From positions 62,001 through 126,000 of the forward strand of contig NZ_PNYB01000009.1 in the NCBI RefSeq assembly GCF_002879855.1: DNA of 64,000 bases, written 5' to 3'. Shown here in pieces: positions 1-64,000 of the stretch (position 1 is the first letter of the stretch; the number at the start of each line of letters is the position of its first letter). The notes under the pieces are model-generated. The model ran no database searches and had not been told where the DNA came from. It saw only the letters and a program-made list of their open reading frames with translations. Origin of the DNA: Trinickia soli (GTDB taxonomy: Bacteria > Pseudomonadota > Gammaproteobacteria > Burkholderiales > Burkholderiaceae). The position numbers and the translations under genes were made by a program.

Positions 1-138
1 CTGCAAAGCATCAGCTTCGATGGCATCACGGGCCATATCGCTTTCAACGCAAACGGTTCGTTGAAGAATGGCTCGTCGACGGTCTATCAGGTCAAGGGTG
101 GTCAATGGGTAACGGTCAAGACGGTCACCGGTCTCTGA
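1..138 (+). CDS. Branched-chain amino acid ABC transporter substrate-binding protein, C-terminal fragment
   Basis: Only the last 45 codons are in the window; the gene starts upstream. The readable tail contains FDGITGHIAFNANG and then VYQVKGGQWVTVKTV before TGA at 136-138. This is the typical end of LivJ/LivK-type periplasmic leucine/isoleucine/valine-binding proteins (Peripla_BP_6 family), which deliver amino acids to a LivHMGF transporter. A strong intrinsic terminator follows 40 bp later. The ligand cannot be judged from this fragment, and an amide or urea binding protein of the same fold is possible. Confidence 0.75.
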   Translation: MQSISFDGITGHIAFNANGSLKNGSSTVYQVKGGQWVTVKTVTGL

Positions 139-177
139 TCCACTGTTAAGCTCTGCGCACTTTTGCGCAGGCTATCC

Positions 178-207
178 GCGCGGCGCCTGACGGGCGCCGC
201 GCTTTTT
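178..207 (+). terminator. Intrinsic terminator after the binding-protein gene
   Basis: A perfect 10-bp stem (GCGCGGCGCC at 178-187 pairing with 193-202) with a 5-nt loop is followed at once by five T and then a second T-rich stretch. It ends transcription of the partial gene at 1-138 and sits about 50 bp before the next start codon. Confidence 0.85.
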
Positions 208-253
208 GATTTTGTGTTTTACCGGAAATTTCTTTGGATGTTTTGGAGTCCTA

Positions 254-1426
254 ATGATTTCGAAAATCGTCGTCGTGGGTGGCGGTGTGATCGGCAGCGC
301 CGTGGCGTATTTTCTCCGCAGCATGGATACGAGCGTCGAAGTGACGGTGCTCGAACGCGACCCGAGCTACGCGCGCGCCTCCTCGGCGCTGTCGGCGGCG
401 TCCATCCGGCAGCAGTTCTCGACACCCCTTTCCGTGCAGATGTCGCTCTACGGCATCGGGTTTTTGCGCTCGATCGGCGAGCGGCTTGCCGTCGGCGGCG
501 AAGCGCCGTCGATCGATCTGCATGAAGGCGGCTACCTCTTTCTGGCCACTCCCGCGGGCGAAACGATCCTGCGCGAGAATCACGCGCTGCAAACGTCCCT
601 CGGCGCACAGATCCGTTACCTGCAAAAGGATGAACTGCAAGCGACGTTTCCATGGCTGAACACGGAAGACCTCGTCGCGGGCACCTATGGCGTGTCGGGC
701 GAAGGTTGGTTCGATGGCTATGGGCTCGTGCAAGCGCTGCGTAAAAAAGCGCAATCGCTCGGCGCGCGCTACCTGCCGGTCGAAGCGACGGGACTGCGCC
801 GCGACGGACGACGCGTGACGCAGGTGCTGACCTCCGCCGGCGATGCGCTCGATTGCGACGTGATGGTCAACGCTGCCGGCCCCTGGGCCCGGCGTATCGC
901 GCAACTGCTCGACATCGACCTGCCCGTCTACGCACGCAGGCGCAGCATCTTCAACGTCAGCTCGCCTGCGAAGCTCGAGCGCTGCCCGTTGTTGATCGAT
1001 CCGACCGGCGTCTACTTTCGACCCGAAGGTTCGACCTATATTTGCGGGACGTCGCCGAGCGCCGACCGCGATCCCGACGACCTGCCGCTCGACGAAGTCG
1101 ATCATGCGCTGTTCGACGACGTGATCTGGCCGACGCTCGCCCATCGCGTACCGCAATTCGAGGCGCTGCGCGTGCAACATGCATGGTCCGGCTACTACGA
1201 ATACAACGTATTCGATCACAACGCCATCATCGGCTATCACCCCGACGTCGATAATTGCGTATTCGCGAACGGATTCAGCGGCCACGGCTTACAACAAGGC
1301 CCCGCTACGGGGCGCGGCGTTGCCGAACTGATCCTGCAAGGACAATTCGCTTCGCTCGACCTCTCCCCACTCGGTTTCGCGCGCGTGCTCGAAAACCGCC
1401 CCGTCATCGAACGCAACGTCGTTTGA
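254..1426 (+). CDS. FAD-dependent oxidoreductase (DAO family)
   Basis: A 390-residue flavoprotein of the D-amino acid oxidase/sarcosine oxidase fold. The N-terminus carries the dinucleotide-binding motif VVVGGGVIGSAVAYF at about residues 5-19. The C-terminus has FANGFSGHGLQQGPATGRG, the second FAD-contact region of this family. It probably oxidises a secondary or D-amine substrate, which I cannot name. The start at 254 is chosen because GGAG lies 5 nt upstream and the Rossmann motif starts immediately; an in-frame ATG at 206 would add 16 residues and falls on the terminator T-run. There is no signal peptide. The convergent LysR gene ends 68 bp downstream, so this is a single-gene unit. Confidence 0.8.
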   Translation: MISKIVVVGGGVIGSAVAYFLRSMDTSVEVTVLERDPSYARASSALSAASIRQQFSTPLSVQMSLYGIGFLRSIGERLAVGGEAPSIDLHEGGYLFLATPAGETILRENHALQTSLGAQIRYLQKDELQATFPWLNTEDLVAGTYGVSGEGWFDGYGLVQALRKKAQSLGARYLPVEATGLRRDGRRVTQVLTSAGDALDCDVMVNAAGPWARRIAQLLDIDLPVYARRRSIFNVSSPAKLERCPLLIDPTGVYFRPEGSTYICGTSPSADRDPDDLPLDEVDHALFDDVIWPTLAHRVPQFEALRVQHAWSGYYEYNVFDHNAIIGYHPDVDNCVFANGFSGHGLQQGPATGRGVAELILQGQFASLDLSPLGFARVLENRPVIERNVV

Positions 1427-1494
1427 CGCGCAGGACAGGAACCGCGTAAGCCCGAGTACATTTAAGGCACGGGTAGCGGACACGCCGGCTCCGA

Positions 1495-2415
1495 TCAGGC
1501 CACGTTGCGCGCTGCCTCTTCATGAAGCCATCGACGTAAAGCGTCGATGGCTTCATGCTTTGCGCTATCCGCACGCCAGACCACGTAATGGGCGTAGATG
1601 TCGGTGACGCTGCGCTTCCATAGCCGCATGAGACGACCCTCGGCCACATCCCGCTCGACGAGCGAGCCGCGTGCGAGCGCAACGCCCTGCCCGTTCGCCG
1701 CTGCTTCGAGCAAGGCGTTCGCGTCGTCGAACAGGGGGCCGCCACGCGGCTCGGTGAAGTCGAGTCCCACGGCCTGAAACCAAGGCTCCCATGGCTGCGA
1801 GCGATGCCTGAGCAGCGTGCAATGGGCGAGATCGGCGAAGCGGCGCGGACGTACGCCGTTGCGATAGATCGGGCTCATCACGGGGAAGATCGCTTCGTCC
1901 ATGAAATGGTCCGCTTGGACGCCGGGCCATGTACCGGGGCCGTACCGCAGCGCTACGTCGATGCCGTCGCGTCCGTTCAAGCGCGCAAGCGCGACGTCCC
2001 TGCGCAGCTCCAGCGCGATCAGCGGATGCTTGCGCCGAAAATCTTCGAGCCGGGGCGCGAGCCAACGATCCGCGAACGGCGGCAGCACGCTGACCGTCAA
2101 CGACACCGATTGGCGCGGCCGGCGATGCACGCGATTGCTTAAGCGTCCTGGCGGTTCGAATGCGCGCTCCAAGACATTCAACCCTTGTCGAATCTGCAAT
2201 GCCAGGCTCTGCGCGCGCGGTGTCGGCCAAGCGCCGCCGCGCTCCCGCACGAACAACTGCACGCTCAGTCGTTCTTCCAGCGCGCGCACATGCTGGCTGA
2301 CCGCGCCTTGGGTCAATGCAAGCTCGTCTGCGGCGCGCGTGAAGCTTTCCAAGCGCACGGCCGCTTCGAATGCACGCAGTGTTTGCAATGGAGGAAGGTG
2401 GGTTCGCTTCTGCAT
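1495..2415 (-). CDS. LysR family transcriptional regulator (GcvA-like)
   Basis: A 306-residue LysR regulator. The winged helix at residues 7-65 contains LESFTRAADELALTQGAVSQ, followed by an effector-binding domain. The sequence style (LPPLQTLRAFEAAVR, TQGAVSQHVRALEE) matches the GcvA/AmpR subgroup. It faces away from the glutathione S-transferase gene at 2544 and probably controls it. The ATG at 2415 is preferred; an upstream in-frame start at 2496 would add 27 atypical residues and would put the inverted repeat 2422-2436 inside the coding region. The last codons contain a perfect 16-bp inverted repeat (1521-1557). Confidence 0.85.
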   Translation of the reverse strand: MQKRTHLPPLQTLRAFEAAVRLESFTRAADELALTQGAVSQHVRALEERLSVQLFVRERGGAWPTPRAQSLALQIRQGLNVLERAFEPPGRLSNRVHRRPRQSVSLTVSVLPPFADRWLAPRLEDFRRKHPLIALELRRDVALARLNGRDGIDVALRYGPGTWPGVQADHFMDEAIFPVMSPIYRNGVRPRRFADLAHCTLLRHRSQPWEPWFQAVGLDFTEPRGGPLFDDANALLEAAANGQGVALARGSLVERDVAEGRLMRLWKRSVTDIYAHYVVWRADSAKHEAIDALRRWLHEEAARNVA

Positions 2416-2421
2416 GCCGTC

Positions 2422-2436
2422 ATTAGTATCACTAAT
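2422..2436. promoter_or_regulatory. Inverted repeat between LysR and GST genes
   Basis: ATTAGT-ATC-ACTAAT is a perfect 6-bp inverted repeat with a 3-nt centre, lying 7 bp upstream of the preferred LysR start and about 110 bp upstream of the GST start. Its AT-rich arms and T-N11-A spacing fit a LysR-type recognition site, so autoregulation plus control of the divergent gene is plausible. This is an inference from position and symmetry. Confidence 0.45.
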
Positions 2437-2543
2437 ACATGGGTCAGGCAAATTGTCGTTTGCATCCGGCCCTGCGTGGTCGATAAGCTTTCGCACTATC
2501 GCAACCGCAACCGCAACAGCAACCGCAGAACGCTCCCGTCACC

Positions 2544-3194
2544 ATGACCTATCGACTCTACTATTCCCCAGGCGCCTGTTCGCTGGCCGTGCACGTCGTA
2601 CTCGAAGAAATCGGCACACCCTATACGTTGCAGGAAGTGTCCGTGGCGCGTGCCGAGACACAGCAGAGCGCCTACCTCGCACTGAACCCAAAAGGCCGCG
2701 TCCCCGCGCTCGCGATTCCCTCCGAGACGAAGCTGCTGACGGAGTTGCCCGCCATCCTCGTCTACCTGGCTCGGCAGCGCCCGGAGGCCAACCTGTTGCC
2801 GATCGCGAGCGCGGTCGAGGAGGCTCGCGCACACGAATGGCTCGAATGGCTCTCAGGCTGGGTACATGGCGTCGGTTACGGCGGAATATGGAGACCTGAA
2901 CGATTCTGCGCGCAGGACACGTCCGCGCACGAGGCGATTCGCGCCAACGGCCGCCGGGTCGTGCAAGAGGCCTACGCGACGATCGAACGCACGCTCGGCG
3001 ATGGTCGCGAGTGGGCCCTGCCGAGCGGCTATACGATCGTCGACCCGTTCTTGCTCGTGCTCTATCGATGGGGCAATCGAATCGGGCTCGGCATGCGTGT
3101 CAATTACGCGGCATGGACTGCGCTGGCCGAGCGCACGCTCGAGCGCCCCGCTGTGCAGCGCGTGCTCGCGCGCGAGGGCATCTCGATCGAATGA
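2544..3194 (+). CDS. Glutathione S-transferase family protein
   Basis: A 216-residue cytosolic GST. The thioredoxin-like domain at residues 1-80 begins YRLYYSPGACSLAVHVVLEE. The SPGACS motif places a cysteine at residue 12, as in bacterial beta-class GSTs where this cysteine is catalytic. Downstream come the cis-proline region (GRVPAL, about residues 51-56) and an all-helical C-terminal domain. It likely conjugates or reduces electrophiles with glutathione. The divergent GcvA-like LysR gene upstream is the probable regulator. No strong Shine-Dalgarno precedes the ATG. Confidence 0.85.
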   Translation: MTYRLYYSPGACSLAVHVVLEEIGTPYTLQEVSVARAETQQSAYLALNPKGRVPALAIPSETKLLTELPAILVYLARQRPEANLLPIASAVEEARAHEWLEWLSGWVHGVGYGGIWRPERFCAQDTSAHEAIRANGRRVVQEAYATIERTLGDGREWALPSGYTIVDPFLLVLYRWGNRIGLGMRVNYAAWTALAERTLERPAVQRVLAREGISIE

Positions 3195-3446
3195 GCCAAA
3201 CACCCGTGCATCCGTGCATCCGTGCGTGAGCGCCACTCATTGAACCTTCTGCATTAAACCTTCCGTATACGCAATGACACGTGCACGACCCGCGCGTGTC
3301 ACATTCCTTTCCCGCATCCGTCATCTTCGCCCGCTATCGTCTTCGTCGTAAACGTTTCCCCTACGACAAAACGAGGCCTCAAGGCCCGCGCGCCACATCG
3401 CTACGCTTCCAGTCCCCGCAGTCGGCTTCAGTCAACGGAGAGCTTC

Positions 3447-5492
3447 ATGAAGCGATACAAGAAAGTCAGAGGTGGTCCCGCAACCCTGCGTACCGGCTTG
3501 GCGTTGGGCACACTTGCGCTCGCCGCGAGCGGCGCGCTGATGCCGGCACTCGCCGACAGTGAGCCGCAACGCGCTGTCGATCCGTCGATGGCGACCGTCT
3601 CGCCGATCAAGCATGTCATCGTCATCGTCGGCGAAAACCGCACGTTCGATCAGGTCTTCGGCGCCTACAAGCCGCGCGCCGGCCAAAGCATCTCGAACCT
3701 GCTGTCCAAAGGCATCATCACGGCCGACGGCCGCCCCGGTCGCAACTTCGCTCTCGCCGCGCAAAACACCGCACAAGCCGTCGATCCGACGCGGTTCGAA
3801 ATGAGTCCCGGCGGCAAGGCGCCGTACACCGTGCTGCCCGCCCCGAATACCGGCTCCGCACCGAGCGCTGCGAGCGACACGAACCCGCCGCCGTTCGCGA
3901 CGCTCGCCGCTGCGCAAGCGGCCGAAGGCGCCGTGCTCGAACCGCAAGACGTCGCCCAATTGATGACGGGCGCGACCGGTCTCGCCAAAGGCGTGCCCGA
4001 CACGCGCTTCGGCGCGAATACCTTCACGCTGCCGAACGGCCCCTATCAAATCTCACGCGTCGGCCCGAACTACGATCAGTATGTCGCGAGCCCGGTCCAT
4101 CGCTTCTATCAGGCGTGGCAGCAGGCCGATTGCAACGCGAAGTCCGCTACGCTGACGAACCCGAGCGGCTGCGCGATGGACCTGGTCGCATGGGTCGAGA
4201 CGTCGGTCGGGGCGGGCACCAACGGGAAGCCGCAGCCGCCTGGCTTCAACGATCAAACCACGCGCGAAGGTTCGACTGCACTCGGCTACTACAACGTGCA
4301 GACGGGCGACATGCCCTACTTCAACGAACTTGCGCGCAAGTACACGATCAGCGATAACTACCACCAGCCAGTGATGGGCGGTACGGGCTCGAACAGCATC
4401 ATGATCGGGACGGCCGACGCGCTCTATTACACCGATGGCCATGGCAACGCCACGACGCCGCCTTCGAATCAAATCGAAGATCCGCGTCCGCAAGCCGGCA
4501 CCAACAACTGGTATGCGCAAGACGGCTACTCGGGCGGCTCGTACAGCAACTGCTCGGACACGTCGCAACCGGGCGTCGGTGCCGTGCGCAGCTATCTGAA
4601 CTCGCTGCCGTACCACCCGAAGGCCAATTGCGCGCCGGGTGCCTACTATCTGCTCAACAACTACAACCCGGGCTACAACGGCGACGGCACAGTCAACACG
4701 AGCGCCTTCACGATTCCGCCCTCGCCGGTGCGCACGATCGGCGATACCTTGCTCGCGAAGGGCATTTCGTGGAAGTACTACGGCGAAGGTTGGAATTCGT
4801 TCGTGGCCAATTCTCCGACGAGCACGTATTGCAACATCTGCAATCCGTTCCTCTATGAAACGGCGATCATGACGAACCCGGCGACCGTCAAGGCACATCT
4901 GCAGGACACGACAGACTTGTACGCCGACATCTCGCGTGGTGCACTGCCTGCGGTGTCGTTCGTGAAGCCGGGGTGGCTGCTGGACGGGCACCCTGCTTCG
5001 TCGAAGTACGGCTTGTTCGAAGCGTTCTCGCGCAAAATCGTCGATGCGGTGCGCAGCAATCCGAAACTGTGGGCATCGACGGCGATCTTCATCACGAACG
5101 ACGAAGGCGGCGGCTACTATGACTCAGGCTACATTCAGCCCGTCGACTTCTTCGGCGACGGCTCACGTATCCCGCTGATCATCGTCTCGCCTTACTCGCG
5201 CGGTGGCCGCGTCGTGCATCAATACACCGATCACGTCTCGATTCTGAAGTTCGTCGAACGCAACTGGTCGCTTGGACCAATCACGAACCGCAGCCGCGAC
5301 AATCTGCCGAACCCTGTACAGCTCGTCGGCAATCCGTACGTACCGGTGAATTCGCCCGCGATCGGCGACCCGTTCGATGCGTTCCACTTCGATCATCGTC
5401 ATCACGGCAACGGCGATCGCGACGGCGACGACAAGCACGACGATCACGGCGATCACGACAATCAGGGCGGCTCGCTCTGGTCGCCGTTCTAA
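3447..5492 (+). CDS. Secreted alkaline phosphatase family phosphoesterase (phospholipase C/AcpA-type) with His/Asp-rich tail
   Basis: A 681-residue exported phosphoesterase of the phospholipase C/acid phosphatase AcpA superfamily (Pfam phosphoesterase PF04185 type). A signal peptide spans residues 1-36 (basic start, hydrophobic LALGTLALAASGALMPALA). The metal-site motif VGENRTFDQVFG follows at about residues 58-69, and TNDEGGGYYD at about 551-560 is a second metal-ligand region. The last 30 residues are extremely rich in His and Asp (HFDHRHHG...DDKHDDHGDHD), suggesting a divalent metal binding tail that is not needed for the fold. GGAGAG precedes the ATG. It probably cleaves phosphomonoesters or phosphodiesters outside the cytoplasm. 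A hairpin follows before the convergent DUF3857 gene. Confidence 0.85.
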   Translation: MKRYKKVRGGPATLRTGLALGTLALAASGALMPALADSEPQRAVDPSMATVSPIKHVIVIVGENRTFDQVFGAYKPRAGQSISNLLSKGIITADGRPGRNFALAAQNTAQAVDPTRFEMSPGGKAPYTVLPAPNTGSAPSAASDTNPPPFATLAAAQAAEGAVLEPQDVAQLMTGATGLAKGVPDTRFGANTFTLPNGPYQISRVGPNYDQYVASPVHRFYQAWQQADCNAKSATLTNPSGCAMDLVAWVETSVGAGTNGKPQPPGFNDQTTREGSTALGYYNVQTGDMPYFNELARKYTISDNYHQPVMGGTGSNSIMIGTADALYYTDGHGNATTPPSNQIEDPRPQAGTNNWYAQDGYSGGSYSNCSDTSQPGVGAVRSYLNSLPYHPKANCAPGAYYLLNNYNPGYNGDGTVNTSAFTIPPSPVRTIGDTLLAKGISWKYYGEGWNSFVANSPTSTYCNICNPFLYETAIMTNPATVKAHLQDTTDLYADISRGALPAVSFVKPGWLLDGHPASSKYGLFEAFSRKIVDAVRSNPKLWASTAIFITNDEGGGYYDSGYIQPVDFFGDGSRIPLIIVSPYSRGGRVVHQYTDHVSILKFVERNWSLGPITNRSRDNLPNPVQLVGNPYVPVNSPAIGDPFDAFHFDHRHHGNGDRDGDDKHDDHGDHDNQGGSLWSPF

Positions 5493-5520
5493 CGCCAAAC
5501 GTCGCATCGCCAGCAGCAAC

Positions 5521-5560
5521 ATCATCGTATCGGGCGAGCGCTGCTCGCCCGAACGATGAT
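5521..5560. terminator. Hairpin between convergent genes
   Basis: A long inverted repeat sits 28 bp after the phosphoesterase stop and overlaps the last codons and stop of the DUF3857 gene. The outer arms ATCATCGT/ACGATGAT (8 bp) and inner arms CGGGCGAGC/GCTCGCCCG (9 bp) are separated by a small internal loop, with GCT as apical loop. There is no T-run on either side, so a bidirectional terminator or mRNA-end stabiliser is inferred from position. Confidence 0.5.
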
Positions 5561-7480
5561 TTGCGCCGACGTATCGCGTTCGATGCGCACCAGCGTCTCG
5601 CGCATCGCATCGAATTCGTTAGGACTACAAACCTGTTTTCCGAATTCGGCTTGCAGTCGGCGCGACACCTGCACGACGCGCGAAGCCGGATCGAAAACAT
5701 AGTGCGCCGAGTAGCGCAGCATGTCGGCGTCGATCGTCAGATCCTGCGGGAGATAGACGAGCGCGACGTCATGCGGCAACGTCAGCGTGCCCTGCTCGTC
5801 GAACGTCCCCCCGATGCAGACGAACGGTTGGACACGCCGCGAATGGGCCAACCACGCTTGCACTTGCGACGCAATCCCGCCCGCGAGGCTCGATAGTGCG
5901 GGAATGGCCGTCATACCGTCAGGCCAAAGGACATGTTCGAGGCCGCCTGTCATCGAGACCGCAAACGGCCCGCTCGTGGCGTTGACATCGTCGGTCTGCA
6001 CCGAACTCGTGCCGCGCAATCCCGTCTGGCGCAACCGCTCCTGTGCAATCTGCACGGTATGGGCGTGCGTGGAGCGCCGGAATACGTTGCGTTCAAGCTC
6101 GGCGGTGAAGCCATCGTCCTCGACACGATATCCGTAGCGGGCATCGCCGTTCTCGTCGATCTCCAGATCGAGCCGCGCCTCGCGCGATCGAAGTTGCGTC
6201 GCCGGCGTGCGTGCCAGCACACCGTCATCGACGAGCAGCGCCGGCCGGTCCATGACGCTTGCCGGCAAAAATCCGAACGCGATGCCGCCACCCGCAGTGG
6301 TATCGGCGTAACGCGCAAGCTCAGGAATCCAGACGATGACGTGATTGATCGCGCTCGCACCGTAGCCCGGCACCGACGGCAGCGTATAGACCGAACCGAG
6401 GCTGATCAGGGCCGGTTCGCTCCGGATGCCGACGGCTGCAAGCAGCGCCACGTACACCGCGACATGGTCTTTGCAATCGCCGTATCGATTCCGAAGAATA
6501 TCCACGACGCGATGGGGCTTGCCCGCCGTCTCGCCAAGAAAAAGCGCTACGTAGCGAATATTCGTGCGCGTCCAATCGTAAAGTCGCGCTGCTTTCGACC
6601 AGTCGTCGGGTACATCGCGTGTCAGTGCATGCGCGAGCGCAACGACCTGCGGATCGCCCGCCGTTGCATCGACGGCGTCCTCGCGATAGCGCTCGGCAAA
6701 CGCCGCGAAGCTCGGAAACGTCGTGACCATGAGACGGTCGCCGTCGTTCGCATAGCCCACCGCGCCGTGTTCGATCGGTGCGAACGGCCCGTGCCGATAA
6801 TCGAACTCGTAGCGCGTTCGCCCGTTCGCAGTCACGGGTGGACGAGCCTGATAGCCGCGGGCGTCCGCGTAGAGCGGCATGTCGGCAGGCAGATCGAAGA
6901 TCAGACGTTGATCGAGCACCGGCTCGCGTGCGGGCGTCGCAAAGTACTGAAAGACGCCGGCGTGGGTCGCCTTGCGCGACTTGCGAAACGTCAGGTGCTC
7001 GCGCCATCCCGGTTCGATGCCTGGAAAAATGACCGACCGCAGCACGCCGTCTGCGAATGTGGGCGCCCCCGCCGCGCGTGGCTCCTGGACATCTCTGATT
7101 GCCTCGGGTCCGACGCGATGAATACCGCCTTCAGGGTCGATCGATTCGGCCGCCAACGCATCGATGCGCTCGATGTCCTTGTTGAACCAGACATAGCGCT
7201 GCGCGACTGCGTCCACGCCCGCCGCCGTTTCGACACGAAGCGTCGTGTCGTCATCTTCGACGACGGAGCCGTCATGCTCCACCTTGAACACGTGGACGTC
7301 CGACTCGATCGTTGCAGGCGCAGCGTCGAGCGTGGTCGACGGGACCTCGATCGGCGCTGCCGGCGTTGCGCGGGCATCGATGCTTGCCGCCACGCCTATG
7401 CCGATACCCAGCAAAACGGCGGAGACAGCACGAAGGCGCCTCGTCGCCCACCCCATCCCGCGCTTCCCACAGATCGACAT
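5522..7480 (-). CDS. DUF3857 and transglutaminase-like domain protein, exported
   Basis: A 652-residue protein. A signal peptide-like N-terminus (RLRAVSAVLLGIGIGVAASIDARA, about residues 15-38) is followed by a DUF3857 beta-sandwich (about 60-240), then a transglutaminase-like core. The putative catalytic triad is visible: Cys336 in NRYGDCKDH, His380 in SAINHVIVW and Asp393 in ARYADTTAG. A DUF3858-like C-terminal domain completes the protein. Proteins of this build are periplasmic and of unknown substrate. It lies 17 bp downstream of an AraC regulator on the same strand, so the two may be cotranscribed. The start at 7480 has no clear Shine-Dalgarno; ATG at 7456 is an alternative. Confidence 0.75.
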   Translation of the reverse strand: MSICGKRGMGWATRRLRAVSAVLLGIGIGVAASIDARATPAAPIEVPSTTLDAAPATIESDVHVFKVEHDGSVVEDDDTTLRVETAAGVDAVAQRYVWFNKDIERIDALAAESIDPEGGIHRVGPEAIRDVQEPRAAGAPTFADGVLRSVIFPGIEPGWREHLTFRKSRKATHAGVFQYFATPAREPVLDQRLIFDLPADMPLYADARGYQARPPVTANGRTRYEFDYRHGPFAPIEHGAVGYANDGDRLMVTTFPSFAAFAERYREDAVDATAGDPQVVALAHALTRDVPDDWSKAARLYDWTRTNIRYVALFLGETAGKPHRVVDILRNRYGDCKDHVAVYVALLAAVGIRSEPALISLGSVYTLPSVPGYGASAINHVIVWIPELARYADTTAGGGIAFGFLPASVMDRPALLVDDGVLARTPATQLRSREARLDLEIDENGDARYGYRVEDDGFTAELERNVFRRSTHAHTVQIAQERLRQTGLRGTSSVQTDDVNATSGPFAVSMTGGLEHVLWPDGMTAIPALSSLAGGIASQVQAWLAHSRRVQPFVCIGGTFDEQGTLTLPHDVALVYLPQDLTIDADMLRYSAHYVFDPASRVVQVSRRLQAEFGKQVCSPNEFDAMRETLVRIERDTSAQIIVRASSARPIR

Positions 7481-7497
7481 CGCTGATCCGGATCTGG

Positions 7498-8457
7498 TTA
7501 GGACTGCATCTTGTTTTTCGTCGCCCGCCCGGCATCCTGTCGTTTCCAGCCAGCCTGATATCCGAGCGGCGACGTGCCGAATTCCATTCGAAAGGCGCGA
7601 TTGAAATTCGACAGATCGGAAAACCCGCAGTCGAGCGCAATCTCGACGACTTTATCGCGCGTTTCGACGAGTCGTTGCGTCGCGGCGCGCAAGCGCGCGC
7701 GCAACACGTATTGGTGCGGGGTCACGCCCGTCGCGCGTTCGAAGGTCCGTAGAAAGTGATACGGGCTGAGCCCCGCATGTCCGGCCAGCCGATCGAGGCC
7801 AAGCTCGGCATCGGGCCGCTCGTCGATCCATCGCAACGTGTCGACCACGCGCGCCAACGCCGCCGCTGGAATCGGCTTCGCCCGATCCGCGGGCGTCCCC
7901 TCGAGGAGCCGCAGCACGCGTACGGCCAACGTCAACCCGATCTCATCCCACGCCAAATCGGCGGTGACCGTCACTGCGTTGCCTGCCGCCGCAACGAATG
8001 GAGCCAGCGCCCGCGACGGCTCAATACGCGCCGCCTTCAACGAAACGCGATGGCCCCCGATGCCGGCGTCGGCATACAAACGTTCGAAGTACTCGGGCCG
8101 ATAGCGAAACGCGACGCAGCGATCCCCGGCTCGATGACGATGTCCGCATTCGAAACACTCGCCGGCGTTGCCGAGCATCGCCGCACCCGGTGCGAGCAGT
8201 CCCGCCCCGGTTTCGGAGCGGTATTCGAACGCCCCCGCCGCGACAAGCGCGATGCAATACGAGCCATGGCGTTCCTCGAACGGAGGATCGCCGGGCCCGC
8301 AGGTGCAGAGCACGTCGGCCACGCTCCAGCCTTCGCCTTGCGCGATCGTGCGCGGTGCGGTCGTGCCGCGCGCTGCGTCGCGGGCGCGGCGGGCTAGTGC
8401 TTGCTGCAAATCCACCGCAATTTTTACCAAGATTCGCCTCGTCCCGTTGCTTAGCAT
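7498..8457 (-). CDS. AraC family transcriptional regulator with Cys/His-rich sensor domain
   Basis: A 319-residue regulator. The C-terminal AraC/XylS double helix-turn-helix (about residues 215-305) contains LAGHAGLSPYHFLRTFERAT and IALDCGFSDLSNFNRAF. The N-terminal half is unusually rich in potential metal or thiol ligands: Cys51, Cys53, Cys68, Cys101, Cys104, His106, His108 and Cys114, which suggests redox, metal or electrophile sensing. The start is uncertain: ATG at 8457 is used; GTG at 8478 would run up to the divergent gene's Shine-Dalgarno, and GTG at 8415 would shorten it. The divergent gene at 8490 begins 32 bp away and is the obvious candidate target. Confidence 0.8.
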   Translation of the reverse strand: MLSNGTRRILVKIAVDLQQALARRARDAARGTTAPRTIAQGEGWSVADVLCTCGPGDPPFEERHGSYCIALVAAGAFEYRSETGAGLLAPGAAMLGNAGECFECGHRHRAGDRCVAFRYRPEYFERLYADAGIGGHRVSLKAARIEPSRALAPFVAAAGNAVTVTADLAWDEIGLTLAVRVLRLLEGTPADRAKPIPAAALARVVDTLRWIDERPDAELGLDRLAGHAGLSPYHFLRTFERATGVTPHQYVLRARLRAATQRLVETRDKVVEIALDCGFSDLSNFNRAFRMEFGTSPLGYQAGWKRQDAGRATKNKMQS

Positions 8458-8489
8458 TGCGATGGGTTCGAACAACACGGGAGATCAAG

Positions 8490-9050
8490 ATGAACCGATC
8501 GCAAAGCGACTTGCCGCAACCCTTCCTATCCGCGTTGGCCACGTCCGGCCGCGCCGCCGGGATCGATGAAGCCGACGACGTCTACGGCTGGCTGGTCGGC
8601 AGTTGGTCCCTGCAGGTGCTGCATTACCGCGGATTCGACCTGCGCAATGAGGGTTTGACCGGCGAAGTACACGCCGGTTGGGCGCTCGAGGGACGTGCCG
8701 TGCAAGACGTATGGATTATGCCTCTACGCGAGGACCGCCGCGCGGGCCGGATGGCGCGCGATCCGCAAAACGACATGTATGGCACGACGCTGCGCAGTTG
8801 GGACCCCACATTGCGCGCTTGGCGCATCGACTGGAACAACCCCGCGCGCGGCCACCGCGAATCGCAGATCGGCCGCCGCGTCGGCGCGGAAATCGTGCAG
8901 ACGGGCGCGCGCAGCAACGGCCAGGCGACGCGCTGGCGCTTCGTGGACATCGAGCCGAGCCGCTTTCATTGGATTGGGGAAGCGCTCGACATCGACGGCA
9001 AGACGTGGCGGCTCGAAGGCGAATTCATCGCCACGCGCATGGGCGCCTGA
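8490..9050 (+). CDS. Conserved hypothetical protein, lipocalin/DUF1579-like
   Basis: A 186-residue soluble protein without signal peptide. It starts at ATG 8490 with GGGAG 6 nt upstream. Residues 30-185 are rich in Trp/Arg/Gly beta-strand segments (GWLVGSWSLQVLHYR, GWALEGRAVQDVW, YGTTLRSWDPTLRAWRI), resembling small beta-barrel families such as DUF1579 that are often annotated hypothetical. Its function is unknown. It is divergent from the Cys/His-rich AraC regulator, and the close 5' ends imply shared control. It may bind a small ligand related to the AraC effector; that is inference only. Confidence 0.65.
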   Translation: MNRSQSDLPQPFLSALATSGRAAGIDEADDVYGWLVGSWSLQVLHYRGFDLRNEGLTGEVHAGWALEGRAVQDVWIMPLREDRRAGRMARDPQNDMYGTTLRSWDPTLRAWRIDWNNPARGHRESQIGRRVGAEIVQTGARSNGQATRWRFVDIEPSRFHWIGEALDIDGKTWRLEGEFIATRMGA

Positions 9051-9124
9051 CCCGGCGCGGCGCAAAGGGCTCAAGGGGTTCAAGGGGCGAGCGGCACGCG
9101 GCGGCAGGCCAAGCGCGACGCGCC

Positions 9125-10357
9125 TCAGCGCTCGCGCCGCGCGCCTTCATCGAGCGCCTTGCGCAGGGACAGCGCAATCGCCTGCCCCGCCTGCTCGATT
9201 TCGCCGAGCGACGGGCAGCTCGGCGCAATTCGCAGATGCCGGTCGCGGGGATCCAGGCGATAGGGAAACGCCGCGCCGGCAGGCGTGAGGACGACGCCGG
9301 CCTGGGCCGCAAGTTCCACGGTCCGCTTCGCGTAGCCATCGGGCGTATACAGGCTGACGAAATAGCCGCCGCACGGCTTCGTCCACGACACGCCCGGAAC
9401 GTCGCCGAGTAGCGCGCGCAACGTTGCGTCGAGCGCATCGAACTTCGGTTGCAAAATCGCGCGATGGCGCTCCATCAGGCGTTCGAGCGTCGCCCGGTCG
9501 CGCAGGTAACGGACGTGCCGCAGCTGGTTCAGCTTGTCGGGACCAATCGTGCGCACGCCGTTGTGACGCTGCCACCAGGCGATATTCGCGGGCGAGGCCG
9601 CCAGCATCGCGATACCGCCGCCCGCGAACGTGACCTTCGATGTCGACGCGAATACCAATGCCCGGTCCGGGTGGCCGGCGCGCGCGCACGCCGTCAGGAT
9701 GTCGGGGCTCGCGTAGCGTTCGTCCGTCAGATGATGAAAGCGATAGGCATCGTCCCAGAACAAGCGGAAATCGGGCGCTGCCGTCGGCATACGCGCAAGA
9801 CGATCCACGCAGCCGCGCGAATAGATCGCGCCCGTCGGATTGCTATAAAGCGGCGTACACCAGATGCCTTTGATCGCGGGGTCGGCCGCAACGAGCGCCT
9901 CGACTTTCTCCATATCGGGACCGTCGTCGTTCATCGGCACGGCAATCATGCGAATGCCGAGTGCCTCGCAAATCGCAAAGTGTCGGTCGTACCCGGGCAC
10001 CGGGCACAAGAACGCGACCTCGTTCGCGCGCCGCCACGCCTCGCCCCCGGGCATGCCGTGCAGCATCCCGAAGGCAAGCGCATCGTGCATGAGTTCGAGA
10101 CTCGAATTGCCGGCCGCGACGACCTGCTCCGCAGGCACCCCAAGCAGTTGGGCACCGAGTTCGCGCGATTCGGGCAACCCGAGCACGTGCCCATAGTTGC
10201 GGCAATCGATGCCGTCGCGCGAGCGATAGCCCACGCTCGGCGCAGCTTCGATCAGATCGAGCGAAAGATCGAGCTGCGCGGCTGCGGGCTTGCCGCGCGT
10301 CATGTCGATCGAAAGGTGGAGCGCTTTGAATTCGTCGTAGGTCATCGTCATCGCCAT
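9125..10357 (-). CDS. PLP-dependent aminotransferase (aspartate aminotransferase type Ic-like)
   Basis: About 410 residues, fold-type I class I/II aminotransferase. The pattern DMTRGKPAAAQLDLS near the N-terminus, then GNSSLELMHDALAFG, WCTPLYSNPTGAIYS, RLFWDDAYRFHHLTD and the PLP-lysine region FASTSKVTFAGGGIAM identify the subgroup sometimes called type Ic aspartate aminotransferases (PF12897). It probably transfers the amino group between aspartate (or a similar donor) and 2-oxoglutarate. Start choice is difficult: ATGs occur at 10366, 10357, 10351 and 10345; 10357 has GAGAA just upstream. A LysR gene is divergent with a 9-bp inverted repeat between them. Confidence 0.8.
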   Translation of the reverse strand: MAMTMTYDEFKALHLSIDMTRGKPAAAQLDLSLDLIEAAPSVGYRSRDGIDCRNYGHVLGLPESRELGAQLLGVPAEQVVAAGNSSLELMHDALAFGMLHGMPGGEAWRRANEVAFLCPVPGYDRHFAICEALGIRMIAVPMNDDGPDMEKVEALVAADPAIKGIWCTPLYSNPTGAIYSRGCVDRLARMPTAAPDFRLFWDDAYRFHHLTDERYASPDILTACARAGHPDRALVFASTSKVTFAGGGIAMLAASPANIAWWQRHNGVRTIGPDKLNQLRHVRYLRDRATLERLMERHRAILQPKFDALDATLRALLGDVPGVSWTKPCGGYFVSLYTPDGYAKRTVELAAQAGVVLTPAGAAFPYRLDPRDRHLRIAPSCPSLGEIEQAGQAIALSLRKALDEGARRER

Positions 10358-10420
10358 CGTTCTCATTGTCAGGACGTGAATCGGTCGAACCCGGGCAAGT
10401 ATGCCGAGCCGGGTGCCTTC

Positions 10421-10450
10421 AGGCAAACGCGTTATATTGATCGTTTGCCT
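10421..10450. promoter_or_regulatory. Candidate LysR operator, 9-bp inverted repeat
   Basis: AGGCAAACG at 10421-10429 and its exact reverse complement at 10442-10450 are separated by a 12-nt AT-rich centre. The site lies 26 bp upstream of the LysR start at 10477 and 63 bp upstream of the aminotransferase start, which is the usual place for a regulator that controls itself and a divergent target. Confidence 0.55.
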
Positions 10451-10476
10451 CAGTTTTTCTGATAGGAATCCCAACG

Positions 10477-11328
10477 ATGAAAACACTCGATCTGGATGTG
10501 TTGTCGATGGTCGTCGCTGTTGCCGATGCCGGCAGTTTCGTGCGCGCCGCCGCGCTCGTGCATCGCTCGCAGTCTGCCGTCAGCATGCAGATCAAGGCGC
10601 TCGAACAATCGCTCGGCAAAGCGATCTTCGAACGGCGTCCACGCAGCGTCGTGCCGACGCAAGAAGGTCTCGTGCTGGCCGACTACGCGCGGCGCATGCT
10701 CGCGCTGCGCGACGAGGCCTGGGCTTCGCTCGTTCATCCCGACGTGAAAGGACGCGTCGTGATCGGGGTGCCGGACGATTACGCGTCGTCGCTGCTGCCG
10801 CCCGTGCTGCGAAAATTTTCGGCCACTTACCCGAAGGTCGAGATGCAGGTGATCGGGCTGCCGAGTCATGCGCTTGCACCGCTCGTTCATGAGAACAAGG
10901 TCGATCTTGCCTGCATGACGCGCGTGAAAGGCCTGCGCGGCGAACGGCTACGATCGGAGCCCACAGTGTGGGCTGGTGCGCCGCGCGGGCCGGCCGTCTG
11001 GCGCGAGCGTCCGCTGCCGATCGCCGTGTTCGCGGCGGGCAGCGTCGCGCGGGACAACGCGATTCGCGCGCTCAAACACGCGCGGATCGCTTATCGCACC
11101 TCGTACGAAAGCCCGAGTTTGCTGGGGCTGTTCAGCATGGTCGAAGCGGGACTCGCCGTGGCGCCGATCGCGCGCTGCGCCCTGCCGGAGCATTTCGTCG
11201 AATTGGGCCGCGCGCACGGTTTGCCTGCGCTGCCGCCGCTCGAAATCGTGCTGGCGCGCAGTCCACGCTCGAACCGGCCCGAATGCGACTTCCTCGCCGA
11301 GCAAATCCTTGGCGAACTGAGGATCTGA
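10477..11328 (+). CDS. LysR family transcriptional regulator
   Basis: A 283-residue LysR regulator. The winged helix at residues 5-64 contains AGSFVRAAALVHRSQSAVSM, and a substrate-binding type effector domain starts at about residue 90 (GRVVIGVPDDYASSLLP). AGGAA precedes the ATG by about 10 nt. It is divergent from the PLP aminotransferase and probably regulates it through the inverted repeat at 10421-10450. The effector domain, with YESPSLLGLFSMVEAGLAVAP near the C-terminus, gives no clear effector. Confidence 0.85.
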   Translation: MKTLDLDVLSMVVAVADAGSFVRAAALVHRSQSAVSMQIKALEQSLGKAIFERRPRSVVPTQEGLVLADYARRMLALRDEAWASLVHPDVKGRVVIGVPDDYASSLLPPVLRKFSATYPKVEMQVIGLPSHALAPLVHENKVDLACMTRVKGLRGERLRSEPTVWAGAPRGPAVWRERPLPIAVFAAGSVARDNAIRALKHARIAYRTSYESPSLLGLFSMVEAGLAVAPIARCALPEHFVELGRAHGLPALPPLEIVLARSPRSNRPECDFLAEQILGELRI

Positions 11329-11412
11329 AGGGCGCAGGCGCACACGGCCCACGCGCACACCCACCCCGCACGGCGTACGTTGCGGGCCTGGCTTCGAAGA
11401 AGGATGAAAAAA

Positions 11413-11718
11413 TCAGAACAGCGCGCGCTGCCGCTGCTGCGCCATCGAAACGACGTCGAGTTCGTCCAGGCGCTTGCGCGCCTTGGCAAGGTCATGCACG
11501 AGCTGCCGCTGCAGCCACGTTTCGGCGCCGCCGCCGAACGCCTTGTCCAGGCGCAGGGCCATCTCGGGCGAGATGCCGGCCTTGCCGCTGAGCAGGTTCG
11601 TCAGCGCCTGACGGCTCACGCCCAGCACAGTCGCGCCTTCCGTTACGCTCAAATTGAAGCGCTCGAGGCAGAGCTGGCGCACGATTGCGCCCGGATGAAT
11701 GGTGTCGGTATCGGCCAT
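11413..11718 (-). CDS. HigA family antitoxin (XRE-type), solitary
   Basis: A 101-residue protein. The helix-turn-helix at residues 24-70 reads [20 protein letters not shown] and continues with [20 protein letters not shown], the hallmark of HigA/VapI addiction-module antidotes that bind their own promoter and neutralise the RelE-like HigB. In a normal higBA pair higB lies immediately upstream. Here the 190 bp upstream hold no readable HigB in any frame before hutG ends at 11912, and nothing toxin-like lies downstream. The gene has its own strong promoter whose predicted transcript starts at or within 1-2 nt of the ATG. It may be an orphan regulator or the remnant of a toxin-antitoxin locus. 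Confidence 0.8.
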
Positions 11719-11726
11719 GGGGCCAA

Positions 11727-11785
11727 ACCATATCGGGGAAGCATCGGGCCGTCAACTGACAAGCGCCGATTGTCATTCAATTGAC
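11727..11785 (-). promoter_or_regulatory. Promoter and inverted-repeat operator of the HigA gene
   Basis: On the minus strand TTGACG (11755-11750), a 17-nt spacer and TATGGT (11732-11727) make a good sigma70 promoter. Only 8 nt separate the -10 box from the ATG at 11718, so the message should be leaderless. Immediately upstream TGACAA (11757-11762) and TTGTCA (11770-11775) form a perfect inverted repeat with 7-nt spacer, and outer GTCAA/TTGAC halves extend it to 11751-11785. This is the expected operator for a self-binding HigA protein. Confidence 0.6.
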
Positions 11786-11911
11786 GCTCGACTGTCGCTT
11801 TCACGCATCAGATCGACGACCGTTTCGTTGTCATAGCCCGCCCGCGCATCACTTCCGCATCGGCCCGAAGGCGGCCGTGCATAGCTACGCGCCTCGCACT
11901 TCCTGGCGGCA

Positions 11912-12715
11912 TCAGATGCGCGAAAGCGCTTCATCGAGCAACGTGTCGAGCAGGCCTTCGACGCGTGCGGCAAGCGCCTCGTCATACGCATACGGCCGCG
12001 TCTCCTGCATGTAGGTGATCTGCGACAACTCGAGCTGCACGGCATGGATGCCCTGCTCCGGGCGGCCGTAGTGCCGCGTGATATAGCCGCCCTTGAATCG
12101 CCCGTTCGCCACGGCCGTATAGCCGCCATGGCGCGTGACGCACTCCGCCAAAGCGTCGGCCATTCCGGGGGCCGCGCTCGCCCCGTTCGACGTCCCGAAA
12201 TTGAAATCGGGCAGCCGGCCTTCGAAGAAGCGCGGCACCTGCGAACGGATCGAATGCGCCTCCCATAGCAGCACCGCGCCATGCCGCGCTTTCAGTTCGA
12301 CGAGCGTGCGCTCCAGGGCATCGTGATAGGGCTGCCAGTACAGGGCGACGCGACGCGCCAACTCGACCGCCGTCGGTTCGCCCCCCGGGTGGTAGAGCGG
12401 CGCCTTGTCGAACGTGTCGACCGGCAGCAGCCCCGTCGTGTCCTGCCCCGGATACAGATTGACGTTGTCGGGCGGACGATTGAGATCGACGACGTATCGC
12501 GCATGCGACGGCGCGAGCATCCAGGCCCCTTTACGCGCCGCAAACGCGTACAAGCGTTCCAGGTGCCAGTCGCAATCGTCCACATGGCGCGCGACCTCGG
12601 TCATTGTCGCCAGGACGTCGGCAGGGATGTGCGTGCCGATGTGCGGCATCGAAATCAGGAGCGGCAGCGTGCCGGGCCGAAGAGAAAACACCGCGGGGTC
12701 GAGAGAAGCGTTCAT
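11912..12715 (-). CDS. hutG: N-formylglutamate amidohydrolase
   Basis: A 267-residue hydrolase that releases glutamate and formate from N-formyl-L-glutamate, the last step of the five-step histidine degradation route. Family features are visible: LISMPHIGTHIP near the N-terminus, HARYVVDLNRPPDN, LLWEAHSIRSQVP and HYGRPEQGIHAVQLELSQ toward the C-terminus. It is the last gene of the hut operon, 89 bp after hutF on the same strand. GGGAA precedes the ATG. Presence of both hutF and hutG shows that this organism uses the formylglutamate branch rather than direct formiminoglutamase. Confidence 0.93.
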   Translation of the reverse strand: MNASLDPAVFSLRPGTLPLLISMPHIGTHIPADVLATMTEVARHVDDCDWHLERLYAFAARKGAWMLAPSHARYVVDLNRPPDNVNLYPGQDTTGLLPVDTFDKAPLYHPGGEPTAVELARRVALYWQPYHDALERTLVELKARHGAVLLWEAHSIRSQVPRFFEGRLPDFNFGTSNGASAAPGMADALAECVTRHGGYTAVANGRFKGGYITRHYGRPEQGIHAVQLELSQITYMQETRPYAYDEALAARVEGLLDTLLDEALSRI

Positions 12716-12804
12716 GGGTTCCCAGACGAAAATAGGAATGAGCGTCAGCTTAGCAGCGCGCCGCCAGTTGCGTCAGGCGGGCACGCGCACGGTGTCGCCG
12801 CCCG

Positions 12805-14196
12805 CTAGGCCAACAATGCGGCAACCGCATCGCGATAGGCCGTGTAGGCGCCTGGCTCGTCGACGTGCCGCCGGTCGCGCACGACGCACTGCCCGCCCGT
12901 ATGGACTTCGACGATCGGCGACGCCCCGTGTTCGCAAAACACGACGCCCGCCAGCCAGCTCTCGGGCTGCCGGCCGCCGATCGCCGGATGTTCGGCGTCC
13001 AGCACGAGCCAGTCGGCCCGATGCCCCGGCGCCAGCGCGCCGACGGCCCGGCCGCAGGCCTGCCCGCCGCCTGCCAGCGTCGCATCGAAGAGCCGCTCGG
13101 CCACTTGCGGCCGCGCTTCGGACGCAAGGACGTTGCGCTGACGGTGCACGAGCCGCTGGCCATATTCGAGCAGACGCAATTCCGCGCGCCAATCGACGGC
13201 GATATGGCTGTCCGAGCCGATGCCGATACGCCCGTTCGCGCCGAGATAGGCCTGCGCGGGAAAGACGCCGTCGCCGAGGTTTGCCTCCGTCGTCGGGCAC
13301 AGACCTGCGACGGCGCCGCTGGCGGCGAGCGCATTGGTCTCGTTTGCATCGATGTGCGTCGCGTGCACGAGACACCAGCGCGCATCGACGTCGAAACGAT
13401 CGAGCAGCCATGCGACGGGGCGCGCACCTGTTGCGGCGAGACACTCGTCGACTTCGCCAGTCTGCTCGGCGATATGAAGGTGTATCGGCGCCTGCGGCAG
13501 CTCGGCGTCGAGACCGGCGAGCAACGTTCGTAGCGATGCTTCCGATACGGCGCGCAGCGAATGCGGCGCTACGCCGTACCTCAATCCTTCATGTTCCGGG
13601 CGAGCGCGGCGCAAGGTCGTCAACAGATCGAGCAACGCCTCGGGCGTATTGAGAAAGCGGCGCTGATCGGCGCGCGGCTCGCGCAGACCGAAGCCGCTGT
13701 ACTGATAGAGCACGGGCAGCATGGTCATGCCGATGCCGGCTTGCGAAGCCGCATCGACCACGCGCTGCCCGAGTTCGGCGCGGTTCGCGTAGGCGCTGCC
13801 ATCGCCGCTGTGATGCACGTAATGAAACTCGCAGACCGACGTATAGCCGGCCTTGAGCATCTCGACATAGAGCCAACGCGCGATCGCTTCAAGGCGCTCG
13901 GGCGTGACGCGTGCAGCGAAGCGGTACATCAGATCGCGCCAGCTCCAAAAGTTGTCGCTTGCTTGGGCGCGGTATTCGGCCAACCCTGCCATCGCGCGCT
14001 GAAACGCGTGCGAATGCAGATTCGGCATGCCCGGCATGATCGGGCCGCGCGCGCAGGCGACATCCGCGGCGGGCGACGCATCGGCAGTCACGGCGGTGAG
14101 CAGCCCCGCGGCGTTCCACTCGAGCAGCACATCGCGACGCCACCCCTGCGGCAGATAGGCATGCGCCGCGAACAGCGCGTGGCGGTCGGTCGTCAC
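12805..14196 (-). CDS. hutF: Formiminoglutamate deiminase
   Basis: A 463-residue amidohydrolase superfamily enzyme converting N-formimino-L-glutamate to N-formyl-L-glutamate and ammonia. The metal-binding HSH (PNLHSHAFQRAM) is at about residues 61-63; HLHIAEQTGEVDEC and LVHATHID carry further ligands, and GIGSDSHIAVDW the catalytic Asp region. The start is GTG at 14196, two bases into the TGA of hutI plus one (spacing 1 nt), supported by AAGGAGCT about 7 nt upstream; a longer ORF overlapping hutI is not supported. The product feeds HutG encoded next. Confidence 0.93.
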   Translation of the reverse strand: MTTDRHALFAAHAYLPQGWRRDVLLEWNAAGLLTAVTADASPAADVACARGPIMPGMPNLHSHAFQRAMAGLAEYRAQASDNFWSWRDLMYRFAARVTPERLEAIARWLYVEMLKAGYTSVCEFHYVHHSGDGSAYANRAELGQRVVDAASQAGIGMTMLPVLYQYSGFGLREPRADQRRFLNTPEALLDLLTTLRRARPEHEGLRYGVAPHSLRAVSEASLRTLLAGLDAELPQAPIHLHIAEQTGEVDECLAATGARPVAWLLDRFDVDARWCLVHATHIDANETNALAASGAVAGLCPTTEANLGDGVFPAQAYLGANGRIGIGSDSHIAVDWRAELRLLEYGQRLVHRQRNVLASEARPQVAERLFDATLAGGGQACGRAVGALAPGHRADWLVLDAEHPAIGGRQPESWLAGVVFCEHGASPIVEVHTGGQCVVRDRRHVDEPGAYTAYRDAVAALLA

Positions 14197-14197
14197 A

Positions 14198-15466
14198 TCA
14201 AGCTCCTTCGAATGAAGTGGGCTGCCCGCCGGCATGGCCCGTCCACTGCCGCTCGCCCGCACGATAGACGGTGGCGCCCGCGCGCACGACCCTCGCCGCG
14301 AGCGGGCGCCCGATCCAATATGCGAGTTCTGCCAACGTCGTCACGGACCATGCAACGAAGTCGGCTTGCCGGCCCGGCGCAAGTTCCCCGTGATGTTCGC
14401 TGCGCCCCAACGCCCGAGCGGCGTGGCGCGTGACGCCCTGGAGCACTTCCGGCACCGTCAAACGAAACAGCGTGCAGCCGAGATTGAGCATCGCCAGCAG
14501 CGACACGGCCGGAGACGTGCCCGGATTGCAGTCGGTGGCGAGCGCAATCGGTACCTCATAGCGGCGCAGCAGTTCGATCGGCGGCAATTGCGTTTCGCGG
14601 ATGAAGTAGTAGGCCCCCGGCAGCAGCACGGCCACGGTGCCCGCTTCTTTCATCGCCTGCACGCCGGCTTCGTCGAGAAACTCGAGGTGGTCGGCCGACA
14701 ATGCGCGATAGCGCGCGGACAGCGCGGCCCCACCGGAGAGGCTCAACTGCTCGGCGTGCATCTTCACGGACAAACCGTGTCGTGCCGCCGCCTCGAACAC
14801 GCGTTCGCTCTGCGCAAGCGTGAAACCGATGCGCTCGCAAAAGACGTCTACCGCATCGACGAGGCCCTCATCGGCCAGCGCCGGCAACATACGATTGCAG
14901 ACCTCGTCGATATAGGCATCGGCGCGGCCTGCATACTCGGGCGGTAAAGCATGAGCGCCGAGGAACGTCGTATAGACCGACACCGGATAGCGTCGACCGA
15001 GCGCGCGCGCCACCCGTAGCATTTTGCGCTCCGTCGCCAACTCGAGCCCATAGCCCGACTTGATCTCGATCGCACCGACACCTTCGGTGAGGAGCGGCTC
15101 CAGGCGCGCGGCGGCCGCCTCGAACAGCGCGTTTTCGTCGGCCGCGCGCGTCGCCTTCACCGTCGACACGATGCCGCCGCCACGCCGGGCGATCTCCTCA
15201 TAGCTCGCGCCTGCGAGCCGCAGCGCGAACTCGTCGGCGCGATGCCCGCCGAACACAAGGTGGGTGTGACAGTCGACGAGACTCGGCGTGACCCAGGCGC
15301 CGCCCAGATCTTCGCGCGGCCACGCTGCGAACTCGCGCGGCAGATCGCTGGCGGCGCCGAGCCACATGATCCTGCCGTCGCGCACGGCTAACGCCGCATC
15401 GGAGATGACGGTGCCCGGATCGCCGCCCGGGCACAGATTCATGTGCTGCCAAACCAGATCGCTCAT
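14198..15466 (-). CDS. hutI: Imidazolonepropionase
   Basis: A 422-residue amidohydrolase that opens 4-imidazolone-5-propanoate to N-formimino-L-glutamate, the third step of histidine breakdown. Metal ligands are visible in [10 protein letters not shown] (HTH at residues 67-69) and KMHAEQLS, with [10 protein letters not shown] near the C-terminus holding the conserved Asp. GAGG lies upstream of the ATG. Coupled tightly to hutF (1 nt between stop and start), and 55 bp after hutD. Confidence 0.95.
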
Positions 15467-15521
15467 GACGGCCTCGAATACACGGATAACGGAATTGCAA
15501 CGTGAGTCATAGGCGGCGGCA

Positions 15522-16193
15522 TCAGAGGTAGCGTAGCTGGACTACGATCGCAGCGCCGTCGCCCGTCAGCTCGCACGTGCGCGAGCGCGCCGCATCGACG
15601 ACGAGCGTGTCCATGGCCGCGAGCGCAGCGCGCGGCTGCGACACGTCGCCCCACCGCGGCCCCTCACCGTCGATCCGAACCTCAAGCGAGCCGCGCGCGC
15701 AGAAGATCAGCGCCGTGTCGGCGTCCAACACACGCGTGCGCGCCTGCCCTGCCATCCAGATATCGAGCGCAGCTTGCACACGCTCGCGCCGCACCATCAG
15801 ATTGAAATCACGCGTCGCGCCGTCGACGAGCTGGGCATCGAGCGCCACTGCGCCGTCGAACCGCGCGACGGCCAGCGGTTGCATCAAGACATGCGTGGCC
15901 CCGTGGGCTTCGACGAGATGCATCCCGGCACCGGCGAGCAATACGAGCGTGCGGTCGACCCCCGGAAAGCGGGAAAACGGCCCCGAGCGCTCGACCTCGG
16001 CCACGCTGACGCGCCAGGCAAACGATTCGAGGCCCGCGCCGGCCGGACCGGCCGCAATCTCGCGCGTCACGCCGCCGCCATTCTTCCATGGCGTGGCCTG
16101 CAACGCCGCGCCGCGCACGATTCGCAGCGACGCGCCCGGCGTGGCGCTGGCGCCCGGCTGCGGCGCTGTCTGAGAGTGAGCGTGCATGTGCAT
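15522..16193 (-). CDS. hutD: HutD family protein
   Basis: A 223-residue cupin-fold HutD/Ves protein. The core [37 protein letters not shown] and [12 protein letters not shown] is diagnostic of the family. HutD is not an enzyme of the pathway; work in Pseudomonas fluorescens suggests it limits over-induction of hut, possibly by binding formimino- or formylglutamate. The start ATG at 16193 overlaps the hutU stop by one base (TGATG), indicating translational coupling. The first 20 residues ([14 protein letters not shown]) are low complexity and poorly conserved. Confidence 0.9.
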
Positions 16194-17881
16194 CAACGTC
16201 CGAGCATCGGCAGGTTCAGGCCGACTTCGCGCGCCGTCTTGCGAGCCAGATCGTAGCCTGCGTCGGCATGGCGCATGATGCCCGTGGCCGGATCGTTGAA
16301 GAGCACGCGCTCGATGCGCCGCCCCGCGGCATCCGTGCCGTCGCAGACGATCACGACGCCCGCGTGTTGACTGAAGCCCATGCCCACGCCGCCGCCGTGA
16401 TGGATCGACACCCAGGTCGCGCCGCCCGCCGTATTGAGCAGCGCATTGAGCAGCGGCCAGTCGGAGACAGCATCGGAGCCGTCCATCATCGATTCGGTCT
16501 CGCGATTCGGGCTCGCGACGGAGCCGGTATCGAGGTGATCGCGGCCGATCACGATCGGCGCCTTCAGCTCTCCGCGCTTGACCATCTCGTTGAAGGCGAG
16601 CCCGAGGCGATAGCGATCCTTGACGCCGACCCAGCAAATGCGTGCCGGCAACCCTTGAAATGCGATGCGTTCGCGAGCCATGTCGAGCCAGTTGTGCAGA
16701 TGCGGATCGTCGGGGATCAACTCCTTGACCTTGGCATCGGTCTTGTAGATGTCCTCGGGGTCGCCCGAGAGCGCGACCCAGCGGAACGGCCCTTTGCCTT
16801 CGCAAAAGAGCGGCCGGATATAAGCCGGCACGAACCCCGGGAAATCGAACGCGTTGGTCACGCCCATGTCCTGCGCCATCTGCCGGATGTTGTTGCCGTA
16901 GTCGAGCGTTGCTGCGCCGCGCGCCTGCAGCGTCAGCATCGCCTGCACCTGCTTCGCCATCGATTGCTTGGCCGGGGTGACGATGCTTTGCGGATCGGTC
17001 TTCTGCCGCTCGCGCCATTGCTCGACGCTCCATCCCTGCGGCAGGTAGCCGTTGATCGGATCGTGCGCGCTGGTCTGGTCCGTCACGCAATCGGGCGTGA
17101 TGCCACGCGCGACACACTGCTCGAACACGTCGGCCGCGTTGCCGACGAGCCCCACCGAAACGGGCTTGCCGCTCGCTTTCGCAGCTTCGATCAGCGCGAG
17201 CGCTTCGTCGAGCGTCTTCGCCTTCTTATCGACGTAGCGCGTCTTCAAACGAAAATCGATACGGGTTTCATCGCACTCGACGGCGACCATCGAAAAGCCC
17301 GCCATCGTCGCCGCGAGCGGCTGCGCCCCACCCATGCCGCCGAGTCCGCCCGTCAAAACCCAGCGCCCCTTCGCATTGCCGTTGAAATGCTGATTCGCAA
17401 CGGCGTAGAACGTTTCGTACGTCCCTTGCACGATCCCCTGGCTGCCAATGTAAATCCAGCTACCGGCCGTCATTTGGCCGTACATCATCAGGCCCTTGCG
17501 ATCGAGTTCGTGGAAGTGCTCCCAGGTGGCCCAATGCGGCACGAGGTTCGAATTGGCGAGCAACACGCGCGGCGCGTCCGCGTGCGTGCGGAACACGCCG
17601 ACGGGCTTGCCCGATTGAATCAGCAGCGTTTCGTCGTCTTCGAGATTTTTCAGCGAGGCGAGGATCTGATCGAAGCAATCCCAGTTGCGCGCGGCCCGAC
17701 CGATCCCGCCGTAGACGACCAACGCGTGCGGATGCTCGGCCACCTCGGCGTCGAGGTTGTTCTGGATCATGCGGTATGCCGCTTCGGTCAACCAGCTCTT
17801 GCAGGTCTTCTCGGCGCCACGCGGCGCACGGATCGTACGAGTGGGGTCGAGGCGCGGGTCGAAGGGTTTCGGATCGTTCAT
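16193..17881 (-). CDS. hutU: Urocanate hydratase
   Basis: A 562-residue enzyme, the normal family length, adding water to urocanate to give imidazolone propionate with bound NAD+. The NAD-binding glycine cluster [11 protein letters not shown] is at residues 178-188, and the active-site cysteine segment [13 protein letters not shown] and [17 protein letters not shown] are present. AGAGGAA lies 4 nt before the chosen ATG at 17881; the reading frame stays open upstream but the extension is compositionally atypical. It is separated from hutC by 122 bp containing a short direct repeat (GCGAATGTGCT twice). Confidence 0.97.
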
Positions 17882-18003
17882 GGATTCCTCTCTGTCTGCA
17901 TGCGTTGCGTTCGGGTGCGGCGGTGCGGCTCGGTTTGGCCGCCGCTGCGGCCGTGACTGCGAATGTGCTGCGAATGTGCTGCGACTATGACTGCCGCGGT
18001 GAC

Positions 18004-18717
18004 TCAAAAATGCCCCGTGAAGCGATAGCGGCTGCCCGGGTGCCAGAGATCGACGACGGAAGCGACCTGCTCGCGCGACCAGGTGCGGCGATGCAGCACG
18101 AGGCACGGCTCGCCTTCCTCCATCTTCAACACGTTGCTCGTGGCCGGGTCCGGTTGAGCCGCCTCGATGCGGTACTCGACGCGCTGCAAGGGCGCCACGC
18201 GCATCAGGTACTGATTCGGTGTAATGCGCGAGAAGTCCTGCAGCGCGTACTCTGGCGCAACGGCCGGGTTGACCCAGCGCGCTTCCACTTGCACAGGCTC
18301 GTCATTCTCGAAATGCAGCACGCGCGAATGAAACACGGGGCTGCCCGGCTTGAGCTGCATTTCGTCGGCAAGCGTCTCGCTCGCGACCGTCGCCCCGAGT
18401 TCGAGCACGAGCGCGTGATGCCGATGTCCGCGCGCCGCGATTTCATCGGAGATGCTGCGAATCGCCACGAGCGTCGATTCGTACTTCGGGCGCGCGACGA
18501 ACGTGCCCGCGCCTTGCACGCGCGTGAGCACCTGCTCGGACGTCAACTCGCGCAAGGCGCGATTCACGGTCATGCGCGCGACCTTGAATTCACGCGCAAG
18601 CTCGTTTTCGGAGGGCACGAGATCGCCCTCGGCCCACTCGCCCGAGTGGATCCGTTCGAGGATGAAGTCCTTGATGCCCTGGTACGCGGGAGCGTTCATC
18701 GGCTTGACGCAGTCCAT
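18004..18717 (-). CDS. hutC: Histidine utilization repressor (GntR/HutC)
   Basis: A 237-residue GntR-family repressor. A winged helix at about residues 12-78 ([20 protein letters not shown]) is followed by a UTRA ligand-binding domain with [23 protein letters not shown] reduced to the HutC pattern. HutC binds operators upstream of hut genes and releases them when urocanate accumulates. The gene begins 3 nt after the hutH stop and lies between hutH and hutU, so the repressor is autoregulated within its own operon. ATG at 18699 is an alternative start. Confidence 0.95.
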
Positions 18718-18720
18718 CGG

Positions 18721-20256
18721 TTAATCTGCCGCGCGCGCTTCGGACGCGAACGAGAACGGGCTCGCCTGCGCGATTTGGCCTTCTTGCACGAGACGCGCGA
18801 TGGCCGCGATATCGGGCGCGAAGTAGCGATCGAGGTCGTAGTGCGGCACCTGGGCCCGCAGTATGTCCATCACGCCTTCGAGCGCTGCGCTCGTGCGATG
18901 CGGCGCGCGCAGATCGACGCCCTGCGCGGCGGCCAGCAACTCGATAGCCAGAATGTTCGCCGTGTTGCCGGCGATATCGGCCAACTTGCGCGCCGCAAAT
19001 GTCGCCATCGACACGTGATCTTCCTGATTCGCGGAAGTCGGCAGCGAATCGACCGACGCGGGGTGGGCCAGCGTCTTGTTCTCCGACGCAAGCGCGGCCG
19101 CCGTCACATGCGCAATCATGAAGCCCGAATTGACGCCGCCGTCTTTGACCAGGAACGGCGGTAATCCCGACAGGGTGGCGTCGATCAAAAGCGCGATACG
19201 ACGCTCGGCCAGCGCGCCGATTTCGGCGGCGGCCAAGGCCAGATTGTCGGCCGCGAACGCCACGGGCTCGGCGTGGAAATTGCCGCCCGACAGCACTTCG
19301 CCCGTATCGGGGAACACGAGCGGGTTGTCGGATACGGCGTTCGCTTCGATGAGCAGCACATCGGCCGCATGACGCATCTGGTCGAGACATGCGCCCATCA
19401 CTTGCGGCTGACAGCGCAGGCTGTACGGATCCTGCACTTTGCCGCAATCGCGATGCGACAGGTTGATGCGCGAGCCATCGAGCAGCGCCCGGTAGGCGGC
19501 GGCGGCTTCGATCTGGCCGCGGTGTCCGCGCAGTTCGTGAATGCGCGCGTCGAACGGCTTTACCGAGCCCGCGGCCGCATCGACCGACAACGCCCCCGCG
19601 ACGAGCGCTGTGCGGAACAGATCCTCGATTGCGAAAAGGTTGTACAAGGCCAATGCGGTCGACGCCTGCGTGCCGTTGAGCAGCGCCAGCCCTTCTTTCG
19701 CTTGCAAGGCAAGCGGGGCGAGGCCCGCGAGTTTCAGGCCTTCGGCCGCGCTCATACGCTCGCCGCGAGCACTCACTTCGCCGATGCCGAGCAGCGCGGC
19801 CGACATATGTGCGAGCGGCGACAGATCGCCCGATGCGCCCACCGAACCTTTGACGGGAATGATCGGCAACACATCCGCGTTGAACAGCGCGATCAGTGCG
19901 TCCATGACTTCGCCGCGGATGCCCGAATGACCGCGGCCCAGGCTCGACAGCTTGAGCGCGATCAGGAGTCGCACGACGGGCGCCGCCATCGGCTCGCCCA
20001 CTCCGACCGCATGCGAAAGAACGAGATTGCGCTGCAATAGCTCGAGTTGATCGTGCGGGATGTGGGTGCTGGCCAAGCGGCCGAAGCCCGTGTTGATGCC
20101 GTAGGCCGGTTCGCCTTTCGCGGCGATATCGGCAACGGCCTTCGCCCCGGCGTCGATTACGGGCCGGCTGGCGGGATCGAGCGTGAGCGTCACACGCTCG
20201 CGCGCAATGCGGCGCAGTTGGGGAAGCGTCAAATGGCCCGGCGTAAGAATCATCAT
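18721..20256 (-). CDS. hutH: Histidine ammonia-lyase
   Basis: A 511-residue enzyme deaminating L-histidine to trans-urocanate. The Ala-Ser-Gly triad that cyclises to the MIO electrophile is at residues 141-143 ([14 protein letters not shown]), and [11 protein letters not shown] is at 51-61. First gene of the operon. ATGs occur at 20265, 20256 and 20253; 20256 is favoured because AGGA lies 8 nt upstream whereas the first ATG abuts it. A promoter and HutC-like operator lie 70-100 bp upstream. Confidence 0.97.
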
Positions 20257-20324
20257 GGAAGGCATCCTGTGTTTGTTTCCGTGTTGCGCGGTGAACCGCG
20301 TCGGTCGATTCCGACTTGAAAGCG

Positions 20325-20353
20325 AGTCTAGTGCAGCCAACTTGTATAGACAA
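20325..20353 (-). promoter_or_regulatory. hut promoter with overlapping HutC-like operator O1
   Basis: On the minus strand TTGTCT (20353-20348), a 17-nt spacer and TAGACT (20330-20325) form a moderate sigma70 promoter about 60 bp upstream of hutH. The sequence TTGTATAGACAA at 20342-20353 (plus strand) is a near palindrome of the TGTA-N2-TACA type described for HutC. It covers the -35 box, so repressor binding should block RNA polymerase. Confidence 0.6.
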
Positions 20354-20521
20354 CTCGTTTTTACACACTCGGAGTCAGGGATTTCCATTAGACGAACCAG
20401 AAGCAGCGTGTCAGCTGAACCGGGCGCGATCGGTCGCTGCGGCGCGGCATGAATCGGATGACGGGGGCGGAAACGGCCGAGGGGCGTGGAGCGCCATGTC
20501 CTTACCGAATGGCGCCCGATG

Positions 20522-20533
20522 TTGTCTATACAA
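20522..20533. promoter_or_regulatory. Second HutC-like operator O2
   Basis: TTGTCTATACAA is the exact reverse complement of the 12-bp O1 core at 20342-20353. The centres are 180 bp apart. It is not placed over a recognisable promoter, so an auxiliary role, for example DNA looping or control of a plus-strand transcript, is possible. Confidence 0.5.
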
Positions 20534-20838
20534 ATCGGTCTAACCGACCCACAGGAACAGCGTTGCAGCGAGGTCGTCGCGTAGTTGTCCCCCGGTTGTC
20601 GGCAGCCGCCCCCCTTTGCACCTGCGGCGGGGTCCGCGCGCACCAAGACAGCGCATCGTCTGGTTGAAGCGGTGCCTATCCGTCCCTCGGCCGCCTGCGT
20701 GGCCGGCGGCCCGCGACGGGTACGGCTTGTGCTTCCACATAGGCAGAACAGGCGCAGCATTCATGCGCTCGGCGAGTTGGCGGCGATCGCACGCAGTACG
20801 CTCGACGGTTCAGCACACAGGCGATTCTTTCGACGACC
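20534..20838. other. Intergenic region between the hut operators and the small ORF
   Basis: About 300 bp upstream of O2. The open frames here are short, lack ribosome binding sites and read as high-GC shadows. Apart from a small inverted repeat (CGGTC/ACCG around 20536-20547) I see no RNA gene or repeat. Confidence 0.5.
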
Positions 20839-21042
20839 ATGAACAAGACGCAAGGGCAACGACAGCAAACGGACCTCATCGAACTCGCACGCGAATCGGG
20901 CATGGCGGTGCTGCTTGACGCGACGATCGGCCGCGAGCAATACGTGAGCGTGAGCGGATCGCTCGCAGCGCTCGCGCGCTTCGCGGATGCGGTCCGCAGC
21001 GAATCTGAGGCCGACGGAACCGATAACGGGAACAAGCGCTGA
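20839..21042 (+). CDS. Small hypothetical protein
   Basis: A 67-residue soluble acidic/basic mixed protein (QQTDLIELARESGMAVLLD, then AALARFADAVRSES). It has a plausible compact alpha/beta composition and codon usage like its neighbours, but no Shine-Dalgarno is evident and no family is recognised. It is preceded by the 570-bp hut upstream region and followed by 345 bp without genes. I consider it probably real but unproven. Confidence 0.45.
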   Translation: MNKTQGQRQQTDLIELARESGMAVLLDATIGREQYVSVSGSLAALARFADAVRSESEADGTDNGNKR

Positions 21043-21387
21043 CGGTGCGCGACTGACCGACTGACGCGCGAGCGCCCCCCCGGGAACGTTCGCGTGCAAT
21101 TGCCGCCACGCATCGCTATGACGCGCGCGGCGAGCACTCCCCGTTGTTCACGCACCGCCCCTGCAACCTGCCTTCAACCCGCCTTCCGACGCACCGAACC
21201 GGCGCGCATGCCACCGCCGCCTACCAAAGGTGTCAGTTACAGATCCGCATAGGAATGCTTAAATCCGGCACGACCGAATGCATTCGGCGCGGCGCACCAC
21301 GGCGGCCGTCGCCATGAAGGTCCGAGCGCAGTCCGCTCTCGCCCAGGGCTCCGTCTACTCCCCGCAACTTTCGCATGAGGTACAAGC
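21043..21387. other. Gene-free stretch upstream of a LysR gene, with a 14-bp palindrome
   Basis: No supported gene. It contains a perfect 14-bp palindrome CCGAATGCATTCGG at 21274-21287, about 100 bp upstream of the LysR start, which could be its operator. GAGG at about 21379 provides the ribosome binding site for the LysR gene. Confidence 0.5.
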
Positions 21388-22470
21388 ATGGCAACGCCTC
21401 TCGTCCGACTCGCATCGCTCGATCTGATTCGCGGTTTCGTCGCGGTCGGTCGCCGCATGAGCGTCACGCTCGCGGCAGAAGATCTATGCCTCACACAATC
21501 TGCCGTCAGCCGACAGATCCATTCGCTCGAAGATGCGCTGGGCGTGGCGTTATTTCACCGCGGCTACCGCTCTATCTCTTTCACGCAGGCCGGCGAGCGT
21601 TTGTTCCGCACGGCCGATAGCGTCGTGCGCCAACTGCAGGACACCTGCGACACCATCATGCGGCCTGCCGAGCGGCAGCCGGTGACGATCACGGCCGGCA
21701 TCGGCGCGACCGCGGCCTGGTTGCTGCCGCGCCTCACGCAGTTGCAGCAGCGCTATCCGTCGCTCGACGTGCGCATCGCGGCGAACGACAAGGTGCTCGA
21801 CCTGCATACCGAGGGCATCGATCTCGCGCTTCGGTACGCGAGCGTCGCTCACGCCCCGACCGGGGCGAAGCGGCTGTTCGACGACTCCATCGTTCCCGTT
21901 GCCCATCCGTCGCTCGGCGTGAGCCGGCTCGACGCCGAAGCGCTCGCCAGCCATGCGCTGATCGAATGCGACGAAGCAAGCGGGCCGCCGCTGCGATGGT
22001 CCGATCAATTGGCTGCCGCGGGGCTCGGCACAGTCGCGCCGTGCGCCATACTGCACTTCGAGCGATTCGAGCAGGCGCTGCAGGCCGCGCTCGCGGGGCA
22101 GGGTATCGCGCTGGGACGCGCCGGGCGCGTCGATCCGCTGATTGCGGAAGGCAAACTGGTCGCGCTCGGCACCGGCAAGGGCCGTCCCGGCGGCTACGCC
22201 TACTGGCTCGTGCAAGCCGACGCGGCCCCGCGGCAGGAAGTGCGTGATGTCGCCCAATGGCTGCTCGATCAGGCGCGCACGCAAGGCTCGACCGGCAGGC
22301 CTACCCCAACCAGCGGCGGCGCCGGACGAAACGCTACCGCATCCGAATCGGTTGCGGGCCAACCGGCGCCCTCACCGCAGCACAGCGAACCGGACAACCG
22401 TGCGCCCATGGCTACTGCCGCGATGGCCGTGGACAAGGCCGCGGCAGGCCAGCGGGTCGCACTTTCGTAA
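21388..22470 (+). CDS. LysR family transcriptional regulator with long C-terminal tail
   Basis: A 360-residue LysR regulator of the GcvA type. The winged helix at residues 9-68 contains LAAEDLCLTQSAVSRQIHSL, and the effector domain (GIGATAAWLLPRL, DLHTEGIDLALRYA) ends near residue 300. The remaining about 60 residues (STGRPTPTSGGAGRNATASE onward) are low-complexity Ala/Pro/Gly/Ser, longer than the family norm of about 300. It is followed on the same strand by the orphan ABC ATPase after 133 bp. The target is not evident because the upstream side is gene-free. Confidence 0.85.
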   Translation: MATPLVRLASLDLIRGFVAVGRRMSVTLAAEDLCLTQSAVSRQIHSLEDALGVALFHRGYRSISFTQAGERLFRTADSVVRQLQDTCDTIMRPAERQPVTITAGIGATAAWLLPRLTQLQQRYPSLDVRIAANDKVLDLHTEGIDLALRYASVAHAPTGAKRLFDDSIVPVAHPSLGVSRLDAEALASHALIECDEASGPPLRWSDQLAAAGLGTVAPCAILHFERFEQALQAALAGQGIALGRAGRVDPLIAEGKLVALGTGKGRPGGYAYWLVQADAAPRQEVRDVAQWLLDQARTQGSTGRPTPTSGGAGRNATASESVAGQPAPSPQHSEPDNRAPMATAAMAVDKAAAGQRVALS

Positions 22471-22603
22471 AGCGAGCGACGCGGGGCTCTTATCCCACTA
22501 TTTGTGGTAGTTGTCGCCGAACGATCCGGCGGGTGAAATCGACGGCGTTCGTACCGGGCGTGCGCTACAGCGCGCCGGGCGAGCGTCCCGGAGGTGACAC
22601 CCG

Positions 22604-23308
22604 ATGCGCATGCCGTTGCTGCAAATCGAATCGCTCGCCGCCGGCTACGGCAAGAGCGACGTACTCGACGACATTTCGGTCGCACTGTTCCCCGGCAGCC
22701 TCGCCTATGTGTTGGGTGCGGGCGGCGCCGGCAAAACCACGCTGCTGATGACGATCGCGGGGCTGGTGCGCCCAAAGCGGGGAGCAATCCGTCTCGACGG
22801 CGAAGATATCCGCCGCAAACGCCCAAGCGAGCTGCTGGCGCGCGGCATTGCGTATGTGCCGCGCAACCGCCTGCTCTTCAGTTCGCTATCAGTGCGGGAT
22901 AACCTGCTCGCCGGCGTCTGGCGCGAGACGGACCGGCCGCGCATCGAAGCCGACGTCGCGCGCCTCACGCAACGCTTTCCCTTTCTCGCAACGTGCGGCG
23001 GACAGAGCGCAACGCGCCTCACGAACGGCGAGCGCCAATTGCTCGCGATCGCACGGGCGCTGATGACGCGGCCGCGCCTGTTGCTATTGGACGATCCGTT
23101 CGACGCATTGGCGCCGCTCGAAGCCGAGCGCGTTGCGCGCCTGGGCGCCGAACTTGCCGCCGAAGGCGCTGCCGTCGTGATTGCGCAACGAAATGCGACG
23201 CCGGCCGCATGGCCCGGCGAACAGGCCTATCTGCTCGACGGCGGGCGCCTCTGCCGTTCCGAGCCGTGCATCGGGCGTTCGTGGCCCGGGCTTGCGGCTT
23301 CCCCGTGA
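22604..23308 (+). CDS. LivF-like ABC transporter ATP-binding protein, orphan with altered motifs
   Basis: A 234-residue ATPase domain most like LivF of branched-chain amino acid transporters. Walker A (GAGGAGKTT, residues 38-46) is intact. Other motifs deviate: the Q-loop region is YVPRNRLLF with Arg87 where LivF has Gln/Glu, the signature is LTNGERQ (139-145) instead of LSGGEQQ, and Walker B is LLLLDDP with Asp164 replacing the catalytic Glu. No permease, LivG or binding protein is adjacent. A perfect anti-16S complement GGAGGTGA (22590-22597) is 6 nt before the ATG, so it is set up for strong translation. It may be a weak or regulatory ATPase, or a gene decaying after loss of its partners. 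Confidence 0.8.
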   Translation: MRMPLLQIESLAAGYGKSDVLDDISVALFPGSLAYVLGAGGAGKTTLLMTIAGLVRPKRGAIRLDGEDIRRKRPSELLARGIAYVPRNRLLFSSLSVRDNLLAGVWRETDRPRIEADVARLTQRFPFLATCGGQSATRLTNGERQLLAIARALMTRPRLLLLDDPFDALAPLEAERVARLGAELAAEGAAVVIAQRNATPAAWPGEQAYLLDGGRLCRSEPCIGRSWPGLAASP

Positions 23309-23491
23309 ACGATTACGCTGTGGGCCGACATTGCGCGGTTCGGGCATCCCGTCAAATGACGGACGGTATGCGCCGCCAATTCGACGATCGCAATTTCCGG
23401 AAAATGGCTCCAATCAGTGCGGCCGAATATTCCCTTCTCATTAGCGAGCGAACCGATAAACGCAGATAAACGCGCACATTGTCATGCGCAA

Positions 23492-24205
23492 TCACTGAAG
23501 CAAGCCAAGCATCGCCGCACGAACGACGGCTGCCGTCTTGTTCGTCGTTTTCAGCTTCATGACGGCGTTCTTCACATGGAAATTGACCGTATCGACCGAA
23601 ATCACGAGGATCTTCGAGATCTCGCCGGACGTCTTGCCGTCGGCGGCCCATTTGAGGACTTCGACTTCGCGATCGGTCAGGCCGCGCTCGGGGTCCGACA
23701 TCAGCGTCGGCATCAGCACACGCTTGAGCGACAGGTGCGCCGTACTGACGAGCCAACGCATCTTGACCTCGTTTTCGTTGAGCTCGTCAGTCGTGAGCGG
23801 ATCGGCCGAGCGCGCGAGCGTCAACATGCCGCCGACGCCGCAGCTGTCGAAGGCCGACTGCGCCCAGCCGAAACGCAGGCCGTGCGACTGCGCCTCGCGC
23901 CACAGCTCGGGCACGCCACTGAACAGCGCATCGCTCCAGATGATCGGCGATTGCGAGCGCCGTGCGTGTTGCACGGTCGGGTCGATCTCGACATAGCGCG
24001 CTTCCTGATACCGCTTCTTCCACGCCTCGGGGTAGTTGCTCAACATGCGCGTTTTCGGCTTGGACAACGGCCAGGGCGCGCGCAAACCATACGCGCAGAA
24101 CTCGAAACCCAGACCTCGCGCCGCCGCCTCGATCTTGCTGAAGATCTCCGTATCGGAGTTCGTGCGATTCACTTCGTACAACAATTCCTCGGCCCAGCTT
24201 TTCAT
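23492..24205 (-). CDS. LuxR family quorum-sensing regulator (AHL-binding), solo
   Basis: A 237-residue LuxR-type receptor. The autoinducer-binding domain (residues 1-165) retains the conserved ligand residues Trp62, Tyr66, Asp75, Pro76, Trp90 and a Gly near 123 (WKKRY, VEIDPTV, IIWSD). The C-terminal LuxR helix-turn-helix (about 173-235) includes LTDREVEVLKWAADGKTSGE. The pattern resembles CepR/SolR-type proteins of Burkholderiaceae. No luxI-type synthase is in the window, so it is a solo receptor or paired elsewhere. AAGGGGG lies 5 nt upstream of the ATG. The 855-bp region upstream separates it from the divergent penicillin-binding protein gene. Confidence 0.9.
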   Translation of the reverse strand: MKSWAEELLYEVNRTNSDTEIFSKIEAAARGLGFEFCAYGLRAPWPLSKPKTRMLSNYPEAWKKRYQEARYVEIDPTVQHARRSQSPIIWSDALFSGVPELWREAQSHGLRFGWAQSAFDSCGVGGMLTLARSADPLTTDELNENEVKMRWLVSTAHLSLKRVLMPTLMSDPERGLTDREVEVLKWAADGKTSGEISKILVISVDTVNFHVKNAVMKLKTTNKTAAVVRAAMLGLLQ

Positions 24206-25060
24206 TTATGCCCCCTTGTCGTCGCGCAAGCCATGCGATCGACCTGCGCGATACCGAAACGGCCGCGCCACGCGGCCGGAGTATCGACATCCCGTCATGC
24301 ATCTCCCACGACCGGCACAAGCCGGGCCGCGGCTCTCGGTGAGATGCACGCCAAAGGCTCTTCTTTGGTTCAATGCAGAACTTCAATTGACGATGGCTTG
24401 ACGCCCGCCATTTCTCCACGTGCGACTCGCTGACGGCTGCACGTCGCGGCCCGCGACAATCACGGGCGATCAGTTGCGTCTGCCACGGGCAAGCGGCGCT
24501 TCGTTGTTGATTGCGCCAGCGCCCCGTCTGCCGTATTGCTTAAATCTCTGCAGCGCTTTTGTGTCGTTTAGTCGGCGCCCGCCCGAGCGCAGATTTAAAC
24601 GAACGTAATCATCGCACATTTTCGGCGTTGAAAATTCGTAGCAAACCTCGGTTAACGTTGAATCGCGCGTTGAATTCGCGCGCGCGAGAAAGTAATACCG
24701 GCGGCATTATCAGACTAACAACACGCAACGTCATATTTACGCAGCGAAGGAGCATCGATAATGCACGCTATGCGTTCCGGGTTTCTGGCAACGCGCGTCG
24801 ACGCTCGCCGTGGTGCGCGACCTCCGGCGCGCTGAAACACACGCGCGACTTCAGGTGTACGGGTTGCTCCGATCGACGCGGAAGGCCGCCGATGCGACCC
24901 CGGCGGCAAACGCGCGAGGCGATCCGTGTGTGCGGTCACACAACGCACACTGCACAGGCGTCCGGCGCACGATTACACTAGTACGAGCGTCGTCAGTGCG
25001 CTATTGCGCCTGCGACGCGATCGCGCACGGTTTGCGCGACGCGGCCCACGGAGCCTGATC
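24206..25060. other. Long AT-richer intergenic region between luxR and the PBP gene
   Basis: 855 bp without an established gene. The part 24500-24760 is clearly less GC-rich than the surroundings. It contains the 8-bp inverted repeat TTAAATCT (24540-24547)/AGATTTAA (24591-24598) with 43 nt between, and a 24-codon reading frame with a good Shine-Dalgarno at 24761. I found no convincing lux box (dyad of the CTG-N10-CAG type) by eye. The region may hold promoters for both divergent genes or a small RNA. Confidence 0.45.
24761..24835 (+). CDS. Possible small ORF (24 codons)
   Basis: ATG at 24761 is preceded by GAAGGAG (24746-24752) with 8-nt spacing, one of the better ribosome binding sites in the region. 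The peptide is MHAMRSGFLATRVDARRGAR followed by PPAR, basic and without a known family. It could be a leader peptide or a small protein; chance cannot be excluded. Confidence 0.3.
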   Translation: MHAMRSGFLATRVDARRGARPPAR

Positions 25061-28000
25061 ATGAACCGCCCACTCGCCCGCCTGCCCTTGCGCTACATCG
25101 CCACGATGTCGCCGGGCGCGCGATGGAAATGGCTCACGTTCGTCGGCATCGCTGCGCTCGTCGGCGTATGTGCGTACTTCGTCTCCCTGGAAATGCAGAC
25201 TTCGCGGCTGCAAGCCCGCTATTTCGCCAATCTCGGTCGACAGGTATCGTTTTCAGTCGAATCCGGCCCGAGCAACGACATTCGTTTCCCATCACCGGGC
25301 GGCCCTTACGACCTGCGTCTCGGCTATTCGCGGCTGCCCGATTTCGAAGCCCGGCTGCGCGCGCGCGGCTACGTCGTCACCAGCCAGGCCCGCGATTCGT
25401 CGATGATGAAGTCGCTTGCCGAGCGCGGCTTGTTCATTCCTTACGCAGAAAAGGATCAGGCCGGATTGCGCCTGTTCGATGATGTCGGGGTGCCGCTGTT
25501 CAGCGCACGCTATCCGGCGCTTGCCTACGACGACTACGATTCGATTCCGCCGCTGATCGTCGGGGCGCTCGTGTTCATCGAAGACCGCTACCTGCTGGAT
25601 ACCACCCAGCCCGACCGCAATCCGGCTATCGATTGGGGCCGTTTCGGGCGCGCCCTGTCCGATCAAGCGCTACGTTTGGTCAATCGCAATCAGCACACGC
25701 CGGGGGGCAGCACGCTCGCCACCCAGACCGAAAAATTCCGGCACTCGCCCGGGGGGCGCACCGCTACGCCGCCCGAGAAACTGCGGCAAATCATCTCCGC
25801 GTCGATGCGCGCTTATCTCGGCGGCGAAAACACGATGGCCGTGCGCAAGTCGATCGTCGTTCACTACCTCAATACGGTGCCGCTCGCGGCGCAGCCCGGG
25901 ATCGGCGAGGTCGAGGGGCTCGGCGACGGGCTCACGGCCTGGTACGGACGCGATTTCGCCGAAGTCAATCGCCTGCTTGCGCAAGCGGGCGCCGAAACGG
26001 GCAACGGCCCGGTCGCGCCCGGCGTGCTCGCGGACCAGGCGCTCGCGTTCAAGCAAGCGCTCTCGCTGTTGATCGCGCAGCGCGCGCCGTCGTACTACCT
26101 CGTGCGCAACCGGCCGGCGCTGACGACGCTGACCGACAGCTATATCCGCGTGCTCGCCGCCAACGGCGTCATTTCCGCGCCGCTGCGCGACGCCGCGCTG
26201 TCGGCCTCGCTCGAGACGCACAAGGCCGCGCCACCGCAGCCCACGATGTCGTACGTCGCGCGCAAAGCGGTCACGCTCGTGCGCTCGCAATTGCAGCGGG
26301 CGCTGGGCGTGCAAAGCTTTTACGACCTCGACCGGCTCGACCTGACCGTGCATTCGACGTTGGACGACGCCGTGCAGCGCGCCGTCAGCGAGCGACTGGC
26401 CCAGGCCGCCACGATCGAGGGCGCCAAGGCGGCGGGCCTGTATGGCTTCGAGATGCTGCGGCCCGGCGACGATCCGTCGAAGATCTCCTTCAGCTTCGTC
26501 CTCTTCGAACACAAGGACGGCGCCGACGTCGTCCGCGTGCAAACCGACAGCGTGAATCAGCCGTTCGACATCAACGGCGGTGCGCGACTCAATCTTGGCT
26601 CGACGGCGAAGTTGAGAACACTGGTCACCTATTTGCAAATCGTGACGACGCTGCACGATCGGTATGCAACGCTTAGCAACACTGAGCTCAAGCATGTGAA
26701 CGTCGATACGCTCGACGGTCTTTCGCGCTGGGCCGTGGATTACCTCGCTCACACACAGGACCGCTCGCTCCCGGCCATGCTCGACGCCGCCGTCGAGCGC
26801 AAATATTCAGCCAGTCCCGGCGAAACGTTCTATACGGGCGGCGGCGCGCAGACCTTCACGAATTTCGACAAATCGGACAATGGGCGCATTCTGACTGTGC
26901 GCGAAGCATTCCAGCATTCGGTGAATCTGGTGTTCGTGCGGCTGATGCGCGACATCGTCCACTACGAGATGATTCAGTCGGCAGGGCCGTCCGCGCACTG
27001 GTTCGACGACCCCGCGCTGCGCCGCCGCTACCTCTTGCAATTCGCCAATCAGGAGAGCCTCGTCTACCTGCACCGGTTTTACGTGAAGTATCAGGGGAAG
27101 ACGCCTGACGAAGCGCTCGATGCGCTCGTGGCCGACATGCGCAAAAGCCCGCCCAGGCTCGCGACGGCGTTGCGCAGCGTCGCGCCCGATGAACCCTTCT
27201 CCCGGTTCGCGCAGCGCATGCGCGCCGCGCTGAAGAATACGCCGAGCGCGTCGCTCGCCGACGAGGACCTCGCCAAGCTGTACGCGAAGTACGCCGTCGA
27301 CAAATTCAACCTCAACGACCGCGGCTATATCTCGGGCGTGCATCCGATTGCGCTGTGGATGCTCGCTTATCTGCGCATACACCCCGATGCCACCGAGGCC
27401 GAACTGCGCACGGCAAGCCGCGACGCGCGCCTCACGTCGTATGCATGGCTGTTCAAGACGCGCCATCATCTGACGCAGGATCGACGCATCCGCCATATGG
27501 TCGAGCTGCAGGCCTACGCGGCGATCAGCAAGTCGTGGCGCGCGCTCGGCTATCCGTTCGAGAACGTCACGCCGTCGTACGCAGCGGCGATCGGGGCATC
27601 CGGCGACCGGCCCGACGCGCTCGCACAACTGATCGGCATCATCGCGGGCGACGGCAGGATGCGCCGCCCGCACAGCGTCGATACGCTCGCCTTCGCCGCG
27701 GGCACCCCCTTCGAGACGCAGTTCGCGCGAGCGCCGAGCGCCGGCGATCAGGTCGTTTCGCCGGAGATCGCCGCCGTTGCGCGGCGGCTGCTGCGCAGCG
27801 TCGTTCTCGGCGGCACGGGCGCGCGCTTATCGACAGGGCTGCCGCTCGGCAATGGTCGCACGCTCGATGTCTACGGCAAGACCGGCACCGGAGACCAGCG
27901 CTTCGATGTCTATGCGCGCGGCGGGCGGCTCATCGAGTCGCGCAAGGTCAATCGCACGGCAACGTTCGTGTTCGTCATCGGCGACCGCTTCTACGGCACG

Positions 28001-28198
28001 CTGACCGCCTACGCTCACGAGCCCTACGCCGCTCGCTACGATTACACGAGCGCAATGGCCGTGCAGTTGCTCAAAACGCTCGGTCCTTCGCTCGCCCCGC
28101 TGCTCGCGGCAAACGATGCCCGCCCAGGCACCGCGCCTACGGCGGTTCGTGCCTCCACCGACATCTCTCGTTCCTCGGAATCCGCCCCGGCCTTTTGA
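25061..28198 (+). CDS. Class A penicillin-binding protein (transglycosylase/transpeptidase), enlarged
   Basis: A 1045-residue membrane-anchored peptidoglycan synthase. One transmembrane helix lies at about residues 24-45 (LTFVGIAALVGVCAYFVSL). The GT51 glycosyltransferase follows with Glu174 in EDRYLLD and GGSTLATQTEKF. The transpeptidase motifs are all present: SxxK (S514-T-A-K517), SxN (S620-V-N622) and KTG (K940). The SxN-to-KTG distance of about 320 residues, and SxxK-to-SxN of about 105, are both much longer than in PBP1a/1b, so two inserts enlarge this domain. The start at 25061 has GGAG 7 nt upstream; the frame is open 45 codons further but is not membrane-topology compatible. It probably serves cell wall synthesis under special conditions. 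Confidence 0.85.
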   Translation: MNRPLARLPLRYIATMSPGARWKWLTFVGIAALVGVCAYFVSLEMQTSRLQARYFANLGRQVSFSVESGPSNDIRFPSPGGPYDLRLGYSRLPDFEARLRARGYVVTSQARDSSMMKSLAERGLFIPYAEKDQAGLRLFDDVGVPLFSARYPALAYDDYDSIPPLIVGALVFIEDRYLLDTTQPDRNPAIDWGRFGRALSDQALRLVNRNQHTPGGSTLATQTEKFRHSPGGRTATPPEKLRQIISASMRAYLGGENTMAVRKSIVVHYLNTVPLAAQPGIGEVEGLGDGLTAWYGRDFAEVNRLLAQAGAETGNGPVAPGVLADQALAFKQALSLLIAQRAPSYYLVRNRPALTTLTDSYIRVLAANGVISAPLRDAALSASLETHKAAPPQPTMSYVARKAVTLVRSQLQRALGVQSFYDLDRLDLTVHSTLDDAVQRAVSERLAQAATIEGAKAAGLYGFEMLRPGDDPSKISFSFVLFEHKDGADVVRVQTDSVNQPFDINGGARLNLGSTAKLRTLVTYLQIVTTLHDRYATLSNTELKHVNVDTLDGLSRWAVDYLAHTQDRSLPAMLDAAVERKYSASPGETFYTGGGAQTFTNFDKSDNGRILTVREAFQHSVNLVFVRLMRDIVHYEMIQSAGPSAHWFDDPALRRRYLLQFANQESLVYLHRFYVKYQGKTPDEALDALVADMRKSPPRLATALRSVAPDEPFSRFAQRMRAALKNTPSASLADEDLAKLYAKYAVDKFNLNDRGYISGVHPIALWMLAYLRIHPDATEAELRTASRDARLTSYAWLFKTRHHLTQDRRIRHMVELQAYAAISKSWRALGYPFENVTPSYAAAIGASGDRPDALAQLIGIIAGDGRMRRPHSVDTLAFAAGTPFETQFARAPSAGDQVVSPEIAAVARRLLRSVVLGGTGARLSTGLPLGNGRTLDVYGKTGTGDQRFDVYARGGRLIESRKVNRTATFVFVIGDRFYGTLTAYAHEPYAARYDYTSAMAVQLLKTLGPSLAPLLAANDARPGTAPTAVRASTDISRSSESAPAF

Positions 28199-28324
28199 AG
28201 CCAGCGATGGTGAAGCCAGCGATGCGCCGGCGGCTCGCTCTGTCCCCGACGTAGCCGGGGGCAGGCACGCCCGTTGCGAATCCTACGACGTCGCACGTGC
28301 GGCATACCGAAAAGGAGAGCTCAC

Positions 28325-28528
28325 ATGAACAAGGACCAGGTGAAGGGCGTAGCAGAGAAAGCAAAGGGCAAGGTCAATCAGGCAGTCGGCAACGTCACGA
28401 ACGACCCGGCCCGCGAAGCCAAGGGCGACCTGCAGGAAGCCGCGGGGAACGTCCGCAAGGGATACGGCGATGCCAAGGAGGACTTGAAGGACGAGCTCGA
28501 CCGCGATAGTGATGCAAAGAAGCATTGA
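28325..28528 (+). CDS. CsbD family stress protein
   Basis: A 67-residue, highly charged, glycine- and alanine-rich protein with the CsbD repeat pattern (KGVAEKAKGKVNQAVGNVT and AKGDLQEAAGNVRKGYGDAK). CsbD-like proteins are abundant under general stress in many bacteria, with unknown molecular role. AAAGGAGA lies about 8 nt upstream of the ATG at 28325; an in-frame upstream start at 28274 would precede the Shine-Dalgarno. It stands alone, 126 bp after the PBP gene. Confidence 0.9.
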   Translation: MNKDQVKGVAEKAKGKVNQAVGNVTNDPAREAKGDLQEAAGNVRKGYGDAKEDLKDELDRDSDAKKH

Positions 28529-28577
28529 CCTGTAGGACGCTTCCTGAATCGACAGCCGGGCCGGAGAGCCGGTAACG

Positions 28578-28613
28578 GCCGCCCCGTTGGGCCACCGGTG
28601 GAGATGGGGCGGC
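28578..28613 (+). repeat. Nested inverted repeats downstream of csbD
   Basis: GCCGCCCC (28578-28585) and GGGGCGGC (28606-28613) bracket a perfect 10-bp palindrome CCACCGGTGG (28592-28601). The stem is strong but has no T-run; it may stabilise the csbD message end. Confidence 0.4.
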
Positions 28614-28662
28614 ACGCAAGGTCGGCCGAAGAGGCGAGGCGCACTTAAACACGCGCCGACAG

Positions 28663-28697
28663 GCGGGGCGGTTTCCTACGGGGTCCGCCCCGCTTTT
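28663..28697 (+). terminator. Candidate terminator between convergent csbD and LysR genes
   Basis: GCGGGGCGG (28663-28671) pairs perfectly with CCGCCCCGC (28685-28693) and is followed by TTTT on the plus strand. It overlaps the stop codon of the convergent LysR gene (28676-28678), so it may serve csbD transcripts. Confidence 0.5.
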
Positions 28698-29614
28698 GCT
28701 GCCTGTTCCAAAACGAAATCGATGAACGCGGCCGCGGCACGCGTCTGATGACGATCGGGCATGTAAAGCAGGTACATTCGCGTTCCAAATATGCTGAGCC
28801 GCCATTCGTCGAGCGTCGTGACGACCTCCCCGCGGCGAATATCGTCCTGCACGACGTAGTCGGGGACAATGCCGACACCGAGCCCCGCTCGCACCGCCTG
28901 CCGTAGAAACAAAAAATTCTCCGAAATCAACGTGGGCTCGAGCAACACCTCATGACGGTCATCGTCGAGGTAGGCCGAGACGCGCAACTGCCGTCCGACC
29001 ACCGTCGCCGTGATAAGCGGCGTCGTGCGCAACGCATCGAGCTGCGTAGGCAGTCCATGTTCGGTCGCATACGCTCGCGACGCGCACGCGACGTAACGCA
29101 CCGGGCCCATATCCCGGGCAACCAGATTTTGCGGCGGCTCCGACATCACGCGCACGGCGATATCGACTTCGTCGCGCAGCAAGTCTTCGACGCGGTTTTC
29201 GAACATGACGTCCAGCACGATGCCAGGGTGCAGACGTTTGAACTCGAGCAGCCACTCGGCCATGACCAACTGCCCGTAGCCGCTCGGCACGGAAAGCCGC
29301 ACGCGGCCCTGCAGCGTGCGGCCGAGCGTCTCGACCGTCTCCTGGGCGGCTTCCAGCGCACGCCTGATCGCGCGGCCATGCTCGACCAGCAGCAGCCCCG
29401 CTTCGGTCGGCTCGACGCGGCGCGTCGTACGTCGCACGAGTTGCAGGCCCAGCGTGCGTTCGAACTGGTTCAGGTGATAGCTCACGTTGGCGCGCGTCAT
29501 CTTGAGCCGGCGCGCCGCCTCGCTGAGGTTGCCCGCTTCGAGGATTTCGACGAGCAGCGAAAGGGAGTTCAAATCCACGGTAGGGGGGTGCCGTACCAGC
29601 GCAGGCACTGTCAA
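28676..29614 (-). CDS. LysR family transcriptional regulator, divergent from beta-oxidation operon
   Basis: A 312-residue LysR protein. The winged helix at about residues 13-72 contains GNLSEAARRLKMTRANVSYH, and the effector domain begins GRVRLSVPSGYGQLVMAEWL. The annotated start is TTG at 29614, with GTG at 29608 or 29578 as alternatives; none has a good Shine-Dalgarno. The TTG lies inside a 23-bp near-perfect palindrome (29607-29629), so a downstream start or a leaderless/self-occluding arrangement is possible. It is divergent from the hydratase/dehydrogenase gene at 29710 and is its probable regulator. Confidence 0.85.
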   Translation of the reverse strand: MTVPALVRHPPTVDLNSLSLLVEILEAGNLSEAARRLKMTRANVSYHLNQFERTLGLQLVRRTTRRVEPTEAGLLLVEHGRAIRRALEAAQETVETLGRTLQGRVRLSVPSGYGQLVMAEWLLEFKRLHPGIVLDVMFENRVEDLLRDEVDIAVRVMSEPPQNLVARDMGPVRYVACASRAYATEHGLPTQLDALRTTPLITATVVGRQLRVSAYLDDDRHEVLLEPTLISENFLFLRQAVRAGLGVGIVPDYVVQDDIRRGEVVTTLDEWRLSIFGTRMYLLYMPDRHQTRAAAAFIDFVLEQAAKAGRTP

Positions 29615-29655
29615 ATCTGATTTGACAGTCTGTCAACCGGCGCAGAGATTGTCAA
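29607..29655. promoter_or_regulatory. LysR operator: 11-1-11 palindrome plus TGTCAA repeats
   Basis: ACTGTCAAATC at 29607-29617 and GATTTGACAGT at 29619-29629 are exact reverse complements around a single T. TGTCAA recurs at 29609, 29631 and 29650, and the inverted TTGACA at 29622. All lie in the 95-bp gap between the LysR gene and the beta-oxidation operon, so the cluster is a strong candidate for the regulator's binding region. Confidence 0.6.
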
Positions 29656-29709
29656 TTGTAGCTATCCCCCCCACAATCGCAGGACTCCCATCCTCGATCG
29701 GTACCCGCC

Positions 29710-31857
29710 ATGACCGCCTCGACCGCTTCCCCTGCCTCACCCGCCTCCCCCGTCGTCTCCCGCACGCTGCACGGCAACGTGCTCGTCGTCGGCATCGATC
29801 ACCCGCCCGTCAATGCGCTGAGCGTGGACGTGCGGCGCGGTCTCGTCGAAGCGATCGAGGCGGCGCAGGCCGATCCGGCGGTCACCGCCGTGCTGATCGT
29901 CGGGGCGGGACGCAACTTCATTGCGGGCGCCGACATCCGCGAATTCGGCAAGCCGCCGCTTGCGCCGCTGCTGCCGACGGTGTGCAACCGCATCGAGGCA
30001 TGCCCGAAGCTCGTCGTGGCCGCGATCCACGGGGCTGCACTCGGCGGCGGTCTTGAAATCGCGCTTGCGGCCCACTATCGGCTCGCCGTGCGCGGCGCCA
30101 AACTCGGTTTGCCCGAGGTTCAGCTTGGCCTGTTGCCCGGCGCCGGCGGTACGCAACGCACGCCGCGCCTGATCGGCGCCGCGGCCGCACTCGATCTGAT
30201 GCTCTCGGGACGTCATGCGCGAGCCGAAGAGGCGCTGCAGCTCGGCCTCATCGATCGTCTCGGCGCCACCGACGACGTGCTCGGCGAAGGGCTCGCCTAT
30301 GTGCGCGAACTGCTTGCCGCTCACGCCGCAGTCCGGCCGACGCGCGCAGCCAGCGCGTTGTCGGACGCCGGCGTCGACGCGATGCGCGCCGCCGTGGAGG
30401 CGGCCCGGAAGGAAACGGCCACGCGTGCGCGCGGCCTGTTTTCGCCGATGAAGATCATCGATGCGGTCGAAGCCGCCTTTACGCTTCCCTTCGACGAAGG
30501 CCTCGCGCTCGAACGCAGGCTTTTCGTCGAATGCCTCGAAAGCCCGCAGCGCGCCGGGCTCGTCCACGCTTTTTTCGCGGAACGCGAAGTCGCGAAAGCG
30601 CCCGAAACCAAGGCCGCGACCCCGCGCGCGGTCGCCACGATCGGCGTTGTGGGCGGCGGCACGATGGGTGCCGGCATCGCCGTGGCCGTGCTCGACGCAG
30701 GGCTGCCCGTCACGATGATCGAGCGCGACGACGAGGCGCTCGCGCGCGGCCGCGCTCATGTCGAGCGCGTCTACGACGGTCTCGTCGCCAAAGGCCGCAT
30801 CAAGACCGATGCAAAGGCCGCGGCCCTCGCCCGCTTCACAGGCAGCACGTCGTATGAGGCGCTCGCCCAGGCAGACCTCGTCATCGAGGCCGTATTCGAG
30901 GATATGGCAGTCAAGAAGGCTGTCTTCTCCGAACTCGATCGCGTCTGCAAGCGCGGCGCCGTGCTCGCGACGAACACCTCCTATCTCGACATCGACGAAA
31001 TCGCGGGGGCCACATCGCGCCCCGCGGACGTGATCGGTCTGCATTTTTTTTCGCCGGCCAACATCATGAAGCTGCTCGAAATCGTCGTGCCGGCCCGCGT
31101 CAGCGCGGATGTCGTCGCGACCGCGTTCGAGCTGGCGAGGCAATTGCGCAAGGTGCCCGTGCGCGCGGGCGCGTGCGACGGCTTCATCGGCAATCGGTTG
31201 CTCGCCGTCTATCGCACGGCGGCCGACTATCTGATGGAAGACGGCGCCTCGCCTTATCAAATCGATCGCGCCATGCGCGAGTTCGGTTACCCGATGGGTC
31301 CCTATCAGGTCGTCGATCTGGCCGGCGGCGATATCGGCTGGGCGGCGCGCAAGCGACGCGCGCCGACGCGCGATCCGCGCATGCGCTACGTCGAAATCGC
31401 CGACCGGCTCTGCGAGCGCGGCTGGTTCGGTCAGAAGACAGGCCGCGGCTTCTATCGCTACGAGCCAGGCGCACGCACGGGCGCCCCCGATCTCGAAGTG
31501 GAGGCCATCGTCGAGGCCGAGCGCTTGCGTGTCGGCATTTCGGCGCGTAGTTTCACCGATGACGAAATCGTGCGACGGCTGATGTGCGCCATCATCAACG
31601 AAGCGGCGAACGTCGTGCGCGAAGGCATCGCGCTGCGTCCGCTCGATGTCGATATCACGCTGATCTACGGCTACGGCTTCCCGCGCTATCGCGGCGGCCC
31701 GATGAAATACGCGGACATGCTCGGGCTGCCCACTGTGCTGGCCGAGCTCGAGCGCTTGTCGCAAGAAGACGCATTCTTCTGGCGGCCGTCGCCGCTGATC
31801 GTCAAACTTGTCGAGCGCGGCGCCGATTTTTCGAGCTTGAACGGCACGGCGTCGTAA
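29710..31857 (+). CDS. Bifunctional enoyl-CoA hydratase/3-hydroxyacyl-CoA dehydrogenase (PimF/FadJ-like)
   Basis: A 715-residue fusion enzyme catalysing two consecutive beta-oxidation steps. The crotonase domain (residues 15-200) has the oxyanion-hole stretches AGRNFIAGADIREF and HGAALGGGLEIALAAHYR. The Rossmann domain starts at about residue 312 with GVVGGGTMGAGIAV, and C-terminal 3HCDH domains follow (GFIGNRLLAVYRTAADYLME; YGYGFPRYRGGPMKYAD). Overall order is that of FadB/FadJ or PimF. Two acyl-CoA dehydrogenase genes follow on the same strand, 106 and 13 bp apart. The set resembles pimFCD for dicarboxyl-CoA degradation; ordinary fatty acid use is the alternative. Confidence 0.9.
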   Translation: MTASTASPASPASPVVSRTLHGNVLVVGIDHPPVNALSVDVRRGLVEAIEAAQADPAVTAVLIVGAGRNFIAGADIREFGKPPLAPLLPTVCNRIEACPKLVVAAIHGAALGGGLEIALAAHYRLAVRGAKLGLPEVQLGLLPGAGGTQRTPRLIGAAAALDLMLSGRHARAEEALQLGLIDRLGATDDVLGEGLAYVRELLAAHAAVRPTRAASALSDAGVDAMRAAVEAARKETATRARGLFSPMKIIDAVEAAFTLPFDEGLALERRLFVECLESPQRAGLVHAFFAEREVAKAPETKAATPRAVATIGVVGGGTMGAGIAVAVLDAGLPVTMIERDDEALARGRAHVERVYDGLVAKGRIKTDAKAAALARFTGSTSYEALAQADLVIEAVFEDMAVKKAVFSELDRVCKRGAVLATNTSYLDIDEIAGATSRPADVIGLHFFSPANIMKLLEIVVPARVSADVVATAFELARQLRKVPVRAGACDGFIGNRLLAVYRTAADYLMEDGASPYQIDRAMREFGYPMGPYQVVDLAGGDIGWAARKRRAPTRDPRMRYVEIADRLCERGWFGQKTGRGFYRYEPGARTGAPDLEVEAIVEAERLRVGISARSFTDDEIVRRLMCAIINEAANVVREGIALRPLDVDITLIYGYGFPRYRGGPMKYADMLGLPTVLAELERLSQEDAFFWRPSPLIVKLVERGADFSSLNGTAS

Positions 31858-31963
31858 CGCGCCGCACGTTGCGCGGCCTGCGCGGGGACATTGCAGAGAA
31901 GCGGGCCGCCGCGCGCGCCGGCGTGTGACCTGCCCATACGCGCTCATCCTGAAGGACGAACCG

Positions 31964-33172
31964 ATGGATCTGAATTTCACGGCAGAAGAAGAGGCGTTTC
32001 GCACCGAGGTTCGATGCTTCCTCGACGAACACCTGCCGCCGCGCACGGCCCACAAGGTACGACATGGGCTGCGGCTCACGCGCGAGGACATGGCGCAATG
32101 GCATGCCATCCTCAACGCCCGGGGCTGGCTCGCGATCCATTGGCCGCGCGAATACGGCGGGACGGGTTGGAGCGCCGTCGAGCGTTTCATCTTCGACAAC
32201 GAGTGCGCGCTCGCGGGTGCCCCGCGGATCGTGCCGTTCGGCGTGAATATGCTCGGCCCCGTGTTGATCAAATACGGCAACGAAGCGCAGAAGCGCCATT
32301 GGTTGCCGCGAATTCTCGACGGCGCCGACTGGTGGTGCCAGGGCTACTCGGAACCGGGCGCCGGTTCCGATCTCGCATCGCTGTCCACGCGCGCCGTGCG
32401 CGGCGTCGACGCGCACGGCGATCATTACGTCGTCAACGGACAGAAGACGTGGACGACGCTCGGCCACTACGCCAACATGATGTTTTGCCTCGTGCGCACT
32501 GCCACCGATGTGCGCAAGCAGGAAGGCATCAGCTTCCTGCTGATCGACATGAATACGCCCGGCATCGAAGTGCGTCCCATCGTGACGCTCGACGGCGAGC
32601 ATGAAGTCAACGAAGTGTTTTTCACCGACGTGCGCGTACCCGCCGAAAACCTCGTCGGCGAGGAAAACCGCGGCTGGACCTACGCGAAGTATTTGCTGAC
32701 CTACGAGCGCACGAACATCGCCGGCGTCGGATTTTCGGTGGCTGCGCTCGAGCGCCTCCAGCGCGCGGCGGAACAGATTTCGCACCGGGGGCGGCCGTTG
32801 GCCGACGATCCCTTGTTCGCCGCGCGCATCGCACGCGTCGCCATCGATCTGGAAAACATGAAGACGACGAACCTTCGCATGATCGCGGCCGCCGCGAGCA
32901 GCGGCGCACCGGGTGCGCAAAGCTCGATGTTGAAGGTGCGGGGCACGCAGATTCGCCAGGAGATCGCCGCGTTGATGCGACGCGCACTGGGCCCGTACGC
33001 TCATCCGTTCGTCGACGAAGCGTTCGACGAGGGCTATGAAGGCAACCCGCTCGGCCCATTCGACGCGCCGGACGCGGCAAAGAGCGACTTCAACAACTAC
33101 AAGCTGTCGATCTTCGGCGGCTCCAACGAGATTCAAAAGAACATCATCGCGAAAGCGATTCTTGAGCTCTGA
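31964..33172 (+). CDS. Acyl-CoA dehydrogenase (PimC-like large subunit)
   Basis: A 402-residue FAD enzyme oxidising an acyl-CoA to the 2-enoyl-CoA. The N-terminal helical domain is followed by the FAD-contact region WWCQGYSEPGAGSDLASLST and VNGQKTWTTLGHYANMMF. The C-terminal domain ends in SIFGGSNEIQKNIIAKAI. AAGGA lies 6-8 nt before the ATG at 31964. The pattern is that of pimeloyl-CoA dehydrogenase large subunits, which work with a second, shorter acyl-CoA dehydrogenase; the next gene fits that role. Electrons would go to the ETF encoded at 38.7-40.4 kb or to another ETF. Confidence 0.88.
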   Translation: MDLNFTAEEEAFRTEVRCFLDEHLPPRTAHKVRHGLRLTREDMAQWHAILNARGWLAIHWPREYGGTGWSAVERFIFDNECALAGAPRIVPFGVNMLGPVLIKYGNEAQKRHWLPRILDGADWWCQGYSEPGAGSDLASLSTRAVRGVDAHGDHYVVNGQKTWTTLGHYANMMFCLVRTATDVRKQEGISFLLIDMNTPGIEVRPIVTLDGEHEVNEVFFTDVRVPAENLVGEENRGWTYAKYLLTYERTNIAGVGFSVAALERLQRAAEQISHRGRPLADDPLFAARIARVAIDLENMKTTNLRMIAAAASSGAPGAQSSMLKVRGTQIRQEIAALMRRALGPYAHPFVDEAFDEGYEGNPLGPFDAPDAAKSDFNNYKLSIFGGSNEIQKNIIAKAILEL

Positions 33173-33185
33173 GAGGGTCTCGACG

Positions 33186-34337
33186 ATGAACTTCGAGTTG
33201 ACCGAAGAGCAGCGTATGCTCGCTGACACGCTCGCACGCTTTGTCGCCGCGCAGTACGGTTTCCCCACGCGTGAGCGGATAGCGCGCTCGCCCGAAGGCT
33301 TCGACCGAGGCATGTGGCGACGCTTCGGCGAACTCGGTGCGATCGGCGCGTTGTTCGCGCCGGAGCACGGCGGTTTCGGCGGCGCAGGAGACGATATCGC
33401 AGTCGTCTTCGAACAACTCGGCCGCGCGCTCGTGGTCGAGCCATTCCTCGGCGCGCTCATGGCCGGAAGCGCGATCGCGCGTGTGGGTAACGCGCAGCAG
33501 CGTGCCTGGCTCGCGCGGCTGATCGACGGCGAGGCGGTCCTTGCGTTCGCGCACGGGGAGCCTGACTCGCGTTACGAACCCGCGCGTGTAGCGACAGAGG
33601 CCGAACGCGCGAACGGCGGCTGGCGCTTGAACGGCGCCAAGGCCGTCGTCCTCTGCGGCGAAGCGGCCGACGGCTTCGTGGTGTCGGCCCGCACGAGCGC
33701 CGCTGTCGATGCCGAGCAAGGGATTTCGCTGTTTTGGGTGCCGCGCGATGTACCGGGCATGACGCTGCGCGGCTACGCGCTGATCGACGGCGGCCGGGGG
33801 GCCGAACTCGCGCTTCGCGACGTGGCGCTGCCTGCCGATGCGCTCCTTGGCGAAGCGGACGACGGCTTTGCGACGCTCGAAGCTGCACTCGGCTGCGGTC
33901 TGCTTGCATTGTCGGCGCAAGCGCTCGGTGCAATGGAACAGGCGTTCGGCGCGACGCTCGACTATCTGCGCACGCGTCGCCAGTTCGGCGTGCCGATCGG
34001 GAGCTTCCAGGCCTTGCAGCACCGCATGGCCGATCTGGCGATCGACATCGAGCAGGCGCGCTCGGCCGTCATCAACGCTGCCGCGGCGCTCGCCGGGCCA
34101 CGGCGCGCGCGCGAACGCGCGCTCTCGGCGGCCAAGTACACGGTCGGGCAAGTGGGCTCGAAGCTCGCTCGCGAAGCCGTACAACTGCATGGCGGCATTG
34201 GCATGACCTGGGAGTTGCCGCTCGCGCACTATGCGAAGCGCCTCGTGATGATCGACCACCAACTGGGCGATGAAGACCATCATTTGGCGAGGTACATCGG
34301 GTTCGGGTTCGAAGGAGATGCCGTGCAACGTCGTTGA
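33186..34337 (+). CDS. Acyl-CoA dehydrogenase (PimD-like small subunit)
   Basis: A 383-residue acyl-CoA dehydrogenase family protein beginning MNFELTEEQRMLADTLARFV. It has the PimD-like stretch GALFAPEHGGFGGAGDDIAV and the C-terminal LHGGIGMTWELPLAHYAKRL region. The FAD-contact segment is degenerate compared with the preceding gene (AFAHGEPDSRYEP in place of the usual TEPxAGSD), as expected for the small subunit of a heteromeric enzyme. It starts 13 bp after the large subunit stop, and the two are presumably translated together. Confidence 0.85.
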   Translation: MNFELTEEQRMLADTLARFVAAQYGFPTRERIARSPEGFDRGMWRRFGELGAIGALFAPEHGGFGGAGDDIAVVFEQLGRALVVEPFLGALMAGSAIARVGNAQQRAWLARLIDGEAVLAFAHGEPDSRYEPARVATEAERANGGWRLNGAKAVVLCGEAADGFVVSARTSAAVDAEQGISLFWVPRDVPGMTLRGYALIDGGRGAELALRDVALPADALLGEADDGFATLEAALGCGLLALSAQALGAMEQAFGATLDYLRTRRQFGVPIGSFQALQHRMADLAIDIEQARSAVINAAAALAGPRRARERALSAAKYTVGQVGSKLAREAVQLHGGIGMTWELPLAHYAKRLVMIDHQLGDEDHHLARYIGFGFEGDAVQRR

Positions 34338-34416
34338 CGAGATGACTTGGGATAAAGAGCGACCAGGTTCGACGAACGACCCAGGCGCTCTCGTTGCACC
34401 TTTTAGCCTTGCACTT

Positions 34417-35319
34417 TCAAATCGCCCCGCCCGCCCGCGTTTGAGTTGGCGTTTGCGCCTGCGCCTGCGCCTGCTTCCCTTGATAGGCACGCAACGCCTC
34501 GGCCGTCGCTGTATCGGCGGGAAAGAAGGCTTCGATGGCCAGCTCCGACAGCGTCACGTCCACGGGTGAGCCGAACACCGTCGTCGTACTGAAGAACGAC
34601 AACACGCCGATGTCCGTGCGCAGACTGAACGGCACGACGACGTCCGCGAGCGGCGCCGGCTCGCGCTCGGGTTCGGCATCTGCGCCGGCCGGCGCCGGAT
34701 AGCCGGCAAGCTCCTCGACGAGCGCGGCAAGTGTAGCGTCTCCGCTCGCTTGCGCTTGCCGCTCGACGCGCTGCAGCGCATGCGCGCGCCAACCTGACCA
34801 ATCGACGATATGAGAGGCAAGGCCATCCGGGTGCAGCGACAGCCGCATCACGTTGACGGGCGGCTCGAGCAGTCGCGGGTCGGCCCGCGACACGAGCGGC
34901 GCGAGCGCGCCGTTGGCGGCGACCATCGTCCAATGCCGGTCGATTGCGAGCGCGGGATACGGCTCGTGTCCACGCAGCACGAGCTGAACCGCTTCGCGCG
35001 CCGCATCGAGCTGGGGATCGGTCAATGCGCGCTCGGCATACATCGGCGCATAGCCCGCGGCGACAAACAACGCATTGCGCGCACGCAACGGCACGTCGAG
35101 CTGTTCGGCCAGATGCATGAGCATCTCACGGCTCGGGTGCGCACGGCCCGATTCGACGAAGCTCAAATGACGCGTCGAAATCTGGGCTTCGGTAGCGAGC
35201 ACGAGCTGACTCATGCGGCGCCGTTGACGCCACTCGCGCAGCAAATCGCCGACGGGACGTTTGGCCCGCGGCACGACGGGGCGCGACGAGGCGCGCGAAG
35301 CAGTGGGGATCGGGTTCAT
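34417..35319 (-). CDS. XRE family regulator with MmyB-like ligand domain
   Basis: About 300 residues. The N-terminal Cro/C1 helix-turn-helix (about residues 22-77) contains MSQLVLATEAQISTRHLSFV and is followed by a MmyB-type domain (about 100-280) with AIDRHWTMVAANGALAPLV and the final LSELAIEAFFPADTATAEAL. Members are soluble regulators, some of which bind fatty acids. The C-terminal AQAQAQTPTQTR is a short repeat. The start is placed at ATG 35319; ATGs at 35331 and 35355 are possible, but 35355 lies within a palindrome (35354-35370) that looks like its own operator. It converges with the beta-oxidation operon. Confidence 0.85.
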   Translation of the reverse strand: MNPIPTASRASSRPVVPRAKRPVGDLLREWRQRRRMSQLVLATEAQISTRHLSFVESGRAHPSREMLMHLAEQLDVPLRARNALFVAAGYAPMYAERALTDPQLDAAREAVQLVLRGHEPYPALAIDRHWTMVAANGALAPLVSRADPRLLEPPVNVMRLSLHPDGLASHIVDWSGWRAHALQRVERQAQASGDATLAALVEELAGYPAPAGADAEPEREPAPLADVVVPFSLRTDIGVLSFFSTTTVFGSPVDVTLSELAIEAFFPADTATAEALRAYQGKQAQAQAQTPTQTRAGGAI

Positions 35320-35353
35320 GACGTGGATCATAGCGAAACGGTGCACGGATTCC

Positions 35354-35370
35354 ATTACCTATGAGGTAAT
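35354..35370. promoter_or_regulatory. Candidate autoregulatory operator of the XRE gene
   Basis: ATTACCT-ATG-AGGTAAT is a perfect 7-bp inverted repeat with a 3-nt centre, 35 bp upstream of the preferred start. Such AT-ended dyads directly upstream of XRE/MmyB genes are commonly self-binding sites. Confidence 0.5.
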
Positions 35371-35534
35371 CGACCGGTCGCCGACTCACGCGTGTCACGG
35401 GTTTCCCGGATGCTGTGCCGGAGGGGACGGAGGGGACATAGTGAGAAGCGCGATCGTTTGGCGAGCGCGGGCCATGATCGGCGCACGAGCGACGATAAGT
35501 CGCCCGCACACCGATCACACGTGCATGACGTGCA

Positions 35535-36410
35535 TCAAGAGCAGCTCAACACGGCAAGACCGTTGATCAGACCTGCGGTCGGTGCATGCGCGCCATATGA
35601 AACGACGAGGTAGGGCTTCGAGGCGTCCGGGCCGAGAAACGTTGTGGAGAGCGACGATCTGGACAGTCGGGACGCTGCAATCATCCCCAATGGGACGCGA
35701 TCCGCGAAAGCCTGATTCAGATCGCTGCCGATCGAGTACTGCATCGTCAGCGAGACCGTGTTTTGTACAACGCCGCGCGCATCTCTCGCGCCCGCCACGG
35801 TTGCCGTGGCGCTTTTGAGTACGCCCGGTAGCGTGTTGCCGTCGCTGGAGGTGGGGCGCGTGGCCGCGACCAACGTGCACGTAAAGCCGGTCCAAGGAAC
35901 CGCAACATTGACCGGCGCACCGACGGCCCACACCTGTCCTTGATTCGCGTTGTACGAATGCCCGGCCGAATCGCTGCCGTCGGTCCAACGACCGATCGCA
36001 AATTGCCCGTTGCCGGCCATGTCGGTAACGCTGCCGCGCGACAACGAGAGCGCCTCGGTTCCCCACGGCAATGTCGTATAAGCGCCCGGCGCATGGGCCT
36101 TCAAGGTTGACACCGGATATCCGCGTCCGCTGAGCCAGAACGGGCCTTGCGGGAACGATCCATCGGCCTTCCATGTCACCGGCGGAGTGACGATGCTGAC
36201 GGTCGTCAGCTCGCTCGACAGGGCCATCGACTGCCCTTCGACCTTGATCGATGCCGCGCCCCCCGCGCTATTGGCAGAAGCGCCGGCAGCCTGAAGGCCG
36301 TCTTTGCCGCCGCCCCCGCAAGCGCTCAGCGCGGCTGCGCTCAATGCCACCACTGCTGCGGCAACTGCCGCCCTGCCGCACTGCTTCGTCCGTTCGTTCC
36401 TGGTTTCCAT
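35535..36410 (-). CDS. Putative lipoprotein of unknown function
   Basis: A 291-residue exported protein. Residues 12-31 form a lipoprotein signal peptide ending in the lipobox LSAC with Cys31, followed by GGGG. The mature part is Ser/Thr/Gly/Trp-rich beta-type sequence (VTWKADGSFPQGPFWLSGRG, PWTGFTCTLVAATRPTSSDG). I recognise no family. It stands alone; the nearest neighbours are an XRE regulator on one side and lrp on the other. Probably anchored in the outer membrane. Confidence 0.7.
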   Translation of the reverse strand: METRNERTKQCGRAAVAAAVVALSAAALSACGGGGKDGLQAAGASANSAGGAASIKVEGQSMALSSELTTVSIVTPPVTWKADGSFPQGPFWLSGRGYPVSTLKAHAPGAYTTLPWGTEALSLSRGSVTDMAGNGQFAIGRWTDGSDSAGHSYNANQGQVWAVGAPVNVAVPWTGFTCTLVAATRPTSSDGNTLPGVLKSATATVAGARDARGVVQNTVSLTMQYSIGSDLNQAFADRVPLGMIAASRLSRSSLSTTFLGPDASKPYLVVSYGAHAPTAGLINGLAVLSCS

Positions 36411-36582
36411 GCTCTGATTGCCTTGATCCCCGGCTCGATTAAAAGCGGCAATCTACGTTCGACACGTTCCAGGCAACCGATCTGGCGAAAAAAACCGGAC
36501 TAGATGAAGGTTCGACGCGCTGCGGCGAAGCACCGATCGCCAAACATCCACCGAAGCATCGATCCAAGCATCGATCAAAGCC

Positions 36583-37071
36583 TCAATCGCCGACCGCGAT
36601 CTTCAGCGTTTCTTTGATTTCCTCCATGACCACATAACTTTTGGACTGCACGGCCCCGGGCAGTTGCAACAGGATGTCGCCGAGCAGTTTGCGGTAATCG
36701 GCCATCTCGCCGATGCGCGCCTTGATGAGATAGTCGAACTCACCCGAGACCAGATGACATTCGAGCACTTCGGGGATCTTCTGCACCTCGCGGCGAAACT
36801 GGTCGAACATGTTTCCGCTCTTGTTGCCGAGCGTGATCTCCACGAAGACGAGCAACGCAGCGCCAAGCTGCGTCGGATCGACGCGCGCGTAATAACCCAT
36901 GATGACGCCGTCGCGCTCCATGCGCTTCACGCGTTCGATGCAAGGTGTCACGGTCAGTCCCACGCGTTCGGCAAGATCCTTCATCGCGATGCGGCCGTCC
37001 TCCTGCAGCACCTTCAGGATCTTGTGATCGAGCTTGTCGAGCTTGCGGACCGGCTGGCGCTGCGTTCTCAT
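36583..37071 (-). CDS. lrp: Lrp/AsnC family transcriptional regulator
   Basis: A 162-residue Lrp-type regulator. The helix-turn-helix is at about residues 14-65 (ILKVLQEDGRIAMKDLAERV), then the RAM ligand-binding domain with VSGEFDYLIKARI and KSYVVMEEIKETLKI. It is divergent from dadA with 100 bp between, the arrangement seen for Lrp regulators that activate D-alanine/L-alanine catabolism. The ATG at 37071 lacks a strong Shine-Dalgarno. Confidence 0.9.
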   Translation of the reverse strand: MRTQRQPVRKLDKLDHKILKVLQEDGRIAMKDLAERVGLTVTPCIERVKRMERDGVIMGYYARVDPTQLGAALLVFVEITLGNKSGNMFDQFRREVQKIPEVLECHLVSGEFDYLIKARIGEMADYRKLLGDILLQLPGAVQSKSYVVMEEIKETLKIAVGD

Positions 37072-37171
37072 AATGTTTCAACCAAAAATCAGAAAAGTAC
37101 AGGAACAAAAACTGCTTTTGTCGCAATAGTATAGCGCCATAAACTGGATTGATCGGTGTTTGGGAGCGGAT

Positions 37172-38458
37172 ATGCGAGTCGTCGTTTTGGGCAGTGGTGT
37201 CGTCGGGGTGACGAGCGCGTATTACCTGGCGCGCGCGGGTCATGAAGTCACGGTGGTGGATCGCGAGGCCGGCCCTGCGCTCGATACGAGCTTTGCCAAC
37301 GCCGGCCAGATCTCGCCCGGCTATGCTGCGCCGTGGGCCGCTCCCGGGGTTCCGCTCAAAGCAGTGAAGTGGATGTTCCAAAAGCACGCGCCTCTCGCAA
37401 TCCGTCTGGACGGCACGCAGTTCCAATTGCGCTGGATGTGGCAGATGTTGCAGAACTGCACCGCCGAGCGCTATGCCGTCAATAAAGGCCGGATGGTGCG
37501 CCTCGCCGAATACAGTCGCGACTGTTTGCAGGCGTTGCGCGCCGATACCGGCATCCAATATGAAGGTCGCACGGGCGGCACGCTGCAGGTGTTTCGCACG
37601 CAGCAGCAGCTCGACGGCGCACAAAAAGACATCGCCGTGCTGAAGGACGCCAACGTCGCGTACGAGCTCTTGAGCCCCTCCGAGCTCGCGCACGCGGAGC
37701 CGGCACTCGCCGCCGTCTCGCACAAGCTGACGGGCGGCCTGCGGCTGCCCGGCGACGAAACGGGCGACTGCCAGTTGTTTACGACGCGTCTGGCGGCGCT
37801 CGCCGAATCGCTCGGCGTGAAGTTCCGCTTCAATATGTCGATCGACGCGCTCGAAACCGCCGGCGGCCGCATCGCCGGGGTCCGCTGCGGCGGCGAGACG
37901 CTGCGCGCCGATGCGTTCGTCGTCGCACTCGGCTCGTATTCCACGCAGTTGCTGTCCGGCATCGTCAAGATCCCCGTCTACCCGCTCAAGGGCTACTCGA
38001 TCACGGCACCGATCGTCGATGCCGCGAAAGCGCCGGTTTCGACGGTGCTCGACGAAACCTACAAGATTGCGATCACGCGCTTTGACGATCGCATTCGCGT
38101 CGGCGGCATGGCCGAAATCGTCGGCTTCAGCAAGACGCTGCGTCAGGCGCGCCGCGAGACGCTCGAAATGTGCGTCAACGATTTGTTCCCGGGCGGCGGC
38201 GATACGGCCGGCGCGTCGTTCTGGACCGGCTTGCGCCCGATGACCCCGGACGGCACGCCGATCGTCGGCCGCACGCCGGTGTCCAACCTGTTCTTGAACA
38301 CGGGGCACGGCACGCTCGGCTGGACCATGTCGTGCGGCTCGGGCCAGTTGCTCGCCGATCTGATTTCGGGCCGCCGTCCCGCCATTCAGGCCGACGACCT
38401 GTCCGTCCATCGCTACCTTGGCGAGCGCGGCGCGGCACCGCAACCTGCTTACGCGTAA
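37172..38458 (+). CDS. dadA: D-amino acid dehydrogenase small subunit
   Basis: A 428-residue flavoprotein that oxidises D-amino acids, chiefly D-alanine, to keto acids and passes electrons to the respiratory chain. The FAD motif [20 protein letters not shown] is at residues 3-22. [20 protein letters not shown] is the DadA-specific segment, and [17 protein letters not shown] is the C-terminal FAD region. The start ATG at 37172 has GGGAGCGG just upstream; an ATG at 37160 adds four residues. No alanine racemase follows; a terminator ends the unit 36 bp after the stop. Confidence 0.95.
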
Positions 38459-38494
38459 CGGCTCGCGCATACCTCAGTAGCCGATAGCAACACG

Positions 38495-38523
38495 AACGGC
38501 GCCCTAACCGGGCGCCGTTTGCT
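38495..38523 (+). terminator. Intrinsic terminator of dadA
   Basis: AACGGCGCCC (38495-38504) pairs perfectly with GGGCGCCGTT (38510-38519), with a 5-nt loop and a short T-rich tail, 36 bp after the dadA stop. Confidence 0.8.
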
Positions 38524-38623
38524 TTGGTTCGCCCGCATGACGACGTCATCCGATTCGAAGCGGAGGCTTCGACGGCCTTACGCTTCAACTCTGCTCCATG
38601 CATCCGGCTTCCTTCCAGATGTG

Positions 38624-38658
38624 AAAAAGGGGCGCAGCCCGCTTAGGCTACGCCCCTT
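38624..38658 (-). terminator. Intrinsic terminator of the etfBA operon
   Basis: Read on the minus strand, a 13-bp stem with one mismatch (arms 38627-38639 and 38646-38658, 6-nt loop) is followed by TTTTT. It lies 40 bp after the etfA stop codon. Confidence 0.85.
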
Positions 38659-38697
38659 GTCTCGCCGTCATGCGCCCGCTTGCGCGGCGCTACTCGC

Positions 38698-39633
38698 TCA
38701 ACCCAACGCGCTGACGAGTTCGGGCACCAGTGTAAACAGATCGCCGACGAGACCGTAATCGGCCACGCTGAAGATCGGCGCTTCGGGATCCTTGTTGATC
38801 GCCACGATCACCTTCGAATCCTTCATGCCCGCCAAGTGCTGAATCGCACCCGAGATCCCGACTGCCACGTACAGTTGCGGCGCGACGATTTTGCCCGTTT
38901 GACCGACCTGGTAGTCGTTCGGCACGTAACCGGCGTCCACCGCGGCGCGCGAGGCGCCCAGTGCCGCACCGAGCTTGTCCGCCAGCGGCTCGAGCACCTT
39001 GGTGTAGTTCTCGCCGCTGCCCAGCCCGCGGCCACCCGATACGATGATGTTCGCGCTCGTCAGCTCCGGACGATCGAGCTTCGTCACTTCGCGATTCACG
39101 AACTGCGAAATGCCGCGGTCAGCCGCCGCTTCGATCTTCTCGACCGCTGCGCTGCCGCCCTCGGCTGCCACGGCATCGAAGCCCGTCGCGCGCACCGTGA
39201 TGACCTTGATCGCATCGCCCGATTGCACCGTCGCAATCGCGTTGCCGGCGTAGATCGGACGCTCGAACGTGTCGGGCGAGATCACGGCCGTGATTTCGCT
39301 GATCTGCGCCACGTCGAGCTTAGCCGCCACGCGTGGGGCAATGTTCTTGCCGTAGGCCGTGGCCGGCGCGACGATGTGCGAATAGTCCTTCGCGATGTTC
39401 AGCACGGTGGCTTCGACGTTTTCTGCGAGGCCTGCGGCCAGTTGCGGCGCATCGGCCAGCAACACCTTCGCCACGCCCGCAATCTTCGCCGCCGCGTCCG
39501 CCGCGCCTTGCGCGTTGTGGCCCGCCACCAGCACATGGACATCACCGCCGATCTTTTGAGCAGCGGCAACGGTGTTCAGCGTCGCGCCTTTGATCGACGC
39601 GTTGTCGTGTTCGGCAATAACCAGAATCGTCAT
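38698..39633 (-). CDS. etfA: Electron transfer flavoprotein alpha subunit
   Basis: A 311-residue ETF alpha chain, which with EtfB carries electrons from acyl-CoA and related dehydrogenases to ETF-ubiquinone oxidoreductase. The FAD-binding C-terminal half shows [40 protein letters not shown] and [17 protein letters not shown]. The ATG at 39633 gives the family-typical start [11 protein letters not shown]; it lies 14 nt after the etfB stop. The dehydrogenases at 32-34 kb are plausible electron donors. Confidence 0.97.
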
Positions 39634-39647
39634 TTCTTTCGTCCCCC

Positions 39648-40397
39648 TCACAGCACCTTGGCTTCGGTCTTCAGTTTCTCGACCAGCGTTTGCACGTCCG
39701 GCACCATCACGCCGGCGCTGCGCTTGGGCGGTTCGGTCACCTTGAGCGTCTTCAAACGAGGAGCGACGTCCACGCCGAGGTCTTCGGGCTTCAGCGTTTC
39801 GAGCGGCTTTTTCTTCGCCTTCATGATGTTGGGCAGCGTCACATAACGCGGCTCGTTCAGGCGCAGGTCGGTCGTCACCACGGCCGGCAACGTCAGCGTC
39901 AGCGTTTCGGCGCCGCCGTCGACTTCGCGCGCAACCGTAGCCTTGCCGTCGGCGACCGTCACCTTCGACGCGAACGTTGCCTGCGGCAGGCCAGCCAGCG
40001 CGGCCAGCATCTGGCCCGTTTGGTTCGAATCGTCGTCGATCGCCTGCTTGCCCAGGATCACGAGTTGCGGTTGCTCTTTGTCGACCAATGCCTTCAGCAA
40101 CTTGGCCACCGCCAGCGGCTGCAGATCTTCATTCGATTCGATCAGGATCGCGCGGTCCGCGCCGATCGCCAGCGCCGTGCGCAGCGTTTCCTGCGCCTGA
40201 GCGACACCGGCCGACACCACCACCACTTCCGTGGCCACGCCCGCTTCCTTCAGACGCACCGCCTCTTCCACGGCGATTTCGTCGAACGGGTTCATCGACA
40301 TCTTTACGTTGGCGATATCGACGCCCGTGCCGTCCGACTTCACCCGGACCTTGACGTTGTAGTCGACCACGCGCTTGACTGGCACCAAAATTTTCAT
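39648..40397 (-). CDS. etfB: Electron transfer flavoprotein beta subunit
   Basis: A 249-residue ETF beta chain, of exact family length. [20 protein letters not shown] opens the protein; [17 protein letters not shown] and [18 protein letters not shown] mark the AMP-binding domain, and [19 protein letters not shown] the recognition loop region that contacts partner dehydrogenases. GGAG lies about 8 nt before ATG 40397; a GTG two codons upstream is not preferred. First gene of etfBA. A palindromic AACGATCGTT lies about 150 bp upstream. Confidence 0.97.
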
Positions 40398-40531
40398 GCA
40401 CACGCTCCAAAGTTACGAATACGTCAACCCAGCGCCATTATAGCGATAGCCCATGCCGGGACCGCGTTGACCGACGTCTTCGGCAAACCCCCAATGGGCA
40501 AATCGATCCGCCCATGCCCGAGCGGCTTACG

Positions 40532-40564
40532 TTGGCGCAGCCGCGCCAATAACGAACGATCGTT
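40532..40564. promoter_or_regulatory. Hairpin and palindrome upstream of etfB
   Basis: TTGGCGC (40532-40538) and GCGCCAA (40543-40549) form a 7-bp stem with 4-nt loop, which could end transcription of the metN-metI chimera. Next to it AACGATCGTT (40555-40564) is a perfect 10-bp palindrome of the type bound by TetR-family regulators of fatty acid use. Both assignments are inferred from sequence form and place. Confidence 0.35.
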
Positions 40565-40637
40565 TTATTTTATGAGCAAGGCGCTTGAGGTGCCAAGCCC
40601 GCGTTTCGACCAACGCCTCTAACGGGCAGCGTCGCGT

Positions 40638-41411
40638 TCATCGGTGGCTCAGGCGGCGCACGAGCCAGTCGCCGAACGATTGCACGAGCTGCACGAAGAC
40701 AATCAGGATAACGACGACCGTGACCATCACTTCGGGCAAAAACCGCTGGTAGCCGTAGCGGATGCCGAGGTCGCCCAGGCCGCCGCCGCCGATCGCGCCG
40801 GCCATCGCAGAGTAGCCGACGAGCGACACGAAGGTGATCGTGAGGCCGGCGACGTTGCCTGGCAGCGCTTCGGGCCACAACACCTTGAAGACGATCTGGC
40901 GCGTACTCGCGCCGAGCGCCTCGGCCGTTTCGATCAGACCGCGGTCCACTTCACGAGCGATGCCGACACGTTGCTTTTGCCCGCCGCTGATGTGCGCGGG
41001 ATAGCGGTCCTTCAGCGCCGTCAGGCCGACCAGTTCGAGCAGCGGCAACACCGTGGCCTCGATCGCGGCGCGTTTCATGCCGGCGGGTTCCAGCGGCAAT
41101 GCGACGTTGTCGAAGACCGTGCGCGAATTGAGCAGGTTGAAATGCTGAAAAACCATGCCGATCTCGCGGCGCGCTTCTCGCAGCGCCTGCGCGGGCAACG
41201 TGTTCAACACCTTCCCATCGACGACGACTTCCCCGGCGCTGGGCCGCGCCAGCAGATTGATCGTGCGCACGAGCGTGCTCTTGCCCGCGCCGCTGCGGCC
41301 GATGATGCCGAAGATCTGCCCGGCCGGAATACTCAGATTGATGTCGTGCAGCGCCTCGACCCAGCCGTTTGGGCCGGCGAAACGCTGCGAGATATGACGA
41401 AGTTCGATCAT
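40638..41411 (-). pseudogene. metN::metI chimeric ORF (methionine ABC transporter, internal deletion)
   Basis: One uninterrupted frame of 257 codons joins two proteins. Residues 1-153 are the N-terminal half of MetN, the methionine importer ATPase: Walker [10 protein letters not shown] (38-46), Q-loop Gln89 in [11 protein letters not shown], and the signature ISGGQKQ (141-147) ending at GIAR. Residue 154 onward is the C-terminal half of the permease MetI: the EAA loop ([20 protein letters not shown]), [20 protein letters not shown] and a last membrane helix. The Walker B and H-loop of MetN and the first transmembrane helices of MetI are missing, about 1 kb compared with the normal tandem genes. 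The junction is near 40953/40952. metQ is not in the remaining 240 bp before etfB. ATPase and permease function are presumably lost. Confidence 0.85.
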
Positions 41412-41668
41412 GAAAGACAAAGACGGCGGCGCCTGCCAGAGGCCGCGTGGCGCGTGCCGCGCCGAAGCAGTGGGCCGCCGTCGCTAGTGGTAAATGGAAT
41501 CGAATGACGACCGTGCGATTTTATCGCGCCGCACAAATAGGCTTTAATAATTAATCGCCACTTCTTCATAAGTTTTAGAAATTAGAGGAAGGCGCCGCGT
41601 CGGTGGAGCGGCGACTCGCGGGCCGTACCGCTATGATCCCGCCCAAGACCAAAGCGAGGAGACGAACA

Positions 41669-42613
41669 ATGTCCAAGGCGAGCGCAACGCAAGACGAAAC
41701 AGGGTTTGCGGCGAAAAGCGACAGGAGCGACGAGAGCGACGCGAGCGACGATGTCAGTTGCGTAAAAGCGAACCCCGTCGGCACGGTACGCACCTCGGAC
41801 GGTTTGGAGCTTGCGCTGTACCGTTGGCCATTGACCGCGCCCCTTCGTGCAACCGTTGCGTTGCTGCATGGCCTGGCCGAGCACGCGGGCCGCTACGCGG
41901 CACTCGCCGATCGGCTCGGCGCTGTCGGCATCGAACTCGTCGCCGTCGATTTGCGGGGACACGGCCGCTCGCCGGGCGAGCGCGCCTGGATCACGCGTTT
42001 CGACGATTACCTTCTCGATGCGCAAGCCCTGCTCAAAGCGGCAGCACGCCCCGGCGTTCCGCTTTTTCTGATGGGTCACAGCATGGGCGGCACCCTCGCC
42101 ACCCTGTTCGCCATCGAACGATTGCAGGCATTCGCGACGGAGGTGCATCCAATCGCTGGCCTCGTGCTGTCGAGTCCTGCGCTTGCGCCGGGCAAAGACG
42201 TCCCGCGCTGGATGCTCGCGGCAAGCCGCATCGTCAGCCGTTGGTGGCCACGCTACGGGGCCATGAAGATCGAGCCGGCACTGCTCTCGCGCGATGCGCG
42301 TGTCGTACAGGCGAACCGTTCCGATCCGCTCGTCCATCACAGCGCCGTCCCGGCCCGCACAGGCGCCGAGATTCTGGCGGCGATGGCGCGTATCGAGCAC
42401 GGCCGCGCCGCGCTGCAACTGCCGGTGCTCGTCTATCACGGGACGGCGGACAAGCTGACGGAACCCGAGGGCAGTCGCGCATTCGCCGCGCATGTCGGTT
42501 CACCCGATCGCACGCTGACGCTGTACGAAGGCGCGTATCACGAAACGATGAACGACCTCGATCGAACGCGTGTCATCGAGGCGTTGACGCAGTGGATCCT
42601 CAGTCGCGCGTAG
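41669..42613 (+). CDS. Alpha/beta hydrolase, monoacylglycerol lipase-like
   Basis: A 314-residue serine hydrolase. The nucleophile elbow GHSMGG has Ser138; VAVDLRGHGRSPGERAWI is the segment typical of lysophospholipase/monoglyceride lipases, and VYHGTADKLTEPEGS and YEGAYHETMND supply the acid and His. The first 35 residues are polar low-complexity (DRSDESDASDD). GAGGAG lies upstream of ATG 41669; an earlier in-frame ATG at 41603 would place the Shine-Dalgarno inside the gene. Divergent from the metN::metI chimera. Confidence 0.85.
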   Translation: MSKASATQDETGFAAKSDRSDESDASDDVSCVKANPVGTVRTSDGLELALYRWPLTAPLRATVALLHGLAEHAGRYAALADRLGAVGIELVAVDLRGHGRSPGERAWITRFDDYLLDAQALLKAAARPGVPLFLMGHSMGGTLATLFAIERLQAFATEVHPIAGLVLSSPALAPGKDVPRWMLAASRIVSRWWPRYGAMKIEPALLSRDARVVQANRSDPLVHHSAVPARTGAEILAAMARIEHGRAALQLPVLVYHGTADKLTEPEGSRAFAAHVGSPDRTLTLYEGAYHETMNDLDRTRVIEALTQWILSRA

Positions 42614-42705
42614 CCATGTGGCGATCGCGCCGCTCTATCGCGAGCCGCGCCAATCGCCAACCCATGTAACCGTCGACCTGCTGCGATCGCGCGGCGCCGC
42701 GCACT

Positions 42706-43545
42706 TCACGCGCGCCAGTTCGGCGTGCGCTTGTCGATGAACGCCTGCATCCCCTCTTGCGCAACCGGATCGATCGCATTGCAGGCGATCGTCTGCCCCG
42801 CTGCCTGATAAGCCGCTTCGATGCCCATTTCAAGCTGCCGATAGAACAGCGATTTACCCATGGCGACCGCCGCGGCCGGCTTCTCGCAGATCCGTTTGGC
42901 GAGCGCCGCGACGTCGGTGTCGAGCGCATCGAGCGGGGTCATATGGTTGATGAGCCCGAGTTCCCGCGCTTTGGCCGCATCGATGAAATCGCCTGTCATC
43001 AGCATTTCGAACGCTGCCTTGCGCGGGATATTGCGCGAGAGCGAGACGGCCGGCGTCGAGCAGAACAAGCCGTAATGAATGCCCGAGGTGGCAAAGCGCG
43101 CCGTATCGGCGGCCACCGCGAGGTCGCACATCGCAACGAGCTGACAGCCCGCCGCCGTGGCGATACCCTGCACGCGCGCGATGACGGGCTGCGGCATGCG
43201 CTGTATCGTCATCATCAACGCCGAACACCGCCCGAACAGCGTTTGGTAGAACTCGAGCGAAGGCGTCGCGCGCAACTCTTTCAAGTCATGCCCCGCGCAG
43301 TACGCACGCCCGTGCGCGGCCAGCACCACGACGCGCGCATCGGACTGCGCCACTGTCGAGAGCGCCGCCTGCAGCTGCGCGATGAGCGTTTCGGACAACG
43401 CGTTGAAGGCGTCGGGCCGATTCAACGTGATGCGTACGACACCGGCAATTCCGTACGCGTCGTAGTCGATCAAGACCGCGTCGGAAGCGGAACCGGAACC
43501 GGAACCAGAAGCTGAAGCAGATGGAGACGTTGCACTGGGTTGCAT
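42706..43545 (-). CDS. Enoyl-CoA hydratase/isomerase family protein
   Basis: A 279-residue crotonase-fold protein. LNRPDAFNALSETLIAQLQA, AAHGRAYCAGHDLKELRA and IARVQGIATAAGCQLVAMCD are the CoA-binding and oxyanion-hole motifs. The EGMQAFIDKRTPNWRA ending matches enoyl-CoA hydratases of the PaaG/ECHDC3 type. The first 24 residues are a Ser/Gly/Ala repeat (SASASGSGSGSAS) encoded by hexamer repeats and are unlikely to be part of the fold. AGGAG lies 10 nt before ATG 43545. The downstream stretch to the alpha/beta hydrolase stop is convergent. Confidence 0.88.
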   Translation of the reverse strand: MQPSATSPSASASGSGSGSASDAVLIDYDAYGIAGVVRITLNRPDAFNALSETLIAQLQAALSTVAQSDARVVVLAAHGRAYCAGHDLKELRATPSLEFYQTLFGRCSALMMTIQRMPQPVIARVQGIATAAGCQLVAMCDLAVAADTARFATSGIHYGLFCSTPAVSLSRNIPRKAAFEMLMTGDFIDAAKARELGLINHMTPLDALDTDVAALAKRICEKPAAAVAMGKSLFYRQLEMGIEAAYQAAGQTIACNAIDPVAQEGMQAFIDKRTPNWRA

Positions 43546-43585
43546 GGTGAGATGGCTCCTCGCAGCGAATGCGATCGGGAAAAAT

Positions 43586-44509
43586 TCAGATACCGGCCAA
43601 CGCGCGCACATGCGCGACGACGCTGCGACCGAGCGCCGATAAGTTGTAGCCGCCTTCCAGGCAGCTGACGATCCGTCCGTGCGCGTAGCGCGCGGCGATG
43701 CGGCGGACTTGATCCGTGATCCACGCGTAGTCGTCCTCGACGAGCCCCAGGTTGCCGAGGTCATCCTCCCGATGGGCATCGAAACCCGCCGAAATGAAGA
43801 TCATTTCGGGCTTGAACGTTTCGAGCCGCGGCAGCCAAAGCAGATCGATAGCCTCGCGCACGGCAGCGCCTGGCGTGCGCGCCGCCATCGGCAGATTGAC
43901 CATGTTCGCCGCTTGATTCTCCGCGCCGCTGAACGGATAAAACGGATGTTGAAAGAAACTGCACATCAACACGCGTTCGTCGCCGGCGAACGCGGCCTCC
44001 GTGCCGTTGCCATGATGCACGTCAAAATCGATGACGGCGACGCGCGCAAGGCCGCGCACTTCCAGCGCGTGACGAGCGGCGATCGCCACGTTGTTGAAAA
44101 AGCAGAAACCCATCGCGCGCGCAGGCTCCGCGTGATGCCCCGGCGGACGCACGCTGCAAAACGCGTTGTCGTAGCGCCCGTCGATGACGGCATCGGTCGC
44201 AGCCACCGCGGCGCCGGCCGCGCGCAGCGCAGCTTGCCAGGTGTGCGGGTTCATCGCCGTATCGGGATCGATCCACGCGTGTCCCTGAAGCGGAGCGCTG
44301 CGCTCGATGAAATCGATGTGCGCGCGCGTATGCACGCGAGCGAGCGAGGAGATCTCGGCAAGCGGCGCGCTCTCGCGTTCGATCAACTGGGCGATACGGC
44401 TCGCGATCAATTGATCCTCGATCGCAACGAGACGCTCCGGGCATTCGGGATGCCCCGGGCCCATTTCGTGCAGCAGGCAATCGGGGTGTGAGTAGACAGC
44501 GGTCGCCAT
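43586..44509 (-). CDS. Histone deacetylase-like (acetylpolyamine) amidohydrolase
   Basis: A 307-residue zinc-dependent deacetylase-fold protein. Motifs PGHPECPERL, RPPGHHAEPARAMGFCFFNN, VAVIDFDVHHGNGTEAAF and FISAGFDAHREDDLG contain the catalytic His pair and zinc ligands. Bacterial members remove acetyl groups from polyamines or other small amides; the true substrate is unknown. The start at 44509 gives MATAVYSHPDCLLHEMG, typical of the family. It starts upstream of the enoyl-CoA hydratase with 40 bp between, so the two may be cotranscribed. Confidence 0.9.
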   Translation of the reverse strand: MATAVYSHPDCLLHEMGPGHPECPERLVAIEDQLIASRIAQLIERESAPLAEISSLARVHTRAHIDFIERSAPLQGHAWIDPDTAMNPHTWQAALRAAGAAVAATDAVIDGRYDNAFCSVRPPGHHAEPARAMGFCFFNNVAIAARHALEVRGLARVAVIDFDVHHGNGTEAAFAGDERVLMCSFFQHPFYPFSGAENQAANMVNLPMAARTPGAAVREAIDLLWLPRLETFKPEMIFISAGFDAHREDDLGNLGLVEDDYAWITDQVRRIAARYAHGRIVSCLEGGYNLSALGRSVVAHVRALAGI

Positions 44510-44834
44510 GGTCGTTCGTTCGCCGCAGGTGCGGCATGTCTCCTTGTTTGCCCGGTTCGAACGTCGAGCGTCGAGCGTCAAGCGACAGATGTGACGCGCC
44601 AGCCGTGACGCGCTCGCCGTTCGGACCTTGTATCGGACTACGTTACCACAGCCGGCCGTCCTGCTTCTCGTGCGCAGCATGTCGATATGTGGCGGCCGAC
44701 GCACACGCGCTGTTGCGAAAACTCGCCATCCGGGGTGTCGCCGCCGTGCTTCGGTTCCGCCTGCGACGGCCGTTCGCTATACTGCGCCGAACGCCAAGCC
44801 GAGTTCTGTCCGTCGTCCTCTTTCGCCCTCATTT
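44510..44834. other. Divergent intergenic region between HDAC-like and mltB genes
   Basis: 325 bp without a supported gene. TATACT at 44778-44783 is a possible -10 for mltB, with no convincing -35. No repeats or RNA genes are evident. Confidence 0.4.
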
Positions 44835-46202
44835 ATGACCGGTCAATACGCATTACCCGCAGCACAACGCCGGCGCCTCGCCGTCCGCGCTTTCCATCTC
44901 GCGCTGTATGTGGGCGCCGCGGTTTCGTGGCAGGGCGCCTGCGCCCAAGACGCGACGCCGGCCACGCCCGCGCCCCAGGTTGCGCCGGCCCAGTCGCCGC
45001 AGGCGGCGTCGCCGGGCGGCACGTTCGAAGAAGAGATCATTCCTCAACGCTACGCTGACAACGCGGACGTGAATGCGTTCATCGACGACATGGTGGCACG
45101 CTACGACTTCGACGCCACAGCGTTGCACGCGCTGTTCGCCGGCGTCAGCTACTCGGCTACCGCGGTCAAGCTCGTCACGCCGGCGGCCACGCCGTTCCCG
45201 AAAAACTGGCGAACCTATCGCGCGCGCTTCACCGACCCGGTGCGCATCAACGCCGGCGTCAGGTTCTGGCGCGAAAATCGTGCGACGCTGCAGCGCGCCT
45301 ACCAGCAGTTCGGCGTGCCGCCCGAGATCATCGTCGGCATCATCGGCGTGGAGACGATGTACGGGCGCTACATGGGCAACTTCCGCGTGCTCGACGCGTT
45401 GACCACCCTCGCATTCGACTATCCGAACACGCCGAATCGCGCCGATCGCGAAATGACGTTCCGTAAGAATCTCGAGGACTATCTCGTCTGGACGCGCGAT
45501 GCGCAGCTCGATCCCAGCACGGTGTTGGGCTCATATACCGGGGCTATCGGCATTCCGCAATTCCTGCCGAGCAGCATCGTCAAATACGCGGTCGACTACG
45601 AAGGCAACAAGCACATCGATCTGCGCGCGAGTCCGGCCGACGCCATCGCCAGCGTGGCCAATTATCTGAAGGAAAACGGCTGGGAGAACGGTCGTCCCGT
45701 CGTCTGGCATATTGCTCAGGACACGGGCAGCCTCGGCGTCGCGCAAGCTGCCGCCGACGGGATGCCGGAACCGCACTGGCCGCTCGCCCAGCTGCTGCGC
45801 GCGGGCATGATGCTGGATCAGCCCGGGATCGACATGACAGCCGAGGCAGGGACCCCCGTCACCGTCATCGATCTGCCCACGCCTGCGCAGCCGACCCAGT
45901 ACATGCTGGGGCTGCAAAACTTCTACGTGCTCACGCGCTACAACCGCAGCTTCTTCTATGCGCTCGCGGTGTATGAGCTGGGCCAACGCGTCAAGGCGCG
46001 CGTGGACGAAGAGACGGCGAGCGCCGCGCCAACGTCAACGCAGACGCCAATCGCAGCGCCGGCGCCCATGCAGGCGGTGGTGCCGAACCAGCCGACGCCC
46101 GCTGCCGCGGCGCCCGCGGCCCCGCATCCCGCACAAACATTGCAGTCGCCATCCCAACCGCCGCAGCCGCAGCCTCAACAACCGCCGCAACAACCGCAAT
46201 AG
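44835..46202 (+). CDS. mltB: Lytic murein transglycosylase B
   Basis: A 455-residue exported lytic transglycosylase that cuts the glycan chains of peptidoglycan to 1,6-anhydro ends. A signal sequence covers residues 12-37. The SLT_2 domain (about 75-375) carries the catalytic Glu173 in GIIGVETMYGRYMG and the later GAIGIPQFLPSSIVKYAVDY. The C-terminal 70 residues are Pro/Gln/Ala-rich (QPPQPQPQQPPQQPQ) and likely disordered. The gene has no lipobox, so it is a soluble periplasmic form. A 12-bp hairpin ends the unit. Confidence 0.92.
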   Translation: MTGQYALPAAQRRRLAVRAFHLALYVGAAVSWQGACAQDATPATPAPQVAPAQSPQAASPGGTFEEEIIPQRYADNADVNAFIDDMVARYDFDATALHALFAGVSYSATAVKLVTPAATPFPKNWRTYRARFTDPVRINAGVRFWRENRATLQRAYQQFGVPPEIIVGIIGVETMYGRYMGNFRVLDALTTLAFDYPNTPNRADREMTFRKNLEDYLVWTRDAQLDPSTVLGSYTGAIGIPQFLPSSIVKYAVDYEGNKHIDLRASPADAIASVANYLKENGWENGRPVVWHIAQDTGSLGVAQAAADGMPEPHWPLAQLLRAGMMLDQPGIDMTAEAGTPVTVIDLPTPAQPTQYMLGLQNFYVLTRYNRSFFYALAVYELGQRVKARVDEETASAAPTSTQTPIAAPAPMQAVVPNQPTPAAAAPAAPHPAQTLQSPSQPPQPQPQQPPQQPQ

Positions 46203-46231
46203 CGGACGGCCGCGATTCCGACATCGAGGCG

Positions 46232-46261
46232 ACGCACGGTAGCGCGTCCGCTACCGTGCGT
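46232..46261. terminator. Hairpin between convergent mltB and secreted-protein genes
   Basis: ACGCACGGTAGC (46232-46243) pairs perfectly with GCTACCGTGCGT (46250-46261) around a 6-nt loop. It is 30 bp after mltB and 13 bp after the stop of the convergent gene. There is no T-run; a bidirectional terminator is likely by place and stability. Confidence 0.6.
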
Positions 46262-46273
46262 CGGCGGTGCGCC

Positions 46274-47314
46274 TCAGAACGTCAAGCTTGCGCTGGTCGG
46301 CGTGACGGTGACGCCGTAGTTGCAGGTGGGCGCACCGCCTTGCAACAGTCCGCTCGCTGCCCAGCGCACCTTGCGCATGGGCTTCTTGTCGACATTGAGC
46401 AGCGAGACCTTCGTGAAGTCGACGAACCCGTTGCTCGAATACTGATCGCACGCGCCCACGCCGTAGACCTCGACCACGCCGGCGAACGCCCAATCGAACG
46501 TTTGCCCGTAGCTGCTTGCGCGCTTGAGTGTCGACGCGCGGCCGCGCGTCTTGTCAAACGTCACGATGTCCCATGTCGAGCAGACGTGGCCCGCGGGGCA
46601 GTCGCCGCTGATCGTGCCCACAATCAGATTGCCCGTCGCGGTGGGCTCGGGCACGCTGTGATCCGCATTGCCGCCTCGGCAGCAGTTCCAGCTCGCGATC
46701 GTCCAGCCGTGATCGTTGAAGGCGTTCCAACCGAGCACCGGCTGCAGGATCGTGACGATGTTTTCATAATCCTCGAGGCCGGGAAAGTAGTAGAGCACTT
46801 GGCCAATGTCCAACGTTGGCGCGGAAGGCACGAGCCAGTCCGCGCTGATACCACCGAACGGAGCTGCGTCGTGGTACCAGCTCGCTTCGAGCCAGCCGTC
46901 GGCTTCGGGCGGCACCGTCTTGCGGCCGTCCAACGGTGCCGCGATCGCTTGCGGCGGCATGCCCGGTTCGATGCGTCTGCCATTTTGCATATAGCGTGCG
47001 TAGGCGCATGTGCGTACTGGCGCGCTTGTGCCATCCGCATGCTTGATCCTTCCGTCGGCCAACAAGACATCGCTGCGCGCAATCGTGCGCACGCATGACG
47101 GGTGAAAGTATCCGAATGGCGTGACGACATAGCCCGGCGGCACGTCCGGGGGTGCGTGGCGCGCTAGCGTAGGCGCTGGCTCGGCGTCAACCTGCGCGGT
47201 CGATTCACCGGCCAGGCCGGTAAGCGGGACAGCACAGCAAAGAGAGAAGCAGAGAAGGAAAAAAGCGACCGCGCCGACTCGCGCGGCCGGCGTCTTGACG
47301 TGACGATGTCCCAT
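46274..47314 (-). CDS. Secreted protein of unknown function
   Basis: A 346-residue protein with a signal peptide (residues 1-36, hydrophobic VGAVAFFLLCFSLCCAVPL). The mature part opens with a Pro-rich linker and then HPSCVRTIARSDVLLADGRI. It has a Trp/Tyr/Gly-rich core (DGWLEASWYHDAAPFGGISA, DIGQVLYYFPGLEDYENIV, WNCCRGGNADHSVP) and several paired cysteines suggesting disulfides. It ends in a Thr/Ser strand. I do not recognise the family with confidence; beta-rich extracellular proteins of this appearance occur in soil bacteria and fungi. It stands alone, with no neighbour to suggest a role. Confidence 0.75.
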   Translation of the reverse strand: MGHRHVKTPAARVGAVAFFLLCFSLCCAVPLTGLAGESTAQVDAEPAPTLARHAPPDVPPGYVVTPFGYFHPSCVRTIARSDVLLADGRIKHADGTSAPVRTCAYARYMQNGRRIEPGMPPQAIAAPLDGRKTVPPEADGWLEASWYHDAAPFGGISADWLVPSAPTLDIGQVLYYFPGLEDYENIVTILQPVLGWNAFNDHGWTIASWNCCRGGNADHSVPEPTATGNLIVGTISGDCPAGHVCSTWDIVTFDKTRGRASTLKRASSYGQTFDWAFAGVVEVYGVGACDQYSSNGFVDFTKVSLLNVDKKPMRKVRWAASGLLQGGAPTCNYGVTVTPTSASLTF

Positions 47315-47583
47315 ATCAACTCCTGTCGGGCGGCCAAGCGCACCGCTCCCTTGCGAGGGGCGGCAGCCGACCGCGAAGCATGGGGATCATGCGTGCTTGC
47401 TCGAGCCGCACGCTGATCGACCGCGAAGCAGGCGATCGCGGAAATGCGACGCTACCGACGCGGGTTGACAGGACTATAGGACGCGCCCCTGGCGAGGCGT
47501 AGCTATACAGATGATCAGGTCGGGCGATGCACGTGGAACAGCGCGGCGAAGCAGAGCGCGCCGACCGACCCTTCAACGGGCGC

Positions 47584-48486
47584 TCAAGCGGGAAATACGC
47601 CCGTCGACAGGTAGCGATCGCCGCGATCGCAGACGATGAAGACGATCGTCGCATTCTCGACTTGCCGCGCGACACGCAAAGCCACTTCGCAGGCACCGCC
47701 AGACGAAATCCCGCAAAAGATCCCTTCTACGGCCGCCAGACGCCGCGCCATCGCCTCGGCAGCGCCCTGCGACACATTCTCGGTGCGATCGATGCGGGTA
47801 CGGTCGAAGATCTTCGGCATATACGCCTCGGGCCACTTCCGAATGCCGGGAATCCGCGATCCCTCCTCGGGCTGAGCGCCGATGATTTCGATCGAGGCAT
47901 TCTGTTCCTTGAGGTAGCGCGAAACGCCCATGATCGTGCCGGTCGTGCCCATCGACGAAACGAAGTGCGTCACGCGCCCTTCCGTTTCGCGCCAGATCTC
48001 GGGACCCGTCGTCTCATAGTGAGCGACCGGATTGTCCGGGTTCGCGAATTGGTCGAGGATGATGCCGCGCCCGTCGCGCTGCATTTGCTCGGCCAGATCG
48101 CGCGCGTATTCCATGCCGCCTTTCACGGGCGTCAGCACGATTTCGGCGCCATACGCGGCCATGCTTTGACGCCGCTCCACCGAAAGATCCTCCGGCATCA
48201 GCAAGACCATCTTATAGCCGCGAATCGCGGCCGCCATGGCAAGGGCAATCCCGGTATTGCCGCTCGTCGCTTCGATCAACGTGTCGCCGGGCTTGATGCG
48301 GCCGCGCTCCTCCGCTTTGCGGATCATCGACAAAGCAGGCCGATCTTTCACCGAGCCTGCGGGATTATTACCCTCGAGCTTGGCCAGGACGACGTTGTTG
48401 CGGCTGCGGACTTCGTCGTCGGGCAAGCGCACGAGTTGAACCAGCGGCGTGTTGCCGATCGTATCTTCGATAGTTTTGTAAGGCAT
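47584..48486 (-). CDS. cysM: Cysteine synthase B (O-acetylserine sulfhydrylase)
   Basis: A 300-residue PLP enzyme making cysteine from O-acetylserine and sulfide or thiosulfate. The PLP lysine is Lys47 in NPAGSVKDRPAL, the substrate loop TSGNTG is at 74-79, and SSMGTTGTIMGVSRYL is the phosphate-binding region. GAQPEEGSRIPGIRKWP is the CysM-type segment. The start at ATG 48486 gives MPYKTIEDTIGNTPLVQL; upstream frame extension is unlikely. A terminator at 48602-48625 isolates it from comEA. Confidence 0.95.
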   Translation of the reverse strand: MPYKTIEDTIGNTPLVQLVRLPDDEVRSRNNVVLAKLEGNNPAGSVKDRPALSMIRKAEERGRIKPGDTLIEATSGNTGIALAMAAAIRGYKMVLLMPEDLSVERRQSMAAYGAEIVLTPVKGGMEYARDLAEQMQRDGRGIILDQFANPDNPVAHYETTGPEIWRETEGRVTHFVSSMGTTGTIMGVSRYLKEQNASIEIIGAQPEEGSRIPGIRKWPEAYMPKIFDRTRIDRTENVSQGAAEAMARRLAAVEGIFCGISSGGACEVALRVARQVENATIVFIVCDRGDRYLSTGVFPA

Positions 48487-48601
48487 GGGCGTGGCGCGCG
48501 ACGCGCTGATCTCTGGCGATGGAATGGGTCGATTGTAAAGCACCACGCCCACCGTCGCCGCGTAGGGTCTTTCAGCCGCGGACGCGCGGCCCGCACGAAG
48601 C

Positions 48602-48625
48602 AAAAAACCCGCGAACGATCGCGGG
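48602..48625 (-). terminator. Intrinsic terminator downstream of the comEA-like gene
   Basis: On the minus strand CCCGCGA and TCGCGGG form a 7-bp stem with a 4-nt loop followed by TTTTTT (48607-48602). It lies 70 bp after the comEA-like stop and before cysM. Confidence 0.85.
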
Positions 48626-48692
48626 AAACCGTCTAGACAACGTGACGGCTGAAGGAGCCTCTCGAACGCGACGCCGCGCCGCACGCAGGCGT

Positions 48693-49076
48693 TCAGTGCT
48701 TGACCACGACGGAATCGGGAGTATGAAAAGGAGGACGGTCGCCGCCGTCGATGCGAACGCCCCCGGGCACGCGGCGACTCGATGCAAGCGACGTTGCCAG
48801 CGGCTCGCGCGCCGCGCCGATCGTGAGCCCTTCGGCGCGCAGGCGTTCGACCGCTTGACCGCCCAGACCCTTCACACGCCGGCCGAGATCGTCGGCGTCC
48901 CTGAACGGCCCGCCCGCACTGCGTTCTTCGACGATCGCCCGCGCCTTGGCGGGGCCGATTCCTTTGAGTGCGCGCAACGCCGCCTCGTCGGCGACGTTGG
49001 CATCGACAGCGTGAGCGAAAGCGCAGGTCAATGCAGCGACGAGCGCCGCCGCGAAAGAAAGAAAACGCTTGAGCAT
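48693..49076 (-). CDS. ComEA-like helix-hairpin-helix protein
   Basis: A 127-residue protein with signal peptide (residues 1-23) and one helix-hairpin-helix DNA-binding motif: NVADEAALRALKGIGPAKAR and VEERSAGGPFRDADDLGRRV. ComEA proteins bind incoming DNA in the periplasm during transformation. A disordered tail follows residue 95. GGGAGG is 5-8 nt upstream of ATG 49076. Longer start sites upstream lack a Shine-Dalgarno. Confidence 0.85.
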   Translation of the reverse strand: MLKRFLSFAAALVAALTCAFAHAVDANVADEAALRALKGIGPAKARAIVEERSAGGPFRDADDLGRRVKGLGGQAVERLRAEGLTIGAAREPLATSLASSRRVPGGVRIDGGDRPPFHTPDSVVVKH

Positions 49077-49147
49077 CGGGCCTCCCGGCAATCGGTGGCC
49101 GGCGAGCGCCGACCGTGAAGCCCAGTTTATGTGTTGCGCGGCGCGGC

Positions 49148-50140
49148 TTACACCTGGCCGGATAGCCAACGCACGTAGCGATCGACGCCTTCTTGCACGG
49201 TCAGGAACGGCGCATCATATCCGGCCGCGCGCAGCCGCGTGGGGTCGGCCTGCGTGAAGCACTGGTACTTGCCGCGCAGCGCATCGGGGAACGGCACGTA
49301 TTCGATGAGGCCGCGCTGCACCATCTCGGCCAGCGACAACGCCGGCTGGCTGTCGAGCGCGCGCAGCGTGTTCACGACCGACGTCGCAATATCGTTGAAC
49401 GGCTGTGCGCGACCCGTCCCAAGGTTGAAGATGCCCGACTTCTCCGGATGGTCGAAGAAGAACAGGTTCACTTTGGTGACGTCCTCGACCGAGATGAAAT
49501 CGCGCGTCTGCTCGCCGGCCGCATAGCCGTTGTATTCACCGAACAGCTTGACTTTGCCGTCGGCGCGGAACTGATTGAAATTGTGAAACGCGACCGATGC
49601 CATGCGTCCCTTATGCGTTTCGCGCGGCCCGTACACATTGAAATAACGAAAGCCCGCGATCTGACTTTTCGCGGTCGGCATCACGCGGCGAACGATCTGG
49701 TCGAACAGGAATTTCGAGTAGCCGTAGACGTTCAGCGGCGCTTCCACGGCCCGCTCTTCGACGAAGCGGGTCGAGCCGCCATAGATCGCGGCCGAGGATG
49801 CGTAGAGAAACTGCGCGCCTTGCGCGAGACACGCGTCGAGCACGGCGCGGCTATAGCGGAAGTTGTTGTCCATCATATAGCGGCCGTCGGTCTCCATCGT
49901 GTCGGAGCAGGCGCCTTCGTGAAACACGGCTCGGACCTGACCGAAGTCCCCGCGCGCGAAGCGCTCGACGAATTCGGTCTTGTCCAGGTAGTCGTCGATT
50001 TCGCAATCGACGAGATTCTTGAATTTGTCGGCGCGCGTCAGATTGTCGACAGCGATGATGCGCGTCTCGCCGCGCTCGTTGAGCGCCTTGACGATGTTTG
50101 CGCCGATGAAGCCCGCGGCGCCGGTGACGATGAGAGTCAT
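49148..50140 (-). CDS. hldD: ADP-L-glycero-D-manno-heptose 6-epimerase
   Basis: A 330-residue extended short-chain dehydrogenase that makes ADP-L-glycero-beta-D-manno-heptose for the LPS inner core. The NAD(P) motif [19 protein letters not shown] is at residues 6-24, the SSAAIYGG Ser region and catalytic YGYSKFLFD (Tyr/Lys) follow. It lies 75 bp downstream of hldA with a GC-rich hairpin between (arms 50187-50193 and 50203-50209). Confidence 0.96.
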
Positions 50141-50215
50141 GATCGTAATAGCGGTAGTTCGATAACGATGAGAGGCGCTGATAGCAGGCGGCCGGGCACG
50201 GTGGCCGCCGCGCTT

Positions 50216-51247
50216 CTAACGAACGTCGGCCCCGAACAGCTCGTCGTAGTCGACGGTGGCTGTGCCGAGTTTGCCGACCACAATGCCTGCGGCCCGATTC
50301 GCAAGCGTTACGGCAGTGACGAGCGGCAGCTTCGCAGCAAGCATGACCGCCAACGTCGCGATCACGGTATCGCCCGCACCCGAGACGTCGAAGACCTCGC
50401 GCGCGACAGCCGGTGCAGTCAGCACGCTGCCTTCGGCCGTAAACAGCGTCATGCCTTCCTCCGAGCGCGTGAGCAACAGCGCTTCGATGTCGAGCGAAGC
50501 ACGCAGCGCGTCGACGCGCTCGCGCAGGTCTTCCTCCGATTTCCACTGCCCCACGACCTCCCGCAACTCCGCGCGGTTCGGCGTAATCAACGTGGCCCCG
50601 CGGTAGCGCTCCCAGTCGTCGCCCTTCGGATCGACCAGCACAGGTTTGCCGGCAGCGCGCGCCTTCGCGATCATCTGCGTGACATGCGTCAAGCCGCCCT
50701 TCGCGTAATCGGACAGCAGCACGACATCGTGCGAAGCGAGCAGTGCGTCAAAGCGCACGAGGCCCGCCAGCAACGCTTCGTGCGCCGGCGTTTTTTCGAA
50801 GTCGACGCGCAGCAACTGCTGCTGGCGCGAGAGCACGCGCAGCTTGATCGTCGTCGGCAAGTCGGGATCGCGCTCGAGATGCGTCGCAACGCCGCTATCC
50901 TTGAGCAATTCGACAATGCGCTCGCCGGGCTCGTCATGGCCGACGACGCAGAGCAGACCCGCCCGCGCGCCGAGCGCCGCCACGTTGCGCGCGACGTTCG
51001 CGGCGCCGCCCAGCCGGTCCTCCTGACGCTGCACATGCACGACCGGCACAGGCGCTTCGGGGGAAATGCGGTTGACGTCGCCGAACCAATAGCGATCGAG
51101 CATGACGTCGCCGACGATCAGGACACGGGCCTCGCCGAGCCGCTCGCGCGACACGCGGGCGGCGCCGGCCAGGCTCGTCGCCGCTCGGCTCGACGGCTCG
51201 GGCGTCGCGTCAGGCGCGCGCATCGGGTGCGGTTTCGAGTTGGACAT
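50216..51247 (-). CDS. hldA: D-glycero-beta-D-manno-heptose-7-phosphate kinase
   Basis: A 343-residue PfkB/ribokinase-family kinase that makes heptose 1,7-bisphosphate for LPS core synthesis. Motifs [36 protein letters not shown] and the C-terminal [17 protein letters not shown] with the catalytic Asp are present. It corresponds to the first domain of HldE (RfaE); the adenylyltransferase is not fused. The chosen start overlaps ugd by 38 bp; ATG at 51223 would still overlap by 14. The first 40 residues are not conserved. Confidence 0.93.
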
Positions 51248-52616
51248 AGGGGCGTCCGATTGCGTAGTAGTCGATGCCAAGTTCGGCCATCGCCAGCGGT
51301 TCGTAAAGGTTGCGGCCGTCGAAGATGACAGGCGCCTTCAGCACCGATTTCAAGTGGGTGAAATCGGGGCTCTTGAATTCCTTCCATTCGGTCACGATGA
51401 CGAGCGCATCGGCGCCCGCAAGCGTTTCGTCCTGCGACGTCGCAAACGTCAGGCGAGAGAGCGCGTCAGGCGCGTCGGCCAAATCGAGCGGGAAAACGCG
51501 CCGCGCTTCGTCGAGCGCCACGGGATCGTACGCGCGTACCTGAGCGCCGCGCGCGAGCAGCGCCGCGATCAGGCGCCGGCTCGGCGCCTCGCGCATGTCG
51601 TCGGTGTTCGGTTTGAATGCGAGCCCCCACACCGCGAACGTGCGCCCCGTCAGATCCTCGCCGAGACGCTGCACGATCTTTTCGACCAGCACCTGCTTCT
51701 GGTCGTGATTGACCTCTTCGACCGCTTCGAGAATGCGCAGACGCTGCCCATTCTCGGCGGCCGTACGGACGAGCGCCTGCACATCCTTCGGAAAGCACGA
51801 GCCGCCATAGCCCACTCCCGCGTACAGGAAGTGGTAGCCGATACGCGGATCCGAACCGATGCCGCGCCGCACCGCCTCGATGTCGGCGCCGACGCGATCG
51901 GCCAGATTCGACATTTCGTTCATGAACGAAATACGCGTCGCGAGCATCGCGTTGGCCGCGTATTTCGTGAACTCGGCCGAGCGCACATCCATGTAGAGCG
52001 TGCGCTCATGGTTGCGGTTGAAGGGAGCGTACAGCCGCTTCATCTTTTCGCGCGCGCGCAGGCCCGCTTCGTCGTCGTCGATACCGATGACAATGCGGTC
52101 GGGCCGCATGAAATCGTCGACGGCGGCGCCTTCCTTCAAAAACTCGGGATTCGAAACGACCGAGAACCGATGCGCTGCGCTATCGCCCAGGCCGCGCGCT
52201 TCGAGTTCGGCCGCGATCACGGCGCGTACGCGTTCGGCCGTTCCGACCGGCACCGTCGATTTGTCGACGACAACTTTGAAGCCGTTCGAGTAGCGCCCGA
52301 TATTGCGTGCCGCTTCGAGCACGTATTGCAGATCGGCCGAGCCGTCTTCGTCGGGTGGCGTGCCGACGGCGATGAATTGCACGTCCCCATGTTCCACGCT
52401 CGCCTTCACATCGGTGGAGAACGTAATGCGGCCATGCGCTCGCGTGCGCGCGATGATCTCCTGCAACCCCGGCTCGTGGATCGGCACGCCACCACTGTTG
52501 AGGATATCGATCTTGCGCGGATCGACATCGAGGCAAAACACGTCGTTGCCGATTTCGGCCAGGCAGGCGCCCGTGACGAGACCGACGTAGCCGGTCCCGA
52601 TGATGGTGATTTTCAT
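51210..52616 (-). CDS. ugd: UDP-glucose 6-dehydrogenase
   Basis: A 468-residue NAD-dependent enzyme making UDP-glucuronate, used for polymyxin-resistance lipid A sugars and capsule. The N-terminal [20 protein letters not shown] binds NAD. The catalytic Cys is in [17 protein letters not shown], and [15 protein letters not shown] is the UDP-sugar region. ATG at 52616 is used; the frame extends 13 codons upstream without support. It lies between lapB and hldA, the common Burkholderia arrangement. Confidence 0.95.
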
Positions 52617-52638
52617 AGGCGTTCCGATAATGAATGCA

Positions 52639-53814
52639 TCAGGCTTGCGACGCAATGGGCTCTATACGGCGCGGCGCATAGGTTTCCCAGCCGCTGCAGC
52701 CGGGACACTGCCAATAGAAGAGACGCGCCCGGAAACCGCAATTCTGGCATGTATAGCGTGGCAGATTTTTGGTGCGCTGCTTGATCAGCGTCCGCATCAA
52801 CTCCAATTCTCCGCGCCGCGGCTCGTCGGCCGATTCGATTTGCGCGTCGAGCAGACGCGTCATGCCGGCGAGGTTCGGCGCAGCTTGCATCTGCGCGCGC
52901 GCCAGCGCATGAGCCGCCTCGGCGCCGCATAGTTGCGCGACATGCGGATAAGCGACATCGAGCAGATCGCTCGAGCCGTACTGTTCGACATAGCCTCTGA
53001 GCAGCGCCGCGCCCTCCTGCGGACGCGAAAGCGCCGCGTAGGCTTTCATCAGTTTTTCGGCGACAAGCGGCAAATAGGAAGGGTTTTGCGTTTCGACGCG
53101 ACGCCATGCATCGATCGCCGCGCCATGGTCGCCACGTGTCTGCGCGACATCCCCGCGCAGAATCGTCGCGCGCACATTGCCCGGATTGGCTTGCAGCGCA
53201 AGGTCCAATTGTATTGCCGCCTCTGCTGCGTCCTGGCGCTGCAACGCCTCTTGCGCAAGCTCGCAATAAAACTGCGAGATCTCTTTGCCGAGGGGATCGG
53301 CACCCATCGTTTCGAGCCGGTGCGCCGCGTCGATCGCTTTGACCCAGTCTTTCTCGATTTCGTAGATCGTCAGCAGCGCACGCTGGGCGTCGCGTGCATA
53401 TTCCCCGGCGTCGAGCCGGCGCAGCGCTTCTTCCGCACGATCGAGCAGACCCGCCTTCAGGAAGTCCTGGCCCAGTTCGAACAGCGCATGATCACGCTCG
53501 TTCACGGGCAAATCGGCGCGGCTCAGCAGGTTCTGGTGAATCCGGATCGCGCGGTCGGTTTCGCCGCGCCGACGAAACAGGTTACCGAGCGCGAAATGAA
53601 GCTCGATTGTCTCCGGATCGAGCTTGACGACTTCGATGAACGCATCGATGGCCTGATCCGGCTGCTCGTTCAGCAGAAAATTCAAGCCGCGGAAATAAGA
53701 CCGCGGCAAATTCGCGCTTTCGGACAACAGTGCCTTCAAGTCGTAGCGCGACGCCATCCATCCGAACGCAAAAGCGACGGGAACGGCGAGCAGCCACCAA
53801 AAATCGAGATCCAT
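52639..53814 (-). CDS. lapB: Lipopolysaccharide assembly protein B
   Basis: A 391-residue membrane-anchored TPR protein. The N-terminal helix (residues 5-20, [18 protein letters not shown]) anchors it to the inner membrane. Tandem TPR units span about 35-340 ([20 protein letters not shown]). The C-terminal rubredoxin-like knuckle has CQNC and CPGC, two CxxC pairs binding a metal. LapB controls LpxC turnover and so lipid A amount. Starts at ATG 53814, 50 bp after lapA. Confidence 0.93.
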
Positions 53815-53864
53815 GCGAAGGGTCGGAAAGGCGTGAGTAAAAGGAGCGCGAGGCGGCCCCGTCC

Positions 53865-54158
53865 TTAGATGACGGGCGGCATCGGCGGCTCGACGACGAC
53901 AGCCGGCGTCTGCTCGCGTGCGATACGCAGGTCGCGCCGCAAGCGGCCATTTTCGAGCTTCAGACGCACGACTGCGGGCAGCGCCGAGACCAGCCCGGCA
54001 AGCAGGCCGACAGCAAAAAATCCGAGACCGATCAGGATCAGCGGCGCTTGCCATGCGTATCCGGCGAAGGTGATCGTGGTGCTCTGCGTATTGCCTAGCG
54101 CGAGAACGAGCAGCACGACGAACACAAGCACACGGACCAACCAGACGATAAATTTCAT
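53865..54158 (-). CDS. lapA: Lipopolysaccharide assembly protein A domain-containing protein
   Basis: A 97-residue protein with two transmembrane helices (residues 4-22 and 38-62) separated by NTQSTTITFAGYAWQAPL, the DUF1049/LapA signature. The cytoplasmic tail (KLENGRLRRDLRIAREQTPA) is coiled-coil-like. It acts with LapB in LPS assembly. A 515-bp gap with tandem repeats separates it from ihfB upstream. Confidence 0.93.
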   Translation of the reverse strand: MKFIVWLVRVLVFVVLLVLALGNTQSTTITFAGYAWQAPLILIGLGFFAVGLLAGLVSALPAVVRLKLENGRLRRDLRIAREQTPAVVVEPPMPPVI

Positions 54159-54250
54159 GAACGCTCTCTCGACGTCGAATGCGGTTGTTCTTGTGGCGCC
54201 CGGTGCGCAGGCGGCTCATGCGACGCGGCTCAGTGCCCGGCAATGATGTC

Positions 54251-54355
54251 CGACGCAACGGCGCCCGACGCAACGGCGCCCGACGCAACGGCGCCCGACG
54301 CAACGGCGCCCGACGCAGCGGCGCCCGACGCAACGGCGCCCGACGCGCCGGCACC
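54251..54355. repeat. Tandem repeat, 7 x 15 bp
   Basis: Seven head-to-tail copies of CGACGCAACGGCGCC. Copies 1-4 and 6 are identical; copy 5 has one change and copy 7 three. The unit length keeps frame and would encode ATAPD repeats on the plus strand. Confidence 0.95.
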
Positions 54356-54546
54356 CGCACAAAAGTGCCCGTATTGTAATGGAAAGGATGTCGGGCCGGC
54401 CGCCCTGGCTGGCCCGCGAAGCCGAACCCAGACCGTCGCGCTGTCCGGCGAGAGCAGGACGAGCGCGTTCCGTGCCCGCCACACCCTCATCGACGCGCGT
54501 CCCGAGGCAGTAGTCGGCCACTGGAGCATCGAACCCGATGAACCAA

Positions 54547-54572
54547 TAAAAAAGCGCCCGAAGGCGCCTTTT
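54547..54572 (-). terminator. Intrinsic terminator of ihfB
   Basis: On the minus strand AAAAGGCGCC-TTC-GGGCGCTTTTTT forms a stem with one bulged G, ending in a run of six or more T. It lies 100 bp after the ihfB stop and could also act on plus-strand transcripts because of TTTT on that side. Confidence 0.75.
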
Positions 54573-54673
54573 CGAAACGTTTGCCGGTTTTCACTGTGGG
54601 CCGTGGCGTCGACGATGCGACGGCAGCGTCACTCTTCGCACAGCACATCGCGCCCGCTCGGGGCGCGCCGCGC

Positions 54674-54997
54674 TTAGAGATCGTCGTCCGCCTGGCCGAG
54701 CTTCAACGGCTCGCCAGCCCGACCGTCCACCCGCTCGCGCAATTCCTTGCCGGGCTTGAAGTGAGGCACGTGCTTTTCAGGCACCTCCACCTTCTCACCC
54801 GATTTGGGATTACGCCCGACGCGGGACGGACGACGGTTCAGACCGAAGCTGCCGAAGCCGCGAATTTCGATGCGATTGCCTTTGGCCAAAGCCTCCGACA
54901 TCGCATCGAGCATCGTCTTGACCGCGAAATCCGCATCCTTGAGAACAAGTTGCGGAAATCGCGCTGCCAACTGGGCGACCAATTCCGATTTGGTCAT
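54674..54997 (-). CDS. ihfB: Integration host factor subunit beta
   Basis: A 107-residue DNA-bending protein of the HU/IHF family. It forms the IHF heterodimer with IhfA and bends DNA at specific sites in recombination, replication and sigma54 transcription. [38 protein letters not shown] and [20 protein letters not shown] are the conserved segments, the last including the intercalating Pro. It lies 22 bp downstream of rpsA on the same strand, the standard gammaproteobacterial/betaproteobacterial order. Confidence 0.97.
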
Positions 54998-55019
54998 ACT
55001 GCGGCAGACCTCTCAACGC

Positions 55020-56732
55020 TTACTGATTTTGGCCGTCAAGCTTGGCCTTGAGCAGCGCGCCGAGGTTCGTCGTGCCCGATGCCGCCGAGCTCGTGTCGGC
55101 CGCCAGGCCGCGGATCGCTTCTTGCTGCTCAGCGGAATCCTTGGCCTTGATCGACAGGTTGATGCCACGCGACTTGCGATCGATGTTGATGATCATCGCA
55201 TTGACCTTGTCGCCTTCCTTCAGCACGTTGCGAGCATCTTCGACGCGGTCTTGCGCGATTTCCGACGCACGCAGGTAGCCTTCGACCTCAGCCGACAGCG
55301 CAACGACTGCACCCTTGGCATCCACCGTCTTCACCGTGCCGTCGACGATCGAGCCCTTGTCGTTCATGGCAACGAAGTTGCTGAACGGATCGCCTTCGAG
55401 CTGCTTGATGCCGAGCGAGATGCGTTCCTTCTCGACGTCGATGCCGAGCACGACCGCTTCCACTTCGTCGCCCTTCTTGTACTTGCGCACAGCCTCTTCG
55501 CCGGTTTCGCTCCACGACAGATCCGACAGGTGGACCAAGCCGTCGATACCACCAGGCAGACCGATGAACACGCCGAAGTCGGTGATCGACTTGATGGCGC
55601 CGCTGATCTTGTCGCCCTTCTTGAAGTTGCGGCTGAAGTCGTCCCAAGGATTCGGCTTGCACTGCTTCATGCCGAGGCTGATACGACGACGATCTTCGTC
55701 GATCTCGAGCACCATGACTTCGACTTCGTCGCCGAGCTGAACGACCTTCGACGGAGCGACGTTCTTGTTCGTCCAGTCCATTTCCGAAACGTGGACGAGG
55801 CCCTCGATGCCCGATTCCACTTCGACGAACGCGCCGTAATCGGTGATGTTCGTGACCTTGCCGAACAGACGCGTACCCGACGGGTAGCGACGCGAGATGC
55901 CTTCCCACGGATCGTCGCCGAGTTGCTTGATACCCAGCGAGACGCGGTTCTTCTCTTGGTCGAACTTGAGGATCTTGGCCGTGACTTCCTGGCCGACCGA
56001 CAGCACTTCGCTCGGGTGACGCACGCGACGCCATGCGATGTCGGTGATGTGCAGCAGACCGTCGATGCCGCCGAGGTCGACGAACGCACCGTAATCGGTG
56101 ATGTTCTTGACCACGCCGTTGACGATCGCGCCTTCCTTCAGCGTCTCGAGCAGCTTCGCGCGCTCTTCGCCTTGCGTCGCCTCGATGACGGCGCGGCGCG
56201 ACAGCACGACGTTGTTACGCTTGCGGTCGAGCTTGATGACGCGGAACTCGAGCGTCTTGCCTTCGTACGGCGTCGTGTCCTTGACGGGACGCGTATCGAC
56301 GAGCGAACCCGGCAGGAACGCGCGGATGCCGTTGACCATGACGGTCATGCCGCCCTTGACCTTGCCCGTGATCGTGCCGGTCACGAGTTCGTTGTTGTCG
56401 AGCGCCTTTTCCAGCGACAGCCACGATGCCAGACGCTTGGCCTTGTCGCGCGACAGGATCGTGTCGCCATAGCCGTTTTCGAGCGCGTCGATCGCGACCG
56501 AAACGAAGTCGCCCGCCTGCACTTCTACCTCGCCCGCGTCATTCAGGAACTCTTCGAGCGGGATGTAGGCTTCGGACTTGAGACCCGCATTGACGACCAC
56601 GAAGTTGTGGTCGACACGCACGACTTCGGCGGAAATCACTTCGCCGGCGCGCATGTCTTGCTTGGTCAGCGACTCTTCGAAGAGGGCCGCAAATGATTCG
56701 GTGTTCGGGTTGGAAGTTTGCAGGTCGGACAT
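55020..56732 (-). CDS. rpsA: 30S ribosomal protein S1
   Basis: A 570-residue protein with six S1 RNA-binding domains, visible as repeated units such as [40 protein letters not shown] and [20 protein letters not shown]. It binds mRNA leader regions and recruits them to the 30S subunit. The start ATG at 56732 gives [20 protein letters not shown]; upstream extension is unsupported. The 147-bp leader to cmk may carry its promoter and autoregulatory site. Confidence 0.98.
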
Positions 56733-56879
56733 AAAAATCGTAAATGCATGGCTTCGCGAGTGGTCTCGAGAATCAGGGCCGGCAGCCTGGCCGGACACGC
56801 TGCGACATCGATGCGAGCGCCATACGGGGTTAAGGGTTGATTCCACGCCTGAAACGCCGACTGACGTTCCGGGCACCAC

Positions 56880-57554
56880 CTACCGCTCCCGATACCATCC
56901 CACCACTTCTTCGACCGCCTGGTCGATCGATAGCGAAGAGGTATCGAGCAGCTTTGCGTCTGCCGCGGGCTTGAGCGGCGCGACGGCGCGATTGCTGTCG
57001 CGCTCGTCCCGGTCGCGCAAATCCCGGAGCAAGTTCTCCATACTAGCAGAAAAGCCTTTTTGGATCAATTGCTTATGCCGTCTGGCCGCGCGCGCTTCCA
57101 CGCTGGCCGTCAAAAACACCTTGAGCACCGCGTCCGGGAAGATGACGGTGCCCATGTCGCGCCCGTCGGCAACGAGCCCCGGCTCCTTGCGAAACGCCCG
57201 CTGACGCGCCACCAGCGCCGCGCGCACGTCCTGGTGGACGGCGATCGCCGACGCCCGGTTACCGACTTCCTCGGCGCGGATCTCGCTCGACACGTCGACG
57301 CCGTCGAGTTGCGCGCAGCCTTCCCGAAACGTAATGTGCAGGTCGCTTACGAGCGCGGCGAGCGCTTCATGGTCGGCGGGCGCGATGCCGTAACGCACGC
57401 TCGCAAGGGCGGCGAGCCGGTACAGCGCACCGCTGTCCAGCAGATGAAAGCCGAGTCGGGCGGCGACGAGCGCCGCAACGGTGCCCTTGCCGGAAGCGGT
57501 CGGGCCGTCGATAGCGATGACGGGAGTCTGGTGAAAAGGACGGGTCGGTTTCAT
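56880..57554 (-). CDS. cmk: Cytidylate kinase
   Basis: A 224-residue nucleoside monophosphate kinase that phosphorylates CMP and dCMP. The P-loop [19 protein letters not shown] is at residues 13-31, [10 protein letters not shown] follows, and [20 protein letters not shown] and [10 protein letters not shown] form the CMP-site and lid. It lies 14 bp after aroA, as usual in this cluster. Confidence 0.97.
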
Positions 57555-57568
57555 CTAAGGAGAGCAGA

Positions 57569-58879
57569 TCAAGCGCGAACGAGCGACTTGAAGCGGTCAA
57601 AATATTCGGGAAAAGTCTTGCCGACGCACTTCGGGTCGTTGATGCGTACCGGCACGCCGCCGAGCGAAACCAGCGAAAAGCACATCGCCATGCGGTGATC
57701 GTCGTAGGTGTCGATCTGCGCGTTCGGCGTGAGCCGCGCGGGCGGCGTGACGACGAGGAAGTCTGCGCCCTCCTCGATCGTGGCCCCCACCTTGCGCAGC
57801 TCCTTGGCCATCGCCGCGATGCGATCGGTCTCCTTCACGCGCCAACTGCCGATATTGCGCAGCACGGTCGTGCCGCGAGCGAACAGCGCACAAACGGCGA
57901 TCGTCATTGCCGCATCGGGAATCAGGTTGAAATCCATGTCGACCGCTTCGAGCTGACCGTGATCGTGGCCCACGCCGCGCACCTCGATCCAGTCTTGCGC
58001 GATCGTGACGTTCGCACCCATCGCGGTCAGTGCGTCGGCAAACGCGACGTCGCCCTGAATGCTGTCGCGGCCAACGCCGGCGACGCGCACAGGGCCGCCC
58101 CCGATCGCACCGGCGGCCAGGAAGTACGACGCCGAAGAAGCATCCCCCTCCACCATGATCGTCCCGGGTGACTGATAGCGCATGCCGGCAGGCACCGTAA
58201 AGCGCTGCCAGCCTTCGCGCGCGACCGTCACGCCGAAGCGCGCCATGAGCTTGATCGTGATTTCGATGTAGGGCTTCGAAATCAGCTCGCCCTCGACTTC
58301 GACGACGATCTCGCCGCTCTTGCTGCGCACGAGCGGAAGTGTCATCAAAAGCGCCGTCAGAAACTGGCTCGAAACGTCGCCGCGCACGCGGATCGGCTCC
58401 TCGACGGCGATCGCGCCGGCACGGATGCGCAGCGGCGGATAGCCCTCGTTCGCCTCGTAATCGATGCGTGCGCCAATCTGGCGCAGCCCGTCGACGAGAT
58501 CGCCGATCGGCCGCTCATGCATGCGCGGCACGCCGTGCACGCGGTAGTCGCCGCCATTGACGGCGAGCGCCGCGGTCAGCGGACGGATCGCCGTGCCGGC
58601 ATTGCCGAGAAAGAGATCGGCCGTTTTCGCCTGGAACGCACCGCGCGTGCCCTGTACGACGCAGACGTCGGCGTCAGCGTCGCGCGTCAATTTGACGCCG
58701 AGCTTCTCGAGCGCCGCAAGCATCACGCGCGTGTCGTCCGAATCGAGCAGGTTCGAAATCTTCGTCTCGCCTTCGGCAAGCGCTGCCAGCAAGAGCACCC
58801 GATTCGAAATGCTTTTCGAGCCGGGCAGATTGACCGTGCCCTGCGCGCGCGAATACGGTCCGAGATCGAGGTAATCCAT
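57569..58879 (-). CDS. aroA: 3-phosphoshikimate 1-carboxyvinyltransferase (EPSP synthase)
   Basis: A 436-residue enzyme that joins PEP and shikimate-3-phosphate, the sixth step of the shikimate pathway. [20 protein letters not shown] at about 18-37, [18 protein letters not shown] (the glyphosate-site segment, NAGTAxRP) and [18 protein letters not shown] near the C-terminus are conserved. ATG at 58879 lies 11 bp after the tyrA stop. The open frame continues upstream into tyrA but has no start support. Confidence 0.97.
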
Positions 58880-58890
58880 GAGATGTCCTT

Positions 58891-59826
58891 TTATTTCGGG
58901 GCAAGACCGACGGGGACGCCGGCTTGGGCACCGCGCTCCTGCCATTGCCGACGGGCTTCGCGCGAACGGGCGAATACGGCCTCGAGTGCCGCGCCATCGC
59001 CGGCGACGATCGCTGCGCGCAAGCGCGCCAGCACGTCCGTGTAGCCGTCGAGTTCGTCGACGAGCGCTTCGCGGTTGGCCAGGCAGACATCGCGCCACAT
59101 TTCGGGACTCGAGGCCGCGATGCGCGTGAAGTCGCGAAAACCGCCGGCCGCGAACGAGAATTTCAGCGCCGCGTCAGGCGTGTTCAAAATGCGCTCGACG
59201 AGCGCGAACGACAGCAAATGCGGCAGATGGCTGACAGAGGCAAACACGCGGTCGTGCTGTTCGTGGCTCATCGTGCTGACGATCGCCCCTGTCGCACGCC
59301 AAAGCGATTCGATGCGCTCGACGTCTTGCGGGCGGTTCTCGGCAAGCGGGCACAGCACGACGTTGCGTCCGACATAAAGATCGGGCAACGCCGCTTCGAC
59401 GCCGCTCGACTCGCGCCCGGCAATCGGGTGGCCCGGGACGAACTGCGCGGCCCGGGCGCCAAGCGCGGCGCGCGCCGCGCCGACGACGTCCGACTTGGTG
59501 CTGCCTGCATCGGTGACGATCGTCTGTGTATCGAGGAACGCCGCGATGCGTTCGAGCAACGGCTGCGTCTGCGCGACGGGCGCGGCAAGCAGGACGAAAT
59601 CGGCGCCGGCCAGCGCGGCCGCCAGCCCGGCGTCGTCATCGAGCGCCGCGACTTCGTCGACGACGCCGAGCGCGAGGGCTCGCTCGACGGACGCACGAGA
59701 CCGGCCGACGCCGACGATGCGCCCGCATCGGGCCGCACCGGCGCGCTCGCGCAGCGCGCGAGCCAGCGAGCCCCCAATGAGCCCCACGCCGATGATCACG
59801 AGTTTGTCGAAAGTGCAAACGGTCAC
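58891..59826 (-). CDS. tyrA: Prephenate dehydrogenase
   Basis: A 311-residue NAD-dependent enzyme converting prephenate to 4-hydroxyphenylpyruvate, the tyrosine branch. The NAD motif [19 protein letters not shown] is at residues 11-29. [11 protein letters not shown] and [18 protein letters not shown] contain the catalytic His and substrate contacts. The start is GTG (59826). No chorismate mutase or ACT domain is attached. Confidence 0.95.
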
Positions 59827-59871
59827 GCGTTACTCGCAAGCTGAAAAATGGCGCGCACAAGGCGCGCGACA

Positions 59872-59885
59872 CTGACCATGGTCAG
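59872..59885. repeat. 14-bp palindrome between hisC and tyrA
   Basis: CTGACCATGGTCAG is a perfect palindrome in the 83-bp gap between the hisC stop and the tyrA start. GCGCGC repeats flank it at 59851-59868. It could be a processing or regulatory structure; nothing else in the gap explains it. Confidence 0.4.
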
Positions 59886-59909
59886 CCAGGCTCGATATTC
59901 GTCGCGCAA

Positions 59910-61022
59910 TCAACCCTGCGCGAGCGCCTTCCCTAGGGCAGCGATGAACGCCTCGTTTTCCTCGGGCAGGCCGATCGTCACACGCAGCCACTGCGGCAGC
60001 CCATAGTTGCCGACCGGGCGAACGATCACGCCTTGCCGGAGCAGGGCGAGGTTCACGCGTGCGCCGGCGCCGTCGTCGTTGCCGACGCGCACGAGCACGA
60101 AGTTGCCGAACGACGGCACGTATTCGAGGCCGAGCGTGTCGAACGCCTCGGCCAGACGACGATAACCCGTTGCATTCAACTCGGCGGTCCGTTCGAGGAA
60201 CGCGGCATCGCCGAGCGCGGCGATGGCCGCCGCCTGCGCGATCGTGTTGACGTTGAACGGTTGCCGCAGTCGATTCAGCAAATCGGTCAGTTCGGGCTGA
60301 GCGATCGCGAACCCGACGCGCAGCCCCGCAAGGCCGAACGCCTTCGAGAACGTGCGTGAAACGACCAGGTTCGGATAGCGACGCACCCACGCGATCGAAT
60401 CGTAGCGATGCCGGGCCGCAAGATATTCGGTGTAAGCCTCGTCGAGCACGACGACCACGCGCCTGGGCACCCGTTCGAGAAATGCTTCGAGCGCAGGGCC
60501 TTCGATAAACGTGCCGGTCGGGTTGTTCGGGTTGGCGATGAACACCAGCCGCGTGTCGTCTTCGATCGCCGCAAGCATGGCGTCGAGGTCATGTCCGTAA
60601 TCGACGGCGGGGACGACGATCGCGCGCGCGCCGAGACCCTGCGTGGCGAGCGCGTAGACGGCGAACGAATACTGCGAATAGACGACCGATTGCCCTTTCT
60701 CGACGAACGCATGCGCGGCGATTTCGAGGATGTCGTTGCTGCCGTTGCCGAGCGTGATCCATTCGGCTGGCACCCCATAGCGCGCCGCGAGCGCGGCCTT
60801 GAGCTCGAAGGCGTTCGCGTCGGGATAACGCCCCAGCTCGGCGGCCGCCCGCGTCATGGCGGTTTGCGCCGACTCGGGTATGCCAAGCGGGTTTTCGTTC
60901 GAAGCCAGCTTCACGATGCGTGCTTCGTCGAGCCCGAATTCGCGCGCAACCTCCGAAATCGGCTTGCCGGCGACGTACGGCGCGATCTCGCGCACGTAGG
61001 AAGGGCCATACTGCATTGTCAT
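59910..61022 (-). CDS. hisC: Histidinol-phosphate aminotransferase
   Basis: A 370-residue PLP aminotransferase of the HisC family. LASNENPLGIPESAQTAMTR near residue 40, VFIANPNNPTGTFIEG, VVLDEAYTEYL and SRTFSKAFGLAGLRVGFAIA (with the PLP Lys) are typical. In Burkholderiaceae this second hisC copy in the aromatic cluster may act on phenylpyruvate or prephenate products as well as histidinol phosphate. GGAG precedes ATG 61022. It lies 114 bp after pheA. Confidence 0.93.
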   Translation of the reverse strand: MTMQYGPSYVREIAPYVAGKPISEVAREFGLDEARIVKLASNENPLGIPESAQTAMTRAAAELGRYPDANAFELKAALAARYGVPAEWITLGNGSNDILEIAAHAFVEKGQSVVYSQYSFAVYALATQGLGARAIVVPAVDYGHDLDAMLAAIEDDTRLVFIANPNNPTGTFIEGPALEAFLERVPRRVVVVLDEAYTEYLAARHRYDSIAWVRRYPNLVVSRTFSKAFGLAGLRVGFAIAQPELTDLLNRLRQPFNVNTIAQAAAIAALGDAAFLERTAELNATGYRRLAEAFDTLGLEYVPSFGNFVLVRVGNDDGAGARVNLALLRQGVIVRPVGNYGLPQWLRVTIGLPEENEAFIAALGKALAQG

Positions 61023-61136
61023 GTTGATCTCCAAAGCGGGCGGTGGGGATTCACGAGATCCAGCGATGCGAGCCGGCATGCGCTCTGGCAAGCGAGCCGC
61101 TCGCAGCTCCGACGGCGGCACACGCCCGTGCCCGCA

Positions 61137-62219
61137 TTAACGCGAGCGCGGATAGGAACCGAGGATCTTGAGGAACGCGGCCTTTTTCTCCAGCTCGGCG
61201 AGCGCCGCAGCGACGGACGCATCCTCGCGATGACCTTCCACATCGATGTAAAAGTAGTACTCCCAGGTGCCGACACGCGCCGGCCGTGACTCGAAGCGCG
61301 TCATCGACACGCCGTGACGGGCCAGCGGCTCGAGCAACTTGAACACTGCGCCCGGCTCGTTCTTCACCGAGACGATCAGAGACGTTTGGTCGTGCCCGCT
61401 GCGGCCCGCCGGCGCGTGGCCGATCATGACGAAACGCGTGCGATTGTGCGGGTCGTCCTGAATCACCGGATGCGCGATCTGCAGCCCGTAAAACGAAGCC
61501 GCGCGATCGCTGGCGATCGCCGCCACCGTTGGATCGTGAGCGGCCATGCGCGCTGCTTCGGCGTTGCTCGAAACCGCTTGCCGCTCGACGTGCGGCAGGT
61601 GCGTCGCGAGCCAGCGCTGACATTGCGCAAGCGCCTGCGCATGCGCACAGACCCGGGCGATGCCCGTCAGCGCTCCGCTTTGCGTGAGCAGGTTGTGCCG
61701 GATCGGCAACGCGAGCTCGCCGCCGATCAACAACCGGGACTGCAGCAGCAAATCCAGCGTGCGCGACACCGCACCTTCGCTCGAATTTTCGACCGGCACG
61801 ACGCCGAACTCGGCGCCGCCCGCCTCGACCGAGCGAAACACCTCGTCGATCGACAGGCACGGCAAGCCTTCGATCGAATGACCGAAGTACTCGTACATCG
61901 CCTCTTCGCTATAGGTGCCCGCGGGGCCGAGATACGCCGCCGTGACGGGGTGCTCGAGCGCGCGGCTTGCGGCCATGATCTCGCGCCAGATCGCGCTGAT
62001 GTGATCGCCCGCAAGCGGTCCCGCGCTCATGCCTTGCAAGCGCGAGATGACCTGCTGCTCCCGCTCGGGCCGGAATACGGGCGCGTTGTACTGCTTTTTG
62101 ACCTCGCCCACTTCGAGCGCGATCGCCGCGCGCTGGTTGAGCAGCGCGATAAGCTGCTCGTCAATCGCATCGATTCGATCGCGCAGCGGCTTCAGTTTTG
62201 AATTGAGTTCGTCGTCCAT
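61137..62219 (-). CDS. pheA: Bifunctional chorismate mutase/prephenate dehydratase (P-protein)
   Basis: A 360-residue enzyme converting chorismate to prephenate and then phenylpyruvate. The AroQ chorismate mutase domain is at about 1-90 (LRDRIDAIDEQLIALLNQRA). The dehydratase domain at about 93-270 includes AAYLGPAGTYSEEAMYEYFG and VVPVENSSEGAVSRTLDLLL, and the ACT domain at the end carries the phenylalanine-binding ESRP motif (MTRFESRPARVGTWEYYFY reduced). It lies 59 bp after serC and precedes hisC, tyrA and aroA, so the whole aromatic branch is in one orientation. Confidence 0.96.
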   Translation of the reverse strand: MDDELNSKLKPLRDRIDAIDEQLIALLNQRAAIALEVGEVKKQYNAPVFRPEREQQVISRLQGMSAGPLAGDHISAIWREIMAASRALEHPVTAAYLGPAGTYSEEAMYEYFGHSIEGLPCLSIDEVFRSVEAGGAEFGVVPVENSSEGAVSRTLDLLLQSRLLIGGELALPIRHNLLTQSGALTGIARVCAHAQALAQCQRWLATHLPHVERQAVSSNAEAARMAAHDPTVAAIASDRAASFYGLQIAHPVIQDDPHNRTRFVMIGHAPAGRSGHDQTSLIVSVKNEPGAVFKLLEPLARHGVSMTRFESRPARVGTWEYYFYIDVEGHREDASVAAALAELEKKAAFLKILGSYPRSR

Positions 62220-62278
62220 GCGTAAAACGGCTGAGTATCGAAAACAAGCGGCTTTTCGGCCGCCCCGTCCCGCGCGAT

Positions 62279-63361
62279 TCAGGCGCGAGTCCGTTCGAAT
62301 TCCAACATGTACTCGACCAGCGCTTTGACGCCTTCGAGCGGCACCGCGTTGTAGATCGACGCCCGCATGCCGCCGACGGACTTGTGGCCCTTGAGCTGCA
62401 TCAGCCCGCGCGCCTTCGCGCCGGCCAGGAAATCTTCGTTGCGCGATTCGTCCGCGAGGAAGAACGGTACGTTCATCCGCGAACGCGACTCGCGTTCCAC
62501 CTTGTTCATGTAGAAGCTGCTCGCGTCGATCGTGTCGTAAAGCAGCTTCGATTTCTGGAGGCTGCGCGCCTCCATTTCCGTCACCCCGCCCTGCCGCTTG
62601 AGCCACTTGAAGACGAGGCCCGCGATGTAGATCGCGTACGTGGGCGGCGTGTTGTACATCGAATTGTTTTCGGCAACGATGCGCCATTCGAATGCCGACG
62701 GGCAAATCGATAGCGCGCGGTCAAGCAGATCCTCGCGCACGATGACGATCGTCAACCCGGCCATGCCGATATTCTTCTGCGCGCCGCCGAACAGCACGCC
62801 GTATTTGGCGATATCGAGCGGGCGCGAGAGCACATGCGACGAGATGTCCGCCACGAGCGGAATATCGCCGAGATCGGGGATCTCGAACGTCTCGACACCA
62901 TGGATCGTCTCATTCGTGCACAGGTGGACGTAGGCCGGATCGTCCGACAATTGCCACTCGCTGCGCCGCGGAGCGCGTGTAAAGCCATCCGCCGTCTCGC
63001 CGCTCGCGGCAAGATGCGGCTTGCAGTACTTCCCTGCTTCCTTGAACGACTTTTGCGACCACGATCCCGTGATGACGAAATCGGCTACGTCCCGCTTGCC
63101 GAGCATATTCATCGGCACGATCGCGTTCTCGCCGAGCCCGCCGCCCTGCAGGAACAGCACGCGGTGGCTGGCTGGCACCTGCATCAGATCGCGCAGGTCG
63201 GTCAGCGCCTCTTCATGGATCGACATGAACTCGCGGCCGCGGTGGCTCATTTCCATCACACTCATGCCGCTGCCGTGCCAATCGAGCATCTCGTCGGCCG
63301 CCTGACGCAACACCTCTTCGGGCAAAGCCGCTGGCCCGGCCGCGAAATTGAAGACGCGCAT
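62279..63361 (-). CDS. serC: Phosphoserine aminotransferase
   Basis: A 360-residue PLP enzyme of serine and pyridoxine biosynthesis. [56 protein letters not shown] with GGAQKNIG (PLP Lys) and [20 protein letters not shown] are diagnostic. The start at ATG 63361 has GAGGTT 8 nt upstream. A large hairpin lies 85-125 bp before the start. Confidence 0.97.
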
Positions 63362-63444
63362 CGTGAGAACCTCTGCAAATGGATGAATGGACGCGAGCCG
63401 CGGCCCTCGCCGCCAACGGAACGCGCCGGCGCATTCCTCAAATA

Positions 63445-63485
63445 GATAATGGCCGTTCGCGCATTTCGCGCAAACGGCCATTATC
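63445..63485. terminator. Long 18-bp hairpin upstream of serC
   Basis: GATAATGGCCGTTCGCGC (63445-63462) pairs with 63468-63485 with one mismatch and a 5-nt loop. It lies between the DUF2059 gene end and the serC start. There is no T-run, so attenuation, transcript end processing or a bidirectional stop are all possible. Confidence 0.5.
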
Positions 63486-63536
63486 GCACCGCCGACCGAA
63501 AACCGCTTGAGCAGGCCCCAAAACCGGCCTACATCA

Positions 63537-63556
63537 ACAGGCCCAAGCGGGCCTGT
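63537..63556 (-). terminator. Hairpin after the DUF2059 gene
   Basis: ACAGGCCC (63537-63544) pairs perfectly with GGGCCTGT (63549-63556), 4-nt loop, starting 5 nt after the DUF2059 stop codon on the minus strand. Terminator by position, though only TT follows. Confidence 0.5.
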
Positions 63557-63561
63557 GCGGC

Positions 63562-64000
63562 TTACTTGCCCGGCTTGACCGCGGCGACTTCCTTATCGGC
63601 TTGCGTGCGCGTGGCCTGGATCGATTGCGGCATGTACTTCTGCATCAACCCGCCGACGACATCGCGGCCGACCTGGTCTTGCACCTGAATGAACTTGCGA
63701 CCCGTCGGGCTCTTGTAGAACGTCGTCAGATCCTTGATTTCCTGCGTCGAATAGTACTTCGCGTAAGCGTCGTACTGCGCTTGCATGGCGTCCTGACGGA
63801 AAGCGTCCGTCGTGAACACCTGGCCCGCGGAATCAACGAGCTTCTGCACGGCAGTCTTCTGCAGCGCCGGCACGGCCGCCTGCTTTTGCTTGTCGCTCAG
63901 CGTCTTATTCTCCGAGAGCGCTTCCGAAAGGATTTCAGGCACGTACTGCTTGGCTTGCATCTGCGCGCTGTTGCCAATCGCGCCGACGAGCTTTTGCGCG
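63562..64000 (-). CDS. DUF2059 domain-containing protein, 3' part
   Basis: The gene runs off the window; 146 codons are visible in frame up to the edge ([20 protein letters not shown] and onward), so the ATG at 63960 is internal rather than the start. The DUF2059 core is seen in [20 protein letters not shown] and [20 protein letters not shown], a helical domain of periplasmic proteins with unknown role. The tail is Gln/Lys-rich. A gene of this type upstream of serC is common in Burkholderia. Confidence 0.85.

Follow-up and report, generated by a model that had tools for sequence, protein, structure and literature searches.

The MetNI-Q methionine importer consists of an ATPase (MetN), a permease (MetI) and a binding protein (MetQ). 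Internal deletions that extend across two neighboring genes are a known source of pseudogenes. They remove a stretch that intact relatives retain and leave an open chimeric frame in one lineage. In a 64,000 bp stretch of the Trinickia soli genome (hereafter the window, meaning the whole stretch analyzed), we identified a gene that can be compared with both. Like the genes of the MetNI-Q importer, it has clear MetN and MetI sequence in its two halves and occupies the place before etfB that is usual in the genus; it differs in lacking the latter half of MetN and the first half of MetI, and the remnants form one frame. It shares all three features of the pseudogenes made by deletion across two genes, and we found no difference of note from them. 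We consider it highly probable that one internal deletion created this in-frame metN-metI remnant, that the gene is most likely a recent pseudogene, and that methionine is probably obtained via MetE and MetH.

The fused gene is a 257-residue open frame on the minus strand, from an ATG at 41411 to a stop codon at 40640–40638 (window positions 40638–41411). Pfam places ABC_tran at residues 21–154 and BPD_transp_1 at residues 148–255. In NCBIfam, residues 1–155 correspond to positions 1–155 of 343 in the MetN family TIGR02314 (~197.5–198.1 bits, cut-off 499.7) and residues 154–257 to positions 114–217 of 217 in the MetI family NF008049 (~111.6–111.8 bits, cut-off 212); both scores are well below the curated cut-offs for full-length proteins. 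The frame and these borders confirm a preliminary description, made from the sequence alone, of an in-frame metN::metI chimera with its junction at residue 153/154 (40953/40952). The MetN remnant includes what we take to be Walker A, the Q-loop and the signature motif, and the MetI remnant presumably carries the EAA loop and the last membrane helices. In the intact MetN of one congener (G009), the shared residues IAR are followed by a stretch that is absent from the fused frame and that we take to contain Walker B, the D-loop and the H-loop. This comparison and the family positions uphold the earlier claim that these three motifs and the first half of MetI are missing. As they and the rest of MetN are gone, methionine import by MetNI should be lost.

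Table 1. Features of the fused metN-metI gene and its upstream region (window positions)
Feature	Position	Strand	Basis
MetN N-terminal 153 residues	40953..41411	-	TIGR02314 match; 77.8–93.5% identity to MetN of 10 congeners
MetI C-terminal 104 residues and stop codon	40638..40952	-	NF008049 match; 91.3–97.1% identity to MetI of 10 congeners
Putative deletion junction	40952..40953	-	Outer span of 771 bases, 1675 bases in congeners; flank comparison
Upstream region with blocks common to congeners	41412..41640	-	Alignment to 6 of 10 congeners

The comparison with close relatives proposed in the preliminary description gave a uniform result. With the chimera as query, metN and metI were found as intact, separate genes in all ten other species of the genus, with MetN matching query residues 1–156 (1–155 in G010) and MetI matching residues 152–257. 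The MetN open frames of these congeners are 361–397 residues long. The outer span (Table 1), measured between the same ends, has the same length in all ten and gives a net loss of 904 bases here. In each congener an etfB match lies 3′ of metI on the same strand, about 210–350 bases further on (in G004, where the contig ends, only 48 codons from the start of etfB are present), and a divergent hydrolase-like gene lies upstream; the names of both neighbors are our own reading of the sequences. The separate genes, the constant 1675-base span and the position of etfB after metI indicate a deletion rather than an old shared fusion.

We extended the comparison to 398 genomes of the family, including that of T. 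soli, of which 300 had a match at an E-value of 1e-45 or better and 98 did not. Taking the best E-value of each matching genome, the T. soli genome scored 7.0e-166 over residues 1–257, and the next genome 2.0e-88 over residues 1–156. A fused gene conserved in relatives would count against a deletion; a match over the whole chimera was found in none of the other 397 family genomes, in a search where fusions joined elsewhere could show as two matches. Among the best 80 of 584 relatives in a collection of named genomes, where the records of T. soli itself may be missing, 56 had a MetN-like part with a MetI-like part after it; in none of the 80 did a match span the full length or the two parts lie, in that order, within 1300 bases of each other. 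Within these 80, the MetN part came closest to sequences from Burkholderia sp., Paraburkholderia and Caballeronia (79–82% identity). The titles and abstract openings returned by a thin literature search make no mention of a fusion of this kind.

Some other arrangements were seen in these searches. One locus (L162), in which a short stretch appeared to match residues 2–254, was rejected as a fusion: it consists of a permease gene and then an ATPase gene, in separate open frames and in the opposite order. Another genus of the family has two tandem metN-metI copies with equal match scores, 3143 bases apart (L061, G021:C1:1049709-1054526). In a related genus, the near-complete genomes G265 and G303 have one match each at the 1e-45 threshold (1.0e-53 and 2.7e-46), where their congeners mostly have two; metN may have been lost, have diverged or have been cut by a contig end in these genomes.

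The sequences on either side of the junction can be read in the relatives. On the MetN side the flank encodes Ile-Ala-Arg-Ala and on the MetI side Leu-Arg-Glu, and the two have in common an Arg codon plus G, ~4 bases, in 9 of 13 aligned rows (the other four, L056, L055, L054 and L051, are shifted; L060 was not included). Lengths from this junction comparison are 903 bases in nine rows, 904 in three and 895 in one, owing to small gaps near the ends of the BLAST pieces; the figure of 904 comes from the outer spans. The preliminary description had proposed a short-homology deletion in CGCG-rich sequence. The ~4 bases common to the flanks in relatives agree with short homology, but a marked CGCG repeat does not occur. 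The common sequence thus hints at a short-homology deletion, as judged from relatives rather than from the strain's own parent. A single internal deletion, perhaps at this ~4-base sequence and with a net loss of 904 bases, would have removed the latter half of metN together with the first half of metI, and by chance the remnants would have been joined in frame. A product without Walker B, the D-loop, the H-loop and the C-terminal domain of MetN, and without half of MetI, would not form a working methionine importer, and methionine would then probably be made by MetE and MetH.

It is also conceivable that the genome has a normal metN-metI pair and that the assembler skipped 904 bases. This is a draft genome of 103 contigs and the fusion occurs in just one of 398 family genomes, as an assembly error might. 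However, the ~4 bases that the two ends have in common in relatives are too few to mislead an assembler, and the site is interior to a 236020-base contig. No other contig was found to carry the missing stretch: a 902-base query from the corresponding part of G009 gave only 44 short matches in the T. soli genome (best, 47.3 bits), the three best of which are in or adjoin matches to other ABC ATPases. A minor argument on the same side comes from the MetI part, where L26W replaces a Leu common to all 14 aligned relatives and I33N occurs at a position that is I or V in all 14. We therefore regard an assembly error as unlikely.

We evaluated selection on the remnants of the gene. With the two remnants combined, the lineage leading to this genome has a dN of 0.022, a dS of 0.336 and a dN/dS of 0.066, compared with a dN/dS of 0.056–0.091 in six close congeners with intact genes. 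Taken singly, the MetN part has 0.072 (0.073–0.154 in congeners) and the MetI part 0.055 (0.007–0.075); the MetQ lineage has 0.080 (0.067–0.158 in six congeners). Lineage dS is 0.19–0.54 over the gene sets, and these ratios are accordingly rough. We saw no clear evidence of decay in the remnants: at positions that are otherwise invariant across 11 genomes, this genome has three changes and the ten others have zero to seven, so its count is not unusual. The three are L109P, in the MetN part, and T16S and L26W, in the MetI part; at each of these positions all 14 aligned relatives have the same residue. Had selection ended long ago, a higher ratio would be expected, and the importer thus probably still worked along most of the branch. 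The ordinary dN/dS and the conserved upstream region make the deletion look recent, and the dN/dS supports, although it does not prove, the earlier suggestion of a recent event.

The same two observations would also be expected if selection had retained the chimera. The fused gene could encode a functional protein, such as a membrane-anchored piece able to bind the ATPase of another transporter, and a residual role of this type had been suggested in the preliminary description. The reading frame is still open, which speaks in its favor, the upstream region has blocks common to six congeners, and dN/dS is ordinary. Against this, MetN lacks its second half and MetI its first, the fusion occurs in one species only (10 congeners and 398 family genomes compared), and MetI-part residues 26 and 33, both changed at conserved positions, lie in what we take to be the EAA-loop region. 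The idea was not borne out, and we consider it very improbable. Still less probable is the more specific case in which the chimera is expressed and has been retained as a novel membrane-anchored protein, its EAA loop serving to cap or regulate another ABC ATPase. The fused gene looks like ordinary gene loss.

Searching the genome for a second metNIQ, as had been proposed, we found no further MetN or MetI and one metQ elsewhere. In the MetN family search of the genome nothing exceeded the cut-off (the remnant scored best, and other ABC ATPases reached up to 190.4 bits), and in the MetI family search nothing beyond the remnant scored above 35.8 bits. The best other candidate, a partner pair in contig C5, was rejected as a second MetNI; its cluster looks like what we take to be a choline/betaine importer. 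The sole MetQ (306.8 bits) is an open frame of 282 residues at L064 (G000:C81:251105-251821). The preliminary description had remarked that metQ is missing before etfB. It is indeed absent there, but this is normal rather than damage, because metQ copies lie apart from metNI in all ten congeners, either on a different contig or 21 kb or more away. In the whole window there was no Rfam match to a methionine riboswitch at the gathering score. For synthesis, metE is present over its cut-off without a stop, and metH, likewise above its cut-off, is split into two neighboring frames of 398 and 905 residues (L172, G000:C81:188167-191835). A split metH is probably usual in Burkholderia relatives.

The main use of the finding is in annotation: the gene is best labeled as a remnant and should not serve as grounds for predicting methionine import. 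In addition, an apparently intact MetQ without a recognizable MetNI in one species is a natural case for asking about another use of MetQ.
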